NCBI RefSeq assembly: GCF_000523275.1
Contig: NZ_ATHQ01000001.1
Location: 1,061,289-1,125,288, forward strand
DNA: 64,000 nucleotides
Source: Lebetimonas sp. JH292
Lineage (GTDB): Bacteria > Campylobacterota > Campylobacteria > Campylobacterales > Nautiliaceae
Direction: 5' to 3'
In this document: piece by piece, positions 1-64,000 of the stretch
How positions within the stretch are numbered: position 1 is the first letter of the stretch
How the letters are laid out: each line of letters opens with the position of its first letter
Made by a program: the position numbers and the translations under genes
The notes under the pieces: model-generated
Databases searched by the model: none
What the model saw: only the letters and a program-made list of their open reading frames with translations
Told to the model about the DNA's origin: nothing

Positions 1-2
1 TT

Positions 3-2780
3 TTAAAAATGGCTGCACTCTCTGGAGTTGCGGGTGCAACAATGCTAAACGCTGCACCGGCTCTTAGAGATGCAAGCGAAGAAGAATTAAAAAGCCCTTA
101 CCCAGGTAGTAAAAAAGTAAAAACTGTATGTACTACATGTTCAGTTGGGTGCGGAATTATAGCAGAAGTTAAAAACGGTGTATGGGTAAGACAGGAAGTT
201 GCCCAAGACCATCCGATCAGTCACGGAAGCCACTGCTGTAAAGGTATTGATTCAATCGATGTTATCAGAACAGAAAAAAGAGTTAAACATCCGTTAAAAA
301 AAGTTAACGGAAAATGGCAAAGAATCAGTTGGGATCAGGCTGTTAACGAAATTTCAGAAAAAATGTTAAATATCAGAAAAGAGAGTGGTCCTGATGCGGC
401 AATGTTTTTAGGGTCTGCAAAAATGGGCACAGAGCAGGCTTATTATTTTAGAAAATTTGCCGCAATGTGGGGTACCAACAATATAGATCACCAAGCGCGG
501 ATATGACACAGCGCAACAGTCGCGGGGGTCGCGAACACATGGGGTTATGGCGCTATGACAAACCATTTGGGAGATATTCAAAATTCTAAAGCTATTATTA
601 TATTTGGTGCAAACCCGGCAGTAAACCATCCTGTAGGATTTAAACATATTTTAAAAGCAAAAGAAAGAAATAATGCTACTTTAATTGTTATAGATCCAAG
701 ATATACAAAAACTGCCGCAAAAGCAGATTTATATGCAAGGGTAAGACCTGGAACCGATATTCCGTTTATGTATGGAATGCTTCATTTAATATTTAAACAC
801 GGCTGGCAGGATGAATCATTTATTAAAGACAGAGTGTTTGGAATGGAACATGTTATAGAAGAAGCAAAAAAATGGACTCCTGAAAGAACTGCCGATGTAA
901 CAGGTGTTGATGTTGATACATTAATTCAAATTACAAGAGCGTACGTTACAAGTAAGCCTGGAACATTAATTTGGGCAATGGGTCTAACTCAGCATTCAAT
1001 CGGTTCTTCTAATACAAGAATGGCTCCGATTTTACAGTTATCTTTAGGTAATATGGGTAAATTTGGTGGTGGATGTAACATTTTAAGAGGACACGATAAT
1101 GTTCAGGGTGCAACAGATATGTGCTGTTTGTCACATTCATTACCGGGATATTACGGATTAAGTGAAGGAAGCTGGAAATATTTTGCACATAACTGGGGAG
1201 TTGATTTTAAATGGTTACAAAGCAGATTTGACACTCCAAAAATGATGCATACAAAAGGATTTACTCTTGCTAAATGGTGGCAAGGTGTATTACAGGAAGA
1301 AAAAATTTATCAAAAAACTCCAATCAGGGCTTTATGGGTTCAGGGTAACGGTATTACTTCTATTGCCCAGACAGCAAAAGTACAACAAGCTCTTGATAAA
1401 TTGGATTTATTGGTTGTGGCCGAACCTTTTGCAAATGAGGCTGCTGTAATTACAAACAAAAAAGACAATGTTTATATTTTACCAACAGCGAGTCAGTTTG
1501 AATGTGAAGGTAGTGTTACCGCCACAAACAGAACAGCTCAGTGGAGAAGCAAAGTAGTAGATCCGCTTTATGAATCTAAAACCGATGAAGAAATTATGTT
1601 TACATTTGCTAAAAAATTCGGTTTCTATGATGAGTTTGTACGCGGTATGATGATGGGTGTAAAAAACGGCAAAGCCGTAAAAGTTAAAAATTCATTCAAA
1701 TGGCCAGAAGATGCAACAAGAGAAATTGCAAGAACCATTAAAACTATCGGTTTAACCGGTTGGACACCTGAGAGACTTAAAAGACATCAGCAAAACTGGC
1801 ATATGTTTGATGAGGTAACTCTTAAAGGTATTGGTCCGATGAAAGGCGAATATTACGGATTGCCATGGCCTTGTTGGACAGAATACCATCCAGGAAGCCC
1901 AGTTTTATATAACATTGATATTCCTGTAATGGAAGGCGGAATGGGATTCAGGGCAAGATTCGGAACTGAATATAAAGGTCAGAATTTATTGGCCGGAGAT
2001 CATGCAACTATAAAAGGTGCAAAAGTAAAAGGCGGATATCCTGAACTTACAAAAGAAAATATTGAAAAAGTTCTCGGTATCAGATTATCACCGAGAGAAA
2101 AAGCTATTATGGGTAAAAACTGGAAAGTCGACTTAAGCGGACTAATTGCAAAATATGCTCTTAAAGCCGGAGTTGCACCATACGGTAACGCAAAAGCAAG
2201 AGCATATGTATGGACATTCCCTGATAAAATTCCAATGCACAGAGAGCCGCTTCATACACCAAGATATGATTTGGCTAAAAAATATCCTACATATCCTGAT
2301 AAAAAAGACCATTACAGGGTTGATACTAAATATATTTCTATTCAAAAAACCGACTGGGCAAAAGAATTCCCAATTATTCTTACAACAGGAAGATTGGTAA
2401 TGTACAGCGGTGCCGGACTTATAGAAAGAAGCAGTAAATATCTTACTGAACTTGTTCCTGAAATGTTTGCAAGTATCAATCCAGAACTTGCTTATAAATA
2501 TGGAATTAAAGACGGAGATATGATTTGGGTTCACTCACCTGAGGGAACAAAAATCAAAGTTAAAGCAAGATTTACTTATGCAGTAGCACCGGACAGAATT
2601 TTCTTACCTTATCATTTTGCAGGAATTATGCAAGGTGTTGATATGAGCGCAAATTATCCGGAAGGTACAAAACCATATGCAATAGGCGAAAGTGCAAATA
2701 CAGTAACTAACTATGGATACGACATTGTTACCCAAATTCCTGAAACAAAAGCGGGATTAGTCCGCATTGAAAAAGCATAA
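3..2780 (+). CDS. fdhA: Formate dehydrogenase catalytic subunit FdhA, selenocysteine-containing, 5' end outside window
   Basis: Molybdo/tungstopterin subunit that oxidises formate to CO2 in the periplasm. The frame is already open at the left edge and reads F-L-K-M-A-A-L-S-G, the tail of a twin-arginine (RRxFLK) signal, so the true start lies upstream. A [4Fe-4S] motif CTTCSVGC lies about residue 41 (counting from the Met at 9), with the fourth Cys in HCCKG. The frame meets TGA at 504-506 and continues in the same phase with HSATVAGVANTWGYGAM, the conserved segment after the active-site Sec of formate dehydrogenases. The TGA is therefore read as selenocysteine (about residue 166). The rest, to KAGLVRIEKA, carries the molybdopterin-dinucleotide domains. 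It is followed at 10 nt by fdhB and then fdhC, and the W/Mo uptake genes next door fit its cofactor need. Confidence 0.95.
504..540 (+). promoter_or_regulatory. UGA selenocysteine codon with bacterial SECIS-like hairpin
   Basis: The in-frame TGA at 504-506 is followed by a 5-bp stem, TCGCG (520-524) pairing with CGCGA (530-534), closing a GGGGT loop. Counting the U of UGA as 1, the T at 520 is position 17, the place of the functional bulged U in the E. coli fdhF SECIS, and the loop at 22-26 overlaps the place of its apical G23/U24. The sequence is seen directly; recognition by SelB is inferred. Confidence 0.85.
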
Positions 2781-2790
2781 GGAGTAAGAT

Positions 2791-3387
2791 ATGTATGAAT
2801 ATGCAAGAATGAAATTTTATTGTGATGAAGACAGATGTATTGAATGTAATGCCTGCACAATAGCCTGTGCGGAAGCACATGAATTGCCTGTAGGCATTCA
2901 CAGAAGAAAAGTGGTTACATTAAATGAAGGAATTGAAGGTAAAGAATTTTCAGTATCCATAGCCTGTATGCACTGTACCGACGCACCTTGTTCACAAGTT
3001 TGTCCGGTCGATTGTTTTTATATCAGAGAAGACGGAATAGTACATCATGACAAAGATAAATGTATAGGATGCGGATACTGCTTATACGCCTGTCCTTTTG
3101 GAGCTCCTCAGTTTCCAAGAGACGGAGCATTCGGAATTAGGGGAGTTATGGATAAATGTACAATGTGTGCAGGCGGTCCTGCTCCTACTTTTTCTGAAAA
3201 AGAGTATCAATTATATGGTCAAAACAGAATTGCAGAAGGAAAAGTACCTATGTGTGCTGCGGTATGTTCAACCAATGCATTAATTGTTGGGGATGCTGAA
3301 AGCGTTTCTAAAATAAAAAGAGAAAGAGACGCAGCTAAAGGTAAGGGGCCTATGACTCCATATGGATGGGATCAGGCGTATAAATAA
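2791..3387 (+). CDS. fdhB: Formate dehydrogenase iron-sulfur subunit FdhB
   Basis: Electron-transfer subunit carrying four [4Fe-4S] clusters between the FdhA active site and the membrane cytochrome. The Cys clusters are visible in order: CIECNACTIAC (about residue 16), CMHCTDAPCSQVC (about 57), CIGCGYCLYAC (about 91) and CTMC plus CAAVC (about 120-155). At 198 aa it has the usual length for this subunit. It starts 10 nt after the fdhA stop with a GGAG ribosome site, inside the fdhABC operon. Confidence 0.95.
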   Translation: MYEYARMKFYCDEDRCIECNACTIACAEAHELPVGIHRRKVVTLNEGIEGKEFSVSIACMHCTDAPCSQVCPVDCFYIREDGIVHHDKDKCIGCGYCLYACPFGAPQFPRDGAFGIRGVMDKCTMCAGGPAPTFSEKEYQLYGQNRIAEGKVPMCAAVCSTNALIVGDAESVSKIKRERDAAKGKGPMTPYGWDQAYK

Positions 3388-3396
3388 GGAGTTGTT

Positions 3397-4338
3397 ATGA
3401 AAAAATTACCGCTTTTTAGCGTAATAGGTTTATGTGCTTTATATGCTGGAGTTGTTCCTTTAGTGGAGCCAAGTCAGGCTCCCGAGCATCCTGGGAGTAG
3501 GTTAATTTCTCCTGAATTGATAGAAGCAATCCCTTCTTGGCATAAATACGGAGAATTGTTTTTATATTTACAGACACACTGGAGTAAAATTTTATTTTTA
3601 GTTGTTTTAATAGCGGTGCCTGCAGTTTTTTTGCTTCATTATTTAATTGTAGGCCCCAAAATTTTTTCCCATGAAGGAAGAAAATTTTTAATTTTTCCGA
3701 CATGGCAGAGAATTATACATTGGATAGCTGCTTTGGCATTTATTTTATTGGTCCCTTCAGGCTTTTTAATTATTTATGCTAAATTTTTTGGAGGAGGTAC
3801 TCCTATTAGATTTATGAGATATCTGCATGACATAGGGGCATTTTTATTTGCACTGGTTGTAATTCCTATGACTGTAATGTGGTTTAAAGAAATGCTTCCG
3901 AGACTTTGGGATATTAAATGGATGATGATACTTGGAGGTTATTTGGTTAAAAGAAAACAGGAAATCCCTGCTTCAAAATTTAATGCTGGTCAAAAAATGT
4001 GGTATTGGCTTGCTATGTTTGGCGGAATGGTTATGATTATAACAGGTGTAATGATGTATTTTCAGGATTTCGACATAGCCCTCCTTAGAAAACTGAATTT
4101 ATATCAGATAGATTTGTTAAGATTAGCTGTTATTATTCATTTAACATTAGCATTATTTATTGTTGCATTCTTTTTTACTCATTTATATATGTCTCTTTTT
4201 GCCATTAAAGGTTCAATTGAGAGTATGATAGACGGTTGTAAAAGTGAAGATGAGCTTAAACATTTACATTCTATTTATTACAAAAAAATTGTTAAAGAAG
4301 GCAAAGACAAAGAACTTGCCGAAAAATGCAAAGATTAA
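3397..4338 (+). CDS. fdhC: Formate dehydrogenase cytochrome b556 subunit FdhC
   Basis: Membrane di-heme cytochrome b that anchors FdhAB and passes electrons to the quinone pool. An N-terminal hydrophobic segment is followed by a further helix (about residues 65-88) and the FdhI-type core, with helices near residues 108-130, 146-166, 202-226 and 240-268. Candidate heme histidines include the IHWIAA and HDIGAF contexts and the IIHLTLALF/FFFTHLY helix. The 313 aa include the long N-terminal extension typical of epsilonproteobacterial FdhC. It follows fdhB by 9 nt and is the last gene before a terminator. Confidence 0.93.
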   Translation: MKKLPLFSVIGLCALYAGVVPLVEPSQAPEHPGSRLISPELIEAIPSWHKYGELFLYLQTHWSKILFLVVLIAVPAVFLLHYLIVGPKIFSHEGRKFLIFPTWQRIIHWIAALAFILLVPSGFLIIYAKFFGGGTPIRFMRYLHDIGAFLFALVVIPMTVMWFKEMLPRLWDIKWMMILGGYLVKRKQEIPASKFNAGQKMWYWLAMFGGMVMIITGVMMYFQDFDIALLRKLNLYQIDLLRLAVIIHLTLALFIVAFFFTHLYMSLFAIKGSIESMIDGCKSEDELKHLHSIYYKKIVKEGKDKELAEKCKD

Positions 4339-4370
4339 AAACAGACTAATTTTTAGTCTGTTTATTTTTA
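4339..4370 (+). terminator. Rho-independent terminator after fdhABC
   Basis: A perfect 10-bp inverted repeat, AAACAGACTA (4339-4348) and TAGTCTGTTT (4354-4363), starts directly after the fdhC stop and runs into a T-rich tail. It separates fdhABC from the transport genes. Confidence 0.9.
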
Positions 4371-4399
4371 TTACTTTTTTGGATTTATCTCATAAAAAA

Positions 4400-4490
4400 T
4401 ATGCAAAAAATGCATAAAAAAATATGCATTTTTGTCATATAAAAGACATTTTTATTTTTTTTATATAGTAAAATATGCAAAATTTCCATA
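4400..4490 (+). promoter_or_regulatory. wtpA promoter with three TATGCA-type operator sites
   Basis: A perfect inverted repeat TATGCA-N5-TGCATA lies at 4400-4416. Two imperfect copies with the same half-site and spacing follow: TATGCA-N5-GTCATA (4423-4439) and TATGCA-N5-TCCATA (4474-4490). A -10-like TATAGT sits at 4464-4469, so the third copy covers the probable transcription start. The perfect repeat recurs before modA (5509-5525), which suggests one metal- or oxyanion-responsive repressor acts on both. The regulator is not in the window. Confidence 0.65.
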
Positions 4491-4506
4491 AATAAAAGGA
4501 GAAAAA

Positions 4507-5460
4507 ATGAAAAAATTTGCTTTAATTTTCAGTGTTATCGTTTTATTTGCCTTTGGTAAAAAAATAGTTGTATTCCATGCCGGAAGTTTAAGTGTCCCGT
4601 TTTCACAGATTGAACAAAAGTTTGAGAAAAAATATCCTCAATATGATGTAATTAGAGAAGCTGCCGGAAGCAGGGCGTGTGCCCGAAAAATTACTGATTT
4701 ACATAAAAAAGCCGATGTAATGGCGAGTGCGGATTATAAAGTGATAGATAATTTATTAAGACCAAAATATACAAAATTTAATGCTTTGTTTGCAACAAAT
4801 GAGATGATTATAGCCTATACGCCGCATTCAAAATATGCTGATAAAATAAATTCAAATAATTGGATGGATATTTTATTAAAACCTGGAGTAAAAGTCGGGC
4901 ATTCCAATCCTAATTTAGACCCGTGTGGATATAGAGCAATGATTGTAGCAAAACTTGCCGGAATTTACTATAAAAGACCAAAATTTTTTGATAAGTTATT
5001 CGGTTATGGAGACAGTTATGAAAACGGTGAGGAAAACAGAAATAAAGTAATTGTCAGACCAAAAGAGACAGATTTGTTAGGTTTGCTTGAAGCTGGAGCG
5101 TTTGATTATCTGTTTATTTATAAATCTGTTGCAATGCAGCATCATTTAAAATTTATTACTTTGCCTCCTCAAATTAATTTAGGTGATAAAAAATATGCAT
5201 CTTTTTATAAAAAAGCGAGTTTTAAAGTTACAGGTAAAAAACCGGGAACTTATATTGTAAAAAAAGGCGCTCCTATGGTTTACGGAATAACAGTTGTGGA
5301 AAATAAAAAAGAAGGACTTCCTCCTCATGAAAAAGGTGCTGTTTTATTTGTCAAATATGTTCTTTCTCCCGAAGGTCAGGCAATAATGAAAAAAAACGGC
5401 CAGGGTGTAATAAATCCTCCGATAATTGAAGGCGATGACAGTATATTAAAAAAATATTAA
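4507..5460 (+). CDS. wtpA: Tungstate/molybdate-binding protein WtpA
   Basis: Periplasmic oxyanion-binding protein of a tungstate/molybdate ABC importer. A short signal peptide (MKKFALIFSVIVLFAF) precedes VVFHAGSLSVPF, the hallmark N-terminal motif of the WtpA family. It is followed by EAAGSRACARK (about residue 56) and ADVMASADY, which hold ligand-binding residues in known WtpA proteins. At 317 aa it fits the family. The start is set by AAGGAG at 4496-4501. WtpA is the archaeal-type high-affinity tungstate binder, consistent with supplying the neighbouring formate dehydrogenase. Its matching permease and ATPase (8.5-10.2 kb) are separated from it by the modABC-like genes, so the operon looks rearranged. 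Confidence 0.88.
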   Translation: MKKFALIFSVIVLFAFGKKIVVFHAGSLSVPFSQIEQKFEKKYPQYDVIREAAGSRACARKITDLHKKADVMASADYKVIDNLLRPKYTKFNALFATNEMIIAYTPHSKYADKINSNNWMDILLKPGVKVGHSNPNLDPCGYRAMIVAKLAGIYYKRPKFFDKLFGYGDSYENGEENRNKVIVRPKETDLLGLLEAGAFDYLFIYKSVAMQHHLKFITLPPQINLGDKKYASFYKKASFKVTGKKPGTYIVKKGAPMVYGITVVENKKEGLPPHEKGAVLFVKYVLSPEGQAIMKKNGQGVINPPIIEGDDSILKKY

Positions 5461-5508
5461 TTTATAAATTATGGGTTAATCCCTTTTTTCTTTTTTTATA
5501 ACAAAAAA

Positions 5509-5525
5509 TATGCAAATAATGCATA
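5509..5525 (+). promoter_or_regulatory. TATGCA-N5-TGCATA operator before modA
   Basis: This perfect 6+6 inverted repeat with a 5-nt spacer is identical in half-sites and spacing to 4400-4416. A -10-like TATAAC (5497-5502) lies 6 nt upstream, and the ribosome site GGGAGG follows within a few bases. The arrangement copies that at wtpA and suits a repressor covering the transcription start. Confidence 0.6.
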
Positions 5526-5538
5526 AAAGGGAGGAAAA

Positions 5539-6285
5539 ATGAAAAAGATTTTATTTATATTTTTAGTTTTAGTAACCGAAATATTTTCAGCTGATATTAA
5601 ACATATAAAAATTTGCGCGGGAGCGGGGCTTATAAAGCCGATAAATGAAATAATGAAAAATTTTGAAAATGAAAATAATGCAGTAATAGATATTCATTAC
5701 GGAGGTTCGGGAGAACTTTTTTCAATTTTACAGACTAACGGCTGCGATGTGTTTATTCCTGGCGCTTATTATTATACAAAAGAAGCTTTAAATAAAAATT
5801 TAGTTGATAAAAAAAGCATTAAAATAATAACAAAACATATTCCTGTATTGGTTGTTCAAAAAGGAAATCCAAAAAATATTCATACCCTTAAAGATTTAAC
5901 TCGTCCTGATATTAAAATAATTTTAGGTGACCCGAGGGCTACGGCTATAGGAAAAGTCAGTATAAAAATTTTAAAAAAGAATAATCTTTATAAAAATGTC
6001 AAAAAAAATATTGCTATGTATGCTGGGACCGTTAATCAATTGCTTATATATATGGTAATGGGACAGGCTGACGCTGCAATAATGTGGGAAGATATGGTTT
6101 CCTGGGCAAAACAGAAAGGGAAATTGGAAGTTATTAAAATTCCTGAAAATGAAAATATAATTAAAACAATACCTACTGCGGTTGGAACAATTTGTAAAAA
6201 TAAAAAACTTGCCAATAAATTTAATAATTATCTCTCTTCTGGTAAATCAAAACAAATTTGGAAAAAATGGGGATTTGAAATATGA
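5539..6285 (+). CDS. modA: Molybdate/tungstate ABC transporter substrate-binding protein (ModA-like)
   Basis: Periplasmic binding protein of the ModA superfamily, 248 aa with a cleavable signal (MKKILFIFLVLVTEIFSA). Recognisable blocks are ICAGAGLIKPINEI, the ligand-binding YGGSGELF, CDVFIPG, and the C-terminal domain-crossover region GTVNQLLIYMVMGQADAAIMW. It is distinct from the WtpA-type protein just upstream. Its stop overlaps the start of the permease gene by 4 nt, so translation is coupled. Whether Mo or W is preferred cannot be read from sequence. Confidence 0.82.
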   Translation: MKKILFIFLVLVTEIFSADIKHIKICAGAGLIKPINEIMKNFENENNAVIDIHYGGSGELFSILQTNGCDVFIPGAYYYTKEALNKNLVDKKSIKIITKHIPVLVVQKGNPKNIHTLKDLTRPDIKIILGDPRATAIGKVSIKILKKNNLYKNVKKNIAMYAGTVNQLLIYMVMGQADAAIMWEDMVSWAKQKGKLEVIKIPENENIIKTIPTAVGTICKNKKLANKFNNYLSSGKSKQIWKKWGFEI

Positions 6286-7076
6286 AAATATTCAGTTTTA
6301 AAACAATTAGCATAAGTATGTCTTTATTGATTACTTTTTTGCTTTTGATTGCTGTTTTGAGCCTGTTTTTTGTTCCTAAAATCGGAGACATCATCAATGC
6401 TTTGCGTTCTGGGGAAATGATTTATTCTATTAAATTATCTCTTATAACGTCTCTTTTATCAACTTTTTTTGTTTTGATTTTTTCTGTTCCTATCGCTTAC
6501 GCTTTGTCAAGATATGATTTTTTTGGCAAATCTATTTTAAAGACAATAATAAATTTACCGATGGCTTTCCCCGAACTTGTATTGGGACTCTCTTTACTTT
6601 TACTTTTCAGCAAAACGTTTGTCGGAGATTTTTTTGATGAATTGGGGATTCAGATTGTTTTTACAAAAGCGGGCATTGTAGTAGCGCAATTTTTTACCGC
6701 TTTGCCTTACGGAATCAGAATTATTTATTCATCGTTTGAAAGTGTTAACAAAAGATATGAATATGTTTCAAGAAGTCTGGGATATGGTGAATTTGAAACA
6801 TTTAAAAATGTATTGGTCCCTTTGATAAGAAACGGGATATACGCTTCGGCAATTATAACTTTTGCAAGATCAATGGGGGCATTTGGAGCGGTTTTGATTT
6901 TAGCGGGGGGTTCTTATATGAAAACGGAAATACTTCCTATAACGCTGTTTTTAAATATTTCTTATGGAAATATGGGAATGGCTATTACCAGCGGTATCGT
7001 GCTTATTGTTATTTCATTTGTTGCAATATTGTCCGTTGAATATATGGAAGGAAAAGAAAATGTTTTTAAAGATTGA
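6282..7076 (+). CDS. modB: Molybdate/tungstate ABC transporter permease (ModB-like)
   Basis: Inner-membrane channel subunit, 264 aa with about six hydrophobic helices. It carries the EAA-type coupling loop SRSLGYGEFETFKNVLVP (about residue 165) that contacts the ATPase, followed by FARSMGAFGAV, typical of the ModB/WtpB/CysT family. Its start overlaps modA by 4 nt and its end overlaps the ATPase gene by 17 nt, which marks a compact modABC unit. Confidence 0.87.
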   Translation: MKIFSFKTISISMSLLITFLLLIAVLSLFFVPKIGDIINALRSGEMIYSIKLSLITSLLSTFFVLIFSVPIAYALSRYDFFGKSILKTIINLPMAFPELVLGLSLLLLFSKTFVGDFFDELGIQIVFTKAGIVVAQFFTALPYGIRIIYSSFESVNKRYEYVSRSLGYGEFETFKNVLVPLIRNGIYASAIITFARSMGAFGAVLILAGGSYMKTEILPITLFLNISYGNMGMAITSGIVLIVISFVAILSVEYMEGKENVFKD

Positions 7077-8118
7077 AAATATAAATATAACTTTAGGAAA
7101 ATTTACTTTAACAAACGTTGATTTCGGCATAAAAAAAGGGGAATATGTAACAATAATAGGGCCAAGCGGAAGCGGTAAATCCATTTTGCTTGAAACAGTT
7201 GCGGGATTTTATAAGCCTAAAAGCGGAAAAGTATATTTGAATGATGAAGATATAACGGATAAACCGATTGAATCCAGAAACATCAGTATAGTTTATCAGG
7301 ATTATGTTCTTTTTCCCCATATGAATGTATACGAAAATATAATGTACGGATTGAAAAAACACAATAAAAATAAAACACAAAACGATAAAGATATTAATGA
7401 AATAAGCAAAATTTTAAAAATAGACCATTTATTAAAAAGAAAACCTTTAACACTTAGCGGGGGAGAGATGCAAAGGGTAAGTATAGCAAGAGCTTTAATA
7501 GTAAAACCACAGCTTCTTTTAATGGATGAGGCTTTCAGCGCTCTCGATTATAAAATTAAAAAAGAAATGAGACAGTTGCTTAAAGAGGCGGCTAAAAAAT
7601 ATAATACCACCGTATTGCATGTAACCCATGATTTTGAAGATGTATGGACACTGGCTGATAAAACGGTATTGATGAGATTTGGAGAAGTGTTACAGGTTGG
7701 TACTCCCGAAGAAATGTTTTCAAAACCGAAAAACAGAAAAGTTGCCGATTTTGTAGGAACAAATATTTTAAATGCCAAAGTTATTGATAAAGAAGATAAT
7801 TTGAGCGTATTAGAAATAGACGGATTCAAGCTGTATTCCATAGATGATGCAGATATAGGGGAAAATGTAAAAATTTCTATTCGTCCGGAAGATATCATAG
7901 TATCCAAATCCGGCTGTGAAAAAGAATCCGCAAAAAACTGTATTTACGGATTTATTGAAAAGTTAGAAAAAAAAGGTTTTTTAGTGGATTTAATAGTTGA
8001 TGTAAATGATATAAAATTTGCTGTGCTTATTACATTAAATTCATATGAGAAATTGAATTTACAAGAAAAAACAAACGTATATTTAATTTTTAAAGCATCA
8101 AATGTGCATATATTTTAA
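7060..8118 (+). CDS. modC: Molybdate/tungstate ABC transporter ATPase (ModC/WtpC-type)
   Basis: ATP-hydrolysing subunit, 352 aa when started at the ATG at 7060. A longer in-frame opening from 6964 exists, but it reads through the permease gene and is rejected. Walker A is GPSGSGKS (about residue 33), the signature LSGGEMQR (about 130) and Walker B LLLMDEA. The H-loop His is in HVTHDFEDVW. A C-terminal MOP/TOBE oxyanion-sensing domain ends in FKASNVHIF. The overall layout resembles archaeal WtpC. It is the last gene of the modABC unit, followed by a spacer with gene debris. Confidence 0.88.
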   Translation: MFLKIENINITLGKFTLTNVDFGIKKGEYVTIIGPSGSGKSILLETVAGFYKPKSGKVYLNDEDITDKPIESRNISIVYQDYVLFPHMNVYENIMYGLKKHNKNKTQNDKDINEISKILKIDHLLKRKPLTLSGGEMQRVSIARALIVKPQLLLMDEAFSALDYKIKKEMRQLLKEAAKKYNTTVLHVTHDFEDVWTLADKTVLMRFGEVLQVGTPEEMFSKPKNRKVADFVGTNILNAKVIDKEDNLSVLEIDGFKLYSIDDADIGENVKISIRPEDIIVSKSGCEKESAKNCIYGFIEKLEKKGFLVDLIVDVNDIKFAVLITLNSYEKLNLQEKTNVYLIFKASNVHIF

Positions 8119-8162
8119 ATAAAATGTATAATTATAAAACTGCCTATATAAAAAGGTTACCG

Positions 8163-8280
8163 ATGAAAAATAATATTTTTATTTTTCAAAATAAAAAAAA
8201 ATTACGGCCGGTGTTTATGGTATAGTTTTATTTGTGAAGTATATGTTTTTATATGTGCTTTTGGTTAATCAAAAAATATT
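8163..8280 (+). pseudogene. Remnant of a WtpA-like binding-protein gene
   Basis: No gene fits this spacer, but codons from 8213 read V-Y-G-I-V-L-F-V-K-Y-M. That looks like two blocks near the C terminus of the WtpA upstream, MVYGI and AVLFVKYV, joined with about 20 residues missing between them. An ATG with an AT-rich lysine-led start lies at 8163 and its frame stops at 8221-8223. The simplest reading is the collapsed remains of a second wtpA that once headed the wtpBC genes downstream. The match is short, so this stays tentative. Confidence 0.45.
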
Positions 8281-8292
8281 AAAGGAGATGAA

Positions 8293-8478
8293 ATGTTTGT
8301 AGAATTAAATGACAGGGTTTATATAAATAAAAACAGGATATCAAGAATTAAAATAGATGAAGTTCAGGACGGAATAAGAGTGAGATTTTATGAAGGAAAC
8401 GAGCAGATTGCAAAATCACACAGATTTAAAAATGTGGGAGAAGCCAAAGAGTGGATTAAAAATAAATTTTTAGGATAA
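8293..8478 (+). CDS. Hypothetical 61-aa protein in the tungstate/molybdate cluster
   Basis: The small soluble protein begins MFVELNDRVYINKNRISRI and ends EWIKNKFLG. It is rich in charged residues, with a predicted mainly beta first half and a helical end, and has no Cys motif, signal or helix-turn-helix that I can see. A strong AAAGGAG ribosome site precedes it, and the next ATPase gene begins 2 nt after its stop, so it is co-translated with transporter genes. I do not recognise the family. A role in sensing or handling oxyanions is only a guess from position. Confidence 0.7.
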   Translation: MFVELNDRVYINKNRISRIKIDEVQDGIRVRFYEGNEQIAKSHRFKNVGEAKEWIKNKFLG

Positions 8479-8480
8479 GA

Positions 8481-9242
8481 ATGCTTAAGGTTGAAAATCT
8501 TTTTTTAAAAAAAGGCGATTTTATTTTAAATCAGGTTTCTTTTGATGTAAATAATAAAGAATATGTTGTTATGCTTGGAAAAACAGGAAGCGGGAAAACC
8601 CTGCTTCTTGAATCCATCGCCGGTTTTCACAGAATTGAGGGAAAAATTTATTTTGAAGGCAGGGATATTACGAATTTTCCTCCTGAAAAAAGAAATTTCG
8701 GGTTTTTATATCAGGATTTTCAGCTTTTTAAAAATTTAAATGTTGAAAAAAATATCCGTTTTTCTGAAAAATTTAAAGGAAAAGACAATAAACTGTTTAA
8801 TGATTTAATTAATTTTTTAAATTTAAAGCACCTTTTAAAAAGAAAAATTGTAAATTTAAGCGGAGGTGAAAAACAGAGAATTGCACTTGCAAGGGCAATA
8901 TATTCAAGGCCTAAAATACTGCTTCTGGACGAACCTTTGAGTGCGATTGACCCGACTTTAAGAAATGAAATAATGAAAAATTTAAAACAGCTGCCAAATA
9001 GATACAATATTTCTGTAATTCATGTAACGCATAATTTCAGGGAAGCTTCTTATTTAGCCGATAAAATAGGAATAATTTTAAAAGGGAAACTTTTGCAGTT
9101 TGATGAGAGTAAAAAAGTTTTAAATTCTCCCGATTCTTTGGAAGTTGCCAAATTTCTCGGATTTAAAAATATTTTTGAGCTGTCTTTATTAGGTTTTGAG
9201 AATTCTCATAAATATTTTTCGATTGACCCTAATTTAATTTAA
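8481..9242 (+). CDS. wtpC: ABC transporter ATPase, WtpC-type, C-terminal domain lost by frameshift
   Basis: Second oxyanion-importer ATPase. Walker A GKTGSGKT (about residue 34), Q-loop YQDF, signature LSGGEKQR, Walker B LLLDEP and H-loop HVTHNF are intact, so the nucleotide-binding domain should fold. The frame ends at TAA (9240-9242) just inside the regulatory domain (YFSIDPNLI). The missing MOP/TOBE domain continues immediately in the +1 phase (9238-9453). Removing one T from the TTT at 9238-9240 would join the two. The result is an ATPase of 253 aa instead of about 323. It pairs with WtpB just downstream. Confidence 0.8.
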   Translation: MLKVENLFLKKGDFILNQVSFDVNNKEYVVMLGKTGSGKTLLLESIAGFHRIEGKIYFEGRDITNFPPEKRNFGFLYQDFQLFKNLNVEKNIRFSEKFKGKDNKLFNDLINFLNLKHLLKRKIVNLSGGEKQRIALARAIYSRPKILLLDEPLSAIDPTLRNEIMKNLKQLPNRYNISVIHVTHNFREASYLADKIGIILKGKLLQFDESKKVLNSPDSLEVAKFLGFKNIFELSLLGFENSHKYFSIDPNLI

Positions 9243-9453
9243 TAAACAAAGAGAAAAAAAAGAATATGATTACTGTTTTAAAGGATATATAGATGAAATT
9301 ATGGGTATTACCGACCATTATAAAATTTATGTAAATGTTAATGGGGAAATGTTTTTTATAAAAATATCTAAAAATTATTTTAAAGAACTTGATTTGAAAA
9401 AAGGAGAGCAGGTATTTTTATGTTTTGATAAAAAAGATATTGTATTTATTTAG
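9238..9453 (+). pseudogene. Detached MOP/TOBE domain of the WtpC-type ATPase
   Basis: An uninterrupted frame (phase +1 to the ATPase) encodes about 71 residues, including CFKGYIDEIMG, HYKIYVNVNG and LKKGEQVFLCFDKKDIVFI. The other ATPase in the cluster ends with a comparable strand-rich domain (LIFKASNVHIF). It has no convincing start or ribosome site; its first in-frame ATG is at 9301. It is best read as the C-terminal domain of the preceding gene cut off by a one-base insertion. Sequencing error or programmed frameshifting would look the same. Confidence 0.65.
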
Positions 9454-9461
9454 GAGTGTGG

Positions 9462-10235
9462 ATGAAAAAAGTTTTTATATTTTTAAGTCTTATTATATTA
9501 CTCTTTTTAACGCTTCCTTTATGTAAATTAATCTTTGGTATTTCTTTAGCCGGGTATATTCAAACAATTAACGATAAAGAAGTGATAAATTCTATTTTTT
9601 TAACAATGAAAGTTTCATTTTTTTCCACACTTTTTGTGTTTTTTACAGGGGTGCCTTTAGCTTATCTGATTGCAAGAAACAGTTTTTTTGGAAAAAGTGT
9701 GCTTGAGAGTGTTATAGACATTCCGACAATGGTGCCGCATACCGCTGCCGGTATTGCACTGCTTATGACGTTTGGGACAAGAAATATTGAAAATTTTTTG
9801 GATAAACTGGGGCTCGGTTTTGTCGATTCCACTACGGGTATAATGGCCGCTATGATGTTTTTATCATCACCGTATCTGATTAATTCTGCAAAAGAGGGGT
9901 TTAAAAATATTGACCCTAAAATAGAAAATGTGTCCCGCTCTCTTGGAGCCTCTTTTTTTTATACATTTTATAAAATAGTTTTGCCTCTGGCTAAAAAGGA
10001 TTTAATTAACGGAATGCTTTTGATGTGGGCGAGGGGGCTTGGAGAATTCGGTGCTGTTGTTATTATTGCATATCATCCGATGGTGGCGCCTGTTTTGATA
10101 TATGACAGGTTTATAAATTTCGGACTGAATTATTCAGCGCCTGTTGCCGCATTAATGATTATAGTTTCAATTGTTATTTTTTCAGTTATAAGATATCTGA
10201 ATAACAAGTTATATTTTTATGTTATAATTACATAA
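9462..10235 (+). CDS. wtpB: Tungstate/molybdate ABC transporter permease (WtpB-like)
   Basis: Inner-membrane permease of about 257 aa with roughly six hydrophobic helices. The coupling-loop motif is [18 protein letters not shown], followed by [18 protein letters not shown], close to the archaeal WtpB pattern. An AGGAG site (9452-9456) places the start at the ATG at 9462; the GTG at 9456 is too close to it. It belongs with the WtpC-type ATPase upstream and probably with WtpA at 4507. Confidence 0.86.
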
Positions 10236-10248
10236 AAAAAGGCATTTA

Positions 10249-12030
10249 ATGCAAGATATTATTAGGAACTTTTCTATTATAGCCCATATTGACCACGGAA
10301 AAAGCACGCTGGCCGACAGACTTATAGAATTTACGGGCGGAATTAATGAGAGGCAAAAAGAAGATCAGCTTCTTGATACAATGGATATAGAAAAAGAAAG
10401 AGGAATTACCATAAAAGCCCAGAGTGTAAGGCTTGAATATAAAGGGTATATTTTAAATCTTATAGACACTCCCGGACATGTGGATTTTTCTTATGAAGTG
10501 AGTAAATCTTTAAAATCAAGCGAAGGTGCCCTTTTGGTGGTGGATGCAACACAGGGGGTTGAAGCCCAGACGCTTGCAAATGTATATATGGCTGTTGAAA
10601 ATAATCTCGAAATTATTCCTGTAATTAATAAAATTGACCTTCCGAGTGCCGAACCAGAAAGAGTGGCGGAAGAGATAGAGCAGACCATCGGTATTGACGC
10701 AAGTGAGGCGATATTTGTAAGCGCAAAAACAGGAATAGGAATAGAAGAGCTTCTTGATGCAATAATAGAAAGAATTCCCTCTCCAAAAGGGGATAAAAAC
10801 GCCCCTGCAAAAGCCTTGATTTATGACAGCTGGTTTGATAATTATTTAGGGGCGATTTGTTTAGTGAGGGTTTTTGACGGGTCTATTAAAAAAGGTGATG
10901 AAGTTTTGGTAATGGGTACCGGTAAAAAACACAAAGTATTAGACCTTTTTTATCCTCATCCGCTTAAAAAACTTAAAACCGATGAAATTAAAACAGGAGA
11001 AGTCGGTGTAGTCGTAATGGGGCTTAAAAATGTCGCCGATATCAGGGTAGGAGACACCATTACAAATGCTAAAAATCCTGCAAGCGAGCCGGCTGCCCCT
11101 TTTGAAGAGCCGAAAAGTTTTGTGTTCGCAGGGATTTATCCGATAGATACCGATAAATATGATGAACTTAGAGACGCGCTTGAGAAATTAAAATTAAATG
11201 ATTCGTCTATTACTTACGAGCCGGAAACTTCACATGCACTCGGTTTTGGGTTCAGGGTAGGGTTTTTGGGTCTGCTTCATATGGAGGTCGTAAAAGAAAG
11301 GCTTGAGAGGGAATTTGGAATAGAGCTTATTGCAACAGCCCCGAGTGTTACATATAAAGTAAAACTGACTGATAAAAGCGAAATAGAAATATCAAACCCA
11401 TCAGACCTACCTCCGCCAAATAAAATAGAAAAAATTTACGAACCCTATGTAAAAGCCACCATTTTAACTCCAAGTGAATATATAGGAAATTTAATCCAGT
11501 TTTTAAATGACAAAAGAGGGGTTCAACTTAAAATGGATTATCTCTCTCCCGAGAGGGTACTCTTGGAATATGAACTTCCTTTGAATGAAATTGTTACGGA
11601 TTTTTACGATAAATTAAAAACACTCACCCGCGGATATGCAAGTTTTGATTATGAACCAATTGGATACAAAGAAGGCGATTTGGTTAAAATGGATATAAGG
11701 GTTGCTGGGGAAATTGTGGATGCCCTTAGTATTATTGTTCCAAAAGAAAAGGCTGAAAGAAAAGGAAGGGAACTTATCAAGGTAATGAAAGAGCTTATTC
11801 CAAGACAGCTTTTTGAAGTGGCTATTCAGGCAAGTGTGGGAAATAAAATAATTGCCCGTGAAACTGTAAAAGCATTAAGAAAAGACGTTACCGCCAAATG
11901 TTACGGAGGGGATATAAGCAGAAAAAGAAAGTTGCTTGAAAAACAAAAAGAGGGTAAAAAAAGAATGAAATCAATCGGAAAGGTTAATATTCCGCAGGAG
12001 GCGTTTTTAAGTATTTTGAAAATTGATTAA
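10249..12030 (+). CDS. lepA: Elongation factor 4 (LepA)
   Basis: Ribosome-associated translational GTPase that back-translocates or remodels stalled ribosomes. G motifs are [14 protein letters not shown] (residue 12), the switch-I region [17 protein letters not shown] and NKIDLP. The LepA-specific C-terminal domain includes [18 protein letters not shown] and [18 protein letters not shown]. At 593 aa it is full length. It starts 13 nt after wtpB but is functionally unrelated, and may be co-transcribed. Confidence 0.97.
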
Positions 12031-12252
12031 ATTAAACGGAAAATGGATAATGGATATTAAATGGTTATAACATAAAAATATAACTACAAAGATAAAAATA
12101 TTACAGCTCAGAGCTCCATTTTGCTAACGCACCGCTCAAATTTTGCTAAAAATTGCAAACAGCTACGCAGGCCCTAAGGGCTCGGTGCAATTTTTTTAAC
12201 GTAAAATTTTTGCTAAATTCCGCTACGCTGTCAAATTTTTACTTTTACGTTA
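12031..12252. repeat. lepA/MFS spacer with heptad copies, GC-richer patch and inverted repeat
   Basis: This stretch between convergent genes holds no gene. Two tandem AATGGAT units (12042-12055) belong to the heptad family seen elsewhere (CATTATC/CATTTTC on the other strand). The segment about 12105-12185 is much richer in GC than its surroundings and contains GCCC-TAA-GGGC. A perfect 10-bp inverted repeat, TAACGTAAAA (12197-12206) and TTTTACGTTA (12243-12252), reaches into the 3' end of the MFS gene and may serve as its terminator. Confidence 0.55.
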
Positions 12253-13382
12253 TTTAATGTGAAAAATTTTCTTTTTATTTTATATGCAAAAATTAAACTT
12301 ATTATCAAAAACATAAAACTTAAAATTCCCACTCTCTCAAGCCCTATTAAATCGCTGAAAACACCTATTAAAAATGTAACAACCGCGGGTATCAAGAATG
12401 CAAGCATCATATAAACACCATTTAGAGCGGTTGAATTTTTTTGGTGGTGGATGATAGAAAGCATCACAGGCCCGGTTGAAAATAGACTTAATCCAAGAAA
12501 AACTAAAGGCAAGTAAATTAGTTTAAAATAAATAAAAAGAGGCATTGAAATAATCGCTATAAGAGTGGAAAATATTAAAGTTTTTTTATATCCGAATTTA
12601 TCGCCTATATTTCCTGCAAGAAAAGTACCAACTATGGCAAAAAACTGAAAAAAGGCAAGTGAAATATTGGCTTTATTTAAGCTCTCTCCTATATGAGTTA
12701 AGTATAAAGGTAAATAAAAAGCGAAAAATATTTTTGCAAAACTCTGGAAAAATATAAAACCGGAAATTATCAGAAAAAATTTTTTATATTCTATAAAGAT
12801 TTTAAAGTCCGCTTTTTGTTTTGTTTTCGGTTTGAAATTGCCTTTTATATCCTTTAATTTCCACCATAAAAAAGCTGATGCAAAAAAAGCAAAAAACACA
12901 GTTTTTAACAGTCCTTCAAGCCCCCAGATACTTATTGCCGCTGTTGCAATCAAGGGAGCTATGGTTCTTGCAAGCTCTCCCCCGACCATAAACATACTCA
13001 TACCAAAACCCATTTTAGGGGTCACTTCTTTTACAATTCCGGGAGTTGCTATATGAAAAATCTGGGCCGAAATTCCGGCTAAAAAAAGTAAAATCAGTAA
13101 AATAATATAATTTGGTGCTATTCCTATTAAACTCATAAAAACAGCTGTAGTAACAGGTGTAAGAATTGTAAAAATTCTTAAATCTTTTTTTGAAACCATA
13201 AGTCCAAGATACGGATTAAATAAAGCTGGAATTCTTCTCACAACATCAAGCAGTGATGCTTCAGTAACGCTGATTCCAAGTTTTTGAATTAAAAGCGGTA
13301 AAACAGGTGCTAAAAAAGAAGTATATATATCGTGTGTTAAATGGGCAAAAGAAAGAAGAAAAACATTAAATTTACTTTTCAT
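12231..13382 (-). CDS. MFS transporter, fosmidomycin-resistance (Fsr)-like
   Basis: Twelve-helix major facilitator of 383 aa, probably an exporter of a small organic compound. The N terminus, SFAHLTHDIYTSFLAPVLP, matches the conserved start of the Fsr family, and a loop motif GDKFGYKKT lies between helices in the second half. The substrate is unknown; fosmidomycin export is a family label, not evidence of drug resistance here. It stands alone, convergent with lepA and upstream of no partner gene. Confidence 0.8.
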   Translation of the reverse strand: MKSKFNVFLLSFAHLTHDIYTSFLAPVLPLLIQKLGISVTEASLLDVVRRIPALFNPYLGLMVSKKDLRIFTILTPVTTAVFMSLIGIAPNYIILLILLFLAGISAQIFHIATPGIVKEVTPKMGFGMSMFMVGGELARTIAPLIATAAISIWGLEGLLKTVFFAFFASAFLWWKLKDIKGNFKPKTKQKADFKIFIEYKKFFLIISGFIFFQSFAKIFFAFYLPLYLTHIGESLNKANISLAFFQFFAIVGTFLAGNIGDKFGYKKTLIFSTLIAIISMPLFIYFKLIYLPLVFLGLSLFSTGPVMLSIIHHQKNSTALNGVYMMLAFLIPAVVTFLIGVFSDLIGLERVGILSFMFLIISLIFAYKIKRKFFTLNNVKVKI

Positions 13383-13416
13383 AAACTGCCTTTTTAGGCA
13401 TAATTGTAGCAGAAAG

Positions 13417-14628
13417 TTAAAGTTTGATATTTCTTATTCCGTAATTTTCCACTACAAAATCTATATCCTTGTCACCTCTTCCTGAAAGATTGACTAAAAT
13501 TGTATCGTTTGGTTTTTCTTTTGCTAATTTCATAGCATATGCAACGGCATGTGCACTTTCAAGGGCCGGAATAATTCCTTCATATTGGCTTAAAGCGTAA
13601 AACGAATCAACGGTTTCTTCGTCAGTTATTGCTGCAATATTTAATCTGCCGCTTTCTTTTAAAAATGCCTGCTCCGGTCCGACTCCCGGATAATCAAGTC
13701 CGCTTGCTATTGAATAAACAGGTGCCGGGTTTCCGTTTTCATCTTTTAGCATTAATGTGTTAAATCCGTGAATCACACCTTCATCCCCATACATTAATGT
13801 GGCTGCATGTTCTCCCAGTTTTGTACCTTTTCCAAGAGGCTCGACTGCATATAATTCAACCTCATCATCAATAAATCCGCTGAATATTCCCATAGCATTG
13901 CTTCCGCCTCCTACACATGCAACTACATTATCGGGTAAAAATCCAAGCATTTCCAAAAACTGCTCTTTTGCCTCAAATCCCACAACACTTTGAAAATCCC
14001 TAACCATCATAGGAAACGGATGTGGACCAACAACACTTCCTATTGCATATAAAGAAGTGTCGAGCTGTTTTACATAACTCTCAAACGCACTGTCCACCGC
14101 TTCTTTCAGTGTTTTTAACCCGTGTGTTGCAGGCACTACCTCGGCACCTAATATTTTCATTCTTACAACATTAGGATGTTCTTTTTCAATATCAACTTCA
14201 CCCATATGTATTTCACATTCAAGTCCGAAATATGCTGCCGCTGTTGCCAGTGCTACCCCATGCTGTCCGGCCCCGGTTTCTGCAATCAGTTTTTTCTTGC
14301 CTAAATATTTAGCCAAGAGGGCTTCTCCCATGCAGTGGTTTAGTTTATGTGCCCCCATATGGTTTAAATCTTCCCTTTTTAAATATATCTGTGCGCCTCC
14401 TAAGGCATCGGATAATCTTTTCGCATGATACACTGGCGTTGGTCTTCCTTGAAAATGCTTTTGAATTCTTCTGAGTTCACTTATAAAATCATGAGAGTGT
14501 TTAAGTTTAAGATAAGCTTTTGTGATTTTGTCAAATTCATCTTTTAATATATCAGGAATATAAGCTCCACCGAATCTACCGAAAAAACCTTCACTGTCAG
14601 GATATTTTTGTAAATGTGATTTTTTCAT
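13417..14628 (-). CDS. trpB: Tryptophan synthase beta subunit TrpB
   Basis: PLP enzyme that condenses indole with serine to form tryptophan. Signature blocks are GRFGGAYIP at the start, [15 protein letters not shown] with the PLP-binding Lys, [11 protein letters not shown], the phosphate-binding [12 protein letters not shown] and [10 protein letters not shown]-like [13 protein letters not shown]. At 403 aa it is of the standard TrpB1 type. No trpA or other trp gene is next to it, so it is either a dispersed trp gene or an extra indole-salvaging copy; the window cannot decide. metK follows upstream on the same strand. Confidence 0.93.
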
Positions 14629-14659
14629 AACAGTCCTTTTTGTTTATTTCAAAAAAAAA

Positions 14660-15808
14660 TTAATGGAGATTTAAAAATTCTTTTATCTCTTCAACTTTGT
14701 CTGTTTTTTCCCATGAAAACTCTTCCCTTCCAAAATGTCCGTAAGCTGCTGTATTTTTATAAATCGGTTTAAGTAAATCAAGTGTTTCAATTATTCCTTT
14801 GGGGGTTAGATTGAATATTTTTCTAACAGCTTCTTCAATTTTTTGTTCATTTACTTTTGCCGTGCCGTGTGAATCAATATAAATACTGACAGGTTCAACA
14901 ACTCCTATGGCATAAGCAATCTGAACAGTTATTTTTTCAGCCGCACCAGCAGCTACAAGGTTTTTAGCCACATATCTCGCCGCATATGCCCCGCTTCTGT
15001 CAACCTTGGTAGGATCTTTTCCGCTGAATGCTCCTCCGCCATGCGGAGCAGCACCACCGTATGTATCAACAATTATTTTTCTCCCGGTTAGTCCCGCATC
15101 CCCCTGAGGACCACCTATTACAAATTTTCCTGTCGGGTTTATGAAATACTCAACATTTTTGCTTAGTATACTTGCAGGAATTACTTTTTTTATAACTTCT
15201 TCAATTACAGCTTCTTTTATTTCAGAATAGTTAACGTCTGGTTCGTGTTGGGTGGATACAACGACTTTTTCAACACTTACGGGTTTTCCGTTTACATATT
15301 TTACACTGACCTGAGCTTTTCCGTCCGGTCTCAGCCATGGGACTATTGCTTCTTTTCTTGCAATCGCCAGTCTTTTTGTAAGTTTATGGGCAAGCATTAT
15401 GGGAAGAGGCATAAGTTCAGGGGTTTCGCTGCATGCATATCCGAACATCATGCCCTGATCACCCGCTCCTATTTCTTCTCCTTTTTCAACCCCCTGACGG
15501 ATATCCGGACTTTGTTCGCCTACTCCGTTTAATACCCCAGCAGTTCTGTAATCGAATCCGAATCTTGCATCTGTATAACCGATTTCCCTTACCACCTCTC
15601 TTGCAATTTCCTGCATAGGGGCGTAAGTTATGGTTTTAAGCTCTCCCGCAATAATACAAAATCCGTTGCTTAAAAGTGTTTCACAGGCAACTTTTGCATT
15701 TTTGTCTCTTTCAATTATATAATCAAGTATTGCGTCACTGATTTGGTCAGCCATTTTATCAGGATGGCCCTCAGTTACACTCTCACTGCTAAATAAATAT
15801 TCTCTCAT
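14660..15808 (-). CDS. metK: S-adenosylmethionine synthetase MetK
   Basis: Makes SAM from methionine and ATP in the cytoplasm. Motifs are [18 protein letters not shown] near the N terminus, [12 protein letters not shown] (ATP site), and [20 protein letters not shown] with the metal- and phosphate-binding residues. The length of 382 aa is typical. An AAGGAG site precedes the ATG. Upstream lies an unusual palindromic repeat region separating it from metE, which makes its methionine substrate. Confidence 0.97.
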
Positions 15809-15823
15809 AAATTCTCCTTATTA

Positions 15824-15966
15824 CATTTTCCATTGTCCATTTTCCATTTTACATTTACCATTAATTCGCATACTCCTATTTTGAAAGTGCTTAAAAAAGC
15901 ATTTTCAAAAGACAAGAATATGTAAATGTAATTATACAATTGAAAATGTAAAATGTAAAATGAAAT
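15824..15966. repeat. Palindromic element framed by inverted heptad arrays
   Basis: Six heptads run CATTTTC, CATTGTC, CATTTTC, CATTTTA, CATTTAC, CATTAAT (15824-15865). Three in the opposite sense, GAAAATG, TAAAATG, TAAAATG, occupy 15942-15962. Between them sits a 14-bp stem (15879-15892 with 15897-15910, one mismatch, AAAA loop), with weaker pairing extending outward. The whole looks like a miniature inverted-repeat element and fills the metK to 81-aa-gene spacer. Confidence 0.7.
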
Positions 15967-15971
15967 TAATA

Positions 15972-16217
15972 TTATTTATTCAAACACTCTTTTGAAGCTT
16001 TAGCAATGAATTTTAATATATCATTATCTGTTTGGTGCCAGATAAAATAATTATACGGATAAGCTGATTTTATTTTTTCAAAAACACATCTGCAGTATTT
16101 ATATTTATTAGGTAAAGAAGAGTTTTGCATACATGCATGAATAAATTTAAATTGATAATCAAACGGATAATTATAAGAAAAAAGAAAAAGAGGTAAAAAA
16201 ACGAGCAGTTTTTTCAT
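15972..16217 (-). CDS. Small secreted Cys-containing hypothetical protein
   Basis: 81 aa with a clear signal peptide (MKKLLVFLPLFLFSYN). The mature part has Cys in HACMQNS, YCRCVFEKIK and a final CLNK, which suggests disulfides or metal binding in the periplasm. Its ATG overlaps the metE stop (TAATG, shared base at 16217), so it is translationally coupled to metE. I do not recognise a named family, and no link to methionine synthesis can be shown. Confidence 0.65.
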   Translation of the reverse strand: MKKLLVFLPLFLFSYNYPFDYQFKFIHACMQNSSLPNKYKYCRCVFEKIKSAYPYNYFIWHQTDNDILKFIAKASKECLNK

Positions 16218-18457
16218 TAAAGAGTTTTTCTGACCTCTAATGTTGCGTCAACCATATTTTTTAGACTCGGTTTTACTTCTTCCCATTTTCTTGTTTTGAG
16301 TCCGCAGTCCGGATTAATCCATACTTTCCCAGCCGGCAACACTTCTAAAATCGCTTTAATTTGATTGACCATTTCAACTTTACTTGGAACTCTTGGAGAA
16401 TGGATATCATAAACTCCCGGACCTATTTCGCCTTTATATCCTCTTTCTTTAAAGATTTTGAGTAATGAATTGTCACTCCTTGCATTTTCGATAGAAATAA
16501 CATCAGCATCCATATCTTCAATTGCATCCATAATATCGCTGAATTCAGAATAGCACATATGGGTATGGATTTGAGTTTGGGGTTTTACGCTAGAAGTTGT
16601 AATTCTAAATGCAGTAATTGCCCAATCTTCATATTCTTTTCTTTTACTGTTTCTTAAAGGATATCCTTCTCTAAGTGCTGCTTCGTCAACCTGAATTACT
16701 TTAATCCCGGCAGCTTCAAGGTCTTCTACTTCGTCTCTTATTGCAATGGCCATTTGGTATGCTGTGTCTCTTTTTGGCTGATCGTCTCTTACAAAAGACC
16801 AATTTAGCATCGTAACAGGGCCTGTTAACATACCTTTCATTGGTTTGTTAGTGAGACTTTGGGCATATGTAATCCATTCAACCGTCATATCTTTAGGTCT
16901 AGAAACATCTCCGTAAATCAAAGGAGGTTTCACACATCTACTTCCGTAACTTTGAACCCAACCGTTGCTGGAAAATGCAACGCCTTTTAACTGTTCACCG
17001 AAATATTCAACCATGTCGTTTCTCTCAAATTCACCGTGAACCAATACATCAAGTCCTATTTCTTCTTGGAATTTAACCAAATCTTTAATCATATCTTTAA
17101 TTTTTGTTTTATATTCTTCTTCGTTGATTGCACCGTTTTTATAATCACGTCTTAGTTTTCTAAGTTCAGGTGTTTGAGGAAAACTACCTATTGTTGTGGT
17201 AGGTAAAACAGGATATTTTAAATTTTCATGTTGAAGTTTGATTCTTCCATCAAACGGTACATTTCTGTGTTTATCTTTTTCACCTAAGTTTGAAACTCTG
17301 TCCTGAACGATTGTATCGTGAATTTTAGGAGAGGTTTTTCTTGTTGCAATTGCGATTTTATTGCTTTCAAGCACTTCTTTTTCATATTCGTTTAAAGTTT
17401 CGTTTCTAAAAAGTTTATCAATTACTCTTATTTCATCAAGTTTTTCAAGAGCGTAGCTTATCCAGGATTTGATATCTTCATCCATTTTTGTTTCATATTT
17501 TAATGTATATGGAACATGAAGTAAAGAGCAGCTGCTTCCTATATGAACTTTATCATTATCAACTGCTTCTGTTAAACCTTTTACAAATGCAGCTGATTTT
17601 TCGATATCATTTACCCATACATTTCTGCCGTTGACTATTCCAATCCCCACTTCTTTACCGGCATCAACTAATGCTTTAATTGAATTTTCGCTTCCTAAAA
17701 CAAAATCTAAAAACATTCCTTTTACAGGTGTTGAGGCGAGAATTTCATTTGCCTCGTTTGAATGCTCGAAATATGTGGCAACGTAAATATTTGCAGTGTT
17801 TCCAAGTTCGTCATATACTTCTTTTAATACTTTTAAATCTTCTTCAGTTGGATTTGTTACAAAATAAGGTTCGTCCATCTGGATAGTATAATTTTTAAAT
17901 TTATTTAAAATTTCTTTATAAACAGGCACTAATTTTTTAATAATATTGTTTTCACTACCTTCAACTTTGCTTAATTTTACATAAGTAACAGGCCCTATTA
18001 AATTGATTTTTGGAGTAACTCCGACTTCTTTTGCCAATGCAATTTCATTTTCAATTTTTGTTGTATCAGCTCTGAAAGCCATATTTTCATCAAGTTCTGG
18101 CACAATATAATGATAGTTTGTATTAAACCATTTGGTCATTTCCATGGCTTTATGGCTTTTATCACCTCTTGCCATTGCAAAGTATCTGTCCATGCAGTTT
18201 TCAATATCTTTATATCTTTGAGGCACTGCATTTAATATAACAGTTGTATCAAGCATATTGTCATAAAAGCTGAAATCATTGACACTTATCATATCTATAC
18301 CGGCATTTTTTTGATAAATTAAATGTCTTTTTATTAAATCAGCAGCTGTTTGTTTTAATTCATTTTGAGAAATTTTACCTCCCCAATAACTTTCCAACGC
18401 TCTTTTAAGCTCTCTTTGTTCCCCGATTCTCGGGAACCCGATAACATAAGTCGCCAT
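16217..18457 (-). CDS. metE: Cobalamin-independent methionine synthase MetE
   Basis: Transfers a methyl group from methyltetrahydrofolate-polyglutamate to homocysteine. The two barrel halves are visible: an N-terminal domain starting YVIGFPRIGEQRELKRALE and a C-terminal catalytic domain from about residue 420 (TTTIGSFPQTPELR). Zinc ligands lie in THMCYSEF and in NPDCGLKTRKW near the end. At 746 aa it is the standard length. No riboswitch was seen upstream. It forms a pair with the small secreted protein downstream. Confidence 0.97.
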   Translation of the reverse strand: MATYVIGFPRIGEQRELKRALESYWGGKISQNELKQTAADLIKRHLIYQKNAGIDMISVNDFSFYDNMLDTTVILNAVPQRYKDIENCMDRYFAMARGDKSHKAMEMTKWFNTNYHYIVPELDENMAFRADTTKIENEIALAKEVGVTPKINLIGPVTYVKLSKVEGSENNIIKKLVPVYKEILNKFKNYTIQMDEPYFVTNPTEEDLKVLKEVYDELGNTANIYVATYFEHSNEANEILASTPVKGMFLDFVLGSENSIKALVDAGKEVGIGIVNGRNVWVNDIEKSAAFVKGLTEAVDNDKVHIGSSCSLLHVPYTLKYETKMDEDIKSWISYALEKLDEIRVIDKLFRNETLNEYEKEVLESNKIAIATRKTSPKIHDTIVQDRVSNLGEKDKHRNVPFDGRIKLQHENLKYPVLPTTTIGSFPQTPELRKLRRDYKNGAINEEEYKTKIKDMIKDLVKFQEEIGLDVLVHGEFERNDMVEYFGEQLKGVAFSSNGWVQSYGSRCVKPPLIYGDVSRPKDMTVEWITYAQSLTNKPMKGMLTGPVTMLNWSFVRDDQPKRDTAYQMAIAIRDEVEDLEAAGIKVIQVDEAALREGYPLRNSKRKEYEDWAITAFRITTSSVKPQTQIHTHMCYSEFSDIMDAIEDMDADVISIENARSDNSLLKIFKERGYKGEIGPGVYDIHSPRVPSKVEMVNQIKAILEVLPAGKVWINPDCGLKTRKWEEVKPSLKNMVDATLEVRKTL

Positions 18458-18541
18458 ATTTTTCCTTTTTTTAGCGAAATTATAACAAATTTATAAATTT
18501 TCTCTACCTGCGATTTTTATATTTTTTGTTTTTTACAATCG

Positions 18542-19573
18542 TTATTCCACTTCTTTAAAAGAATTGTTTATTATTTTATATAATTTTGTTTTGTAATTTA
18601 TCTGATGGTTAAATATATAAATATAAAAATCATTCATATAAAATATATCTTCATTGTTTTGCATATTATAAATTTTATTCACTAAAATATCTGCGGCGTA
18701 ATTTAACCAGTTGTATCTGATATCCGAATTTAAGAGAAGGGCATAATCGTTTATCATTAAAGGCGGACGGATAATGGAATTTGCAATTATCAGTTTATCT
18801 ATATCGTTTGGCTGGGTTAAAAATATAATGGAGGGAGAATAACATAACTGGGGCGAAAAAACTAAAAACGGCTCAATTTCTTTTGAAGTTATGTTTGAAA
18901 GCACTTCCGCACTTTTTGAGACATCGGTATTTAAAATTATAAAAGAATTGTTTAAATCAGCATAATTTATATCAGGAAAATTATAATTTTTTACAAAAAA
19001 AGGATTTGTTTTTTCAAATGTAAGCAATTGATTTGATATTTGGGTGTTTTGTGAAATTGTAAAAAGTTTGTCATTGATAAATGCGGTAAATTTTTGTATT
19101 TGATTTTTGAAATTTATTCCTCCGAAATATATATTTTTAAATGTTTCATTAAAATCGTTTTTATTAAAAGTTGGTACAAAAAAAGTTTTATTATAATTCC
19201 ACAGAGTCAAAATTTTTGAGCGGTTGGTTTCTATGTCTATTACATAATGCTGAGGTAAATTTGAAATATTTACATCATTGTTATAAAGTGTTATATTAAA
19301 ATCCACCCCTTTTTGGATAAGATAAGCGTTTATGGCGTTTAAAACAGAAGGAAGAAACTTAAAAAATTTCTGTTTGTTTATAATAATTGCAAAATCGGTT
19401 TTTGAATTTTGTACACAAAAATTTTCATCAAAATTTTCTTCAATTGTTTGAGTGGAATTAATTTCTAAAGAAGTGGTATTGTTTTCAGTACTGTTTATAT
19501 CCATAAAAGAATTTTGAAATATTGTTTCCTGAGAAAAAAGCAATACGGCAAAAAAGATAATTATTCTTTTCAT
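18542..19573 (-). CDS. Hypothetical secreted protein
   Basis: 343 aa, starting with a signal peptide (MKRIIIFFAVLLFSQ) and an Asn/Ser/Thr-rich linker, then a region rich in Asn, Phe, Ile and Tyr without Cys clusters or membrane helices beyond the first. It is probably periplasmic or surface-exposed. Its start overlaps the end of the uracil-DNA glycosylase gene by 4 nt, so the two are translated together. I recognise no domain. Confidence 0.6.
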   Translation of the reverse strand: MKRIIIFFAVLLFSQETIFQNSFMDINSTENNTTSLEINSTQTIEENFDENFCVQNSKTDFAIIINKQKFFKFLPSVLNAINAYLIQKGVDFNITLYNNDVNISNLPQHYVIDIETNRSKILTLWNYNKTFFVPTFNKNDFNETFKNIYFGGINFKNQIQKFTAFINDKLFTISQNTQISNQLLTFEKTNPFFVKNYNFPDINYADLNNSFIILNTDVSKSAEVLSNITSKEIEPFLVFSPQLCYSPSIIFLTQPNDIDKLIIANSIIRPPLMINDYALLLNSDIRYNWLNYAADILVNKIYNMQNNEDIFYMNDFYIYIFNHQINYKTKLYKIINNSFKEVE

Positions 19574-20214
19574 AACAGACTCTTTATAAGAAGAAAATCT
19601 TTATAAGCTTCTTTTTTTGCGGAAGGATTTCTTAGTAAATAGCTCGGATGGAATGTCGGTATCACTTTTTTCTCCTTATATTCGAATATCTGCCCCCTGA
19701 CTCTGCTTATAGGCAAATCTATATCCATTAAATACATAAAAGCCGTTTTTCCGAGGCATACCAGTATTTTTGGATTTATTATATCAATTTGTTTGAGAAG
19801 ATACGGTTTACAGGTCTGGGCTTCTTCTATACTTGGGACCCTGTTGTTTGGCGGGCGGCATTTTACAATATTTCCTATGTATACGTCTTCCCTTGTCATA
19901 TCCAAAACGTTTAAAATTATTTTTGTAAGCAGTTTTCCGGCTCTCCCCACAAAAGGCCTTCCTGTTTTATCCTCTTCCGCTCCGGGTCCTTCACCTATAA
20001 ACATAAGCTTTGCTTTTGGGTTTCCTTCTCCGAACACTACATTTGTTCTTGTTTTACTTAAATCGCAAAGGGTGCAGTTTAAACATGTTTTTTTAAGCTC
20101 TTCCAATTCGTCCGGCATGGGGAGTTTGTTTTCTTTTGAACTGAAACCCTCGAAATATTGCTCTCCGGATTCTTTTAATTTATAGAGATATTTTAATTTA
20201 ATAAGGTTTTTCAA
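19570..20214 (-). CDS. udg: Uracil-DNA glycosylase, family 4 (Fe-S)
   Basis: Removes uracil from DNA, starting base-excision repair. Key parts are the Cys pair CLNCTLCDLSKTR (about residue 43), the catalytic/uracil-binding GEGPGAEEDKTGRPFVGRAGKLL block, the Cys in NIVKCRPPNNRVP, and the C-terminal TFHPSYLLRNP. Four Cys bind a [4Fe-4S] cluster in this family, which is common in thermophiles. It overlaps mscS by 17 nt and the secreted-protein gene by 4 nt. Confidence 0.93.
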   Translation of the reverse strand: MKNLIKLKYLYKLKESGEQYFEGFSSKENKLPMPDELEELKKTCLNCTLCDLSKTRTNVVFGEGNPKAKLMFIGEGPGAEEDKTGRPFVGRAGKLLTKIILNVLDMTREDVYIGNIVKCRPPNNRVPSIEEAQTCKPYLLKQIDIINPKILVCLGKTAFMYLMDIDLPISRVRGQIFEYKEKKVIPTFHPSYLLRNPSAKKEAYKDFLLIKSLL

Positions 20215-21691
20215 CTTTTTCCTTTTGAATGTTAATATTACCGTTAATTTTATATGTAGGATATGTTATTTTTATGTCTTTTTCTTTTAAAAGGGCATCC
20301 AATATTTCACCAGAAATCTGGCTTCTGTAAATAAGAGGGGAAGTTGAAATAACTAAATACCAGGCGCTGATTCTAATTCCGTTTTCTTCTATTAATGTCA
20401 ATACACGCGGTTCTAAATTGTATGATTTAAAATTATATTCAATTTTAAGCCTCTGCATTCTGGTTTTTGTGGCGGCGGATTGTCTTTTTGTCTGGTTAGT
20501 TAAAATGTTTTTAATAATATCCACGGCTTTTTTATAATTTGAATCAAACGTAAGCGTTATATCTATTCCGTCCCATACGGTTGCCAGTCTTTTATGTGTG
20601 TAATTAAAAATGGGGTTGTTAAAAACAACATTGTTGGGAATAAACACTATTCTTCCGGCCCGTCTGTTTTTGTGGTATGTTGTATATGTTACATCTTCGT
20701 AAATTACTATTCTTGTAAGGGTTATATCGATAACGTCTCCGACTATTTGAACATTTCCGTTTTGAAGATACATTTTAATTCTGTCCCCGACTTTAATATT
20801 TCCGTTAATCATAATAACAAACCAGCCGAAAATATTCATAAACCAGTCTTTCATGGCAATTGCGATACCGGCTGAAATAAATCCCAAAATGGTTATAATA
20901 TATGTCGCATTATTAATATAAAAAAGAAGGGAAGTTAAAACAATAATAAATATTGTGAGAATATTGATAATTTTATTTGATATATATAAATTTTCTTCTT
21001 TAATGTATTTTTTAAGTATAAATTTTAAAATAAACGAAAAAATAATTAAAAATATAATTATTGCAATTAAAACGGCCAATTTATTTAGCTGGTTTTTAAT
21101 CTCTTTTTTAATTTTTTCTTGCTGGTTTATAATAAATGTTTTTAATGTTTCAAGCTTTTTTTTATAAATGGTATTAATTAATTCAAAATCATTTATCATA
21201 TTTTCTAATTGGTTATCTTTAATTTTTACTTCTTTTTTTAATTTATATAATTTTTTTAAATTGTTTAATGTTTCTTTAAACTGCTGATATGTCTGAATGT
21301 TCTGCAAAAGAACATTTTTTATCTGCTTTTCATAATTAATTGCAGAAAATATTTCAAACGGGTTTTCTATCTGTGGTGCTTTTGGAATATTTTTTAATTT
21401 AATCAATGTGTTGAAAATATTTTCGTTTTCTTTTAACAAATCAAGCTGTGTCTGTATAGTCAAAAGCTTTTTTTTATATTTGGGATTTTTTTTAGAGAGA
21501 TATTTTAATTTATTGTATGTATTGAGTAATTTTTGGTAATCTATATAGTTTTTATATGTTAAGTAAAAAGAATTTTTTGACAGTTCGGTATTTAATTTTA
21601 ATATTTTTTCTTTAGTCAGATTAAGTTCAGTTAAATTATTATCGTTTGCATATAAAAAAATAAAAGAAATTATTAAAAAAAATATTTTCAC
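20198..21691 (-). CDS. mscS: Mechanosensitive channel of the MscS family
   Basis: Membrane channel that releases solutes on hypo-osmotic shock. A signal-like start is followed by a long Lys/Leu-rich coiled-coil periplasmic part (about residues 25-190). Helices come next, with the pore-lining GFISAGIAIAMKDWFMNIFGWF (the family's Gly/Ala helix), and the beta domain VGDRIKM. At 497 aa it is a large-N-terminus type. Its order with aroB, COG3400 and tgt matches the C. jejuni Cj1007-Cj1010 region. Confidence 0.9.
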   Translation of the reverse strand: MKIFFLIISFIFLYANDNNLTELNLTKEKILKLNTELSKNSFYLTYKNYIDYQKLLNTYNKLKYLSKKNPKYKKKLLTIQTQLDLLKENENIFNTLIKLKNIPKAPQIENPFEIFSAINYEKQIKNVLLQNIQTYQQFKETLNNLKKLYKLKKEVKIKDNQLENMINDFELINTIYKKKLETLKTFIINQQEKIKKEIKNQLNKLAVLIAIIIFLIIFSFILKFILKKYIKEENLYISNKIINILTIFIIVLTSLLFYINNATYIITILGFISAGIAIAMKDWFMNIFGWFVIMINGNIKVGDRIKMYLQNGNVQIVGDVIDITLTRIVIYEDVTYTTYHKNRRAGRIVFIPNNVVFNNPIFNYTHKRLATVWDGIDITLTFDSNYKKAVDIIKNILTNQTKRQSAATKTRMQRLKIEYNFKSYNLEPRVLTLIEENGIRISAWYLVISTSPLIYRSQISGEILDALLKEKDIKITYPTYKINGNINIQKEKVEKPY

Positions 21692-22710
21692 TTAAATTTC
21701 CTTAAAACATTTAAAACAGTTTCTTTATCTATATTTTCAATTATTTTATATTTTCCGATAAGCTCCGGAATTATAAATTTAATTTTATTGTTCATAGTTT
21801 TTTTATCTGCAAAAAAATGCTCATAAAATTCTTCTTCGTCTTTTATTTTAAAACTTGTAGGTAAATCATATTTTTTCAGTAAGTTTTTAATTCTTTCATT
21901 TTCCTCAGTTGTTAAATATCCAAGTTCAATTGATAATTCATTTGCCATTATCATTCCTATTGCCACAGCTTCCCCGTGGAGGTATGTTTTGTAATTTGTC
22001 AGGTTTTCTATTACGTGTCCGAATGTATGGCCGTAATTGAGTACACTTCTTATTCCTTTTTCTTTTTCATCTTCGTTTACGACATCTGCTTTTATTTCTA
22101 CGCTTCTTTTTATAATTTTTTCAATACTTAATTTATCATTTTCTAAATTTTTAAAAAATTCCTTATCAAACATTACGGCCATTTTAATAACCTCAGCCAT
22201 TCCTGCCGCAAATTCCCTTTTTGGAAGGGTCGAGAGGAAATGGGTATCTATATAAACAGCCTCCGGCTGATAAAAACTTCCTATTAAGTTTTTTCCAAAT
22301 TTAGTATTTATTCCTGTTTTTCCTCCTACAGAACTGTCAACCATAGCAAGGAGTGTAGTTGGAATTTGAATAAATTTAATGCCTCTAAGAAATATTGAAG
22401 CCGCAAATCCGCTCATATCTCCTATTACTCCTCCCCCAAATGCTATAATTACAGAGTTTCTGTCATATTTTGCATCAAATAGTCTCTCAAGTGCGTATTC
22501 AATGCTCCCAAAATTTTTATACTCTTCACCGTCCGGGAGTGTAATTATTTTAAGCTCATCTGTTTTTAAATGATTTAACAGATAATTTAAATGATATCCG
22601 GCAACTGTAGGGTTTGTGATTACGGCCGTTTTTGCATTTAGCGTTAATTGTGGAAGTTTTTTAATCGTTATGTCGTATGTTTTGTTTGGTGTTTTTATAT
22701 TTACTTTCAT
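21688..22710 (-). CDS. aroB: 3-dehydroquinate synthase AroB
   Basis: Second step of the shikimate pathway, converting DAHP to 3-dehydroquinate with NAD and a metal. Motifs: GGGVIGDMSGFAASIFLRGI (NAD-binding), PTTLLAMVDSSVGGKTGIN, and the metal ligands in LNYGHTFGHVIE and HGEAVAIGM. Length 340 aa is normal. It overlaps mscS by 4 nt and follows the COG3400 gene by 8 nt, in one operon. Confidence 0.97.
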   Translation of the reverse strand: MKVNIKTPNKTYDITIKKLPQLTLNAKTAVITNPTVAGYHLNYLLNHLKTDELKIITLPDGEEYKNFGSIEYALERLFDAKYDRNSVIIAFGGGVIGDMSGFAASIFLRGIKFIQIPTTLLAMVDSSVGGKTGINTKFGKNLIGSFYQPEAVYIDTHFLSTLPKREFAAGMAEVIKMAVMFDKEFFKNLENDKLSIEKIIKRSVEIKADVVNEDEKEKGIRSVLNYGHTFGHVIENLTNYKTYLHGEAVAIGMIMANELSIELGYLTTEENERIKNLLKKYDLPTSFKIKDEEEFYEHFFADKKTMNNKIKFIIPELIGKYKIIENIDKETVLNVLRKFK

Positions 22711-22718
22711 TTTTCTCC

Positions 22719-24104
22719 TTATTTTACCGGGATTAAAAACTGGGAAAATTTATCAAGCATTATATATGCATTGTATATTTTCGGATTGAAAATTTGGAAA
22801 ATTTTTAAAACCGGTGGTGAAATAAACGGTTCAATAATACAGATGTTTTCTTTTGTTTTTAATTTTATTATCGGATTTTTTTGTGTTTTGGTAAATGTAA
22901 TTTTTTTAAAATTATAAACTTTTGCAAATTTTTCCAGATATTCTTTTAATTCTTTCAGGTCTTTTTCTTCTATAAAAGGCTCTAAAAAATTTATACCCAA
23001 ATTTAATTGAAAAGACAAATCAAAAATACTCGGTGCAATCCGATCAAGCATTTTATCCTGCAAAAGAACCACAAATTCTTTACATTTTTTAATTGACTCG
23101 TCCCCCTGTTTAAAAACAGGGATTTTAATGTCGAAAAAAGTTTTTTTATATTTATAAAAATATCCGTTATTGGTAATTACCAATCCTATATTATATATAT
23201 TTATATCATTTTTTAATGTTTTTTCATAATCCGATGAAAAATAATCTGTGTATATGTCTATGTTTTTGAATTTATAAAGTTTGTAAATTTTAAAATTTAA
23301 TTTAGGATTGATAAGTTTAATAATTAATTTTTGATTTTTTAATTTTCTATGCAAAAACAATGCTGATTTTAAAAGATTATAAAGAGTTTTTTTATCCGTT
23401 TGCATATCGATTAAAAGATAAATGTTTCTTCCGTAAGGAGCCGGAAAAGCCCCCAAGTTTTTTTTGCTTTCTATAAAGAAGGATTTTAATTTCTCAGGCT
23501 CTCCTATAAGTAAAAGTTTATCATTGGGAAGAATCAGTGTGTGTCTGCTGGGAATAATGAATTTGTTTTCTCTGTAAATTACGGCAATTTTTATATTTTT
23601 CCATCTTTGGATAAAATTAGGGTTTTTGTAAGCGAAAACAGAATGTGGAGGAATTTCCACTTCGAGTATTTCACCGATTCCAAGGCCTATATCCCTTGCA
23701 AAAAGGGGCACATCTGGAAGATGGTCTAAAATTTTGTTTGTAATTAATTCAATGCTGTCGATTATCTCAATATTGTTTTGTAAAGGAATTTCAATATTTT
23801 CCCAAAATTTCGCAAATACGATTGAAGAGTAATTTTTTATTTTATTTATTACAAATTCAGCTGTTTTTTTGTTTTTTATATAAACAATTATTTTATTTAT
23901 ATCTTTAAAAAAAAGCGGGCGGTATAATTCGAATGCAAAAAAAGGTATTTTATAATAAAAAAAATTTTCTTTTTCAATTTTTGTTATTTCATCTTCTTTT
24001 TCATATATTATATAATACTCGGCTTCTTGAACATAAGAAGAGGCTATTTTTTCTATTAATATTTTGGATTCCTTTGCGCCGGCAAACAAAACTATTTTAT
24101 TCAA
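22719..24104 (-). CDS. COG3400-type protein with TrkA-C-like domain
   Basis: 461-aa cytosolic protein conserved between aroB and tgt in epsilonproteobacteria (the Cj1009 position). The N terminus (KIVLFAGAKESKILIEKI) looks like a nucleotide-binding fold. A middle section with IGEILEVEIPPHSVFAYK and LPNDKLLLIGEPEKLKSFF fits a TrkA-C (RCK-C) domain of the kind that binds small regulatory ligands. No membrane helix is seen, so it may regulate an ion channel, perhaps the adjacent MscS-like one. That link is inference from position. Confidence 0.75.
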   Translation of the reverse strand: MNKIVLFAGAKESKILIEKIASSYVQEAEYYIIYEKEDEITKIEKENFFYYKIPFFAFELYRPLFFKDINKIIVYIKNKKTAEFVINKIKNYSSIVFAKFWENIEIPLQNNIEIIDSIELITNKILDHLPDVPLFARDIGLGIGEILEVEIPPHSVFAYKNPNFIQRWKNIKIAVIYRENKFIIPSRHTLILPNDKLLLIGEPEKLKSFFIESKKNLGAFPAPYGRNIYLLIDMQTDKKTLYNLLKSALFLHRKLKNQKLIIKLINPKLNFKIYKLYKFKNIDIYTDYFSSDYEKTLKNDINIYNIGLVITNNGYFYKYKKTFFDIKIPVFKQGDESIKKCKEFVVLLQDKMLDRIAPSIFDLSFQLNLGINFLEPFIEEKDLKELKEYLEKFAKVYNFKKITFTKTQKNPIIKLKTKENICIIEPFISPPVLKIFQIFNPKIYNAYIMLDKFSQFLIPVK

Positions 24105-24149
24105 ATAAAACCTTTGATAAAATTTCAGTAATTATATCATATGTAATTA

Positions 24150-24170
24150 GTGAGTAGTGAGTAGTAAAAA
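24150..24170. repeat. Heptad array before tgt
   Basis: Two exact GTGAGTA units and a diverged GTAAAAA occupy the divergent COG3400/tgt spacer, ending 16 nt before the tgt start. The unit is the same as in the pabB array at 40355. Confidence 0.8.
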
Positions 24171-24183
24171 ATAAAAAAGGTAA

Positions 24184-26134
<1,951 letters not shown>

Positions 26135-26142
<8 letters not shown>

Positions 26143-26164
26143 TTTTAATTTTTAATTTTTCATT
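26135..26164. repeat. Heptad array between rsmD and the lipoprotein gene
   Basis: Units TTTTTCA, TTTTTAA, TTTTTAA, TTTTTCA follow one another with period 7, ending in TTTTATT. They fill the entire spacer, and the first unit overlaps the lipoprotein start codon. The same AATTTTT/CACTTTT flavour occurs inside pabC (38555-38589). Confidence 0.65.
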
Positions 26165-26752
26165 TTATTCATAATATGTTACTGCGCTTTTACCGAATTT
26201 TTTTGTTTTTATTTTTTTATAATTTCCAAGAGCCTCCGGAAAATCGTAATTGCTTTGATGTTCTATTATTATTTTTTCAACATTTATTTTTGGAAGCTGT
26301 TTAATTAATGTCTGTACTTTATCATAAATATCCTCAAAACCTTCTCTTATTGCGAACGGCGGGTCAAAATAGAAAAATGCTTTTTGTTTATTGTTTTTAA
26401 GCTCTTCTATAACATCCCATATTGTTTCAAAGCTGTCTCCTAAAATAATCGAGCATTTTGATGCGTCTTCAACTTTTAGGGAATCAATGTTTCTTTTTAA
26501 AACTTTGGCGGCTTCGGGGTCTTTTTCCAAAAAATAGGCTTTGTTTGCATCTCTGCTTACAGCTTCAAGGCCTATACTTCCAACACCGCTGAATACTTCC
26601 ACCCAGTTTGAATCGGGCACTTCCCACTGAAGGGTATTAAAAACACTCTCTTTAAGTATGTTTTTAGTACTCCTTGTAGTTTCCTTGTTCCCCATAAAAA
26701 GTTTTTTTCCTCTGTATTTTCCGCCTATTATTTTTATATTACTCTTTTCCAT
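26165..26752 (-). CDS. rsmD: 16S rRNA (guanine966-N2)-methyltransferase RsmD
   Basis: Methylates G966 of 16S rRNA using SAM. The 195-aa Rossmann methyltransferase shows IIGGKYRGKKL at the N terminus, the SAM site VEVFSGVGSIGLEAVSR (about residue 56) and the N6/N2-type catalytic motif FYFDPPF (about residue 128). It overlaps the preceding 98-aa gene by 14 nt. Confidence 0.93.
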   Translation of the reverse strand: MEKSNIKIIGGKYRGKKLFMGNKETTRSTKNILKESVFNTLQWEVPDSNWVEVFSGVGSIGLEAVSRDANKAYFLEKDPEAAKVLKRNIDSLKVEDASKCSIILGDSFETIWDVIEELKNNKQKAFFYFDPPFAIREGFEDIYDKVQTLIKQLPKINVEKIIIEHQSNYDFPEALGNYKKIKTKKFGKSAVTYYE

Positions 26753-27035
26753 AATGTTCCTTAATTGTTTTTATAAGTTCTTTTTTACAATTTTCAAGAA
26801 TTTTTTCTATTTTATCTTCTATTGTTTCTTCATTGTTTTTTATATTCAGAATTTTTTCCAACTGTAATAAAAGAGATGTTTTTGTAAAAGGCTTTTTTAT
26901 CTCTTTTCCTATTGTTATCCCGTTTTTTTCGGGGTTGTCTGTTATTAAAATACCGCTGTTATCTATGTAATCTTTTAAAAAATATTCAAGCGTATATTGT
27001 AAAAGAGGAGAATCACATTCGACTTTTACTTTCAA
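26739..27035 (-). CDS. Hypothetical 98-aa protein upstream of rsmD
   Basis: Small soluble protein with an N-terminal strand/turn region (KVECDSPLLQYTLEYFLKDYI) and a long charged C-terminal helix. The middle (ILITDNPEKNGITIGKEIKKPFTKTSLLLQLEKIL) loosely resembles a receiver-like or regulatory fold but lacks clear phospho-acceptor residues. It overlaps rsmD by 14 nt, so they are coupled. The family is not recognised with certainty. Confidence 0.65.
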   Translation of the reverse strand: MKVKVECDSPLLQYTLEYFLKDYIDNSGILITDNPEKNGITIGKEIKKPFTKTSLLLQLEKILNIKNNEETIEDKIEKILENCKKELIKTIKEHYGKE

Positions 27036-27116
27036 TTAAAACCTTTTTTATAATTTTAACATAAAATTTTTTAAAAATTTGACGATATAATTACAGTTAA
27101 TTTAAAGGGGTAAAAT

Positions 27117-27524
27117 ATGGATATTTTCTCTTCAGTTAAAAACAATATGCAAAAAACACAAAATTATGACAATATAAATAAAAATATAAATCAGAATAAA
27201 ATTGAAATGCAAAAACTAAATCAGACAAATGATTATGAAAATAAAAAAACATTAACCCAAAAAGCCAATCAAACCGATAATAAAATGGATAAAGAGCATT
27301 TAAAAAAAGAGCTGCAAAAATTGACAGAAGAGCTTAACAGAGCTATAAGTCCTTTAAATACCTCTTTAAAATTTAAATTTAATGATAAAGTTGATTTTTT
27401 AACGGTAGAAGTTGTTGATACCAAAAAAAACGATGTAATAAGAAAATTCCCGAGTGACGAAGCATTGAGACTTATGGAAAAAATGAAAGAAGTGGTTGGA
27501 ATATTATTTGATAAAAAAGGATAA
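27117..27524 (+). CDS. flaG: Flagellar protein FlaG
   Basis: Affects flagellar filament length. The first half is low-complexity Asn/Gln/Lys, and the C-terminal FlaG domain is clear: LNTSLKFKFNDKVDFLTVEVVDTKKNDVIRKFP ending in an EALRLMEKMKEV-type helix. At 135 aa it fits. A -10-like TATAAT lies at 27086-27091. It leads the flaG-fliD-fliS-fliT-like operon. Confidence 0.9.
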   Translation: MDIFSSVKNNMQKTQNYDNINKNINQNKIEMQKLNQTNDYENKKTLTQKANQTDNKMDKEHLKKELQKLTEELNRAISPLNTSLKFKFNDKVDFLTVEVVDTKKNDVIRKFPSDEALRLMEKMKEVVGILFDKKG

Positions 27525-27527
27525 AAA

Positions 27528-29231
27528 ATGGGCAGTGATTTCGGAAGTTTAAGCTCCCTTGGAATAGGAAGCGGTGTTTTAACATCAAATGTAATTGATA
27601 AATTAAAAAATGCAGATAAGGAAATAATGGTTAAACCGATTGAAAACAAACTTGAGCTGGTGAAAAAAAGGGAAAAGGCTTTAAGTGAATTTCAGGCAAT
27701 TGGTGCTATTGTAAAAACTGATATGATAGACCTTGCAAGCGGCTCTGTTTTTACAAAAGTAAATACGTCTGTGAGCGGAAGCAGTGTCAGCGTAAGCGCC
27801 AGTGACGGGGTTAAACCCCAAACTTTTGATATAAATGTCAATAATTTGGCTCAAAACGATGTATATGAATCAAGCGGTTTTAGCGGAAGCGACGAAGTAA
27901 TTAACACAAGTGGAAAAGACCAGGTTTTAAATATAGGCGTAGGAGGTGTTTCTTCCACCATAACCCTGAAAGCCGGCTCAACGCTTAGTGATTTAAAAGA
28001 CACCATAAATAATGCAAATATCGGAATTACTGCTTCTATTATAGACACGGGGATAGGCAATAATCCTTATAAACTTATTTTAAAAGCCAATGATACGGGA
28101 GCTGACAATATTATTAAATTCAATTATTCAGGAATAGAAGATTTGGGCTTAAATGCCATAAATTATACATCCGCTTCGTTTAATTCAGATACAGACAGCA
28201 TAAATAACAGCGGGGCTGCCCAGACATTTAAAATTACCGTTAACGGGGATGAATATACAATGAATGTGGCTGACGGGGAGAGTGTTAGCGATTTTATAAA
28301 TGCTTTGAATAACGGAGAACTTAAAGACACTGGCGGGAATTCTTTAGGAATAAATGCGACTTATGATAACGGGCAGATAAAATTTAAAATGGAGGCTGTT
28401 GGGGATATTTCCATAGATGATACGAATTTACTGAGCGATTTTAATAATAACACTGATTTTACAAATTCAAACAGGATACAAAAAGCCGGAGATGCCGATT
28501 TTACATATAATGGTGTGGAAATAAACAGAAGTTCCAATAAAATAGACGATTTGATCCCGGGGGTTACAATAAATCTTAGTTCGACCGGAAATTCAACGGT
28601 TAATATAACATCAAATATTGATGAAATTACAAAATCTATTCAAAAATTTGTAGCAGATTACAATAAAATGATTTCAAATCTTCAAAGCCTTACGGCATTT
28701 GATAAAGATACCGGTAACGTGGGGCTGTTTCAGGGCGAAAGCGAATTTACCTCTCTTGGGAGCAGTTTTTATTCCGATATTTTCGGTGTGGTTTTAAGCG
28801 ATAAGGGTGAGGCAAGTGACAGAAACGGAAACAAATACACAACCGATATAACTTTTAGTGCCACTGATTTGGGATTTGATTACAACAGAACAGGCATGAT
28901 AAGCTTTGATGCAGATAAATTTAAAGAGGCCTATAATAAAAATCCTGATCTGGTTGAAAGATTTACCACTACCGCTTTTACAAACCTTAAAGTGGATTTT
29001 GATTCCAAAATCACCGGTGATAACAGCTCTTTGAATCTTTTAAGCCAGGAACTTAAAACAGATGAAAAAAGTTACAAACAAAGAATGGATGCCATGAATC
29101 AGTTTCTTGAAACAAAATACGAAATAATGTCTAAACAGTTTGCCGCCTATGATGAGATGATAAATGAATTTAATGCAAAAAGCCAGAGTCTTACAATGAT
29201 GATTCAACAGGCAATAAATGCAAAAAAATAA
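27528..29231 (+). CDS. fliD: Flagellar filament cap protein FliD
   Basis: Secreted HAP2 protein that caps the filament and folds flagellin at its tip. The N-terminal D0 domain starts SLSSLGIGSGVLTSNVIDKL. Two flagellin_IN-type segments (IKFKMEAVGDI, FKITVNGDEYTMNV) lie in the middle, and the conserved C-terminal heptad helix ends QSLTMMIQQAINAKK. It is 567 aa, has no Cys and no Sec signal, as expected for export by the flagellar apparatus. It starts 3 nt after flaG. Confidence 0.96.
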   Translation: MGSDFGSLSSLGIGSGVLTSNVIDKLKNADKEIMVKPIENKLELVKKREKALSEFQAIGAIVKTDMIDLASGSVFTKVNTSVSGSSVSVSASDGVKPQTFDINVNNLAQNDVYESSGFSGSDEVINTSGKDQVLNIGVGGVSSTITLKAGSTLSDLKDTINNANIGITASIIDTGIGNNPYKLILKANDTGADNIIKFNYSGIEDLGLNAINYTSASFNSDTDSINNSGAAQTFKITVNGDEYTMNVADGESVSDFINALNNGELKDTGGNSLGINATYDNGQIKFKMEAVGDISIDDTNLLSDFNNNTDFTNSNRIQKAGDADFTYNGVEINRSSNKIDDLIPGVTINLSSTGNSTVNITSNIDEITKSIQKFVADYNKMISNLQSLTAFDKDTGNVGLFQGESEFTSLGSSFYSDIFGVVLSDKGEASDRNGNKYTTDITFSATDLGFDYNRTGMISFDADKFKEAYNKNPDLVERFTTTAFTNLKVDFDSKITGDNSSLNLLSQELKTDEKSYKQRMDAMNQFLETKYEIMSKQFAAYDEMINEFNAKSQSLTMMIQQAINAKK

Positions 29232-29241
29232 AGGATAGATA

Positions 29242-29616
29242 ATGACATATAATAAAGCCCTTGAAAGCTATAATCAAATGAATGTTCAAATTGACAAGCC
29301 TGAAAAACTGGTTCTTATGCTTTATGAAGGAGCATTAAGATTTGTTAATTTTGCAAAAAAAGCCATAAAAGAGGGAGATATAGAGAAAAAAGTTAAATAT
29401 ATTATAAAAGTGTCAAATATATTTATAGAACTTATTAATTCTCTTGACTATGAAAACGGAGGAGATATCGCATATTATTTAAACGGGCTTTACGGATATC
29501 AGCTGGAGTTATTGGCAAAAGCAAATTTGGAAAATGACGAAAAATATCTTGAAGACGTAATAAGGGTGTTAAAAGGTTTAATTGAAGCTTGGAAAGAAGA
29601 AACTGGGATAAGTTAG
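29242..29616 (+). CDS. fliS: Flagellin export chaperone FliS
   Basis: Helical cytosolic chaperone of 124 aa that binds the flagellin C terminus. The family pattern YNKALESYNQMNVQI, KPEKLVLMLYEGALRFVNFAKKAI and LINSLDYENGGDIAYYLNGLYGY is present. It follows fliD by 10 nt. The spacer to the next gene is made of heptad repeats. Confidence 0.95.
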   Translation: MTYNKALESYNQMNVQIDKPEKLVLMLYEGALRFVNFAKKAIKEGDIEKKVKYIIKVSNIFIELINSLDYENGGDIAYYLNGLYGYQLELLAKANLENDEKYLEDVIRVLKGLIEAWKEETGIS

Positions 29617-29655
29617 TGAAAATGTGAAAATAGTGAGTAGTGAAAGTGGGAGTGG
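29617..29655. repeat. Heptad/octad array forming the fliS to fliT-like spacer
   Basis: Directly after the fliS stop, G/A/T-only units follow one another: TGAAAATG, TGAAAATA, then GTGAGTA, GTGAAAG, TGGGAGTGG, running into the next start codon at 29656. The only ribosome site for that gene, GGGAG, lies inside the array. This implies the repeat supplies its translation signal. Confidence 0.7.
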
Positions 29656-29907
29656 ATGGAAAATTATTTGAATGAGCTGAAAATTGCTGTAATTAATGAA
29701 GATTTTGATAAATTAAAAAAATTAGTAAAAGAAGATATTACATTTTCTTCCATTGAAGAGGCTAAAGAGATTAATGCATATATTAAAAAAGCGGTAAAAA
29801 TTCTGAAAAAAGAAAAAGAAAAACTTTCACATGAAATGCAAAAAATTAAAAAACTTCAAAAATTTAATATTCAAAAGAAAAACGATTTGTTTAATTTTAA
29901 AATTTGA
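29656..29907 (+). CDS. FliT-like small helical protein
   Basis: 83 aa, almost entirely helical and Lys/Glu-rich (MENYLNELKIAVINEDFDKL, then KKAVKILKKEKEKL and a final KLQKFNIQKKNDLF). Position after fliS suggests a FliT-type chaperone for FliD, but no sequence motif proves it. The last 11 nt overlap the convergent Crp-family gene. Confidence 0.6.
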   Translation: MENYLNELKIAVINEDFDKLKKLVKEDITFSSIEEAKEINAYIKKAVKILKKEKEKLSHEMQKIKKLQKFNIQKKNDLFNFKI

Positions 29908-30535
29908 AATTTTTTAGAGCTTTTATATCTTTTATAAAAAATGTTTTTTGACCTTTTTTTTCCATGATATTGTTTTTTATAAGCATATTTAAAAACATTG
30001 ATAATGTCTGTCTGGAAGTTCCCAAGAAAGTGGCAAATTCATCGATTGTACAGTTTAAATTTATTTTTAAACCTTTATGTGTTTTTTCTCCAGCGGCGAT
30101 TGCGGCAGATGTTAAAAATTCAATTGCCCTTTGGGAACAGGTTTTAAATGCCAAATCAAATATAAGCTCCCTTTCTATATTTATGTTTTTGGTTAAAGAA
30201 TTTAATAATAAATTACAAAAATTAGGGTCTTTGAATAATTCATAATATTCATCTGCTTTTAAAAAATAAAATTCACTGTTTTCTTTTGCTTTTATTATAT
30301 TGTTTTGATTACAGTAGGCCATATTGTTTTTGCATAGATAATATAGCGTTATTTCTTTTTCATTATTATAATAAGTTACTTTGATTTTACCTTTTTTAAT
30401 AATTAAAATACGTTCGCTGTTTGGAAAACATATTTCATTTTTTTTCAGATATCTTTTGGGGATATTGTCAAAATAGCCTGATTTCAAAATTTTTTCTATA
30501 TCTTTTGATTCTATCAATATTCTGCAATTTGGCAT
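29897..30535 (-). CDS. Crp/Fnr-family transcriptional regulator
   Basis: 212 aa. The N-terminal cyclic-nucleotide-type beta barrel (RILIIKKGKIKVTYYNNEKEITLYYL) is followed by a dimer helix and a C-terminal winged helix, CTIDEFATFLGTSRQTLSMFLNMLIKNNIMEKKG. The N-terminal Cys cluster of FNR is absent, so an Fe-S oxygen sensor of that type is unlikely. It is divergent from a periplasmic rhodanese 80 nt away, a likely target. The effector is unknown. Confidence 0.85.
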   Translation of the reverse strand: MPNCRILIESKDIEKILKSGYFDNIPKRYLKKNEICFPNSERILIIKKGKIKVTYYNNEKEITLYYLCKNNMAYCNQNNIIKAKENSEFYFLKADEYYELFKDPNFCNLLLNSLTKNINIERELIFDLAFKTCSQRAIEFLTSAAIAAGEKTHKGLKINLNCTIDEFATFLGTSRQTLSMFLNMLIKNNIMEKKGQKTFFIKDIKALKNFKF

Positions 30536-30568
30536 AAAATTCCTTTTTTGTCAGACTTCTGCATTTTT

Positions 30569-30580
30569 GAATTATAATTC
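30569..30580. promoter_or_regulatory. Palindrome and -10 element between Crp-family gene and rhodanese
   Basis: GAATTATAATTC is a perfect 12-bp palindrome that contains a TATAAT (30573-30578) positioned as a -10 for the rhodanese gene. It could be an operator for the divergent Crp/Fnr regulator, but it does not match the FNR or CRP consensus and AT-rich palindromes arise easily by chance. Confidence 0.35.
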
Positions 30581-30614
30581 ATTATGAAATAAAAATCAAA
30601 TTAAGGAGAATAAA

Positions 30615-31169
30615 ATGAAACTTGGAAGAATTTTAGGATTATCATTAATTGCAGCTTCTTTTATGTTTGCGCACACTTTTAAACTTGCCGACACTATAAA
30701 AGGTGCAGGCCCTATGGTTAAAGAATTCAATGCTGAATGCCATTATTATGAAAAATATATAAATTACATTACGCCTGATGAGCTTAAAAAATGGATTGAT
30801 GAAGACAAAGATTTTACAATTGTTGATGTAAGAAGCGTTGACGAAATGAAAGGCGGAGAAATAGACTGGCCGGATTATGACGAATATCCAAGAGGGGATG
30901 TTGCTATTTATGCAGCAATGGGCGGTTTGAAAAAAAATAATGTTTATGTTTTTGTATGTGCCACAGGCCACAGGGCGGTATTGGCCGGAGCAGAACTTGT
31001 TAAATGGTTCCATTTTCCTAAAAAGAATATTTATGTTTTAAGAGGCGGTATCAACGGATGGCTTAATTCAGGATATTCAGTTGTTAACAAAGTTACAGAG
31101 TTTGGAGGATTCAAAGGTTTGAAAAAAGCAGGAAAAGTAAAAGAACCTGTTATTTTAGACCAGTTTTAA
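30615..31169 (+). CDS. Periplasmic rhodanese-like sulfurtransferase
   Basis: 184 aa with a signal peptide (MKLGRILGLSLIAASFMFA) and a single rhodanese domain. The domain shows FTIVDVRSVDEMKGGEIDWP, the active-site loop VCATGHRAVLAG with the catalytic Cys, and VLRGGINGWLNSGY. It probably carries sulfane sulfur in the periplasm in polysulfide/thiosulfate metabolism. Divergence from a Crp-family regulator suggests it is induced by a sulfur or redox signal (inference). Confidence 0.88.
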   Translation: MKLGRILGLSLIAASFMFAHTFKLADTIKGAGPMVKEFNAECHYYEKYINYITPDELKKWIDEDKDFTIVDVRSVDEMKGGEIDWPDYDEYPRGDVAIYAAMGGLKKNNVYVFVCATGHRAVLAGAELVKWFHFPKKNIYVLRGGINGWLNSGYSVVNKVTEFGGFKGLKKAGKVKEPVILDQF

Positions 31170-31919
31170 TTAATTCCCTTCTCTGGGAATTTTAAAAAAA
31201 CTGCTGCCGCTTCCGCTAAAAAAACCGAAATCTTTATATCTGTTAAGCTCCGGATAAAGACTAAGGGCAGGCATTAATAAATCATTAAGCTCAGCAGGGT
31301 GTTTTGATGATAATAATTTCTGTGTGGAAATTTTATCAAAGTCGCTGTCTTTTGGATTGAAAAAATTTTCTTTATAGGTTTTATAGACTTTTGGGGTTGA
31401 ACATTCAACGGGAGGTGTAAAAACTTCTATGTCAAAACTTTTTTCTTCAATCGGTTCAACTATTTCGCCTCTTCCGTAAACATTTGCCGTGTCCACATCA
31501 TATAAAAAGAAAGCGACATCGCTTCCTATTTTTTTACCTATTTCAACCAATTCGTCGGTGGAGAGGTTTAAATTAAAAGCTTTGTTTGCCAAAAGTAAAA
31601 ATGCGGCCGCGTCGCTGCTGCCTCCTCCGAGTCCGGCCATTTCTGGAATTTTTTTATGGATTCTGATCTCTTTTCCAATAAAGTTTTTTTTAATCTCGGG
31701 ATAGGTTTTTGTTAATTCAACATAGGCTTTGAATACACTGTTGTCTCTTAAAACGCAGTTTATATTTCCCACAATATCGAATTTATCAGCTTCAACTATT
31801 TCTATTTCGTCATATAGATTTTTTACTCTCATAAATCTTGATTTTAACAGATGATAATATCCGTCAAATCCCACTATTTTTAAAAAAATATTTACTTTTG
31901 CATATGCTTTAATTTTCAT
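31170..31919 (-). CDS. ispE: 4-diphosphocytidyl-2-C-methyl-D-erythritol kinase IspE
   Basis: GHMP kinase of the MEP isoprenoid pathway. [29 protein letters not shown] carries the substrate-binding Lys. The ATP-binding [17 protein letters not shown] (about residue 89) is the GHMP signature, and [10 protein letters not shown] lies near the end. At 249 aa it is of the short epsilon type. It overlaps csrA by 11 nt in the uvrD-truB-csrA-ispE cluster. Confidence 0.95.
31172..31193 (+). terminator. Hairpin terminator after the rhodanese gene
   Basis: AATTCCC (31172-31178) pairs with GGGAATT (31185-31191), with a TTCTCT loop and a short T run. It begins 3 nt after the rhodanese stop and overlaps the last codons of the convergent ispE. 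Confidence 0.6.
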
Positions 31920-32139
31920 TAATAACCTTTGAAATATTTTTAATATCTTCTAATTTATTACCTGCCGCTTTTAAATTCTGCTCTTTTACCTCTTCTATCA
32001 GTTCGCTTCTTAAAATAGTTTTATTTCTCGGAGCCTGGATTCCTATTTTAACCTGATTTTTATCTATTGAAACTATTACAATTTCAATATCGTCTCCGAT
32101 TTTTATTTTTTCATTTTCTTTTCTTGATATTACTAACAT
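31909..32139 (-). CDS. csrA: Carbon storage regulator CsrA
   Basis: 76-aa RNA-binding translational regulator, starting [37 protein letters not shown], with the R-E-L-I-E-E helix after it. In epsilonproteobacteria it controls flagellin and other mRNAs at ribosome-binding sites. The gene overlaps both neighbours (7 nt with truB, 11 nt with ispE), so its translation may depend on upstream reading, which matters because truB is out of frame here. Confidence 0.96.
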
Positions 32140-32997
32140 AATTCAATCCTGTTTAAGATATATTTTACTTCTTCGTTAATTTCAATAATAGCAAAATATT
32201 TATCATATGTCACAAAATAAATACCGTTTTTTTGAATTTTAAAATCATTTTTATTTAATTTTTTACCGAGTAACAAATTATTTATATCATTTAAATAAAA
32301 ATTTTCTTCTACATTTAAATATTCAAGAGGATTTAATTTTTTTTCGCATTCATAAAAAAATTTTCCTTCATTTACTCTTTCAAGATATGTTAAGCTCCCA
32401 ACAGTTCCTAATTTTTCGGCAATGTCAAATCCTATTGTTCGGATATACGTCCCCTCACTTACACTTGCTTTAAATGTAATAAACGGATGTGAATAATTAA
32501 TTAGCTCTATGTCAAAAATTTCAACTTCTATTTCTTTATCCAAAAACTCTTTTTTTTCACTTGGGACTTGGAACTTGGCTACTTATTTTATATGCCCTAA
32601 TCCCGTTTATTTTTTTTGCGCAGTAACGGGGCGGAGATTGAAATTGCCTGCCTTTGAACGAATTTAAAACTTGTTTTATTTTTTCAATTTCTAATTTTTC
32701 TGTTTTTTGGATTTTTTCTATTTTTTCTATATCAAGGGTGGGGGAATAGGCTCCGAGCAATAACGAAGCAATATATGTTTTTGGAGTTTTTTTTAAAAAT
32801 CTGAACAGTTTTGTATACTGACCCGCGGCAATAATAAGGCTGCCGCATGCAAACGGGTCAAGCGTTCCGGAAAATCCCATTTTTTTGATGCCGTATTTTC
32901 TTTTTAATTGATTTAAAAATTTGTTTGAACTAATAAAACTTGGTTTTTTAGCCACAAACAACAAATTTTTACACTCACTACTCACCATTTTCAACAC
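32133..32997 (-). pseudogene. truB: tRNA pseudouridine-55 synthase TruB, out of frame at a heptad array
   Basis: The N-terminal part (from 32997, or 32988 by the second Met) encodes LLFVAKKPSFISSNKFL and the catalytic GFSGTLDPFACGSL, then NGIRAYKISSQVPSPK and a TGA at 32558-32560. The rest resumes in another frame with KEFLDKEIEVEIFDIE through the PUA-like end at 32133. The break falls in three heptads (CACTTGG, GACTTGG, AACTTGG on the plus strand). Removing one 7-nt unit joins both halves with no stop. So the gene is either phase-off or recently broken. The start codon itself lies in a second heptad array. TruB is not essential in E. coli. Confidence 0.85.
32558..32584. repeat. Heptad array inside truB
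   Basis: Units CACTTGG, GACTTGG, AACTTGG and a partial CTACTT have period 7. The sequence AGTAGCCAAGTTCCAAGT on the minus strand is shared with the array inside cmoB (43017-43044), so the two are copies of one dispersed element. Confidence 0.85.
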
Positions 32998-33006
32998 TCA
33001 CTATTT
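32972..33006. repeat. Heptad array at the uvrD/truB junction carrying the truB start
   Basis: CACTCAC, TACTCAC, CATTTTC and a diverged tail lie here. Its central part is shared with the array at the rluD start (59784-59815): TACTYACCATTTTCA in both. The CAT of CATTTTC is the truB start codon on the minus strand (ATG at 32988). Confidence 0.8.
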
Positions 33007-33008
33007 TT

Positions 33009-34997
33009 TTACGCTTTTTCCACAAAGTCGCTTAATATTTCCCTGACACTTCCACCAAAATCTATTTTAAGTTTTGTTTTGTTTCCCGCTTTGTTTATTC
33101 CTATGATTCTTCCTGTTCCGAATACTTTATGTTTGACAAGGGTGCCGTTTTTTATTCCGCTGCTTTCTTTTAAATTTACCCTTTCGCCTTTAATCAAACC
33201 TGCTTCAGTTAAAAATCTGCTTTTTTGGACATGGCTTCTTGAACCTCTTACATATCTGCTCTGGGTGTAAGATAATGTCAGTTTTTTTCTGGCTCTTGTG
33301 AATGCTACATAAGCAAGTCTTCTTTCTTCTTCTATATCAGCTTCGCTAAGCGGGAAAAATCCTTCTTCCAAACCTATAACAAAAATATGGTCAAACTCCA
33401 ATCCTTTACTTGCATGGATAGTCATTACATTTATCATTTCACTGGTAATTTTGTCCTGGTCGCTTTCAAGGGAAAGTTCGTTTAAAAATTCTCTTATATT
33501 CAAATCTTTTTTATCCCTCATTGTTCCGTAAAATTCTTCAACATTTCTTTTTTTGTCTTCATCTTTGTAAGAATTGCTAAAACCAATAATTTCTTCCAGA
33601 ATCTCAGGAATTTCATCAATATTTTGTTTTGAAAGCATTTCAAGAAAAGATGCGAAATCTTTTAATGATTTGGCTGTTTTTTTACTCAAAAATTCCAGAT
33701 TGTCCTCTTTTATAAATTCAATATAGCTTTTATCGCCTTTTCTTTGTTCAATTTTAAGTATTGTGGCTTTTCCTATACCCCTTTTGGGCTTGTTTACCAC
33801 TCTTTTAAAAGAGTATTCGTCATGGGAATTTACTATAAGTCTTAGATAACTTATTAAATCTTTTATTTCTTCTCTTTCATAAAATTTCATACCTCCCACA
33901 AGTTTGTAAACTATGCCGTAACTTCTAAGAGCGTCTTCAATTGAGCGTGAAAGTGCGTTAATTCTGTAAAGAACGGCTATTTCCCTTGGGCTTACCCCGT
34001 TTTCAATCAACTTTTTTATTCTTTTCGCTATTTCTTCTCCTTCGGCGATTTCATTGTAGCTGGCAATTATTTCAACACCGTCTCCGTCTCCGTTTGCCGA
34101 AATAAGTTTTTTACCGTATCTTTGTTTATTGTAGCTTATTAAATTATTGGCTGCTTCGAGTATTTGATTGGTTGAGCGGTAATTTATCTGTAGTTTGACG
34201 ACTTTTGCCCTGAAGTCTTTTTCGAAATTTAAAATATTTTTGTGGTTTGCCCCCCTGAATCCATAAATTGACTGGTCGTCGTCTCCAACCACGCAGATAT
34301 TATTGTGATTAATGCAGAGTTTTTTTAATAAAAGAAGCTGTATTTCATTTGTATCCTGATATTCATCCACCATTATATACTGATATTTGTCTGAAATTTC
34401 GGAGCATAAATCTTCATTGTTATGTAAAATGTCAAAAGGTAAAAGCAGTAAATCGTCAAAATCAACCAGATTGTTTTCAAGCAAATATTTTTGATATTTA
34501 TCATAAATATAAGCGAGTTTTTTATAAGTGGTGTCGTTTGCAAGCGAAAAAACTTCATCCGGATTAAGAAAGGAATTTTTATATTTGCTTATTTCTTTAC
34601 TGATAAAATTTGCCGGCAGATCGTTGGAGATGGATTTTATTATTTTTTTCTGGTCGTCTGTGTCTATTATTACAAAATTATTGTCTCTGTTTAATAAATA
34701 TATATACAGTCTTAAAAACATCAGTCCGAATTTATGAAAAGTTACGAGCAGCGGCGGATGTGCTATGTTTTCTCCAACCATGTTTAAAGCCCTCTCTCTC
34801 ATTTCTGCGGCGGCTTTGTTTGTAAAAGTAAGTGTGAGTGTGTTTGCAGGGTCTATTCCCAAAGAGAGCAGATAAGCAAGGCGCGTTGTAAGCGTTTTTG
34901 TTTTTCCGCTTCCGGCACCCGCAAGTATCAGTAACGCCCCGTCGATATGTGTTGCGGCTTTTTTTTGTTCTTCGTTTAATTCTTCTAAAAAATACAA
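33009..34997 (-). CDS. uvrD: ATP-dependent DNA helicase of the UvrD/Rep/PcrA type
   Basis: 3'-5' superfamily-1 helicase for repair and replication restart, 662 aa. Motifs: I LAGAGSGKTKTLTTRLA (about residue 29), Ia TLTFTNKAAAEMRERA, II YIMVDEYQDTNEIQ, III VVGDDDQSIYGFRGA, IV region LQINYRST, V TIHASKGLEFDHIFVIG and VI EERRLAYVAFTRARKKL. A Tudor-like C terminus (GTLVKHKVFGTGRIIGI) is present. It heads the uvrD-truB-csrA-ispE cluster. Confidence 0.95.
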   Translation of the reverse strand: MYFLEELNEEQKKAATHIDGALLILAGAGSGKTKTLTTRLAYLLSLGIDPANTLTLTFTNKAAAEMRERALNMVGENIAHPPLLVTFHKFGLMFLRLYIYLLNRDNNFVIIDTDDQKKIIKSISNDLPANFISKEISKYKNSFLNPDEVFSLANDTTYKKLAYIYDKYQKYLLENNLVDFDDLLLLPFDILHNNEDLCSEISDKYQYIMVDEYQDTNEIQLLLLKKLCINHNNICVVGDDDQSIYGFRGANHKNILNFEKDFRAKVVKLQINYRSTNQILEAANNLISYNKQRYGKKLISANGDGDGVEIIASYNEIAEGEEIAKRIKKLIENGVSPREIAVLYRINALSRSIEDALRSYGIVYKLVGGMKFYEREEIKDLISYLRLIVNSHDEYSFKRVVNKPKRGIGKATILKIEQRKGDKSYIEFIKEDNLEFLSKKTAKSLKDFASFLEMLSKQNIDEIPEILEEIIGFSNSYKDEDKKRNVEEFYGTMRDKKDLNIREFLNELSLESDQDKITSEMINVMTIHASKGLEFDHIFVIGLEEGFFPLSEADIEEERRLAYVAFTRARKKLTLSYTQSRYVRGSRSHVQKSRFLTEAGLIKGERVNLKESSGIKNGTLVKHKVFGTGRIIGINKAGNKTKLKIDFGGSVREILSDFVEKA

Positions 34998-35107
34998 AAT
35001 TTACCTTTTTTTATTAATTATAACAAATTTTTATAAAAAAATAAAAAATTAATTTATAATTTAATTTTTATTATGTTATAATTTTTTATTATATTTAAAG
35101 GACAAGT

Positions 35108-35977
35108 ATGAGCATTAAATATTTAGACAAAATATATACTTTTTTGGTTATTTACAAAGAATCTTCTTTTTCAAAAGCAAGCAGGGTTTTGGGGATTTCC
35201 CAGCCGGCGGTTACACAGCAGATAAGAATTTTGGAAGATTTTTTGGGTGTGAGTCTTTTTGAAAGAAAAAAAACGGGCGTTCTGCTTACAAAAGAAGGTC
35301 AGGAATTTTTAAAATATGCCAGGGATTTTGAAAAATTTTTAAATAATTTTGAAAAAAAAATTAAAGAATTCAAAAAAATGGATACACCTTTTTTGATAGG
35401 TGCGTCCCCTACCGTCGGTAATTATAATCTGCCTGAATGTATTAAATATTTTCAGTCTTTAATAAACAAAGATATTAATCTGATTATTAAAAGCAATAAT
35501 GAATTATTGGAAGATGTGGAAAAAAAAGCTCTGGATTTGGCGTTTGTTACCAAAAAGAATAAAAACTCTCTTTTTTATGAAGAATGGATAGAAGATGAAC
35601 TGGTTGTTTTTTCCAATAAACCGCTTCCTCCCGAAATAAGTATTGATGAACTTAAAAAATATAAAATGATATGCAGGGAGCCAAATTCCTCTACGAGGGA
35701 GTTTGTGAAAAAAATGTTTGAAGCCAGGGAATTTGAGTGCGATATGTTAAATATTATAAGCGTAGTTCATAATTCCACAGCTTTAAAATATACGGTTTTA
35801 AATTCATCCGAGCAGATAGTTTCCATTATTTCGAAATCAGTTATCAAAGGGGAGCTTAAAAATAAAAAATTGTTTGCTTCAAAAATAAAAGATATGAATC
35901 TAAAAAGAAAAACATATGTTGCATACAGGGAAAAAACAAAAGAAATAGAAGCTATTTTAAATTTTATTCATCAATAA
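35108..35977 (+). CDS. LysR-family transcriptional regulator
   Basis: 289 aa. The N-terminal winged helix is KIYTFLVIYKESSFSKASRVLGISQPAVTQQIRILEDFLGVSLFERKKTGVLLTKEG in outline, followed by a coiled linker and a periplasmic-binding-type effector domain. It is divergent from uvrD across a 110-nt AT-rich spacer and convergent (14-nt overlap) with the next gene, so its target is not obvious. The effector is unknown. Confidence 0.88.
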   Translation: MSIKYLDKIYTFLVIYKESSFSKASRVLGISQPAVTQQIRILEDFLGVSLFERKKTGVLLTKEGQEFLKYARDFEKFLNNFEKKIKEFKKMDTPFLIGASPTVGNYNLPECIKYFQSLINKDINLIIKSNNELLEDVEKKALDLAFVTKKNKNSLFYEEWIEDELVVFSNKPLPPEISIDELKKYKMICREPNSSTREFVKKMFEAREFECDMLNIISVVHNSTALKYTVLNSSEQIVSIISKSVIKGELKNKKLFASKIKDMNLKRKTYVAYREKTKEIEAILNFIHQ

Positions 35978-36380
35978 ATTTTTTATTTCTCGGATTCATT
36001 GCAAACGGATTTTTCGGCTTTTGCGGTTTTGGAAGCGTGGCAGCAATATTTATAAATAAAGGAGTTTCCCCTTCAGTTATTTGAATAATATTTTCAACAG
36101 GAACGCTTACAACACTTCCGAAATTCTCTTCTCCAAATCCGGCTTCGAAAATTAATTTTTCATTTTCGATATATGAACTTTCGAGTGTATAATTTGCCAA
36201 AGTAAATATTATTACCTCTTTAAACGCACTTGAGATATGTTCCGGAAGGGCAGGATTAAAGTTTATGCCGTTTAGAGAGCATAAGATATTAAAAGGCATA
36301 TTTATTTCAAGCAAAAGAGATAAAATTTCTTTTGCTTGTTTTGTTTTTAAATTTCTAAATTCCTGTGTTTCAATTATCAT
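35964..36380 (-). CDS. SspB-like conserved protein
   Basis: 138 aa, cytosolic. The block FEAGFGEENFGSVVSVPVENIIQI recalls the core strand pattern of SspB, the ClpXP adaptor (F-x-A-x-F-G then VP), and the acidic Pro/Lys-rich tail would suit an adaptor's flexible C terminus. This is a pattern impression, not a firm assignment. It overlaps pepF by 11 nt, suggesting co-expression with a peptidase. Confidence 0.6.
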   Translation of the reverse strand: MIIETQEFRNLKTKQAKEILSLLLEINMPFNILCSLNGINFNPALPEHISSAFKEVIIFTLANYTLESSYIENEKLIFEAGFGEENFGSVVSVPVENIIQITEGETPLFINIAATLPKPQKPKNPFAMNPRNKKFIDE

Positions 36381-38091
36381 CTATAAGCCTTTCAAATTCG
36401 TTTAACATCTCTTTTACGAATTCAATTCCGTTTTGCCAGAAACTTTCATCTTCTATATTCAGATCAAACATTTCCAGTTGTTTTTTCGGAGGTATGCTTC
36501 CTCCCTGGGAGAGGAATTTAATATATTTTTCTTCAAAATTATTAAATCCCTCTTTATATAATTTAAACAGTGTAAGAACAAGCAACTGGGCATATGAATA
36601 AGCATAGCAGTAAAATGGTGAATGAATAAAATGAGGGATATAACTCCACCAGATTTCATAATTTTTGGTAAGTGTTACGCTTTTGCCAAACATTTTTTTA
36701 TTTTCTTCCATCCATAATTTATTATACTCTTCTTCGGATAATTCATCGGCTTCATGTACTTTTCTTTCGAAATTTGTAAATACAATCTGTCTAAAAAGTG
36801 TGGCAAAAATATCTTCGAGTTTACCTGCATAAACCCCGATTAATTCTTCTTTAGTGAGTGAATTTTTAATTTTTTCAAATAAAAGCATTTCAGAAAAAAT
36901 GCTTGCAGTCTCCGCCGTTGTAAGGGGTGTGTCCTGATTGATATATCCGACTTCCCGTGAGAGATATTGATGAATTGCATGGCCTAATTCGTGAGCAAGC
37001 GTAAATACATCCCTTCTTTGGGAAGTGAAATTAAGAAGTACATACGGATGCGCTTTTGGTGTGGCCGAATGAGAAAACGCACCTCCTCTTTTGCCTTCTT
37101 TAGGATATACATCAATCCATTTTTCTTCGAACGCCTTTTTGGCAATTTCATAAAAAGTGTCCGAAAAATCTTTAAAGCTCTCAAGTACCAAATTTTTGGC
37201 TTCATCAAAAGTAATTTCTTTTTCTTTGATATTCAAAGGGGCGTATCTGTCATAATCGTAAAGTTTATCTAAGCCGAGGAGCTGTTTTTTAATACTGTAA
37301 TATTTTTCCACAATCCATGTGTTTTCATTAACCGTATTAACCAAAGCGTCAACACTTTTTTTAGAAACTCTGTTACTTAAATGTCTCGGAGCTTCGATGT
37401 TTTCATATCCCCTGATTTCCATATATTCTATTTTCCAGTCTTTTTTTATCTGATTGTAAATATAGGCTAAAATATGCTGATGGGGTTTGAGTCCGAGTGT
37501 AAGGGCGATTTGTGCCTTTTTTCTTTCATTTCTCTCAGGTGAATAGAGTTTGCTTAATATTTCTTCTTCGCTCAGATATTTGCCCTCAAAAAAGAATTTA
37601 AGTTTGCTTAAATGTTCATCAAATAGCCTGGAAAACGCCGAAGAGCTTGTCAAATCTTTTTTCATTAATATTTTTTCTTCTTTTTCACTTAGTTTATAAT
37701 AACTTTCTTCTTGCAAATGAATTAAATAATATTTGTAAATTCCCGAATTATCAATAAATTTTTGCTGTTTATCAATAGGGAGATGAATAAATTCAAGCTC
37801 AAAAAAAACCAGGTGTTCCTGTGCTTTTGTGGCGATTTCCTGAAATTTTGATAAAAAATTGCCTTTTGATGTATCGGTTGCAAACATAAGATATATATAA
37901 GTTAAACTTCTTCCTATATTTTCCAGAATATCTTCGTATTCTTTTAAAACCTCTATAAATTCATCGGCCGATATCGTATAAAGTCTGTTTTTATATTTTT
38001 TTTCAAAATCCGCCGCCCTGAAAGAAGCTTCTTTTAAAAATTCTTCGGCTTCGGGTATTGAATTAAATAGTGCACTTAAATCCCAGTTCAT
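36370..38091 (-). CDS. pepF: Oligoendopeptidase F (M3B)
   Basis: Zinc peptidase that cuts short cytosolic peptides. The zinc motif HELGHAIHQYLSREVGY, with the third ligand Glu in LTTAETASIFSEM, sits about residue 370. At 573 aa it matches M3B oligoendopeptidases. It lies between pabC upstream and the SspB-like gene downstream, closely spaced on the minus strand. Confidence 0.94.
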   Translation of the reverse strand: MNWDLSALFNSIPEAEEFLKEASFRAADFEKKYKNRLYTISADEFIEVLKEYEDILENIGRSLTYIYLMFATDTSKGNFLSKFQEIATKAQEHLVFFELEFIHLPIDKQQKFIDNSGIYKYYLIHLQEESYYKLSEKEEKILMKKDLTSSSAFSRLFDEHLSKLKFFFEGKYLSEEEILSKLYSPERNERKKAQIALTLGLKPHQHILAYIYNQIKKDWKIEYMEIRGYENIEAPRHLSNRVSKKSVDALVNTVNENTWIVEKYYSIKKQLLGLDKLYDYDRYAPLNIKEKEITFDEAKNLVLESFKDFSDTFYEIAKKAFEEKWIDVYPKEGKRGGAFSHSATPKAHPYVLLNFTSQRRDVFTLAHELGHAIHQYLSREVGYINQDTPLTTAETASIFSEMLLFEKIKNSLTKEELIGVYAGKLEDIFATLFRQIVFTNFERKVHEADELSEEEYNKLWMEENKKMFGKSVTLTKNYEIWWSYIPHFIHSPFYCYAYSYAQLLVLTLFKLYKEGFNNFEEKYIKFLSQGGSIPPKKQLEMFDLNIEDESFWQNGIEFVKEMLNEFERLIDDN

Positions 38092-38103
38092 TTTTATCCT
38101 TTT

Positions 38104-38685
38104 TTATCTAATTATATCAAATTCCTCTATTTCCTTAAATCCCAAAATTGCATTGATCATTGCCATTTTTTTAAAATAAGGCAAATCGTAAATATGAATA
38201 TTTTCTTTTTTTATTAATCCTTTTTCAAGCATCTCCTGCCTTTTTGTGCCTTTTAGCAAAGGATATTTCGGTGTTATCCATTTACTTCCCGTAAAAAAAG
38301 CGAGATTTGAAATGGTGGTATCGGTTATAAGAGAGTTTTTTACTAAAATAAATTCATCAAAATCAATGGAAAATGTAGAATGTAGAATGGAAAATTGTTT
38401 TCTGTTTTTATATTTAAAAGGATAATTGAAATCAATTTCTACAATTTTAAATTTTCTAAAATTTCTTTTTTTTATTGGAAAAACTTCAATATTTCTTATT
38501 CCATCATATGAATATGTTATTCTTACTCTTGCATTATCTAAATCATTAAAATTTAACTTTTCACTTTTAATTTTTAATTTTTCACTATTAAAAAAATGTT
38601 TAAGTGTTTTTTCCATTCTTTTTAGATGATAATTTAAATTTTGAATTTTTCCGTTTTTAACTAAAACTGTTTCAATAAATTCCAT
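38104..38685 (-). CDS. pabC: Aminodeoxychorismate lyase-like aminotransferase class IV (PabC)
   Basis: 193-aa PLP enzyme of fold type IV, probably releasing p-aminobenzoate from aminodeoxychorismate for folate. It begins MEFIETVLVKNGKIQNLNYHLKRM. NSLITDTTISNLAFF and TPKYPLLKGTKRQEML are the class-IV cofactor and substrate blocks. The PabB gene lies 1.6 kb away. Two heptad arrays are embedded in frame, giving repeated peptides SEKLKIK-SEKLNFN near residue 33 and FSILHSTFSI near residue 100. Both sit where the family usually has loops. Confidence 0.8.
   Translation of the reverse strand: MEFIETVLVKNGKIQNLNYHLKRMEKTLKHFFNSEKLKIKSEKLNFNDLDNARVRITYSYDGIRNIEVFPIKKRNFRKFKIVEIDFNYPFKYKNRKQFSILHSTFSIDFDEFILVKNSLITDTTISNLAFFTGSKWITPKYPLLKGTKRQEMLEKGLIKKENIHIYDLPYFKKMAMINAILGFKEIEEFDIIR
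38366..38393. repeat. Heptad array inside pabC (C-terminal half)
   Basis: Four units, ATGGAAA, ATGTAGA, ATGTAGA, ATGGAAA (28 nt), read on the coding strand as TTTCCAT/TCTACAT. They encode a short Phe/Ser/Ile/His-rich stretch in frame. Confidence 0.8.
38555..38589. repeat. Heptad array inside pabC (N-terminal half)
   Basis: Five units, AACTTTT, CACTTTT, AATTTTT, AATTTTT, CACTATT, lie in a row. On the coding strand they give the peptide repeat SEKLKIK/SEKLNFN. The unit flavour matches the rsmD-lipoprotein spacer at 26135. Confidence 0.75.
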
Positions 38686-38744
38686 TTTTTCTCCATTGAT
38701 TAAAATTTATACAAAAAATTTTTCACTTTAAATTTTATTTAAAG

Positions 38745-38750
38745 TATAAT
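38745..38750 (+). promoter_or_regulatory. glnA promoter -10
   Basis: A consensus TATAAT lies 25 nt before the glnA start, with AAAGGAGAG as ribosome site. No clear -35 is visible, as is usual for sigma-70 promoters in epsilonproteobacteria. Confidence 0.55.
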
Positions 38751-38774
38751 ACTAAAAACAAAAAAGGAGAGCAA

Positions 38775-40241
38775 ATGGAAAACGCAAAAAAATTTTTAAC
38801 TGAATGCAAAGAAAAAGAGATAGAATTTATCGATTTCAGATTTACAGACATAAAAGGGATTTTGCATCATGTGGCTTATGATATAGACAGCATTGATGCT
38901 GAAGTGTTGACACACGGTATTCCTTTTGACGGAAGTTCAATTCCGGCATGGCAGCCTATTAACAATTCAGATATGATTTTAAAACCGGATTTTGAAATAG
39001 GAACACATTTTGTGGACCCTTTCACAGCTGACCCTACAATGGTTGTTTTTTGTGATGTTTTAAATACAGATGGGACTCCATATGAAAAATGTCCTAGAAG
39101 CATTGCAAAAAACGCATTAAAATATATGGAAGAGCAGGGTATTGCGGATGCGGCCTATTTCGGTCCTGAAAATGAATTTTTTGTGTTTGATAACGTAATT
39201 ATCAGAGATGAAATCAACTCTCAATGCTACGAAGTTGATTCAAGCGAAGGTGTATGGAATGATTATGCAGATTTTGGAGATGAACTAAATATCGGTCATA
39301 GACCAAGAACAAAAGGCGGATACTTTCCGGTGCCACCGGTTGATTCTATGATGGATTTAAGAGCTGAAATGGTAAAAGTTTTAAAAGAAGTAGGACTTGA
39401 AACATTTGTTGTTCACCATGAAGTCGGACAGGTTCAGGGAGAAATAGGTGTTAAATTCGGAACATTGGTAGAAGCTGGGGACAATGTTCAAAAACTTAAA
39501 TATGTTGTAAAAATGGTTGCCCATTTAAACGGAAAAACAGCCACATTTATGCCAAAACCTTTATACGGGGATAACGGTAACGGAATGCATACGCACCAGT
39601 CTCTATGGAAAAACGGTAAAAACCTTTTCTATGACGCCAACGGATATGCACATTTAAGCGATGTGGCTAAAAAATATATAGCGGGTGTGTTTGAACATGC
39701 GAATGCGGTTGCTGCGTTTACAAACGCTTCTATGAATTCATACAAAAGACTTCAGCCTGGATTTGAAGCGCCTAATATTTTGGCTTTCAGTGCAAAAAAC
39801 AGAAGTGCAAGCTGCAGAATTCCGTGGGGTGCAGGTGAAAAATCTGTAAGAACAGAATTTAGATTCCCTGACAGTACCTCAAACCCTTATTTGGCATTTA
39901 CGGTAATGATGTTGGCCGGACTTGACGGAATTAAAAATAATCTTGAAATTTATGATGCGGCAAAAGAGCCTTTAAATGAAGATTTGTTTGAACTTAGTCT
40001 TGATGAAATCAAAGAGAGGGGAATAAGAACGCTTCCTGCGACTTTAAGAGAAGCTATTTATGCCGTTGAAGACGAGCTTAAAAATCCCTATAGCTTTTTA
40101 AAAGCAAAACTAAAAGACGGAACACAGGTATTCAGCGACGAATTTATAAAAACATATATTGATTACAAATACGAAACAGAAATTATTCCAGTAGAAGGAA
40201 GACCGCATCCGTATGAATTTATAACTTCATACTCATGCTAA
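38775..40241 (+). CDS. glnA: Glutamine synthetase, type I
   Basis: Forms glutamine from glutamate, ammonia and ATP. Motifs: [11 protein letters not shown] in the beta-grasp domain, [16 protein letters not shown] metal site, [28 protein letters not shown] (ATP site) and [20 protein letters not shown]. At 488 aa it is slightly longer than the 470-aa norm. The usual adenylylation motif (NLYDLPP) is not evident; the corresponding stretch reads [13 protein letters not shown]. The gene sits between pabC and pabB, both of which use glutamine-derived chemistry. Confidence 0.96.
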
Positions 40242-40261
40242 TTTCCTCCTTTTTTTCTTTT

Positions 40262-41217
40262 TTAAAGTGGAATGTAAATTTTATTGACTAATTCTTCATA
40301 CTCTTTTTTAGCATCACTGTCAATTGTTATTCCGCCGCCGCTTTTATATATATAGTGAGTAGTGAGTAGTGAATAGTGAGTGGTGAGTTGTGAGTTGTGA
40401 GTAGTGAGTTGTGAGTTGGGTTTTTCAATATAACGAATTATTACGGCGCTCTCAAGAAATGTTTTTTCATCAGTAATCCCAAAAATTCCGGTATAAAAAC
40501 CTCTTTCGTAACCTTCAATCCTTTTAATAATTTCAACGGTTTTTTTCTTTGGTGTTCCGCTTATACTGCCGGCTGGTAAGAGTTTTAAAATCAGCTCAAG
40601 CCAGTTTTTCTGCCAGTTATTTAATGTCGCTTCGATTTCGCTGCTAACCTGCAAGAGTTCTTTTTTCCCGGCTTTTATTTTATCGATAAAACGGAATTTA
40701 TTTACTTTTATATTTTTTCCGACGATTCCCAAATCGTTTCTTAATAAATCCACAACCATGGTATGCTCGGCCATTTCTTTGATATTATTTAAAATCAGCT
40801 TTTTTGCGTTTGGAATATGGGCTTCAATTGTACCTTTCATAGGGTATGTATATATTTTATTGTTTTTTATTTTTATAAATCTTTCAGGAGAGAAACATAC
40901 AAATTTATTTTTAAAATATAATTTAAAAGGGGCTTTTGAGTAATAAAAAATGGTAAGCAGATCCCAATTAGTTTCTATTTTTGTAGGAAAAGTGAGATTT
41001 AATAAATATGTGTTTCCTTTTTTAATTTCTTCAATTACTTCATTGAAAGCTTTTTGATATCTTTTAAAAGAAATAGGGTGTTTTTTAAGATTAATTCTTT
41101 TTTTTCAGGTTTTTTAGGCAGTAATTTAAAATTAGGAAAAGTAAAATAGATATTTTTTAAATTTTTAACTTCATCAATAAAAATATTTCCGTCAAAATCT
41201 ATTAAAAAAAATTTCAT
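40262..41217 (-). pseudogene. pabB: Aminodeoxychorismate synthase component I PabB, out of frame at an A8 tract
   Basis: The start at 41217 encodes MKFFLIDFDG and PKKPEKK, then shifts. From about 41100 the conserved protein continues in another phase: HPISFKRYQKAFNEV, GNTYLLNLTFP, FVCFSPERFIKI, MKGTIEAH, VVDLLRNDLG, LLPAGSISGTPKKKTVEII and KSGGGITIDSD, through 40262. Adding one A to the A8 run (T8 at 41098-41105 on the plus strand) restores a single frame of about 318 aa. Near the C terminus a 63-nt heptad array adds three 7-residue repeats (NSQLTTH, NSQLTTH, YSLLTTH) between YIEKP and YIYKSGGG. It may be phase-variable, mutated or mis-sequenced. Confidence 0.82.
40355..40417. repeat. Nine-unit heptad array inside pabB
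   Basis: Nine tandem GTGANTN units (GTGAGTA, GTGAGTA, GTGAATA, GTGAGTG, GTGAGTT, GTGAGTT, GTGAGTA, GTGAGTT, GTGAGTT) total 63 nt, or 21 codons, so the array is in frame as it stands. It is the longest array in the window. Any change of one or two units would break the conserved C-terminal active-site region. Confidence 0.95.
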
Positions 41218-41224
41218 TTTTTAT

Positions 41225-42097
41225 TTAACTTAACAAATATTTAAGTATTCCCATTCTCACCGCAACTCCGTTTTTTACCTGCTCAAGCACCAAACATCTT
41301 TTATCTCTCAACACTTCATCATCAATATCTATGTTTCTGTGAACAGGCCCCGGGTGCATTATAAAGATATTTTTATCTTTAATTAATTTTTTGGTAATTT
41401 TAAAATTCTGGGCGTAATCTTCAAGTGAAGCAAATGTGGCGTTTTGGTGTCTTTCAGTCTGGGTTCTAAGACTGATTATCGCATCACTGATTTCAATTGC
41501 CTTTTTTAAATTATACGTGGTCTTTAAATGTGTTTTTGGTAAAAACTGAGGGGGACCCACTAAAATAACATTTGCCCCAAACCTACTAAAGAGTTCAATA
41601 TCGGAATTTGCAACCCTTGAATTTCTGATATCCCCTACGATTGATATTGTTTTGCCTTCAAGTGAATTCCATCTTTGAAGCAGTGTAAACAGATCAAGAA
41701 GCCCCTGGGTGGGATGCTGGTGGGCTCCGTCGCCCGCATTGATAATGGAGCATTTAACATAACGTGAGAGAATTTTTGGAACGCCTGAGCGGTTGTGTCT
41801 TACCACTATTGCATCAGGCCCCATAGCATCAAGGTTTGCAGCGGTATCGTATAAAGTTTCTCCTTTTGCGGTTGAACTTCTTGCCACATCCAGGTTAACC
41901 ACATCAGCACCTAATCTTTTTGCTGCAATTTCAAAGCTGCTTCTTGTACGGGTGGAATTTTCAAAAAAAATATTTATAATTAGCTTTCCTTTTAAGTCAT
42001 CTCTTTTCTTTTCATCTAAAAAATTTTTAGCATATGTGAATATTTGTAATATTTCATGTTTTTTTAATTCTTTTGTATGGGTTAAATGTTTTGACAT
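41225..42097 (-). CDS. pyrB: Aspartate carbamoyltransferase PyrB
   Basis: Catalytic subunit that joins carbamoyl phosphate and aspartate in pyrimidine synthesis. Motifs: [21 protein letters not shown] (carbamoyl-phosphate site, about residue 50), [15 protein letters not shown], and [14 protein letters not shown] near the C terminus. At 290 aa it has the expected length. No pyrI is adjacent. It is the first gene after a divergent promoter region and may be co-transcribed with pabB downstream. Confidence 0.96.
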
Positions 42098-42148
42098 TTA
42101 ATTCCTTTTTTGTATAATTATATTATATCTTTAAAAAAAGGAGAAGTT
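42098..42148. promoter_or_regulatory. Divergent promoter between pyrB and the small membrane protein gene
   Basis: The 51-nt spacer contains TATAAT-like hexamers readable on both strands (GTATAATTATATTATATC, about 42111-42128). It ends in an AAAAGGAG ribosome site for the plus-strand gene, so both neighbours can start here. Confidence 0.5.
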
Positions 42149-42247
42149 ATGGGTTTTGGAACAGTTTTATCAAGTGCATTTATTACAGCTTTAGCTTTTG
42201 TTGTTATAATGTATGTTTTACTTTTTAAAAGTTCGCCAGAAAATTAA
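42149..42247 (+). CDS. Small single-pass membrane protein (32 aa)
   Basis: M-G-F-G-T-V-L-S-S-A-F-I-T-A is followed by a hydrophobic helix (LAFVVIMYVLLF) and a short polar tail KSSPEN. A strong AAGGAG site at 42138-42143 and a TATAAT upstream support expression. The stop overlaps the end of the convergent cmoB by 4 nt. It could be a small respiratory-complex or stress membrane peptide, but I recognise no family. Confidence 0.6.
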   Translation: MGFGTVLSSAFITALAFVVIMYVLLFKSSPEN

Positions 42248-43134
42248 TTTTTAAGTTTTAAATATACTCTAAGAGGAGGGGGATACCCTTCTATTGTTTT
42301 ACTTTGGTCAACACTCAAAAAATGATTTAGACTTTCACCTTCAATCCATTCAGTTTTTCGCTGCTCTTCGGTAGTTGTGTATTTTTTGCCTAAAAATTGA
42401 ATGTCTTTAAATTTAGCTTTTTTTAGCCAGTTATAAAGGGTTTTTAAAGTAGGTATAAAATAGACATTTTTCATTTTTGCATATCTCACGGGAGTTAGGG
42501 CGATTTCTTCTTCTCCTTCAATAATTAATGTATCAAGTATAACTTCGCCATTTTCCTTTAGACCTTTTTTTAGCTCTTTTAGCATTGTAATAGGGTCTGG
42601 CCTATGGTATAAAACACCCATGCAAAAAATTAAATCAAATTTTTTAGGGTAATAAGGAATATGCTCAACTCCAAGAAGTTTGTATTTAATATTGCTTTTT
42701 ATAAATTTGTTAATAAAGTCGAACTGAAGGTTAAATAAAGCACTTGGGTCAAATATTTCTATGTTTTTTGGATTCATTTCAAGCATTCTAAAAGCATAAT
42801 ATCCGTTATTTCCTCCCACATCTAAAATATCTTTATTTTCTAAATCTAAAAAAGGCTTAATAATATTCCATTTTATATAGCTTCTCCATTCGGTGTCTAT
42901 AAAAATGTCATTTATTTTAAAAGGTCCTTTTCTCCAGGGCTTTAGCATTTTTGCAATTTCTAAAATTTCTTTATCATCTTTTTCAGTTTCAATTTTAATT
43001 ATATCATCTAATATATACTTGGAACTTGGAACTTGGAACTTGGCTACTTTTTCATAAATCGGTTTAATATTTTTCCATTCAAACCATTTTTGCCTTTCTT
43101 TTAGTATATCTTCAATATTTAATTTATTATCCAT
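42244..43134 (-). CDS. cmoB: tRNA U34 carboxymethyltransferase CmoB
   Basis: Transfers a carboxymethyl group from carboxy-SAM to hydroxyuridine 34 of tRNA. Motifs: RQKWFEWKNIKPIY near the start, the PWRKGPF and EWRSYIKWN blocks typical of CmoB, the SAM site ILDVGGNNGYYAFRML (about residue 100) and MGVLYHRPDPITML. At 296 aa it is slightly short of the E. coli protein, as in other epsilons. A four-unit heptad array is embedded in frame near residue 33 (VAKFQVPSSKY). Confidence 0.9.
   Translation of the reverse strand: MDNKLNIEDILKERQKWFEWKNIKPIYEKVAKFQVPSSKYILDDIIKIETEKDDKEILEIAKMLKPWRKGPFKINDIFIDTEWRSYIKWNIIKPFLDLENKDILDVGGNNGYYAFRMLEMNPKNIEIFDPSALFNLQFDFINKFIKSNIKYKLLGVEHIPYYPKKFDLIFCMGVLYHRPDPITMLKELKKGLKENGEVILDTLIIEGEEEIALTPVRYAKMKNVYFIPTLKTLYNWLKKAKFKDIQFLGKKYTTTEEQRKTEWIEGESLNHFLSVDQSKTIEGYPPPLRVYLKLKN
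43017..43044. repeat. Heptad array inside cmoB
   Basis: ACTTGGA three times and ACTTGGC, followed by TACTTT, is the same element as in truB (32558-32584). Here the reading frame is preserved across it. Confidence 0.9.
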
Positions 43135-43147
43135 TATACATTCTCCA

Positions 43148-43336
43148 TTAATTGCAGTTTAAACATATTTTTTTCTTTTTATGTTTGAAATTATATATAT
43201 TGTTATCGCATTTTTTATAATATACTCCATATAAATCATAATTTTCGTGACACTGTGGATAATAATTCAAAGAAACACCCTCTTTATTTACACATCCAAG
43301 GAAAAAAAATGGTAATATAATCAATAGATATTTCAT
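43148..43336 (-). CDS. Small lipoprotein
   Basis: 62 aa with a lipoprotein signal, MKYLLIILPFFFLGC (lipobox FLGC at residue 15). The mature part is short, Tyr- and Lys-rich, with further Cys in YPQCHENY, YKKCDNN and the final CLNCN. Those Cys could bind metal or form disulfides. It lies just upstream of cmoB. The family is not recognised. Confidence 0.6.
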   Translation of the reverse strand: MKYLLIILPFFFLGCVNKEGVSLNYYPQCHENYDLYGVYYKKCDNNIYNFKHKKKKICLNCN

Positions 43337-43373
43337 AAAAAAACCTTTTTTTAAATTATACCAAAGGATAAAA

Positions 43374-44558
43374 ATGGAAGTGCTTAAAATATTTGAAAAA
43401 ATAACAAAAATTCCCCATTGCAGCGGAAATACGGAAAAAATAAGGGATTTTATAGTTGATTTTGCAAAAAATGAAGGTTTTAATGTAAAAGTGGATAAAG
43501 CGGGAAATATTTTGGCTTTCAGCGAAAAGCCTTTAATTTGTCTGCAGTCCCATATAGATATGGTATGTGTTGGAAAAGCTCCGAATATTGAAATTGAAAG
43601 TGACGGAGAGTGGATGTGGGCTAAAAATTCATCACTCGGGGCTGATAACGGAATAGGTGTGGCAATTATGCTTTATTTAATGAAAAAATACAAAAATATT
43701 GAATATCTTTTTACAAATGATGAAGAAATAGGACTTATAGGGGCTTTTAATTTAGAACTTAAAATAAATTCCCCATATCTTCTTAATCTTGACAGCGAAG
43801 ATGAAAATATTTATATAGGATGTGCCGGAGGGGTTGATGCTGTTATAAATTATCCTTTAGAAAAAGTTAAAAAAAAAGGTTTTATTGCAAATATTAAAAT
43901 AGATAATCTGCCTGGTGGCCACAGCGGTGTTGATATTCACAAAAATATTCCAAATGCTATAAAAGAGTTAATTAGTTGTGTGAATGAAGTGGCTGAATTT
44001 AGAGGGGGTGAAAGAAGAAACTCCATTGCCAAAAGTGCGAGTGTAAAAGAGTTTTTTGAAAACAGTTACGGCATGGAAGTAGAAGTTTTTGACGGGGAAT
44101 ATGTAAAATTTTTAAGAAATCTACCTCACGGGGTTTTAGAATATGACTTTGAATTTAATGTTGTAAATAAATCAATTAATTTAGCAATAGTGGAAAATGA
44201 AAAAATAATAATGTCACTTAGGGCAAATTCAAATGAAGCTTTAGATGAGGTAAAAGAATATTTAAAATCCAAAGCAGCAGGGGCTGATGTTAAATTTGAA
44301 GGAGAATATCCGGCGTGGAAACCCGAAATCAGCAAGCTTGCCGAAATGTTAAAAGAACTTACAAATTTTGATTTTAAGGTTATTCACGCCGGGCTTGAAT
44401 GTGCGGTGCTTAAAAATAAATTTCCAGATGTTTCCATGGCATCAATCGGTCCTGTCATAGAAAATCCGCATTCAGTAAGAGAAAGGGTAAATATAAAATC
44501 AATTCAAAAAACTGTGGATATAGTAGAAAAACTGTTACAAAAAGTTACAAATAATTAA
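43374..44558 (+). CDS. pepD: Aminoacyl-histidine dipeptidase-like peptidase (M20, PepD)
   Basis: Zinc dipeptidase acting on short cytosolic peptides. Metal-binding blocks are in order: LQSHIDMVCVG (His-x-Asp, about residue 60), SLGADNGIGVAIML, FTNDEEIGLIGA with the catalytic Glu, NLDSED and, near the end, IENPHSVRERV. A dimerisation domain with NLPGGHSGVDI-like PGGHSG lies in the middle. At 394 aa it is shorter than the E. coli enzyme (485 aa), as in other epsilon members. Confidence 0.88.
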   Translation: MEVLKIFEKITKIPHCSGNTEKIRDFIVDFAKNEGFNVKVDKAGNILAFSEKPLICLQSHIDMVCVGKAPNIEIESDGEWMWAKNSSLGADNGIGVAIMLYLMKKYKNIEYLFTNDEEIGLIGAFNLELKINSPYLLNLDSEDENIYIGCAGGVDAVINYPLEKVKKKGFIANIKIDNLPGGHSGVDIHKNIPNAIKELISCVNEVAEFRGGERRNSIAKSASVKEFFENSYGMEVEVFDGEYVKFLRNLPHGVLEYDFEFNVVNKSINLAIVENEKIIMSLRANSNEALDEVKEYLKSKAAGADVKFEGEYPAWKPEISKLAEMLKELTNFDFKVIHAGLECAVLKNKFPDVSMASIGPVIENPHSVRERVNIKSIQKTVDIVEKLLQKVTNN

Positions 44559-44631
44559 ATAAAAATTAATAAAAAACGACCTTTTTTATCTGAAAGAGTA
44601 TGATAATAATAGAAAATAAAAAAGGCTTTAA

Positions 44632-45012
44632 ATGAATATGTATAAAATTATTTCCGGATTTTTCTTTATTCTTGCCATGACCGTTAATTTCGGGTTTTTT
44701 TACGGTGACCCCACTGTAATCGAGCAGCACAGCGCCTGGGAGCTCTTTTTTGCAATTATTGTAAATTTAGTCGCCACGACAATGAAACTGGGTGATAAAA
44801 CACAGCTCGGTGCGGTTTTACTGGCCACAAGTCTTGTTGCCGATTTACAGCTTATACTCTCTTCCATTGTATGGGCTGTAGCACTTTACGGTTTTAAAAA
44901 TTTCAATGTCACGACAGCTGTAACCATTGTTTCTCTTTCCGGAGGGGCACTCTTAGCTAATATTGTTTCTGTTATTTTGTTTATGGCGGATACCATTAAG
45001 TCAAAAAGATAA
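44632..45012 (+). CDS. DUF6394-type membrane protein
   Basis: 126 aa with about four hydrophobic segments (IISGFFFILAMTVNFGFFYG, ELFFAIIVNLVATTMKL, LGAVLLATSLVADLQLIL and a C-terminal IVSVILFM). It resembles the DUF6394 family, small inner-membrane proteins of unknown function. It ends 2 nt before the potassium-channel gene and a -10-like TATGATAAT precedes it, so the two form a unit and it may be an auxiliary channel subunit (inference). Confidence 0.7.
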   Translation: MNMYKIISGFFFILAMTVNFGFFYGDPTVIEQHSAWELFFAIIVNLVATTMKLGDKTQLGAVLLATSLVADLQLILSSIVWAVALYGFKNFNVTTAVTIVSLSGGALLANIVSVILFMADTIKSKR

Positions 45013-45014
45013 AA

Positions 45015-46646
45015 ATGAACAATCAGGCAATCTGGATTATTTTAAAAAAATTAAGGGCTCCTTTTCTGGTTTTACTGCTTACCTTTTCCATTTCTATAAC
45101 AGGGCTTATGTTAATTCCTGCGGTGGATAATCAGGGGCATATTTATCATCTTAATTTTTTCGATGCGTTTTATTTTGTAAGTTATATGGCTACTACCATA
45201 GGATTCGGGGAAGGTCCGTATGCTTTTACATATCCTCAGAAACTGTGGGTGACTTTTTCAATATATTTAACGGTTATTGGATGGTTTTATGCAATAGGAA
45301 CCATTGTGGCGCTGATTCAGGACGAATCACTTAAAAAGGCTATTAATATAGGAAAATTTATTAAACAGGTAAAATCTTTAAGGGAAGAGTTTTTTATTGT
45401 TTTGGGATATAACAGAATTACAAAAGAGATTATAAACAATTCAGATTTTAGATTTGTTGTTATAGACAAAAGTGAAGTTAAAACAGATGAACTGAATTTG
45501 GAAAATTTCAATCCGATTGTGCCTGCTATTGCCGGAGACGCTACAAATGAAATTATTTTAAAATATGCAGGAATAGAGTCAAAATACTGCAGGGGCGTTA
45601 TATCTCTTTTTGAAAATGATGCAAAAAATATGCAAATAGCCACAATATGTAAACTATTAAATCCAAATGTTGATTTAATTGTAAAAGCCACTTCAAAAAG
45701 TCAGGAGAATTATTATAAATCACTTGGGATTAAATATATTAAAAATCCTTTTAAAATAATTTCAGAAAGGATTTTTCTGAATCTCACCAAACCGTATATA
45801 TGGCTTTTGGAACTTTGGGCTTTCGGGCATAAATTAATGTTGGAAAAAAATGATTTTTTACCCAAAGGCAAATATCTGATTTGCGGATACGGAAGGATGG
45901 GACAGGCTTTGGAAAACGGATTAAAAAGAGCGAATATGCAGTTTGATATTTTAAAAATAGAAACAGAAGATTATGAAAAAGAAAAAGGAACGGTAATTTT
46001 CGGAGATGAAGAAGACAGAAAATTACTTGAAAAATTAGATATTAAAAATACACAGGCTATAATCGCCGCTACCAATAACGATTTATTGAATTTAACTATT
46101 ATTAACAAAGCAAAAAAATTAAATCCGTCCATATATACTATTGCAAGGGAAAATTCCCTAGATGATATCACCATTTTTCAGGCTGCTAAAATTGACAGAA
46201 TCTATGTATTGGAAAAAATTACGGCAGAATATACAATTACAAATATTTCCAGGCCTTTGGTGGATTCTTTTATTAATGAAATAAGAAAAAAAGAGAATCA
46301 ATGGGCCGAAGTAATAATTAATATGTTAAGAAACATAGCGGGGGACGACCCTCTTTATTACGAAATCACAATAAATAAAGAAAACGCATACGCCCTTATG
46401 TTAAAACTTCAAAAAAGAAAAATTACATTAGGCGATATTAGAAAATCAAGGGAAAACAGAAATGAACTTTTACATATTGTTTATCTGCTTTTGAAAAGGG
46501 GTGAGAATATTATTCTTATGCCGGGCCCCGATACAGAAATTCAGGAAAACGACAAACTGCTGATTGCTTCCGACAATGAAAATCTGGAAGATTTTGAATA
46601 TATCATAAATAATATTTATGAGCTTGAATATGTTCTCGGAGAATAA
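45015..46646 (+). CDS. Potassium channel with two RCK (TrkA-N) domains
   Basis: 543-aa membrane channel. A helix (FLVLLLTFSISITGLMLI), then a pore loop with the selectivity filter TTIGFGEGP (about residue 60) and a second helix are followed by two cytosolic nucleotide-binding RCK domains. The first starts EFFIVLGYNRITKEI; the second starts YLICGYGRMGQALENGL. TrkA-C-type segments follow. This layout allows gating by NAD(H), nucleotides or ions. It is co-transcribed with the DUF6394 gene. Confidence 0.88.
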   Translation: MNNQAIWIILKKLRAPFLVLLLTFSISITGLMLIPAVDNQGHIYHLNFFDAFYFVSYMATTIGFGEGPYAFTYPQKLWVTFSIYLTVIGWFYAIGTIVALIQDESLKKAINIGKFIKQVKSLREEFFIVLGYNRITKEIINNSDFRFVVIDKSEVKTDELNLENFNPIVPAIAGDATNEIILKYAGIESKYCRGVISLFENDAKNMQIATICKLLNPNVDLIVKATSKSQENYYKSLGIKYIKNPFKIISERIFLNLTKPYIWLLELWAFGHKLMLEKNDFLPKGKYLICGYGRMGQALENGLKRANMQFDILKIETEDYEKEKGTVIFGDEEDRKLLEKLDIKNTQAIIAATNNDLLNLTIINKAKKLNPSIYTIARENSLDDITIFQAAKIDRIYVLEKITAEYTITNISRPLVDSFINEIRKKENQWAEVIINMLRNIAGDDPLYYEITINKENAYALMLKLQKRKITLGDIRKSRENRNELLHIVYLLLKRGENIILMPGPDTEIQENDKLLIASDNENLEDFEYIINNIYELEYVLGE

Positions 46647-46666
46647 AATTAAAAAAAGGAGAAAAC

Positions 46667-47290
46667 ATGGCAACTAAACTTTTTGAGGGGGTAAAAGAGT
46701 TTAAAAAAGAGGATTTTGAATCCCATAAAAAACTTTTTAATGAATTAAAAAAAGGCCAGAATCCCCATACTTTTTTCGTAGGCTGCAGCGACAGCAGGGT
46801 AGTGCCGAATGTAATTACTAAAACGCTTCCTGGTGAGCTTTTTGTAGTAAGAAATATTGCAAATGTTATTCCTCCCTATAAGGCAAGCGGTGAGACTGCT
46901 TACAAATGTACGGCAAGTGCACTTGAATATGCGGTAGAGTATCTGGAAGTCAGAAATATTGTGGTTTGCGGGCACAGTAACTGCGGAGGTTTAAAAGCCC
47001 TTTTTTATGATGAGGAAAAATTAAACAAACTTCCTATTGTTAAAAAATGGCTGAGTCTGCTCGATGATGTAAAAAAAAGTGTGGGCCATATTGAGGATGT
47101 TGCATTTAGGGAATGGGAGATTGAGCATTTAAATATATTAAAACAGATAGATAATTTAACTACATATCCGTTTGTTGAAGAGAGATTTAAAGAAGGTAAA
47201 TTAAATATTTTCGGTTGGTATTATATAATTGAAACAGGTGAAGTTTATAATTATAATTTTGAAACAAGGGAATTTGAGCTTATAAATTAA
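46667..47290 (+). CDS. Beta-class carbonic anhydrase
   Basis: Interconverts CO2 and bicarbonate, supplying bicarbonate for carboxylases in an autotroph. Zinc ligands lie in FFVGCSDSRVVPN (Cys-x-Asp-x-Arg) and VVCGHSNCGGLKAL (His-x2-Cys). Length 207 aa and no signal peptide indicate a cytosolic enzyme. AAAAAGGAG precedes the ATG. The gene overlaps the convergent amidase by 4 nt. Confidence 0.95.
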   Translation: MATKLFEGVKEFKKEDFESHKKLFNELKKGQNPHTFFVGCSDSRVVPNVITKTLPGELFVVRNIANVIPPYKASGETAYKCTASALEYAVEYLEVRNIVVCGHSNCGGLKALFYDEEKLNKLPIVKKWLSLLDDVKKSVGHIEDVAFREWEIEHLNILKQIDNLTTYPFVEERFKEGKLNIFGWYYIIETGEVYNYNFETREFELIN

Positions 47291-48555
47291 GGATTTTTTC
47301 TAAAATAGTTATATATTCCTATTGCGATTCCTTTTGCAAGATACTGTTCATAAGAAGAATTAAAAAGTCTTTTGGCTTCCAAGGGGTTTGTTAAAAAACC
47401 TGTTTCTATGAGAATAGCAGGCATTTGGGTTCCGACCAACACCCAAAAAGGTGCAGGCCTTACGCCTCTATCTATAACGTCTTTGTATTTTTTTCTTAAT
47501 GAATATAAAACCCCCGCCTGAACGTCTATGGCAAACTTTTGAGACGCTATTATTCTGTCATGATTTAAAAACCCCAAAATTACATTTTGGTCAAGATAAT
47601 TAAGACCTTTTACCCCTTTGTTTTCTATTTTTGCCACCGAAATAGAACGTTTGTCACGGGTAGGGGAGAGAAAATACGTTGTCACCCCTTTTGTGCTTAA
47701 AGAATGATCAGGCGTAATATTACAGTGAATGGAAATAAATAAATCCGCGTGATGGGTGTTTGCAAAATGTGTTCTGTCTCTTAAAGGGATAAAATAATCT
47801 CCGTTTCTGGTCAGATATACAATGTAACCCATTTTTTTTAAATCATTATACAAATACTTTGCTATTCTCAAAACCGCAATTTTTTCCATTCTGTGGCCGA
47901 TTCCTATTCCCCCGCTGTCTTTTCCCCCGTGTCCCGGGTCAATTACTATAATTTTTTGTTTGAATACTTTTGGCATAACAAGTGTTTTCATTTTTTGCTT
48001 TTTATTGTCTGTTAAATAGATAATTAATTTTTTATTTTCTATTTTATATTTGATTTTTTTTGAATAAATGACCACTCTTACCGTAATTTTATTGAACTGC
48101 GCTGTTTTTATTTTGATATTTTTTATTTTTTTTGAAAAAGGTTTTGAAATAACAGCATTTGGGATATCGAAAACATTAATATATTTTTTTAAAATAAAAT
48201 GTTTTACCTTATTGGCCGGTAAAGTAATTATAAAAGGATTTGAAGATATAATTTTTATATAATTTTTTTTTGGTCTGTTATTTGGTGTAATATCTTCTTT
48301 TTTTGATTTTTTAATAACTTTTGGCTTTTGATAGAGTCTTTTATATTTGTTTTCATATTCTTTTACGTCAAAATTCAGATATTTTCCGCATTCAATCAAG
48401 TTTTTAAGGGCTTTGATTTCCTGTTTTTTATTATTGTCAAGTATAGAGGAAATATAAAGTTGCTGATATTTGTAATAATCTTTGTATGCGTTGTTAACCG
48501 AAGAGGTGTTACAGGCAAAAAGAAAAGAAAAAAGAAATATCAAAATAAATTTCAT
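47287..48555 (-). CDS. amiC: N-acetylmuramoyl-L-alanine amidase (AmiC type)
   Basis: Cleaves the stem peptide from peptidoglycan during cell separation. A lipobox-like FLFAC at the N terminus suggests a lipid anchor. An AMIN-like beta region (about residues 100-195) precedes the Amidase_3 domain with IDPGHGGKDSGGIG, the zinc ligands in HSLSTK-side HCN, and ILIETGFLTNP. At 422 aa it fits. In C. jejuni the ortholog (Cj1269) starts the same syntenic block. The FtsEX-EnvC genes 7 kb away encode the expected activator. Confidence 0.93.
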   Translation of the reverse strand: MKFILIFLFSFLFACNTSSVNNAYKDYYKYQQLYISSILDNNKKQEIKALKNLIECGKYLNFDVKEYENKYKRLYQKPKVIKKSKKEDITPNNRPKKNYIKIISSNPFIITLPANKVKHFILKKYINVFDIPNAVISKPFSKKIKNIKIKTAQFNKITVRVVIYSKKIKYKIENKKLIIYLTDNKKQKMKTLVMPKVFKQKIIVIDPGHGGKDSGGIGIGHRMEKIAVLRIAKYLYNDLKKMGYIVYLTRNGDYFIPLRDRTHFANTHHADLFISIHCNITPDHSLSTKGVTTYFLSPTRDKRSISVAKIENKGVKGLNYLDQNVILGFLNHDRIIASQKFAIDVQAGVLYSLRKKYKDVIDRGVRPAPFWVLVGTQMPAILIETGFLTNPLEAKRLFNSSYEQYLAKGIAIGIYNYFRKNP

Positions 48556-49643
48556 TCTTCTGTGAGCTCTTTTATCAAATCTTTTACATGAATTAATTTA
48601 TCGGTTTTATATGCGTAAGCACCGCTGAAAAAAAGTCCTAAATTTTCATCACCGAGGTATCCGTCCGCAAGTCTGTCTGCAATGCAGTAGCCCACTTTTT
48701 TTGCTTCTTCACCTCTGTGGCACGGAAAAACACAGTTTGATATACATTTAATTTTTGGCCCTTTTTGTTTTTCAACCAGTTCAATAAGTTTTGTTCTGAT
48801 TCCCCTTGCCGGGTATCCGACAGGTGATTTCATTAAAACAATATCTTCTTTTTTTGCATTCAAAAGTATTTTTTTCCAGTTTTCACTTGCGTCACATTCA
48901 TACGTGAGTGCAAATCTAGTCCCCATCTGAACGCCGTTTGCACCTAAATTTAAAAATTTTTCAATATCTTTTTTATCCCATATGCCGCCGGCTGCAATAA
49001 TAGGAATATTTTTATCCCATTTGTCGACTTCTTCCCTAACATCCGGAACTAGATTTTCAAGCTGGTATTCTTCTTTAAAACAGTCTTCATATTTGAATCC
49101 CTGGTGTCCTCCGCTCAGAGGCCCTTCCACTATTACCGCATCGGGGATTCTTTTATATCTTTTTTCCCATCTTTTGGCTATCAGTCTGAATGCCCTTCCA
49201 GTGGAAACTATAGGCACAAGCGCAACATCCGGAAAATCTTTTGTGAATTCCGGCATATCGGTAGGAAGTCCAGCTCCTGTTATTATTATATTGGCCCCGG
49301 CAATGCATGAATCGGTTACAACTCTTCCGTAATCGTTAATGGCATATAACACATTTGCCCCAAGCGGATTACTCCCACATATTTTTCTTGCATTTTCAAA
49401 AATTTTAATCAGACCTTCTTTGGAATAAAAATTTTTTTCATTTAAAGGTCTTCCTTCAACCAGTTCTTTTGCATATTTTTTGTTTTCATAATATCCTGTA
49501 CCGACAGTGCTTATAACCCCAAGAGCACCTTCTTTGCTTACATTTCCGGCAAGTTTGTCCCAGCTGATACCAAGTCCCATACCGCCTTGGATAATAGGGT
49601 GTTTTATTTCCCATTTACCTATTTTAAGAGGCTTTAATTTCAT
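48552..49643 (-). CDS. Nitronate monooxygenase-family FMN protein
   Basis: 363-aa TIM-barrel flavoprotein of the 2-nitropropane dioxygenase family. [27 protein letters not shown] marks the N terminus, [11 protein letters not shown] the active-site His region, and [29 protein letters not shown] the phosphate-binding end. A Cys-rich segment [10 protein letters not shown] near the C terminus is typical of the longer epsilon and firmicute members. The natural substrate is uncertain. It overlaps both neighbours by 4 nt. Confidence 0.88.
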
Positions 49644-50845
49644 TTGATTCTCACTTTTGCAAATTTTCTTTTTCCTATCTGAAGTACAAATTCCCCATTT
49701 TGTAAGTTTATATTGTCATTTATTTTTTCGGAATTTACCCTGACTCCACCGCCTTTTATATGTCTTCTCGCCTCACTTTTTGAAGAGGCCAGTTTTGTTT
49801 GGGTAAGTGCACTGACCACATCCGTAGGCCCTAATTCAAATATTTGTATATCTTCGGGAAATTCACCTTTTTTGTGAACTTTGTCAAAATGCTCTTTTGC
49901 TTTAATTCCGGCTCCGTTTCCGTGAAATCTGTCAACTATTTCAATTGCAAGCATTTCTTTAATTTCTTTTGGGTTTCTTCCATTTTTCACTTCGTTTTTT
50001 AAGTTTTTAATTTCTTCAATTGATTTAGCGCTTAACAGCTCATACCAATCCCACATTAACTCATCGCTTATTGAAAGAACTTTTGCAAAAATTGTATTTG
50101 CATCTTCGGTTATTCCTATATAATTTCCAAGCGATTTACTCATTTTATTAATTCCGTCAAGCCCTACCAAAAGAGGCATCATTATTACGCTTTGCTCTTT
50201 GCCTACATTGTATACTTTTTGAAGCTGTCTTCCCATGAGAAGGTTGAATTTCTGGTCGGTACCGCCTATTTCAATATCACTTTTAAGTGCAACGCTATCA
50301 TATCCTTGAAGAAGAGGATAAATAAATTCGCTTATGGCGATAGGGGTATTGTTTTTAAATCTTTTTTCAAAATCATCACGCTCAAGCATTCTTGCAACCG
50401 TGTATATTGTGGTAAGTTCAACTAATCCTTTTGCACCGAGTCCGTTGAGCCAAACTGAGTTAAATACGACTTTGGTTTTGTTTTTATCCAAAATTTTAAA
50501 TACCTGTTCTTTGTAGGTTTCGGCATTTTTTTTAACTTCTTCGGGAGTTAGCATTTTTCTTGTTTTGTTTTTTCCGCTCGGGTCTCCTATCTGGGCTGTA
50601 AAATCACCTATTAAAAACTGAACGATAGCGCCGTAATTTTGAAAAACTCTCAGTTTTTGAAGGAGTACCGTATGTCCCAGATGTAAATCCGGGGCAGTCG
50701 GGTCAAATCCGGCTTTTATGGTGTAATTTTCACCTTTTTCAAAATAGTTTTTAAGAAGTTCTTTTATTCTTTCAAGTCCTATTATTTCGTCACTTCCTCT
50801 TTGTATTTCGGCAAGTGCTTTTTCCACTTTTTTATCAATATTCAT
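49640..50845 (-). CDS. tyrS: Tyrosyl-tRNA synthetase TyrS
   Basis: Charges tRNA-Tyr. Class I motifs are [13 protein letters not shown] (HIGH-like, about residue 53) and [11 protein letters not shown] (KMSKS, about 230). A C-terminal S4 domain ends [21 protein letters not shown]. Length 401 aa is typical of the TyrS2/TyrZ-like form found in epsilons. A GGAGAG ribosome site precedes the ATG. Confidence 0.97.
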
Positions 50846-50934
50846 TATTTAATCTCTCCTTTTTTCACTTTACATTTGTCATGCTCACCACCCCGCCGCT
50901 TTGCAACCGGCCGGGCAGGCTTTCACTTTTTTCA
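50846..50934. repeat. spoT/tyrS spacer: heptad-like ends around a GC-rich core
   Basis: The ends read CACTTTA-CATTTGT-CATGCTC and TTTCACTTTTTTCACTATTT, matching the heptad family loosely. The core (about 50886-50920) is strikingly GC-rich against the AT-rich background and has short GCC/GGC complementarity (ACCGGCCGGG). No gene is seen. Confidence 0.55.
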
Positions 50935-53055
50935 CTATTTATTATACGCATCCTTTTTTGAAACAAATTCTATTATATTGTAATTTTTGCTTAATTTTTC
51001 TTTTATTGTATCAAATTTTTTTTCGTCAAACACTATTTCAACTTTACAGTTATTTGATTCATTTCCAAGATGGATGGAATGAATAAATATCCCGAAACCT
51101 GTTAAAAAATTTATAAATTTTGCAAGTTCCCCTTTTTTATTTTGTAAATTTACAACCAAAATATATCTGTTTTGCTCTTTTTGTATCCATTCCGCAAAAA
51201 CAGCTTTATCCAGTTTTTTTTCGGCATTATTACAAAATCTGTGATGAATTTCAACTTCTTTTCTGTTAAGCAGGCCTAAAATTTTATCACCGTATTTCGG
51301 ATGGCAGCAGTAATTAAAAGAAATTTCGTTTATATGTTTGTTTGAAAGAATACGTATATTGCCGAAAATATATTCTTTTAATGTAATATTTTTAAAATAA
51401 AGCATATTTCTTTTTCTTATTGTTTTATATATTTTTTTACTTACGTCTTTTAAAAAACTTTCGTCATCTACAATTTTTCCTATATTTTCACATAAGCCGT
51501 TTGCTTTTATCAAAGCCCTTATTTTAATAGTATCTAAATCAAATATGCCTTTTAGCATGGCAATGGCAAGCTTTCTGTCTATCTCTTTTTCTTTGGCATT
51601 GCAAAGTCTTTTTTGTTCGTATTTTGCCTTGCTTGTTTTAAGCGAATTTATCCAGCTGCATCTTGGAATTGGGTTATCGGCTGTTTTAATATTTACAATG
51701 TCGCCGGTTTTAAGCTCTGTTAACAGAGAAACCCTTTTTTTATTTATATAGGCTTCAAGAGCCCTGTTGCCTATATCCGTGTGTACGGCATACGCAAAAT
51801 CAAGTGCCGTGGCCCCCCTTGGAAGGGTAAATGTGTCAAATTTTGGTGAATAAACAACAATGTCTTCACTGAATAAATCGTTTTTTGCGAGTTCGTAAAA
51901 ATCTTCTATGTTTTCGTTGAATTTCAAATTTTCAAGCCATTTTACATTCGGCAAATCGGTGTTCAGTTTATATTTCCAGTGTGCCGCAATCCCAAATTCC
52001 GCTTTTTTGTCCATTTTTTGGGTTCTAATTTGAACTTCTATTATTGATGTGCCGTCATATACGGTGGTATGAAGGGTTTGGTATCCGTTTTCTTTTGGAA
52101 TTGCAATATAATCTTTGAATCTTGAAATTAAAGGTCTGAAATTAAGATGGATAATTCCGAGTGTCTCATAGCATTCAATAGGCTCTTTTACAATAACCCT
52201 CACAGCAAGTAAATCAAGAACTTCTTCAATGGAAATGCCTTTTCTCTGCATTTTTAAAAATATTGAATAATAATGCTTTATTCTGCTTTTAATTTCGAAA
52301 TCCGTTTTTAAAAACCCTTTTTTATACATTAATTCTCTAATTTTAAATGTAAAAGAGTTAAGTTTTTCGTGAAACTCTTCTTTGTGTTTCTTTATATATT
52401 CGTCTATTTTATTATATTCTTCGGGTAGTAAATATTTAAAAGACAAATCCTCTATGAGGTTTTTAATAGTGGCAATTCCAAGTCTGTGGGCAATCGGAGC
52501 ATAAACCACGAGTGTTTCTTCTGCTATTCTTTTTTGTTTATGGTGTGGCAGGGCCGAGAGGGTGAGCATATTATGAAGCCTGTCGCAGAGTTTGATAATC
52601 AGAACCCTGATATCGTTAACAGAAGTTAAAATCATTTTTCTAAATGTCAGGGCCGATTTTGCAAGTTTTTCGTTTGAAGTGGAAGGGGCAAGGGAGTTTC
52701 CCCTGATTTCAACTATTTTGGTTAATCCTTCCACAAGTTCTGCTATTTCGTTACCGAATTCATCTTTTATATAATATATAGTATAATCTGTATCTTCTAC
52801 AACGTCATGTAAAATCGCAGCGATAATAGGCACTTCTTCATTTATAAAGTAAGCAACCAAAGTAGCCACCAGTATAGGGTGTACAACATAATCCTCACCG
52901 CTTTTTCTTTTCTGCCCTGAATGTGCTTTTATGGCAAAATCCAAGGCTTTTCTTATTAGCGGTGTGTCTTTTTTTGATAATAAAAGTTTTTTTGCTCTGT
53001 TTACATCTTTTATATTTTTTGCATTTTCAACAAGGTTTAAAAAATCTTCTTTCAA
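50935..53055 (-). CDS. spoT: Bifunctional (p)ppGpp synthase/hydrolase SpoT (Rsh)
   Basis: Makes and degrades the stringent-response alarmone. Domains in order: HD hydrolase with AAILHDVVEDTDY (about residue 83), synthetase with FKDYIAIPKENGYQTLHT and EVQIRTQKMDKKAEFGIAAHW (about 310-370), TGS with TLPRGATALDFAYAVH, and a C-terminal ACT domain (ILVVNLQNKKGELAKF). At 706 aa it is full length and is probably the only Rsh enzyme, as in other epsilons. It overlaps rpoZ by 4 nt. Confidence 0.97.
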   Translation of the reverse strand: MKEDFLNLVENAKNIKDVNRAKKLLLSKKDTPLIRKALDFAIKAHSGQKRKSGEDYVVHPILVATLVAYFINEEVPIIAAILHDVVEDTDYTIYYIKDEFGNEIAELVEGLTKIVEIRGNSLAPSTSNEKLAKSALTFRKMILTSVNDIRVLIIKLCDRLHNMLTLSALPHHKQKRIAEETLVVYAPIAHRLGIATIKNLIEDLSFKYLLPEEYNKIDEYIKKHKEEFHEKLNSFTFKIRELMYKKGFLKTDFEIKSRIKHYYSIFLKMQRKGISIEEVLDLLAVRVIVKEPIECYETLGIIHLNFRPLISRFKDYIAIPKENGYQTLHTTVYDGTSIIEVQIRTQKMDKKAEFGIAAHWKYKLNTDLPNVKWLENLKFNENIEDFYELAKNDLFSEDIVVYSPKFDTFTLPRGATALDFAYAVHTDIGNRALEAYINKKRVSLLTELKTGDIVNIKTADNPIPRCSWINSLKTSKAKYEQKRLCNAKEKEIDRKLAIAMLKGIFDLDTIKIRALIKANGLCENIGKIVDDESFLKDVSKKIYKTIRKRNMLYFKNITLKEYIFGNIRILSNKHINEISFNYCCHPKYGDKILGLLNRKEVEIHHRFCNNAEKKLDKAVFAEWIQKEQNRYILVVNLQNKKGELAKFINFLTGFGIFIHSIHLGNESNNCKVEIVFDEKKFDTIKEKLSKNYNIIEFVSKKDAYNK

Positions 53056-53255
53056 ATTTCTTTAACCTTTAAAGCACCTTTGGCTATTTCAAGTATGGCT
53101 ATTTCTGTGTGTTGCATATTTTTTTTAGGCAAATCTACAAGCGGTTTTGCACCGTTTATCAGTTCTTTAACCCTTTTTGCAATTGCCTGCGATAATAAAA
53201 ATCTGTCATAATTTACTTTCTCAAGCGCCTCGGCGTTTATTTTTTCTATTCTCAT
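53052..53255 (-). CDS. rpoZ: RNA polymerase omega subunit RpoZ
   Basis: 67-aa small subunit that helps assemble RNA polymerase and, with SpoT, responds to ppGpp. It starts MRIEKINAEALEKVNYDRFLLSQAIAKRVKEL, the omega signature. It overlaps spoT by 4 nt and follows pyrH by 12 nt, the common epsilon order pyrH-rpoZ-spoT. Confidence 0.95.
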   Translation of the reverse strand: MRIEKINAEALEKVNYDRFLLSQAIAKRVKELINGAKPLVDLPKKNMQHTEIAILEIAKGALKVKEI

Positions 53256-53267
53256 TTTTTTCTCCTT

Positions 53268-54014
<747 letters not shown>

Positions 54015-54035
54015 TTATCATAATTTTACATTTTT

Positions 54036-55196
54036 TTATCTTAAATTTATAACCTGCAGAGGATTAATAGCCCTGTCTTTGTATGTGACTTCAAATTCAA
54101 GTGAATTTTTGACCCTTGCTATGACTTCGCCTTTTTTCACATAACTCCCTTTTTTTATAAGCGGGGATATTTTTGTTAAATTTGCGTAAATACTGAATAA
54201 ATTTCCTTTGTGCTTAATAAAAATTATTTTTTTGTCGCCGTCTTTCCCGACATATATCACTTTACCCGGGAAAATAGTCCTTACAAGGGAATTTGGCTGT
54301 GTTTTTATGGTTATTGAATCGTTGTAAATTTTTATTTTGTAAATAGGGTCTGTGTATGAACCGAATTTTTTAATTATTCTGCCTTTTACAGGGGGTATTG
54401 TTTTTGGACCTCTGTATCTTGTAAGTTTTGGCCTGAAATAGGCACTTCCCACTTTTTTAACGTTTAAAGGTTTTGAAATTTCAATACCGGTGTTTAGCGG
54501 TATTTTTTCAGGTATAATTCTCGGTTTTTTTATAATTTTGAGTTCGGCCAGTTTTTTTTGTAAAAATTTTTGTTTTTTAAACATATTCTGGAGTTTTGTC
54601 CAATACAATTTTTTTTGTTTTTTCAAAGAGAAAAGAATTTTTAACTGTGTTTTTTTCAAAACAAGCAGTTTTTGCTTTTTTTGTTCAAGCTCTTTTTTCT
54701 TTGCCGAAATGTCACTGATTTGTTGATTAATCATATTGATGTTTTTTTGGATGTCTCTGTTTTCTTTTATTAAGTTATTAATTTTTTTTGAATATTTTTT
54801 CAGAATTTTTAACGTAAGCGAAGTGTAAATCAAATCGTTTAGCGTATTTATTTTTTTTGAATCTATATAATAATTCTGGCTTATAAAAGAGGTTATTTCG
54901 TTATTTATATTTTTCTGTTTTTCCAACAGCCCTTTTTTCAGGTCATTAAGTTCATTTAAAGTTTTGGAGGAATTTTTAAGGGAATTTTGCAAAGTTCCTA
55001 TCTGTATGTTTAAAGAAGATATTTTTTTATTTATACTGTTTAGTTTTTTCTGAGTGTTTATAATAGCCTTTGCGAGTGAATCCAGTTTGAGATTCATTTT
55101 TTTTATTGTGTATTTTGTATGGTTAAGGGCTTTTTTGGTCTGGCTCAGATTTGTTGCCTGTAAAAATATAAAAAGAAAAATTAATAAAAATCTCAT
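54036..55196 (-). CDS. envC: EnvC-like murein hydrolase activator (degenerate M23)
   Basis: 386-aa periplasmic protein: a signal peptide (MRFLLIFLFIFLQA), a long coiled coil (about residues 20-215) and a C-terminal LytM/M23 domain. In active M23 enzymes the last zinc motif reads YAHL; here it is YANL, and the first His-x(n)-Asp site also looks altered (KFGSYTDPIY). It is therefore probably inactive and works, like E. coli EnvC, by activating an amidase when driven by FtsEX, encoded directly upstream. AmiC at 47287 is the likely partner. Confidence 0.88.
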   Translation of the reverse strand: MRFLLIFLFIFLQATNLSQTKKALNHTKYTIKKMNLKLDSLAKAIINTQKKLNSINKKISSLNIQIGTLQNSLKNSSKTLNELNDLKKGLLEKQKNINNEITSFISQNYYIDSKKINTLNDLIYTSLTLKILKKYSKKINNLIKENRDIQKNINMINQQISDISAKKKELEQKKQKLLVLKKTQLKILFSLKKQKKLYWTKLQNMFKKQKFLQKKLAELKIIKKPRIIPEKIPLNTGIEISKPLNVKKVGSAYFRPKLTRYRGPKTIPPVKGRIIKKFGSYTDPIYKIKIYNDSITIKTQPNSLVRTIFPGKVIYVGKDGDKKIIFIKHKGNLFSIYANLTKISPLIKKGSYVKKGEVIARVKNSLEFEVTYKDRAINPLQVINLR

Positions 55197-55978
55197 TTTT
55201 TCCTTCCGATAATCACTATAATGGATGATAAAACTGAAATTAATAAAGACACTGCAAACAGCTTTAATAAAATATCTGTAAAACCAATATTGTAATTTAT
55301 GGACAAATCTTTTATTATTTCATTAAAAAGTGCCGAATTTGTGAAATAATAAATTATTCCAGCGCTTATTAAAAATGAAATAAACGAATCTACAAAGGCT
55401 ATTTTAAAAAGCGCCGCACCTTTAAACCAAAATGGCGCACCGAAAAGCTCCATTATATACATTCTCTCACTGTGCTCGAATTTCCATACTTCAAGCTGCT
55501 TGATAATAAGTAAAAATCCCAAAATACCGACTATTATCAAAAAAACGTTTGAAACAATTTTTAACAAAAAAAGAAGATTGTATATTTTTGTCTGGGCGGA
55601 ACGGTATGTCAGCACTCTTTTTATAAATGGCTGGCGGGATAAATAATTTTCAATTTCCTCAAGCCTTTTAGGGCTTGGAAGCGTTTTTAGTTTCAGAGAA
55701 TAAAAATACGGGAATTTAATGCTGTCAAAATCTATGTTTGTAAAATTTTTTTTAAGTTTTTGAATATAGGAGTTTATATTTATAGGCTCTATTTTCTCAA
55801 TTTCTTTTATTTTTAAGGACTCGACGGGACTGTCTGTCACTATTGCAATGGAATAATTATTTACTATGCTTTTTTGGTATTTTTTTAAAATTTCGGAAAA
55901 TGTCACATAAAAAAATATACTCAGCAGTATTGAAATTAAAGCTAAAATCAGGCTTATATGGCTTTTAAGAGAGTTCAT
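55193..55978 (-). CDS. ftsX: Cell division protein FtsX
   Basis: Membrane half of the FtsEX complex that couples divisome ATP use to cell-wall hydrolysis. A first helix near residues 8-28, a periplasmic domain (about 30-140), and three helices in the C-terminal half with KQLEVWKFEHSERMYIMELFGAPFWF between them fit the family. At 261 aa it is a little shorter than in E. coli. It overlaps ftsE by 14 nt and envC by 4 nt. Confidence 0.9.
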   Translation of the reverse strand: MNSLKSHISLILALISILLSIFFYVTFSEILKKYQKSIVNNYSIAIVTDSPVESLKIKEIEKIEPININSYIQKLKKNFTNIDFDSIKFPYFYSLKLKTLPSPKRLEEIENYLSRQPFIKRVLTYRSAQTKIYNLLFLLKIVSNVFLIIVGILGFLLIIKQLEVWKFEHSERMYIMELFGAPFWFKGAALFKIAFVDSFISFLISAGIIYYFTNSALFNEIIKDLSINYNIGFTDILLKLFAVSLLISVLSSIIVIIGRKK

Positions 55979-56630
55979 AAACGTTTCCTTTTTCCAAATG
56001 GATATGTTTATATTCTATATTGAATGTCTGGGGAAGTGAATGGGATGCTATTATAACGGTAATTCCCAGTTTGTTTGCCATTATAAAAAGTTCCATTACT
56101 AAATTTGCCGAATATTCATCAAGTCCAGAGATAGGCTCATCCGCCAGAATCATAACAGGCTCGTGTATTATCGCCCTTGCAATTGCCGCACGCTGTTGTT
56201 CACCTCCGCTGAGTTCAAGCGGATATCTGTCGGCTTTGTGGGAGAGTTTTACTTTTGAGAGCAGATGCATGGCTTTCTCTTCTGCGTCTTCTTTTGAAAA
56301 ACCGGCTATCAAAAGGGGCAGGGAGACATTTTTCAAGATATTCCATTCCGGTATTAATCTGAAATCCTGAAAAACAACTCCTATATATCTTCTGAGCTGA
56401 GAGAGTTTTGATTTTCTTATTTTATGAAGCTCAAACCCCCCTATGTTTAAAAATCCGCTTACTGATTTAATTTCCCCGTACATTGATTTAATTAAAGTAC
56501 TTTTTCCGCTTCCGCTAACACCCGTTAAAAATACAAACTCTCCGCTTCTTATTGAAAAGGAGGCGTTTTTTATAACAATTTCGTTTTTATATCCGAGAGT
56601 AAGATTTTTTGCAAGAACAAGTTTACCCAT
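55965..56630 (-). CDS. ftsE: Cell division ATP-binding protein FtsE
   Basis: ABC-type ATPase of the FtsEX complex, 221 aa. Walker A GVSGSGKSTLIK (about residue 36), the Q-loop VVFQDFRLIPEWNI, signature LELSGGEQQRAAIARA and Walker B MILADEPISGLDE are intact. It overlaps ftsX by 14 nt and trmB by 8 nt. Confidence 0.95.
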   Translation of the reverse strand: MGKLVLAKNLTLGYKNEIVIKNASFSIRSGEFVFLTGVSGSGKSTLIKSMYGEIKSVSGFLNIGGFELHKIRKSKLSQLRRYIGVVFQDFRLIPEWNILKNVSLPLLIAGFSKEDAEEKAMHLLSKVKLSHKADRYPLELSGGEQQRAAIARAIIHEPVMILADEPISGLDEYSANLVMELFIMANKLGITVIIASHSLPQTFNIEYKHIHLEKGNVYELS

Positions 56631-57726
56631 GAAACAGCCTTTTTAATTTTAAATGTGCGATATAATTGTCTTTTATGGGGGCGGGAAGTTTAAAATACTC
56701 AGGTTTTTCTTTATTCAGGATATATAAATGTTCGGGTCTAGCAAAATTTCCTATGGTTGCCCTCAGCAGAGATGAATTTTTATCTATTTTAAATTCTTTT
56801 TCTATATGAATAACTGTATTATTGTATATTTTTGGGGTAAAATCGATATTTCTGAGTTTTTTTTCGAAACTGAAATCAAAATTTTCGTTGAGCTTCGGGG
56901 AATTTTCCAAAGAATACATATAAATATCATAAATATTTTTTCCCTGTTTAATCCACCTGTCTTCATATTTGCTTGATACGAAATAAGGTATGTTTTTTTT
57001 AACTTTCAGTTCGGTTTTTTCAAAATTTAAAAATTCATTCAAAGAATAATTAAAATAATTTTCGCTGTCTGTTCTCAGATGTAAAAATCCATGCGGTTTT
57101 AGAGTTCTTACAGATTCGTTTATAAAATTTTTGTTTATTAAGCGTCTAAGGGGTTTTTTGTCCCACGGAACAGGAAAATGGACATATATTGCATCAAGTC
57201 TGTTTGAAGGGATTTTACTAAGAATTATTCTTGCGTCGTGGTTTAAAATTTTCACATTTTGTATATTTTCCAACGTCACTCTTTTTAAAACCTGCTCGAT
57301 TGAGGGTTTGTGAATTTCTATTCCTAAAATTGTTTTATCCGGATTTTCTTTTGCTAAATAAAGCAGGTGTCTGCCGCTTCCGAATCCCACTTCCACAATA
57401 TCAATACCGCTTAAATCATCCGTAATTTTTAAAAGATTAATATCCGGCAGTTTTTCTTTTATTCCTGTTATATTTTCAAAAATTATATTTGAATTATGTA
57501 ATTTTACAAATGCTAAATACGCTTTTTTTATTTCTTTGATAAGAGGTCTTGTGATTTTATCGTATTTTATTAAAAAGCCGTTTTCTTTTTTTGAAATTTT
57601 TATCAAAAACTGGGCATTTTTTGTTTTTACCCCTATTAAATTTTCAGCCTGAAACAAAAATTCCGTATCACCGGTTTTTTGCGGATATTTTATCTCTTTT
57701 AAATTATCAACTACGATATGGGGCAT
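56623..57726 (-). CDS. trmB: tRNA (guanine-N7)-methyltransferase TrmB
   Basis: Forms m7G46 in tRNA. The SAM motif VEVGFGSGRHLLYLAKE and the substrate motif YVHFPVPWDKKPLRRL (about residue 190) are clear. The 367 aa include an extra N-terminal domain of about 100 residues, as in the C. jejuni ortholog, and a C-terminal extension, so it is longer than the E. coli enzyme. It abuts the Fn3 lipoprotein gene (1-nt overlap). Confidence 0.92.
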   Translation of the reverse strand: MPHIVVDNLKEIKYPQKTGDTEFLFQAENLIGVKTKNAQFLIKISKKENGFLIKYDKITRPLIKEIKKAYLAFVKLHNSNIIFENITGIKEKLPDINLLKITDDLSGIDIVEVGFGSGRHLLYLAKENPDKTILGIEIHKPSIEQVLKRVTLENIQNVKILNHDARIILSKIPSNRLDAIYVHFPVPWDKKPLRRLINKNFINESVRTLKPHGFLHLRTDSENYFNYSLNEFLNFEKTELKVKKNIPYFVSSKYEDRWIKQGKNIYDIYMYSLENSPKLNENFDFSFEKKLRNIDFTPKIYNNTVIHIEKEFKIDKNSSLLRATIGNFARPEHLYILNKEKPEYFKLPAPIKDNYIAHLKLKRLFHG

Positions 57727-58913
57727 TAAAAAGAAACCTCCACTTTGGACGGTTTTGAAATAAGCCCGTATTTGTCTATTGCATAAATATAGTACGTTAG
57801 TGTCTTGTTTTTATCTGTTTGGGTGTCTGTAAATCTGTTGCCGTTTATAAGATATTTTTTTTCTTTTTTATTAAGTAAATTTCCGAGTTCTTTAACTATC
57901 AGATATTTCTTCGCCCTGTTGTCGGGTGAATTAAAAATAAATTCCACCCCGCTGTTTGTAATATTTGTCGAAACAAGCGGTTTTGCCGGTATATCCAGGG
58001 TTTGGCCCATAACTTCCGGGGTTTTTTTAAGCAGTGATTCTGTCTGATGAATGGTTAGCGCCGTTACTTTATAATATTCCGTATCTCCGTCTTTATCGAT
58101 TTTATCGATATAAAAAGTATTTTTTGTTTTTGCAATCGGCACAAAAATTAAAAATTTTTTCTTATATATTTTATAATATGCCGCACCTTTTACCGGTGAC
58201 CATGAAAGCTGAATTTTTTTAGGTAAATCGACTGTTGCTTTTACATTCATTACAACCGGTGGTTTGGGATATGTTGAAATTATGAGCTCTTTTGAAGGAG
58301 AAGATTTTAAATCATCAAAAGTAACCGCAATAATTCTGTATTTGTAAATTTTACCGTCTTTTAGGCCTTTGTCTATATATTCCACATTATATCTCGGTTT
58401 GAGTGTCGCGATATTTTCCCATTTTCCGTTTGTATCGTTAAATCGCTGTATTATATAAGAATTCACTCTTTCATTAGGGTGCGGTCTGAATATGATTTTT
58501 ACTTCTCCTTTTGTTAAAGGCCTGATTTCAAGAGGAATTACAGGAGCTACGCTCGGAAGTGTTTTTTGTTCAGTTTCTATTGCTAAAGAAGGAATTTTGT
58601 TTTTGTCAAATGTTGCAATTCTGTATCTATAAAGAGTATTTGGTTTTAAATTGGTATCTACATACAGCGTTTGATAAGGGTCTTTTACAGTGATAATTTT
58701 TCCCCATTTTTTTGTTTTGAAATTAAATTTTTGTAAAAAATATCCTTTTATTCCTTTAACCGTATTCCATTTTAAAGCCATGGCGTTTCTGTCCGGATAA
58801 GCTTTGAAATTTGTGACTTTTGGTAAATTAGGATTTGATTTTGGTGCTGGTTTATTTACTGCACATCCGGTTATAATCATTAAAGATATCAGCAACAGAG
58901 CCCATTTTTTCAT
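57726..58913 (-). CDS. flpA: Fibronectin type III repeat lipoprotein, FlpA-like
   Basis: 395 aa when started at the ATG at 58913, which gives a proper lipoprotein signal (MKKWALLLISLMIITGC); a longer opening from 58964 is rejected. Four Fn3-like repeats follow, each with the W/Y pattern (ALKWNTVKGIKGYFLQ, IIFRPHPNERVNSYII, QLSWSPVKGAAYYKIY, and a fourth from about residue 300). The position between trmB and rluD is that of C. jejuni FlpA (Cj1279), a fibronectin-binding adhesin. In a free-living relative its ancestral role is probably cell-surface or envelope binding. Confidence 0.82.
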   Translation of the reverse strand: MKKWALLLISLMIITGCAVNKPAPKSNPNLPKVTNFKAYPDRNAMALKWNTVKGIKGYFLQKFNFKTKKWGKIITVKDPYQTLYVDTNLKPNTLYRYRIATFDKNKIPSLAIETEQKTLPSVAPVIPLEIRPLTKGEVKIIFRPHPNERVNSYIIQRFNDTNGKWENIATLKPRYNVEYIDKGLKDGKIYKYRIIAVTFDDLKSSPSKELIISTYPKPPVVMNVKATVDLPKKIQLSWSPVKGAAYYKIYKKKFLIFVPIAKTKNTFYIDKIDKDGDTEYYKVTALTIHQTESLLKKTPEVMGQTLDIPAKPLVSTNITNSGVEFIFNSPDNRAKKYLIVKELGNLLNKKEKKYLINGNRFTDTQTDKNKTLTYYIYAIDKYGLISKPSKVEVSF

Positions 58914-59802
58914 AATTAAATCCTTTTGGTAGGTTTTGTTTAAAATCATCAAATATAGGTGCAATTATACTAAGTTTTTTACCGTTTGGATGAGTCAGGT
59001 ATAATTCATATGCGTGAAGCATAACCCTTGAGTTTTGATTTTTTGCGCCGTATGTCGTGTCTCCTATTATATATCGTCCAATTCGGCTCAGATGAACCCT
59101 TATCTGGTGTGTCCTTCCCGTAAAAAGTTTTGCGGCGGTTAAATTTTCAAAAAAAGGCACAAAAAGCGTTTTGGCGTTTTTTCCGTTGTTTACCACAGCC
59201 ATTTTTATTCTGTTTTTTGGATTTCTTCCAATCGGGGCGTCAATGCATTTTGCTTCTTTTAAAGGGGCGTTTAGAAGCATAAGATAATATCTTCCCATTG
59301 ATTTGTCTTTTAACTGGGCGCTTAAAAATGCGTGTGTTTTATTGTTTTTTGCTATTACCAAAGCTCCGCTTGTTTCTTTATCGATTCTGTGGACTATTCC
59401 GAACCTCTCTTCCCCGGCTATGGTTGAAAGTGAATAATTGTTTTGTTTCAGCCAGTCTACAAGAGTCGCCTCCTTTACACTGGGTGCCGTATGGACTACA
59501 ATCCCCGGAGGCTTGTTTATAACAATCAAATCATCATCTTCATAAAGAACCGGTATGTCAAAATCGGCTTTTTTTGTTTTTTTTTCTTTTAAATTAGGAA
59601 TAGTTACTTCTATTTTGTCGTTTTGTTTTAATTTAATGCCGCCTTTTTTTGCTGTTTTTTTATTTATTTTAACAAGTTCTTTTTTTATTAAACCCTCAAC
59701 CTGGTTTCTTGAAACATCTAATTTTTCACTTAAGAATTTATCAAGCCTTTCAATTTTATCTGCTGTGAAATGTAATAATTTTTCATTTTCACTACTTACC
59801 AT
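58852..59802 (-). CDS. rluD: 23S rRNA pseudouridine synthase, RluD type
   Basis: Large-subunit rRNA pseudouridylation. An S4 domain (IERLDKFLSEKLDVSRNQVEGLIKK) is followed by the catalytic HRIDKETSGALVIAKN with its Asp (about residue 130), VIGDTTYGAK-type RYIIGDTTYGA and GRTHQIRVHLSRIG. The start is uncertain: ATG at 59802 or 59808 within a heptad array, or TTG at 59844. The 3' end overlaps the lipoprotein gene by 62 nt. It is in the same syntenic place as C. jejuni Cj1280. Confidence 0.9.
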   Translation of the reverse strand: MVSSENEKLLHFTADKIERLDKFLSEKLDVSRNQVEGLIKKELVKINKKTAKKGGIKLKQNDKIEVTIPNLKEKKTKKADFDIPVLYEDDDLIVINKPPGIVVHTAPSVKEATLVDWLKQNNYSLSTIAGEERFGIVHRIDKETSGALVIAKNNKTHAFLSAQLKDKSMGRYYLMLLNAPLKEAKCIDAPIGRNPKNRIKMAVVNNGKNAKTLFVPFFENLTAAKLFTGRTHQIRVHLSRIGRYIIGDTTYGAKNQNSRVMLHAYELYLTHPNGKKLSIIAPIFDDFKQNLPKGFNYEKMGSVADIFNDYNRMCSK

Positions 59803-59815
59803 TTTCATTACCCAC
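59784..59815. repeat. Heptad-family array carrying the rluD start
   Basis: CATTTTC, ACTACTTACCATTTTC and ATTACCCAC match the array at the truB start (TACTYACCATTTTCA shared). The CAT at 59800-59802 is the rluD ATG on the minus strand. Confidence 0.7.
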
Positions 59816-59837
59816 TTTTTTTTAATTTTACCAAAAC

Positions 59838-59866
59838 TTGACAAAAAAATTAATTTTAATTAAAAT
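59838..59866 (+). promoter_or_regulatory. Sigma-70 promoter for rho
   Basis: TTGACA (59838-59843), a 17-nt spacer and TAAAAT (59861-59866) make a near-consensus promoter 39 nt before the rho start. A visible -35 is unusual for this lineage. Confidence 0.7.
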
Positions 59867-59905
59867 CCTGAAAAACTACATTACTACTACCATGCAAGGA
59901 TATTA

Positions 59906-61222
59906 ATGAGCAATCAGAACAATGTTACCAATCATAACGGTAATAAACAAAGAACCCATATACCTGTTGAAGGTTATACGATTGAAGAGCTTAGAAGTAT
60001 GCCTACAAGCGAGCTTATAAAAATTGCAAACGGTTTGGAGGTGGAAAATCCTCAGGAATTCAAAAGACAGGATTTAATGTTCGAAATACTTAAAACACAG
60101 GTTGCAAAAGGCGGATATCTGCTTTTTACCGGTATTTTGGAAGTAATGCCCGACGGATACGGCTTTTTAAGAAGTATAGGCGGAAATTTTGAAAATTCGG
60201 TAAACGATGTGTATGTCTCCCAGACTCAGATAAGAAGATTTGCGCTTAGAACCGGGGATATTGTAACAGGTCAGGTAAGGCCTCCGAAAGATCAGGAAAA
60301 ATATTACGCCCTTTTAAAAATAGAGGCGATTAATTATTTGCCTCCGGAAGATGCAAAAAAAAGGCCTCTTTTTGACAATTTAACACCTCTTTATCCAAAC
60401 GAAAAACTAAAACTCGAATATGAGCCCACAAAACTGACAGGAAGAGTGCTTGATTTGTTTGCACCTATTGGAAAAGGTCAGAGGGGACTTATAGTGGCAC
60501 CTCCAAGAAGCGGTAAAACAGTGTTTTTAAAGGAAATTGCCCACGGAATTACAAAAAACCACCCCGAAGTGACTCTTATGGTGCTTTTGGTGGACGAAAG
60601 ACCCGAAGAAGTTACAGATATGCAAAGAAGTGTAAAAGGCGAAGTATTCAGCTCAACATTTGATAAACCAGCACAAAATCATGTAAGGGTTGCTGAGCTT
60701 GTGATTGAAAAAGCTAAAAGAATGGTTGAGATGGGAAAAGATGTTGTAATTTTACTCGATTCAATCACAAGACTTGCAAGAGCGTATAATACCGTTACAC
60801 CTGCAAGTGGAAAAGTATTAAGCGGAGGGGTTGATGCAAATGCACTTCATAAACCAAAAAGATTTTTTGGAGCCGCAAGAAACATAGAAGAGGGCGGAAG
60901 TTTAACAATAATTGCAACTGCTTTAATTGATACCGGAAGTAAAATGGATGAGGTTATTTTTGAAGAATTTAAAGGTACCGGTAATATGGAAGCGGTATTA
61001 AGCCGTAGAATTGCAGACAGAAGAATATATCCTGCAATTGATTTACTTAAATCCGGAACAAGAAAAGAAGAACTTTTATTAACTCCGGAAGAGCTTGCAA
61101 AAGTCTGGGCTATAAGAAATATTATAAGCGAAATGGATGAGATTGAGGCGCTTAAGCTTATGTATTCAAAAATGTTAAAAACTAAAAACAATCGGGAATT
61201 CTTAAGCGTAATTAATGAATGA
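59906..61222 (+). CDS. rho: Transcription termination factor Rho
   Basis: Hexameric RNA helicase ending transcription. An N-terminal RNA-binding domain ([14 protein letters not shown]) is followed by the ATPase with [22 protein letters not shown] (Walker A, about residue 190), [17 protein letters not shown] and [16 protein letters not shown]. It is 438 aa. It overlaps murI by 4 nt (ATGA). Confidence 0.97.
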
Positions 61223-61965
61223 AGTGCGGTATATTTGACAGCGGAATAGGTGGCTTAAGCGTTGCCTCTTCTATTTTGAAAGCAAAACTTTTCGATGAAA
61301 TAATATATTATGGTGATACTGCAAGGGTTCCTTACGGAAACAAAAACGAATCTACAATAATCCGCTATTCCCTTGAAGCCATGGAATTTCTTAAAAATTT
61401 TGATATTGATTTTTTAGTTGTGGCATGTAATACTGCAAGCGCTACTGCTGTGGAAGAGCTTAAAAAAGAGGCTTCTTTCCCTGTGGTGGGTGTAATAGAA
61501 GCCGGTGTAAAGGCTCTGGAGAATGAAAACAAAAATTCAAACATTCTGCTTATAGGTACAAAAAGAACCGTCAGTTCCGGAAAATATGAAAAACTGCTTA
61601 AAAAGAAAGGTTTTAAAAACATAACTTCAATTGCAACGCCACTTTTTGTGCCGTTGGTAGAAGAGGGTATAACGGATGGAAAAATAGTAAATGATGTGTT
61701 TGAGCTCTATTTCAAAAATATCGACAGGGAAAAAATAGATATTGTAATCCTTGGATGCACACATTATCCATTTTTGTCACATTCTCTTCAAAAATATTTC
61801 CCTAATGCAAAACTTATACACTCTGGTCAGGCAATAGTTGAGCTTTTAAAAAATGAATACAATCTTACCCCTAAAAAATCTACTTCAATAAACCTTCTTG
61901 CAAGCGACGATCCGGAGGGTCTGAGAATCAGGGCAAAAGAGTGGCTTGATATAATTAATGGATAA
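61219..61965 (+). CDS. murI: Glutamate racemase MurI
   Basis: Makes D-glutamate for peptidoglycan. Motifs: [17 protein letters not shown], the first catalytic Cys in [12 protein letters not shown] and the second in [15 protein letters not shown]. At 248 aa it is of the usual length. It is translationally coupled to rho by the ATGA overlap. Confidence 0.96.
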
Positions 61966-61969
61966 AAAT

Positions 61970-62893
61970 TTAATTAAATGATAAAATCAGGTTTTTTACA
62001 TATTCAACCAGCTCTTTTTCGTCTTTGTATCTTGCTTCATTGTTTTTTATTTCATACGGATACCATGTTACCTCGCTTAAATGAATCTTTTTAAGACGTT
62101 TTAAAAATTCTTTATTCATCCTAAAAGCGCCTGTTTCTATATTGTTTATTTTATTTAAGTTTATATTTTCGTTTAAATATTTTATAAAATTTTTGTAAAT
62201 TTCTTTGAAGTTTTCTGTTTTTATAACAGGGTCTATTGCAATTTCCACATTATACCCTTTGTTAAGGGCTAAATTCAGGGCTTTTATCCTTTTTTCAATA
62301 TTCGGTGCTCTTTTTTCAAATTTTGTTATTTCATTAGGAGAAAGTGAAAACGTCAAAATAAAATTTTTTGGCGGATTATCCGGTAGTTTTGAAACATTTG
62401 CCGATTTTGTGCGGCTTTCTATCAGTAAATCGTCTCTTTTTTCTGCAAGTTCAACCCATTTTTTATGAAACGGATATATTCCTTCAAACGCCGCCAAATC
62501 GCTTTCATAACTTATGGGGATAAATGCGTTTTTCAGTTTTTCGGCTTCTTTTATAAAATCTTCTTCGTTTACAAAAATTACAGGATAACCGCTTGGATAC
62601 ATCCCCCCTATATAGCAGTATTCGCAGTTATAAACGCATCCGAGAATCTGGGTGGAGTAATAAAAATTTTCATAACCTTTTGAATTGCAGAATTTGCTTC
62701 CTTTATAAAAGGAAACATTCTCTTTTACTGCCAGAATCAGCCTGTTTTGGGATTTTTGCCAGTTAAAATTCTGACGGCTTCTGTTGAAAATATCTTTATA
62801 ATGTGTGATTGTTATAACTTTCGGATTGTATTTTTTGATTATATGCTTCGTTATTTCATAATTTTCCGCTCTTTTTTCAAGATAAACAATCAT
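61970..62893 (-). CDS. Radical SAM protein, spore photoproduct lyase (SplB)-like
   Basis: 307 aa with the Fe-S motif CVYNCEYCYIGG (Cx3CxxC, about residue 90) and a TIM-barrel downstream with FILTFSLSPNEI and VEIAIDPVIK. The overall pattern is that of SPL-family radical SAM proteins, which in spore formers repair thymine photoproducts. In a non-sporulating epsilon the substrate is unknown; DNA lesion repair is possible. It is convergent with murI, 4 nt apart. Confidence 0.82.
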   Translation of the reverse strand: MIVYLEKRAENYEITKHIIKKYNPKVITITHYKDIFNRSRQNFNWQKSQNRLILAVKENVSFYKGSKFCNSKGYENFYYSTQILGCVYNCEYCYIGGMYPSGYPVIFVNEEDFIKEAEKLKNAFIPISYESDLAAFEGIYPFHKKWVELAEKRDDLLIESRTKSANVSKLPDNPPKNFILTFSLSPNEITKFEKRAPNIEKRIKALNLALNKGYNVEIAIDPVIKTENFKEIYKNFIKYLNENINLNKINNIETGAFRMNKEFLKRLKKIHLSEVTWYPYEIKNNEARYKDEKELVEYVKNLILSFN

Positions 62894-63214
62894 CCTTTTC
62901 CTTAAATATATTAATAATTTATGTTATAATAATAGCATAACTTAAAAGGGGTGTGTTATGAAAAGAATTGTTTATTTTAACTAAAAATAAATGATACTGT
63001 TACTTTAAAAGCTAGAGAATTATAGCAAAAAGACTTTTCAAAATAATAAAAATTGAAAAACAAATAAGTAAACTTAAATTGTTTAAATTAGCAATGATAA
63101 CCATATCCACATCTAAAAATTTAAGAGTTGAAGAATAAGGGTATATTTATATAAAAGAAATTGAATGTCTTTAAATTTAGAAATGGATATAGAAAAGATT
63201 TGCAGAAAATATAA
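62894..63214 (+). pseudogene. Spacer with promoter, ribosome site and decayed gene start
   Basis: A TATAAT (about 62924) and an AAAAGGGG ribosome site lead to an ATG (62958) that stops after eight codons (M-K-R-I-V-Y-F-N). Beyond it every plus-strand frame is broken by several stops. The frame of the following gene still reads short gene-like bits (NDTVTLKAREL, FKFRNGYRKDL). It looks like the decayed 5' part of the MshQ-like gene with most of its body deleted. No RNA gene was recognised. Confidence 0.5.
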
Positions 63215-64000
63215 TGCGACAATTTTGCTATTCGTCCGTATGCATTTAGAGTTTTTGGAAACAACCAGTATAAAAGAGCGGGTGAAGATTTTAATATAAC
63301 AATAAAAGCGGTTGATAAAAATTATAATTCTATTAATTCTGGTACAGTTGATAATGTTAAAGGAGTTAAGGATTATAATGTTTCTTTAAATGATTTAAAA
63401 ATAAATTCTAAATTTTATGTTCCTACTGATGAAGAAATACGCCAAATGAATATAGATGTCAATGATAAAAATGACACAGATAGAAGCAGAGTGGCTTATT
63501 GTCCTGATAAAGGAAAATTTAGTGTTGTAGGAAATCCATCATTTAATAATGGTGAAGTAAATGCAACACTTCAATTTTCTGAAACAGGTGTTTTGGAAAT
63601 TAATGTAAGCGAAAAACCGGGAAGTGAATTTGCTAAAGTAGATGAAAAAGATACACCAGATAATCAAAGATATATTAAATCTGCTACAACAATTTACGAT
63701 ATAAATGATATAAATAAAACAGATTTATTAATGTTTATTCCTTATAAATTTGTAACTGACGGGGAATATTTAACAATTCCAAGTAATCAGGATAATTGGG
63801 TTTATATGTCAAATGAAGTAAATAAATCAAATACTACTTACCAAATACCGAAAATGGCAGCTTATATTAAATATATTATAAAAGCTGAAAATAAAAACGG
63901 TGATGTTGTTAAAAATTATACAAAAACATGTTTCCCAGATGTTGATGAAGCTCACGCTCCACGAAGAAACGGTTTAAAATTGAATACAACATTTGATTTA
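63215..64000 (+). CDS. MshQ/DUF6701-like surface protein, C-terminal part, runs off window
   Basis: An uninterrupted frame of 262 codons to the right edge begins CDNFAIRPYAFRVFGNNQYKRAG in outline. The DNFAIRP block marks the DUF6701/MshQ family of large pilus- or adhesion-related proteins. Beta-sandwich-like segments follow (FNITIKAVDKNY, EVNATLQFSETGVLEINVSE). The codon before it is preceded by an in-frame TAA (63212-63214) and no start is near, so the visible gene is truncated at 5'. A downstream ATG near 63448 could start a shorter product, but the homology begins earlier. Confidence 0.6.

Follow-up and report, generated by a model that had tools for sequence, protein, structure and literature searches.

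The nine-heptad array inside pabB of the vent bacterium Lebetimonas sp. JH292 appears to be a single stray copy of a dispersed GTGARTD repeat family, facing opposite to the orientation that the family usually takes at gene ends, and it lengthens a surface loop in this folate-synthesis enzyme by about 18 residues. The most probable explanation is that a lineage-specific heptad family is kept by purifying selection where it is harmless, with the pabB copy being tolerated in a disordered loop. The features below are given in positions of the window, the whole 64,000-nucleotide stretch of DNA that was analysed.

40262 to about 41101-41105, minus strand: main reading frame of pabB with the array inside, assigned by NF005486, PF00425 and a fold match to PabB/TrpE structures
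40328..40342, minus strand: codons for SGGGI (residues 254-258), a conserved chorismate-enzyme motif, invariant in 38 sequences
40353..40418, plus strand: GTGARTD heptad array of 9.1-9.4 units, reading HACTCAC on the coding strand
41035..41217, minus strand: ORF with the pabB start (ATG 41217) and the N-terminal ~45 codons (MKFFLIDFDGNIFIDE...), in a frame that differs from the remainder
41079..41104, minus strand: A-rich stretch (A8, A6) containing a -1 frameshift, located by nucleotide comparison with the sister species
32559-32582, minus strand: AACTTGG-type heptads in a TruB loop (truB, 32136-32985)

The array and its host gene

The array was called by TRF at 40353-40416 (period 7, 9.1 copies, 89% matches), and its score of 93 is the top score of the tandem arrays in the window. 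When extended via exact lag-7 matches, it covers 40353-40418 and is, with 66 nt, the longest among the 76 located GTGARTD arrays. On the minus strand, 40355-40417 encodes NSQLTTH NSQLTTH YSLLTTH, flanked by YIEKP and YIYKSGGGITIDSD. The TRF call and this exact translation bear out the nine heptads that had been described in a sequence-only reading of the window. The array-bearing gene encodes aminodeoxychorismate synthase component I (PabB), with an NF005486 score of 414.2 bits (cut-off 275) and a PF00425 match of the main frame at 193.8 bits. The top Foldseek matches of the PabB model are the E. coli and B. subtilis PabB structures (prob 1.00, TM 0.71-0.74), and both the GTP and the SGGGI motifs are kept in the alignment of 38 sequences. 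The only other Chorismate_bind gene of the genome, a 468-residue frame, is presumably TrpE.

The sequence-only reading also held that the repeats had entered the gene without breaking it, which does not stand: pabB in the assembly has a -1 frameshift upstream of the array, near 41079-41104, and does not form a single uninterrupted frame, while truB is broken inside its own heptads. In the sister species, pabB is one open frame of 314 residues without interruption, and the frame difference between the two amounts to one base at ~41079-41104. This stretch contains the slippery-type heptamer A_AAA_AAC; the shift may be due to an assembly error, a real mutation or programmed frameshifting. The frameshifts of pabB and truB may both be assembly errors. 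A frame check of 52 orthologs flagged truB and an ABC transporter ATPase automatically, with pabB as the third case. Compared with the sister species, truB has a net gain of 10 nt, and its frame break falls between the stops that bracket the heptad array; the ABC transporter ATPase gene (8481-9450) has its frame broken at about 9247-9260, near an A8 tract. The adjoining ORF at 38104-38685 (minus) also holds heptads, at 38545-38591, which encode SEKLKIKSEKLN.

The PabB loop

The insertion is shown by an alignment of 38 PabB orthologs, 20 of which come from outside Nautiliaceae. The loop between the IRYIE-like and YKSGGG-like blocks has 25 residues in JH292, versus 4-8 residues in 20 of 20 non-Nautiliaceae sequences and 6-7 residues in the short-loop Nautiliaceae. 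No repeat-free lineage among the 38 aligned orthologs carries a peptide of the same length, and the net gain is ~18 residues or codons, not 21. In an AlphaFold2 model of the main frame (279 residues), the mean pLDDT is 85.5 and residues 233-244 fall below 50; the modelling agrees with the surface loop that had been suggested, as the insert is a predicted disordered loop. In the model, it connects strand 223-226 with strand 248-258. The earlier placement of the repeats beside the active-site end is not supported: SGGGI (254-258) lies at the far end of strand 248-258, and the insert lies at the opposite, hairpin-tip end. Judged by this secondary structure, the insert would lie at a hairpin tip, separated from the GGG motif by the length of a strand, and an insert in the active site was rejected on the same grounds. 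Most likely, the insert is without catalytic consequence.

The array with the GTGARTD unit is absent from the pabB loop of the sister species, where a different heptad is found. Long PabB loops are also present elsewhere in Nautiliaceae, each with unrelated low-complexity DNA, and the repeats in them are as follows.

L126: TTCTCMA heptads
L122: TTTTCNA-like heptads
L119: AACCCATY octads
L116: ACTTCACM octads
Sister species (G016): AAAATGG-like heptads

By shuffling, a periodicity of 7 or 8 bases was detected in the long loops at p<=0.03 in 9 of 11 and at p<=0.01 in 7 of 11, with units that differ. The loop is a tolerant hot spot that has apparently been colonised independently by differing repeats. 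A second, N-terminal PabB loop (HPPIHPSTHPP..., just ahead of LKKxPIS) has repeat-encoded inserts in genus g3 (L115, L119, L121, L124). At L124/L013, one assembly has a stretch of Ns in place of the pabB loop, perhaps because assembly failed at the repeat.

The GTGARTD family in the genome and its relatives

The GTGARTDGTGARTDGTGA pattern has 163 matches in the genome (67+96), versus 3 (1+2) for the reversed control; the GTGARTD arrays are not a product of chance, and the tandem 7-nt unit is dispersed over many loci, as in heptamer gene-end repeats. The sequence base consisted of stretches around arrays and 522 kb of other stretches, the latter containing 7 arrays of period 7; no other period between 4 and 15 gave more than one, and a Markov control gave none. 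In total, 76 arrays were read in context, and those that entered the intergenic statistics have three or more near-perfect units. Genes were called mechanically (longest ORF, first ATG), and distances to starts are therefore approximate.

Orientation and position both follow the genes. Arrays between co-directional genes are sense in 54 cases versus antisense in 4 (p 1.6e-12), and 50 of the 54 sense arrays are closer to the upstream stop than to the next ATG (p 1.9e-11). In 42 of 54 cases they begin no more than 12 nt from the upstream stop codon, whereas the next ATG is within 12 nt in only 5. The bias towards intergenic positions, with a constant orientation relative to the genes, is likewise that of heptamer gene-end repeats. 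The array itself contains the stop codon in 22 cases, and TAG stops are found in 23 of 59 array-adjacent genes, compared with 39 of 464 in the background (Fisher p 6e-9). An orientation set by replication direction was rejected, as the full match list and the local GC skew pointed to the direction of the flanking genes. At C1_1011929, the array has the stop codon on one side and a preserved AAGGA on the other, a layout suggesting that it is confined by the ribosome-binding site. A search of the arrays against Rfam gave no family at gathering score.

Three GTGARTD units carry stops in every frame, and antisense HACTCAC carries none. Just 4 of the 76 arrays lie well inside genes, although at least 79% of the sequence is coding, and all 4 have HACTCAC as the coding strand, with one of these four in a questionable ORF. 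The genic arrays are the following.

pabB: the array described above
MurE: 26 nt (~3.7 units), net length unchanged compared with the sister species
Nucleotide-sugar dehydrogenase: 30 nt (~4.3 units), a gain of 12 residues, with CFFQTHNSQLTTHKE where the sister species has FNKD
A questionable ORF of 151 residues

The lengths of 26 nt and 30 nt do not agree with the suggestion that selection keeps the unit number at multiples of three, and such a rule was rejected; only the net indel would have to be a multiple of three. Among 276 orthologs, 21 long forms had indels of at least 4 residues; in only 2 of them was 7 the best lag, with half or more of the positions matching, and heptad insertion into genes is therefore rare. 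The lag-7 match fraction is clearest in pabB (0.70) and reaches 0.49 in the dehydrogenase insert. MurE (G000 C1:765454 and the upstream loop) has two repeat-encoded stretches, of which KLKVKSEKCKV corresponds to QWKMDNGR, from another heptad, in the sister species. For annotation, NSQLTTH-like and SEKLKIK-like peptides should be read as repeat-derived inserts and not as domains.

The GTGARTD pattern is present in 14 of 298 Campylobacteria genomes, with 163 matches in JH292, 25 in the next genome and 0 in the sister species. AAAATGG heptads occur in 11 of 14 Nautiliaceae versus 0 of 8 genomes that represent the order's other families. In 96 kb of Nautiliaceae sequence, 6 heptad and 4 octad arrays were found, and 434 kb around pabB in other Campylobacterota-type loci gave no 7-base array above threshold. 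The Nautilia profundicola genome paper does not mention repeats. At orthologous gene ends in the sister species, which is the one congener compared, AAAATGG-, AAAGTGA- or ATTGATA-type heptads are often found directly behind the same stops. A sister pair with a different heptad at the same sites makes the spread of seven-base repeats in bacteria testable. It is conceivable, though doubtful, that the arrays are stop-anchored modules whose units are swapped wholesale between sisters at the same gene ends, with the loops of PabB, MurE and TruB as landing sites of the unit then in use; gene ends and loops alike would be edited by such dispersal, through template switching or with the help of a transposase.

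A REP-like GC hairpin, GGCCGCTTGNAAAGCGGC, is present in the window at 50895-50912 (minus) and at about 42 places in the genome. Many copies have GTGAG or GTGAA on both sides, and copies often lie directly behind heptad arrays; the hairpin has 0 copies in the sister species and 4 one-mismatch matches in another Nautiliaceae genome (G019). No palindrome was found beside the array at the pabB locus. A second dispersed palindrome, GAGCAAAGCGAATTACGCTCACCTGGCTGCTTGAAAAGCGGCCATGATG, is intergenic at L190 and L170, downstream of CCAAGTT-type 7/8-mers. Three Y1_Tnp genes were located.

L262: C1:926967, resembling REP-associated tyrosine transposases in a weak match (NF047646, 55.6 bits, cut-off 80)
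L261: C5:18218
L260: C1:504339

The hairpins and the Y1_Tnp genes are candidates for the spread of the arrays and thus a lead, with most arrays lacking the hairpin.

Explanations and comparison with known repeats

In the preferred explanation, the GTGARTD tandem family would have expanded in the JH292 lineage, with new arrays arising at or spreading to many sites, possibly by slipped-strand synthesis and short-patch copying. Slippage would lengthen arrays, and new sites would require copying or transposition. Purifying selection would then retain arrays only at harmless sites. Sense arrays, with TAG/TGA in each frame by three units, would persist solely between a stop and the next ribosome-binding site, where they would frequently provide the stop codon themselves. 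The antisense HACTCAC, free of stops and encoding N/Y/H-S-Q/L/P-L-T-T-H, could persist in a gene where the net change is divisible by three and the site is a disordered surface loop. The form of the pabB array would thus follow from the in-frame requirement and the stop-free strand, and its survival from the disordered hairpin tip. The spreading mechanism and the near-neutrality of the arrays are what we infer here.

The anchoring at stop codons could instead reflect function or targeted insertion. A role of the intergenic arrays as functional RNA elements at the ends of genes, such as three-frame termination insulators or protein-binding 3' elements, with the pabB copy as an off-target product, is unlikely. 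The strong sense orientation, the stop anchoring, the array-supplied TAG stops and the heptads behind the same stops in the sister species would all fit such elements, and post-transcriptional roles have been proposed for TAACTGA heptads (MacGregor, PMC4679880). However, the unit is not conserved between the sister species, several orthologous gaps are without an array, no Rfam family matches, and the same pattern is explained by selection against genic stops together with protection of the ribosome-binding site. Spread by REP-associated tyrosine transposases, with the arrays as parts of REP-like elements (the GTGAG-flanked GC hairpin), is quite unlikely. The ~42 hairpin copies versus 0 in the sister species, many of them GTGAG/GTGAA-flanked, and the three Y1_Tnp proteins, one of which is like REP-associated transposases, argue for it; nevertheless, the majority of arrays, including pabB, have no adjoining hairpin, the transposase stays at 55.6 bits under the family cut-off of 80, and other Nautiliaceae have heptads without this hairpin.

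Two further explanations concern the coding copy. As 7 is not divisible by 3, slippage by one unit shifts the frame, and the truB heptad array lies at its frame break; a phase-variation switch in which the gain or loss of one unit toggles pabB is nonetheless very unlikely, since the reading frame runs through the pabB array without a break, the frameshift lies ~660 nt upstream in the A-rich stretch, and PabB and TruB are housekeeping enzymes, which are atypical as contingency genes. That the 25-residue loop was selected for a function, as a contact with a partner or a substrate channel, is hardly credible. Many Nautiliaceae do have long loops at the same place, but the loop sequences are unrelated, of low complexity and periodic at the DNA level, and the loop is predicted to be disordered; several Nautiliaceae, as well as all aligned sequences from outside the family, lack a long one.

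REP elements are palindromes scattered between genes; they have a short conserved tag, a single tetranucleotide, and are associated with Y1_Tnp genes (NF047646, PF01797). The JH292 genome shares such palindromes, a short tag and Y1_Tnp genes, but no palindrome is present at pabB, where the tag is a tandem heptad. Simple-sequence contingency loci, as in phase variation, are short tandem repeats with a unit that is not a multiple of three. The pabB array shares the non-triplet unit; in contrast, most GTGARTD arrays lie outside genes, and there is no sign of switching at pabB.

The closest likeness is to other bacterial heptamers. TAACTGA direct repeats have been described in marine Beggiatoaceae, Cyanobacteria and Bacteroidetes (MacGregor 2015, PMC4679880), with 169 sets that are mainly forward and intergenic and about ten in ORFs, in reverse. 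Both TAACTGA and GTGARTD are heptads with stops in all frames of the forward strand and an intergenic forward preference; some copies of both overlap the upstream stop, and copies in ORFs are mostly reverse, those of TAACTGA being peripheral. The JH292 arrays are not TAACTGA repeats proper, as the unit is GTGARTD and only 5 of 54 end at most 12 nt before the next ATG: GTGARTD is anchored at the upstream stop, whereas TAACTGA ends just ahead of the downstream start. The GTGARTD arrays are also longer, and, unlike in TAACTGA, one coding copy lies in a housekeeping enzyme, within an internal loop. The GGGAATC / GGGGAYT heptamers of Xanthomonas and Nostoc (Rehm et al. 2015, PMC4692102) are, like GTGARTD, dispersed between aligned ORFs, scarce in coding regions and found on the sense strand at most 50 bp behind stop codons; they are G-rich and form G-quadruplexes, whereas GTGARTD has no runs of three G. 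The coding potential of each strand would decide the habitat of such a repeat, placing stop-bearing strands behind stop codons and stop-free strands in disordered loops. This strand logic is already known from TAACTGA and GGGAATC; what is new is the other unit, the tight anchoring at stops, a sister species with other heptads at the same sites, and a housekeeping enzyme's internal loop as a landing site.
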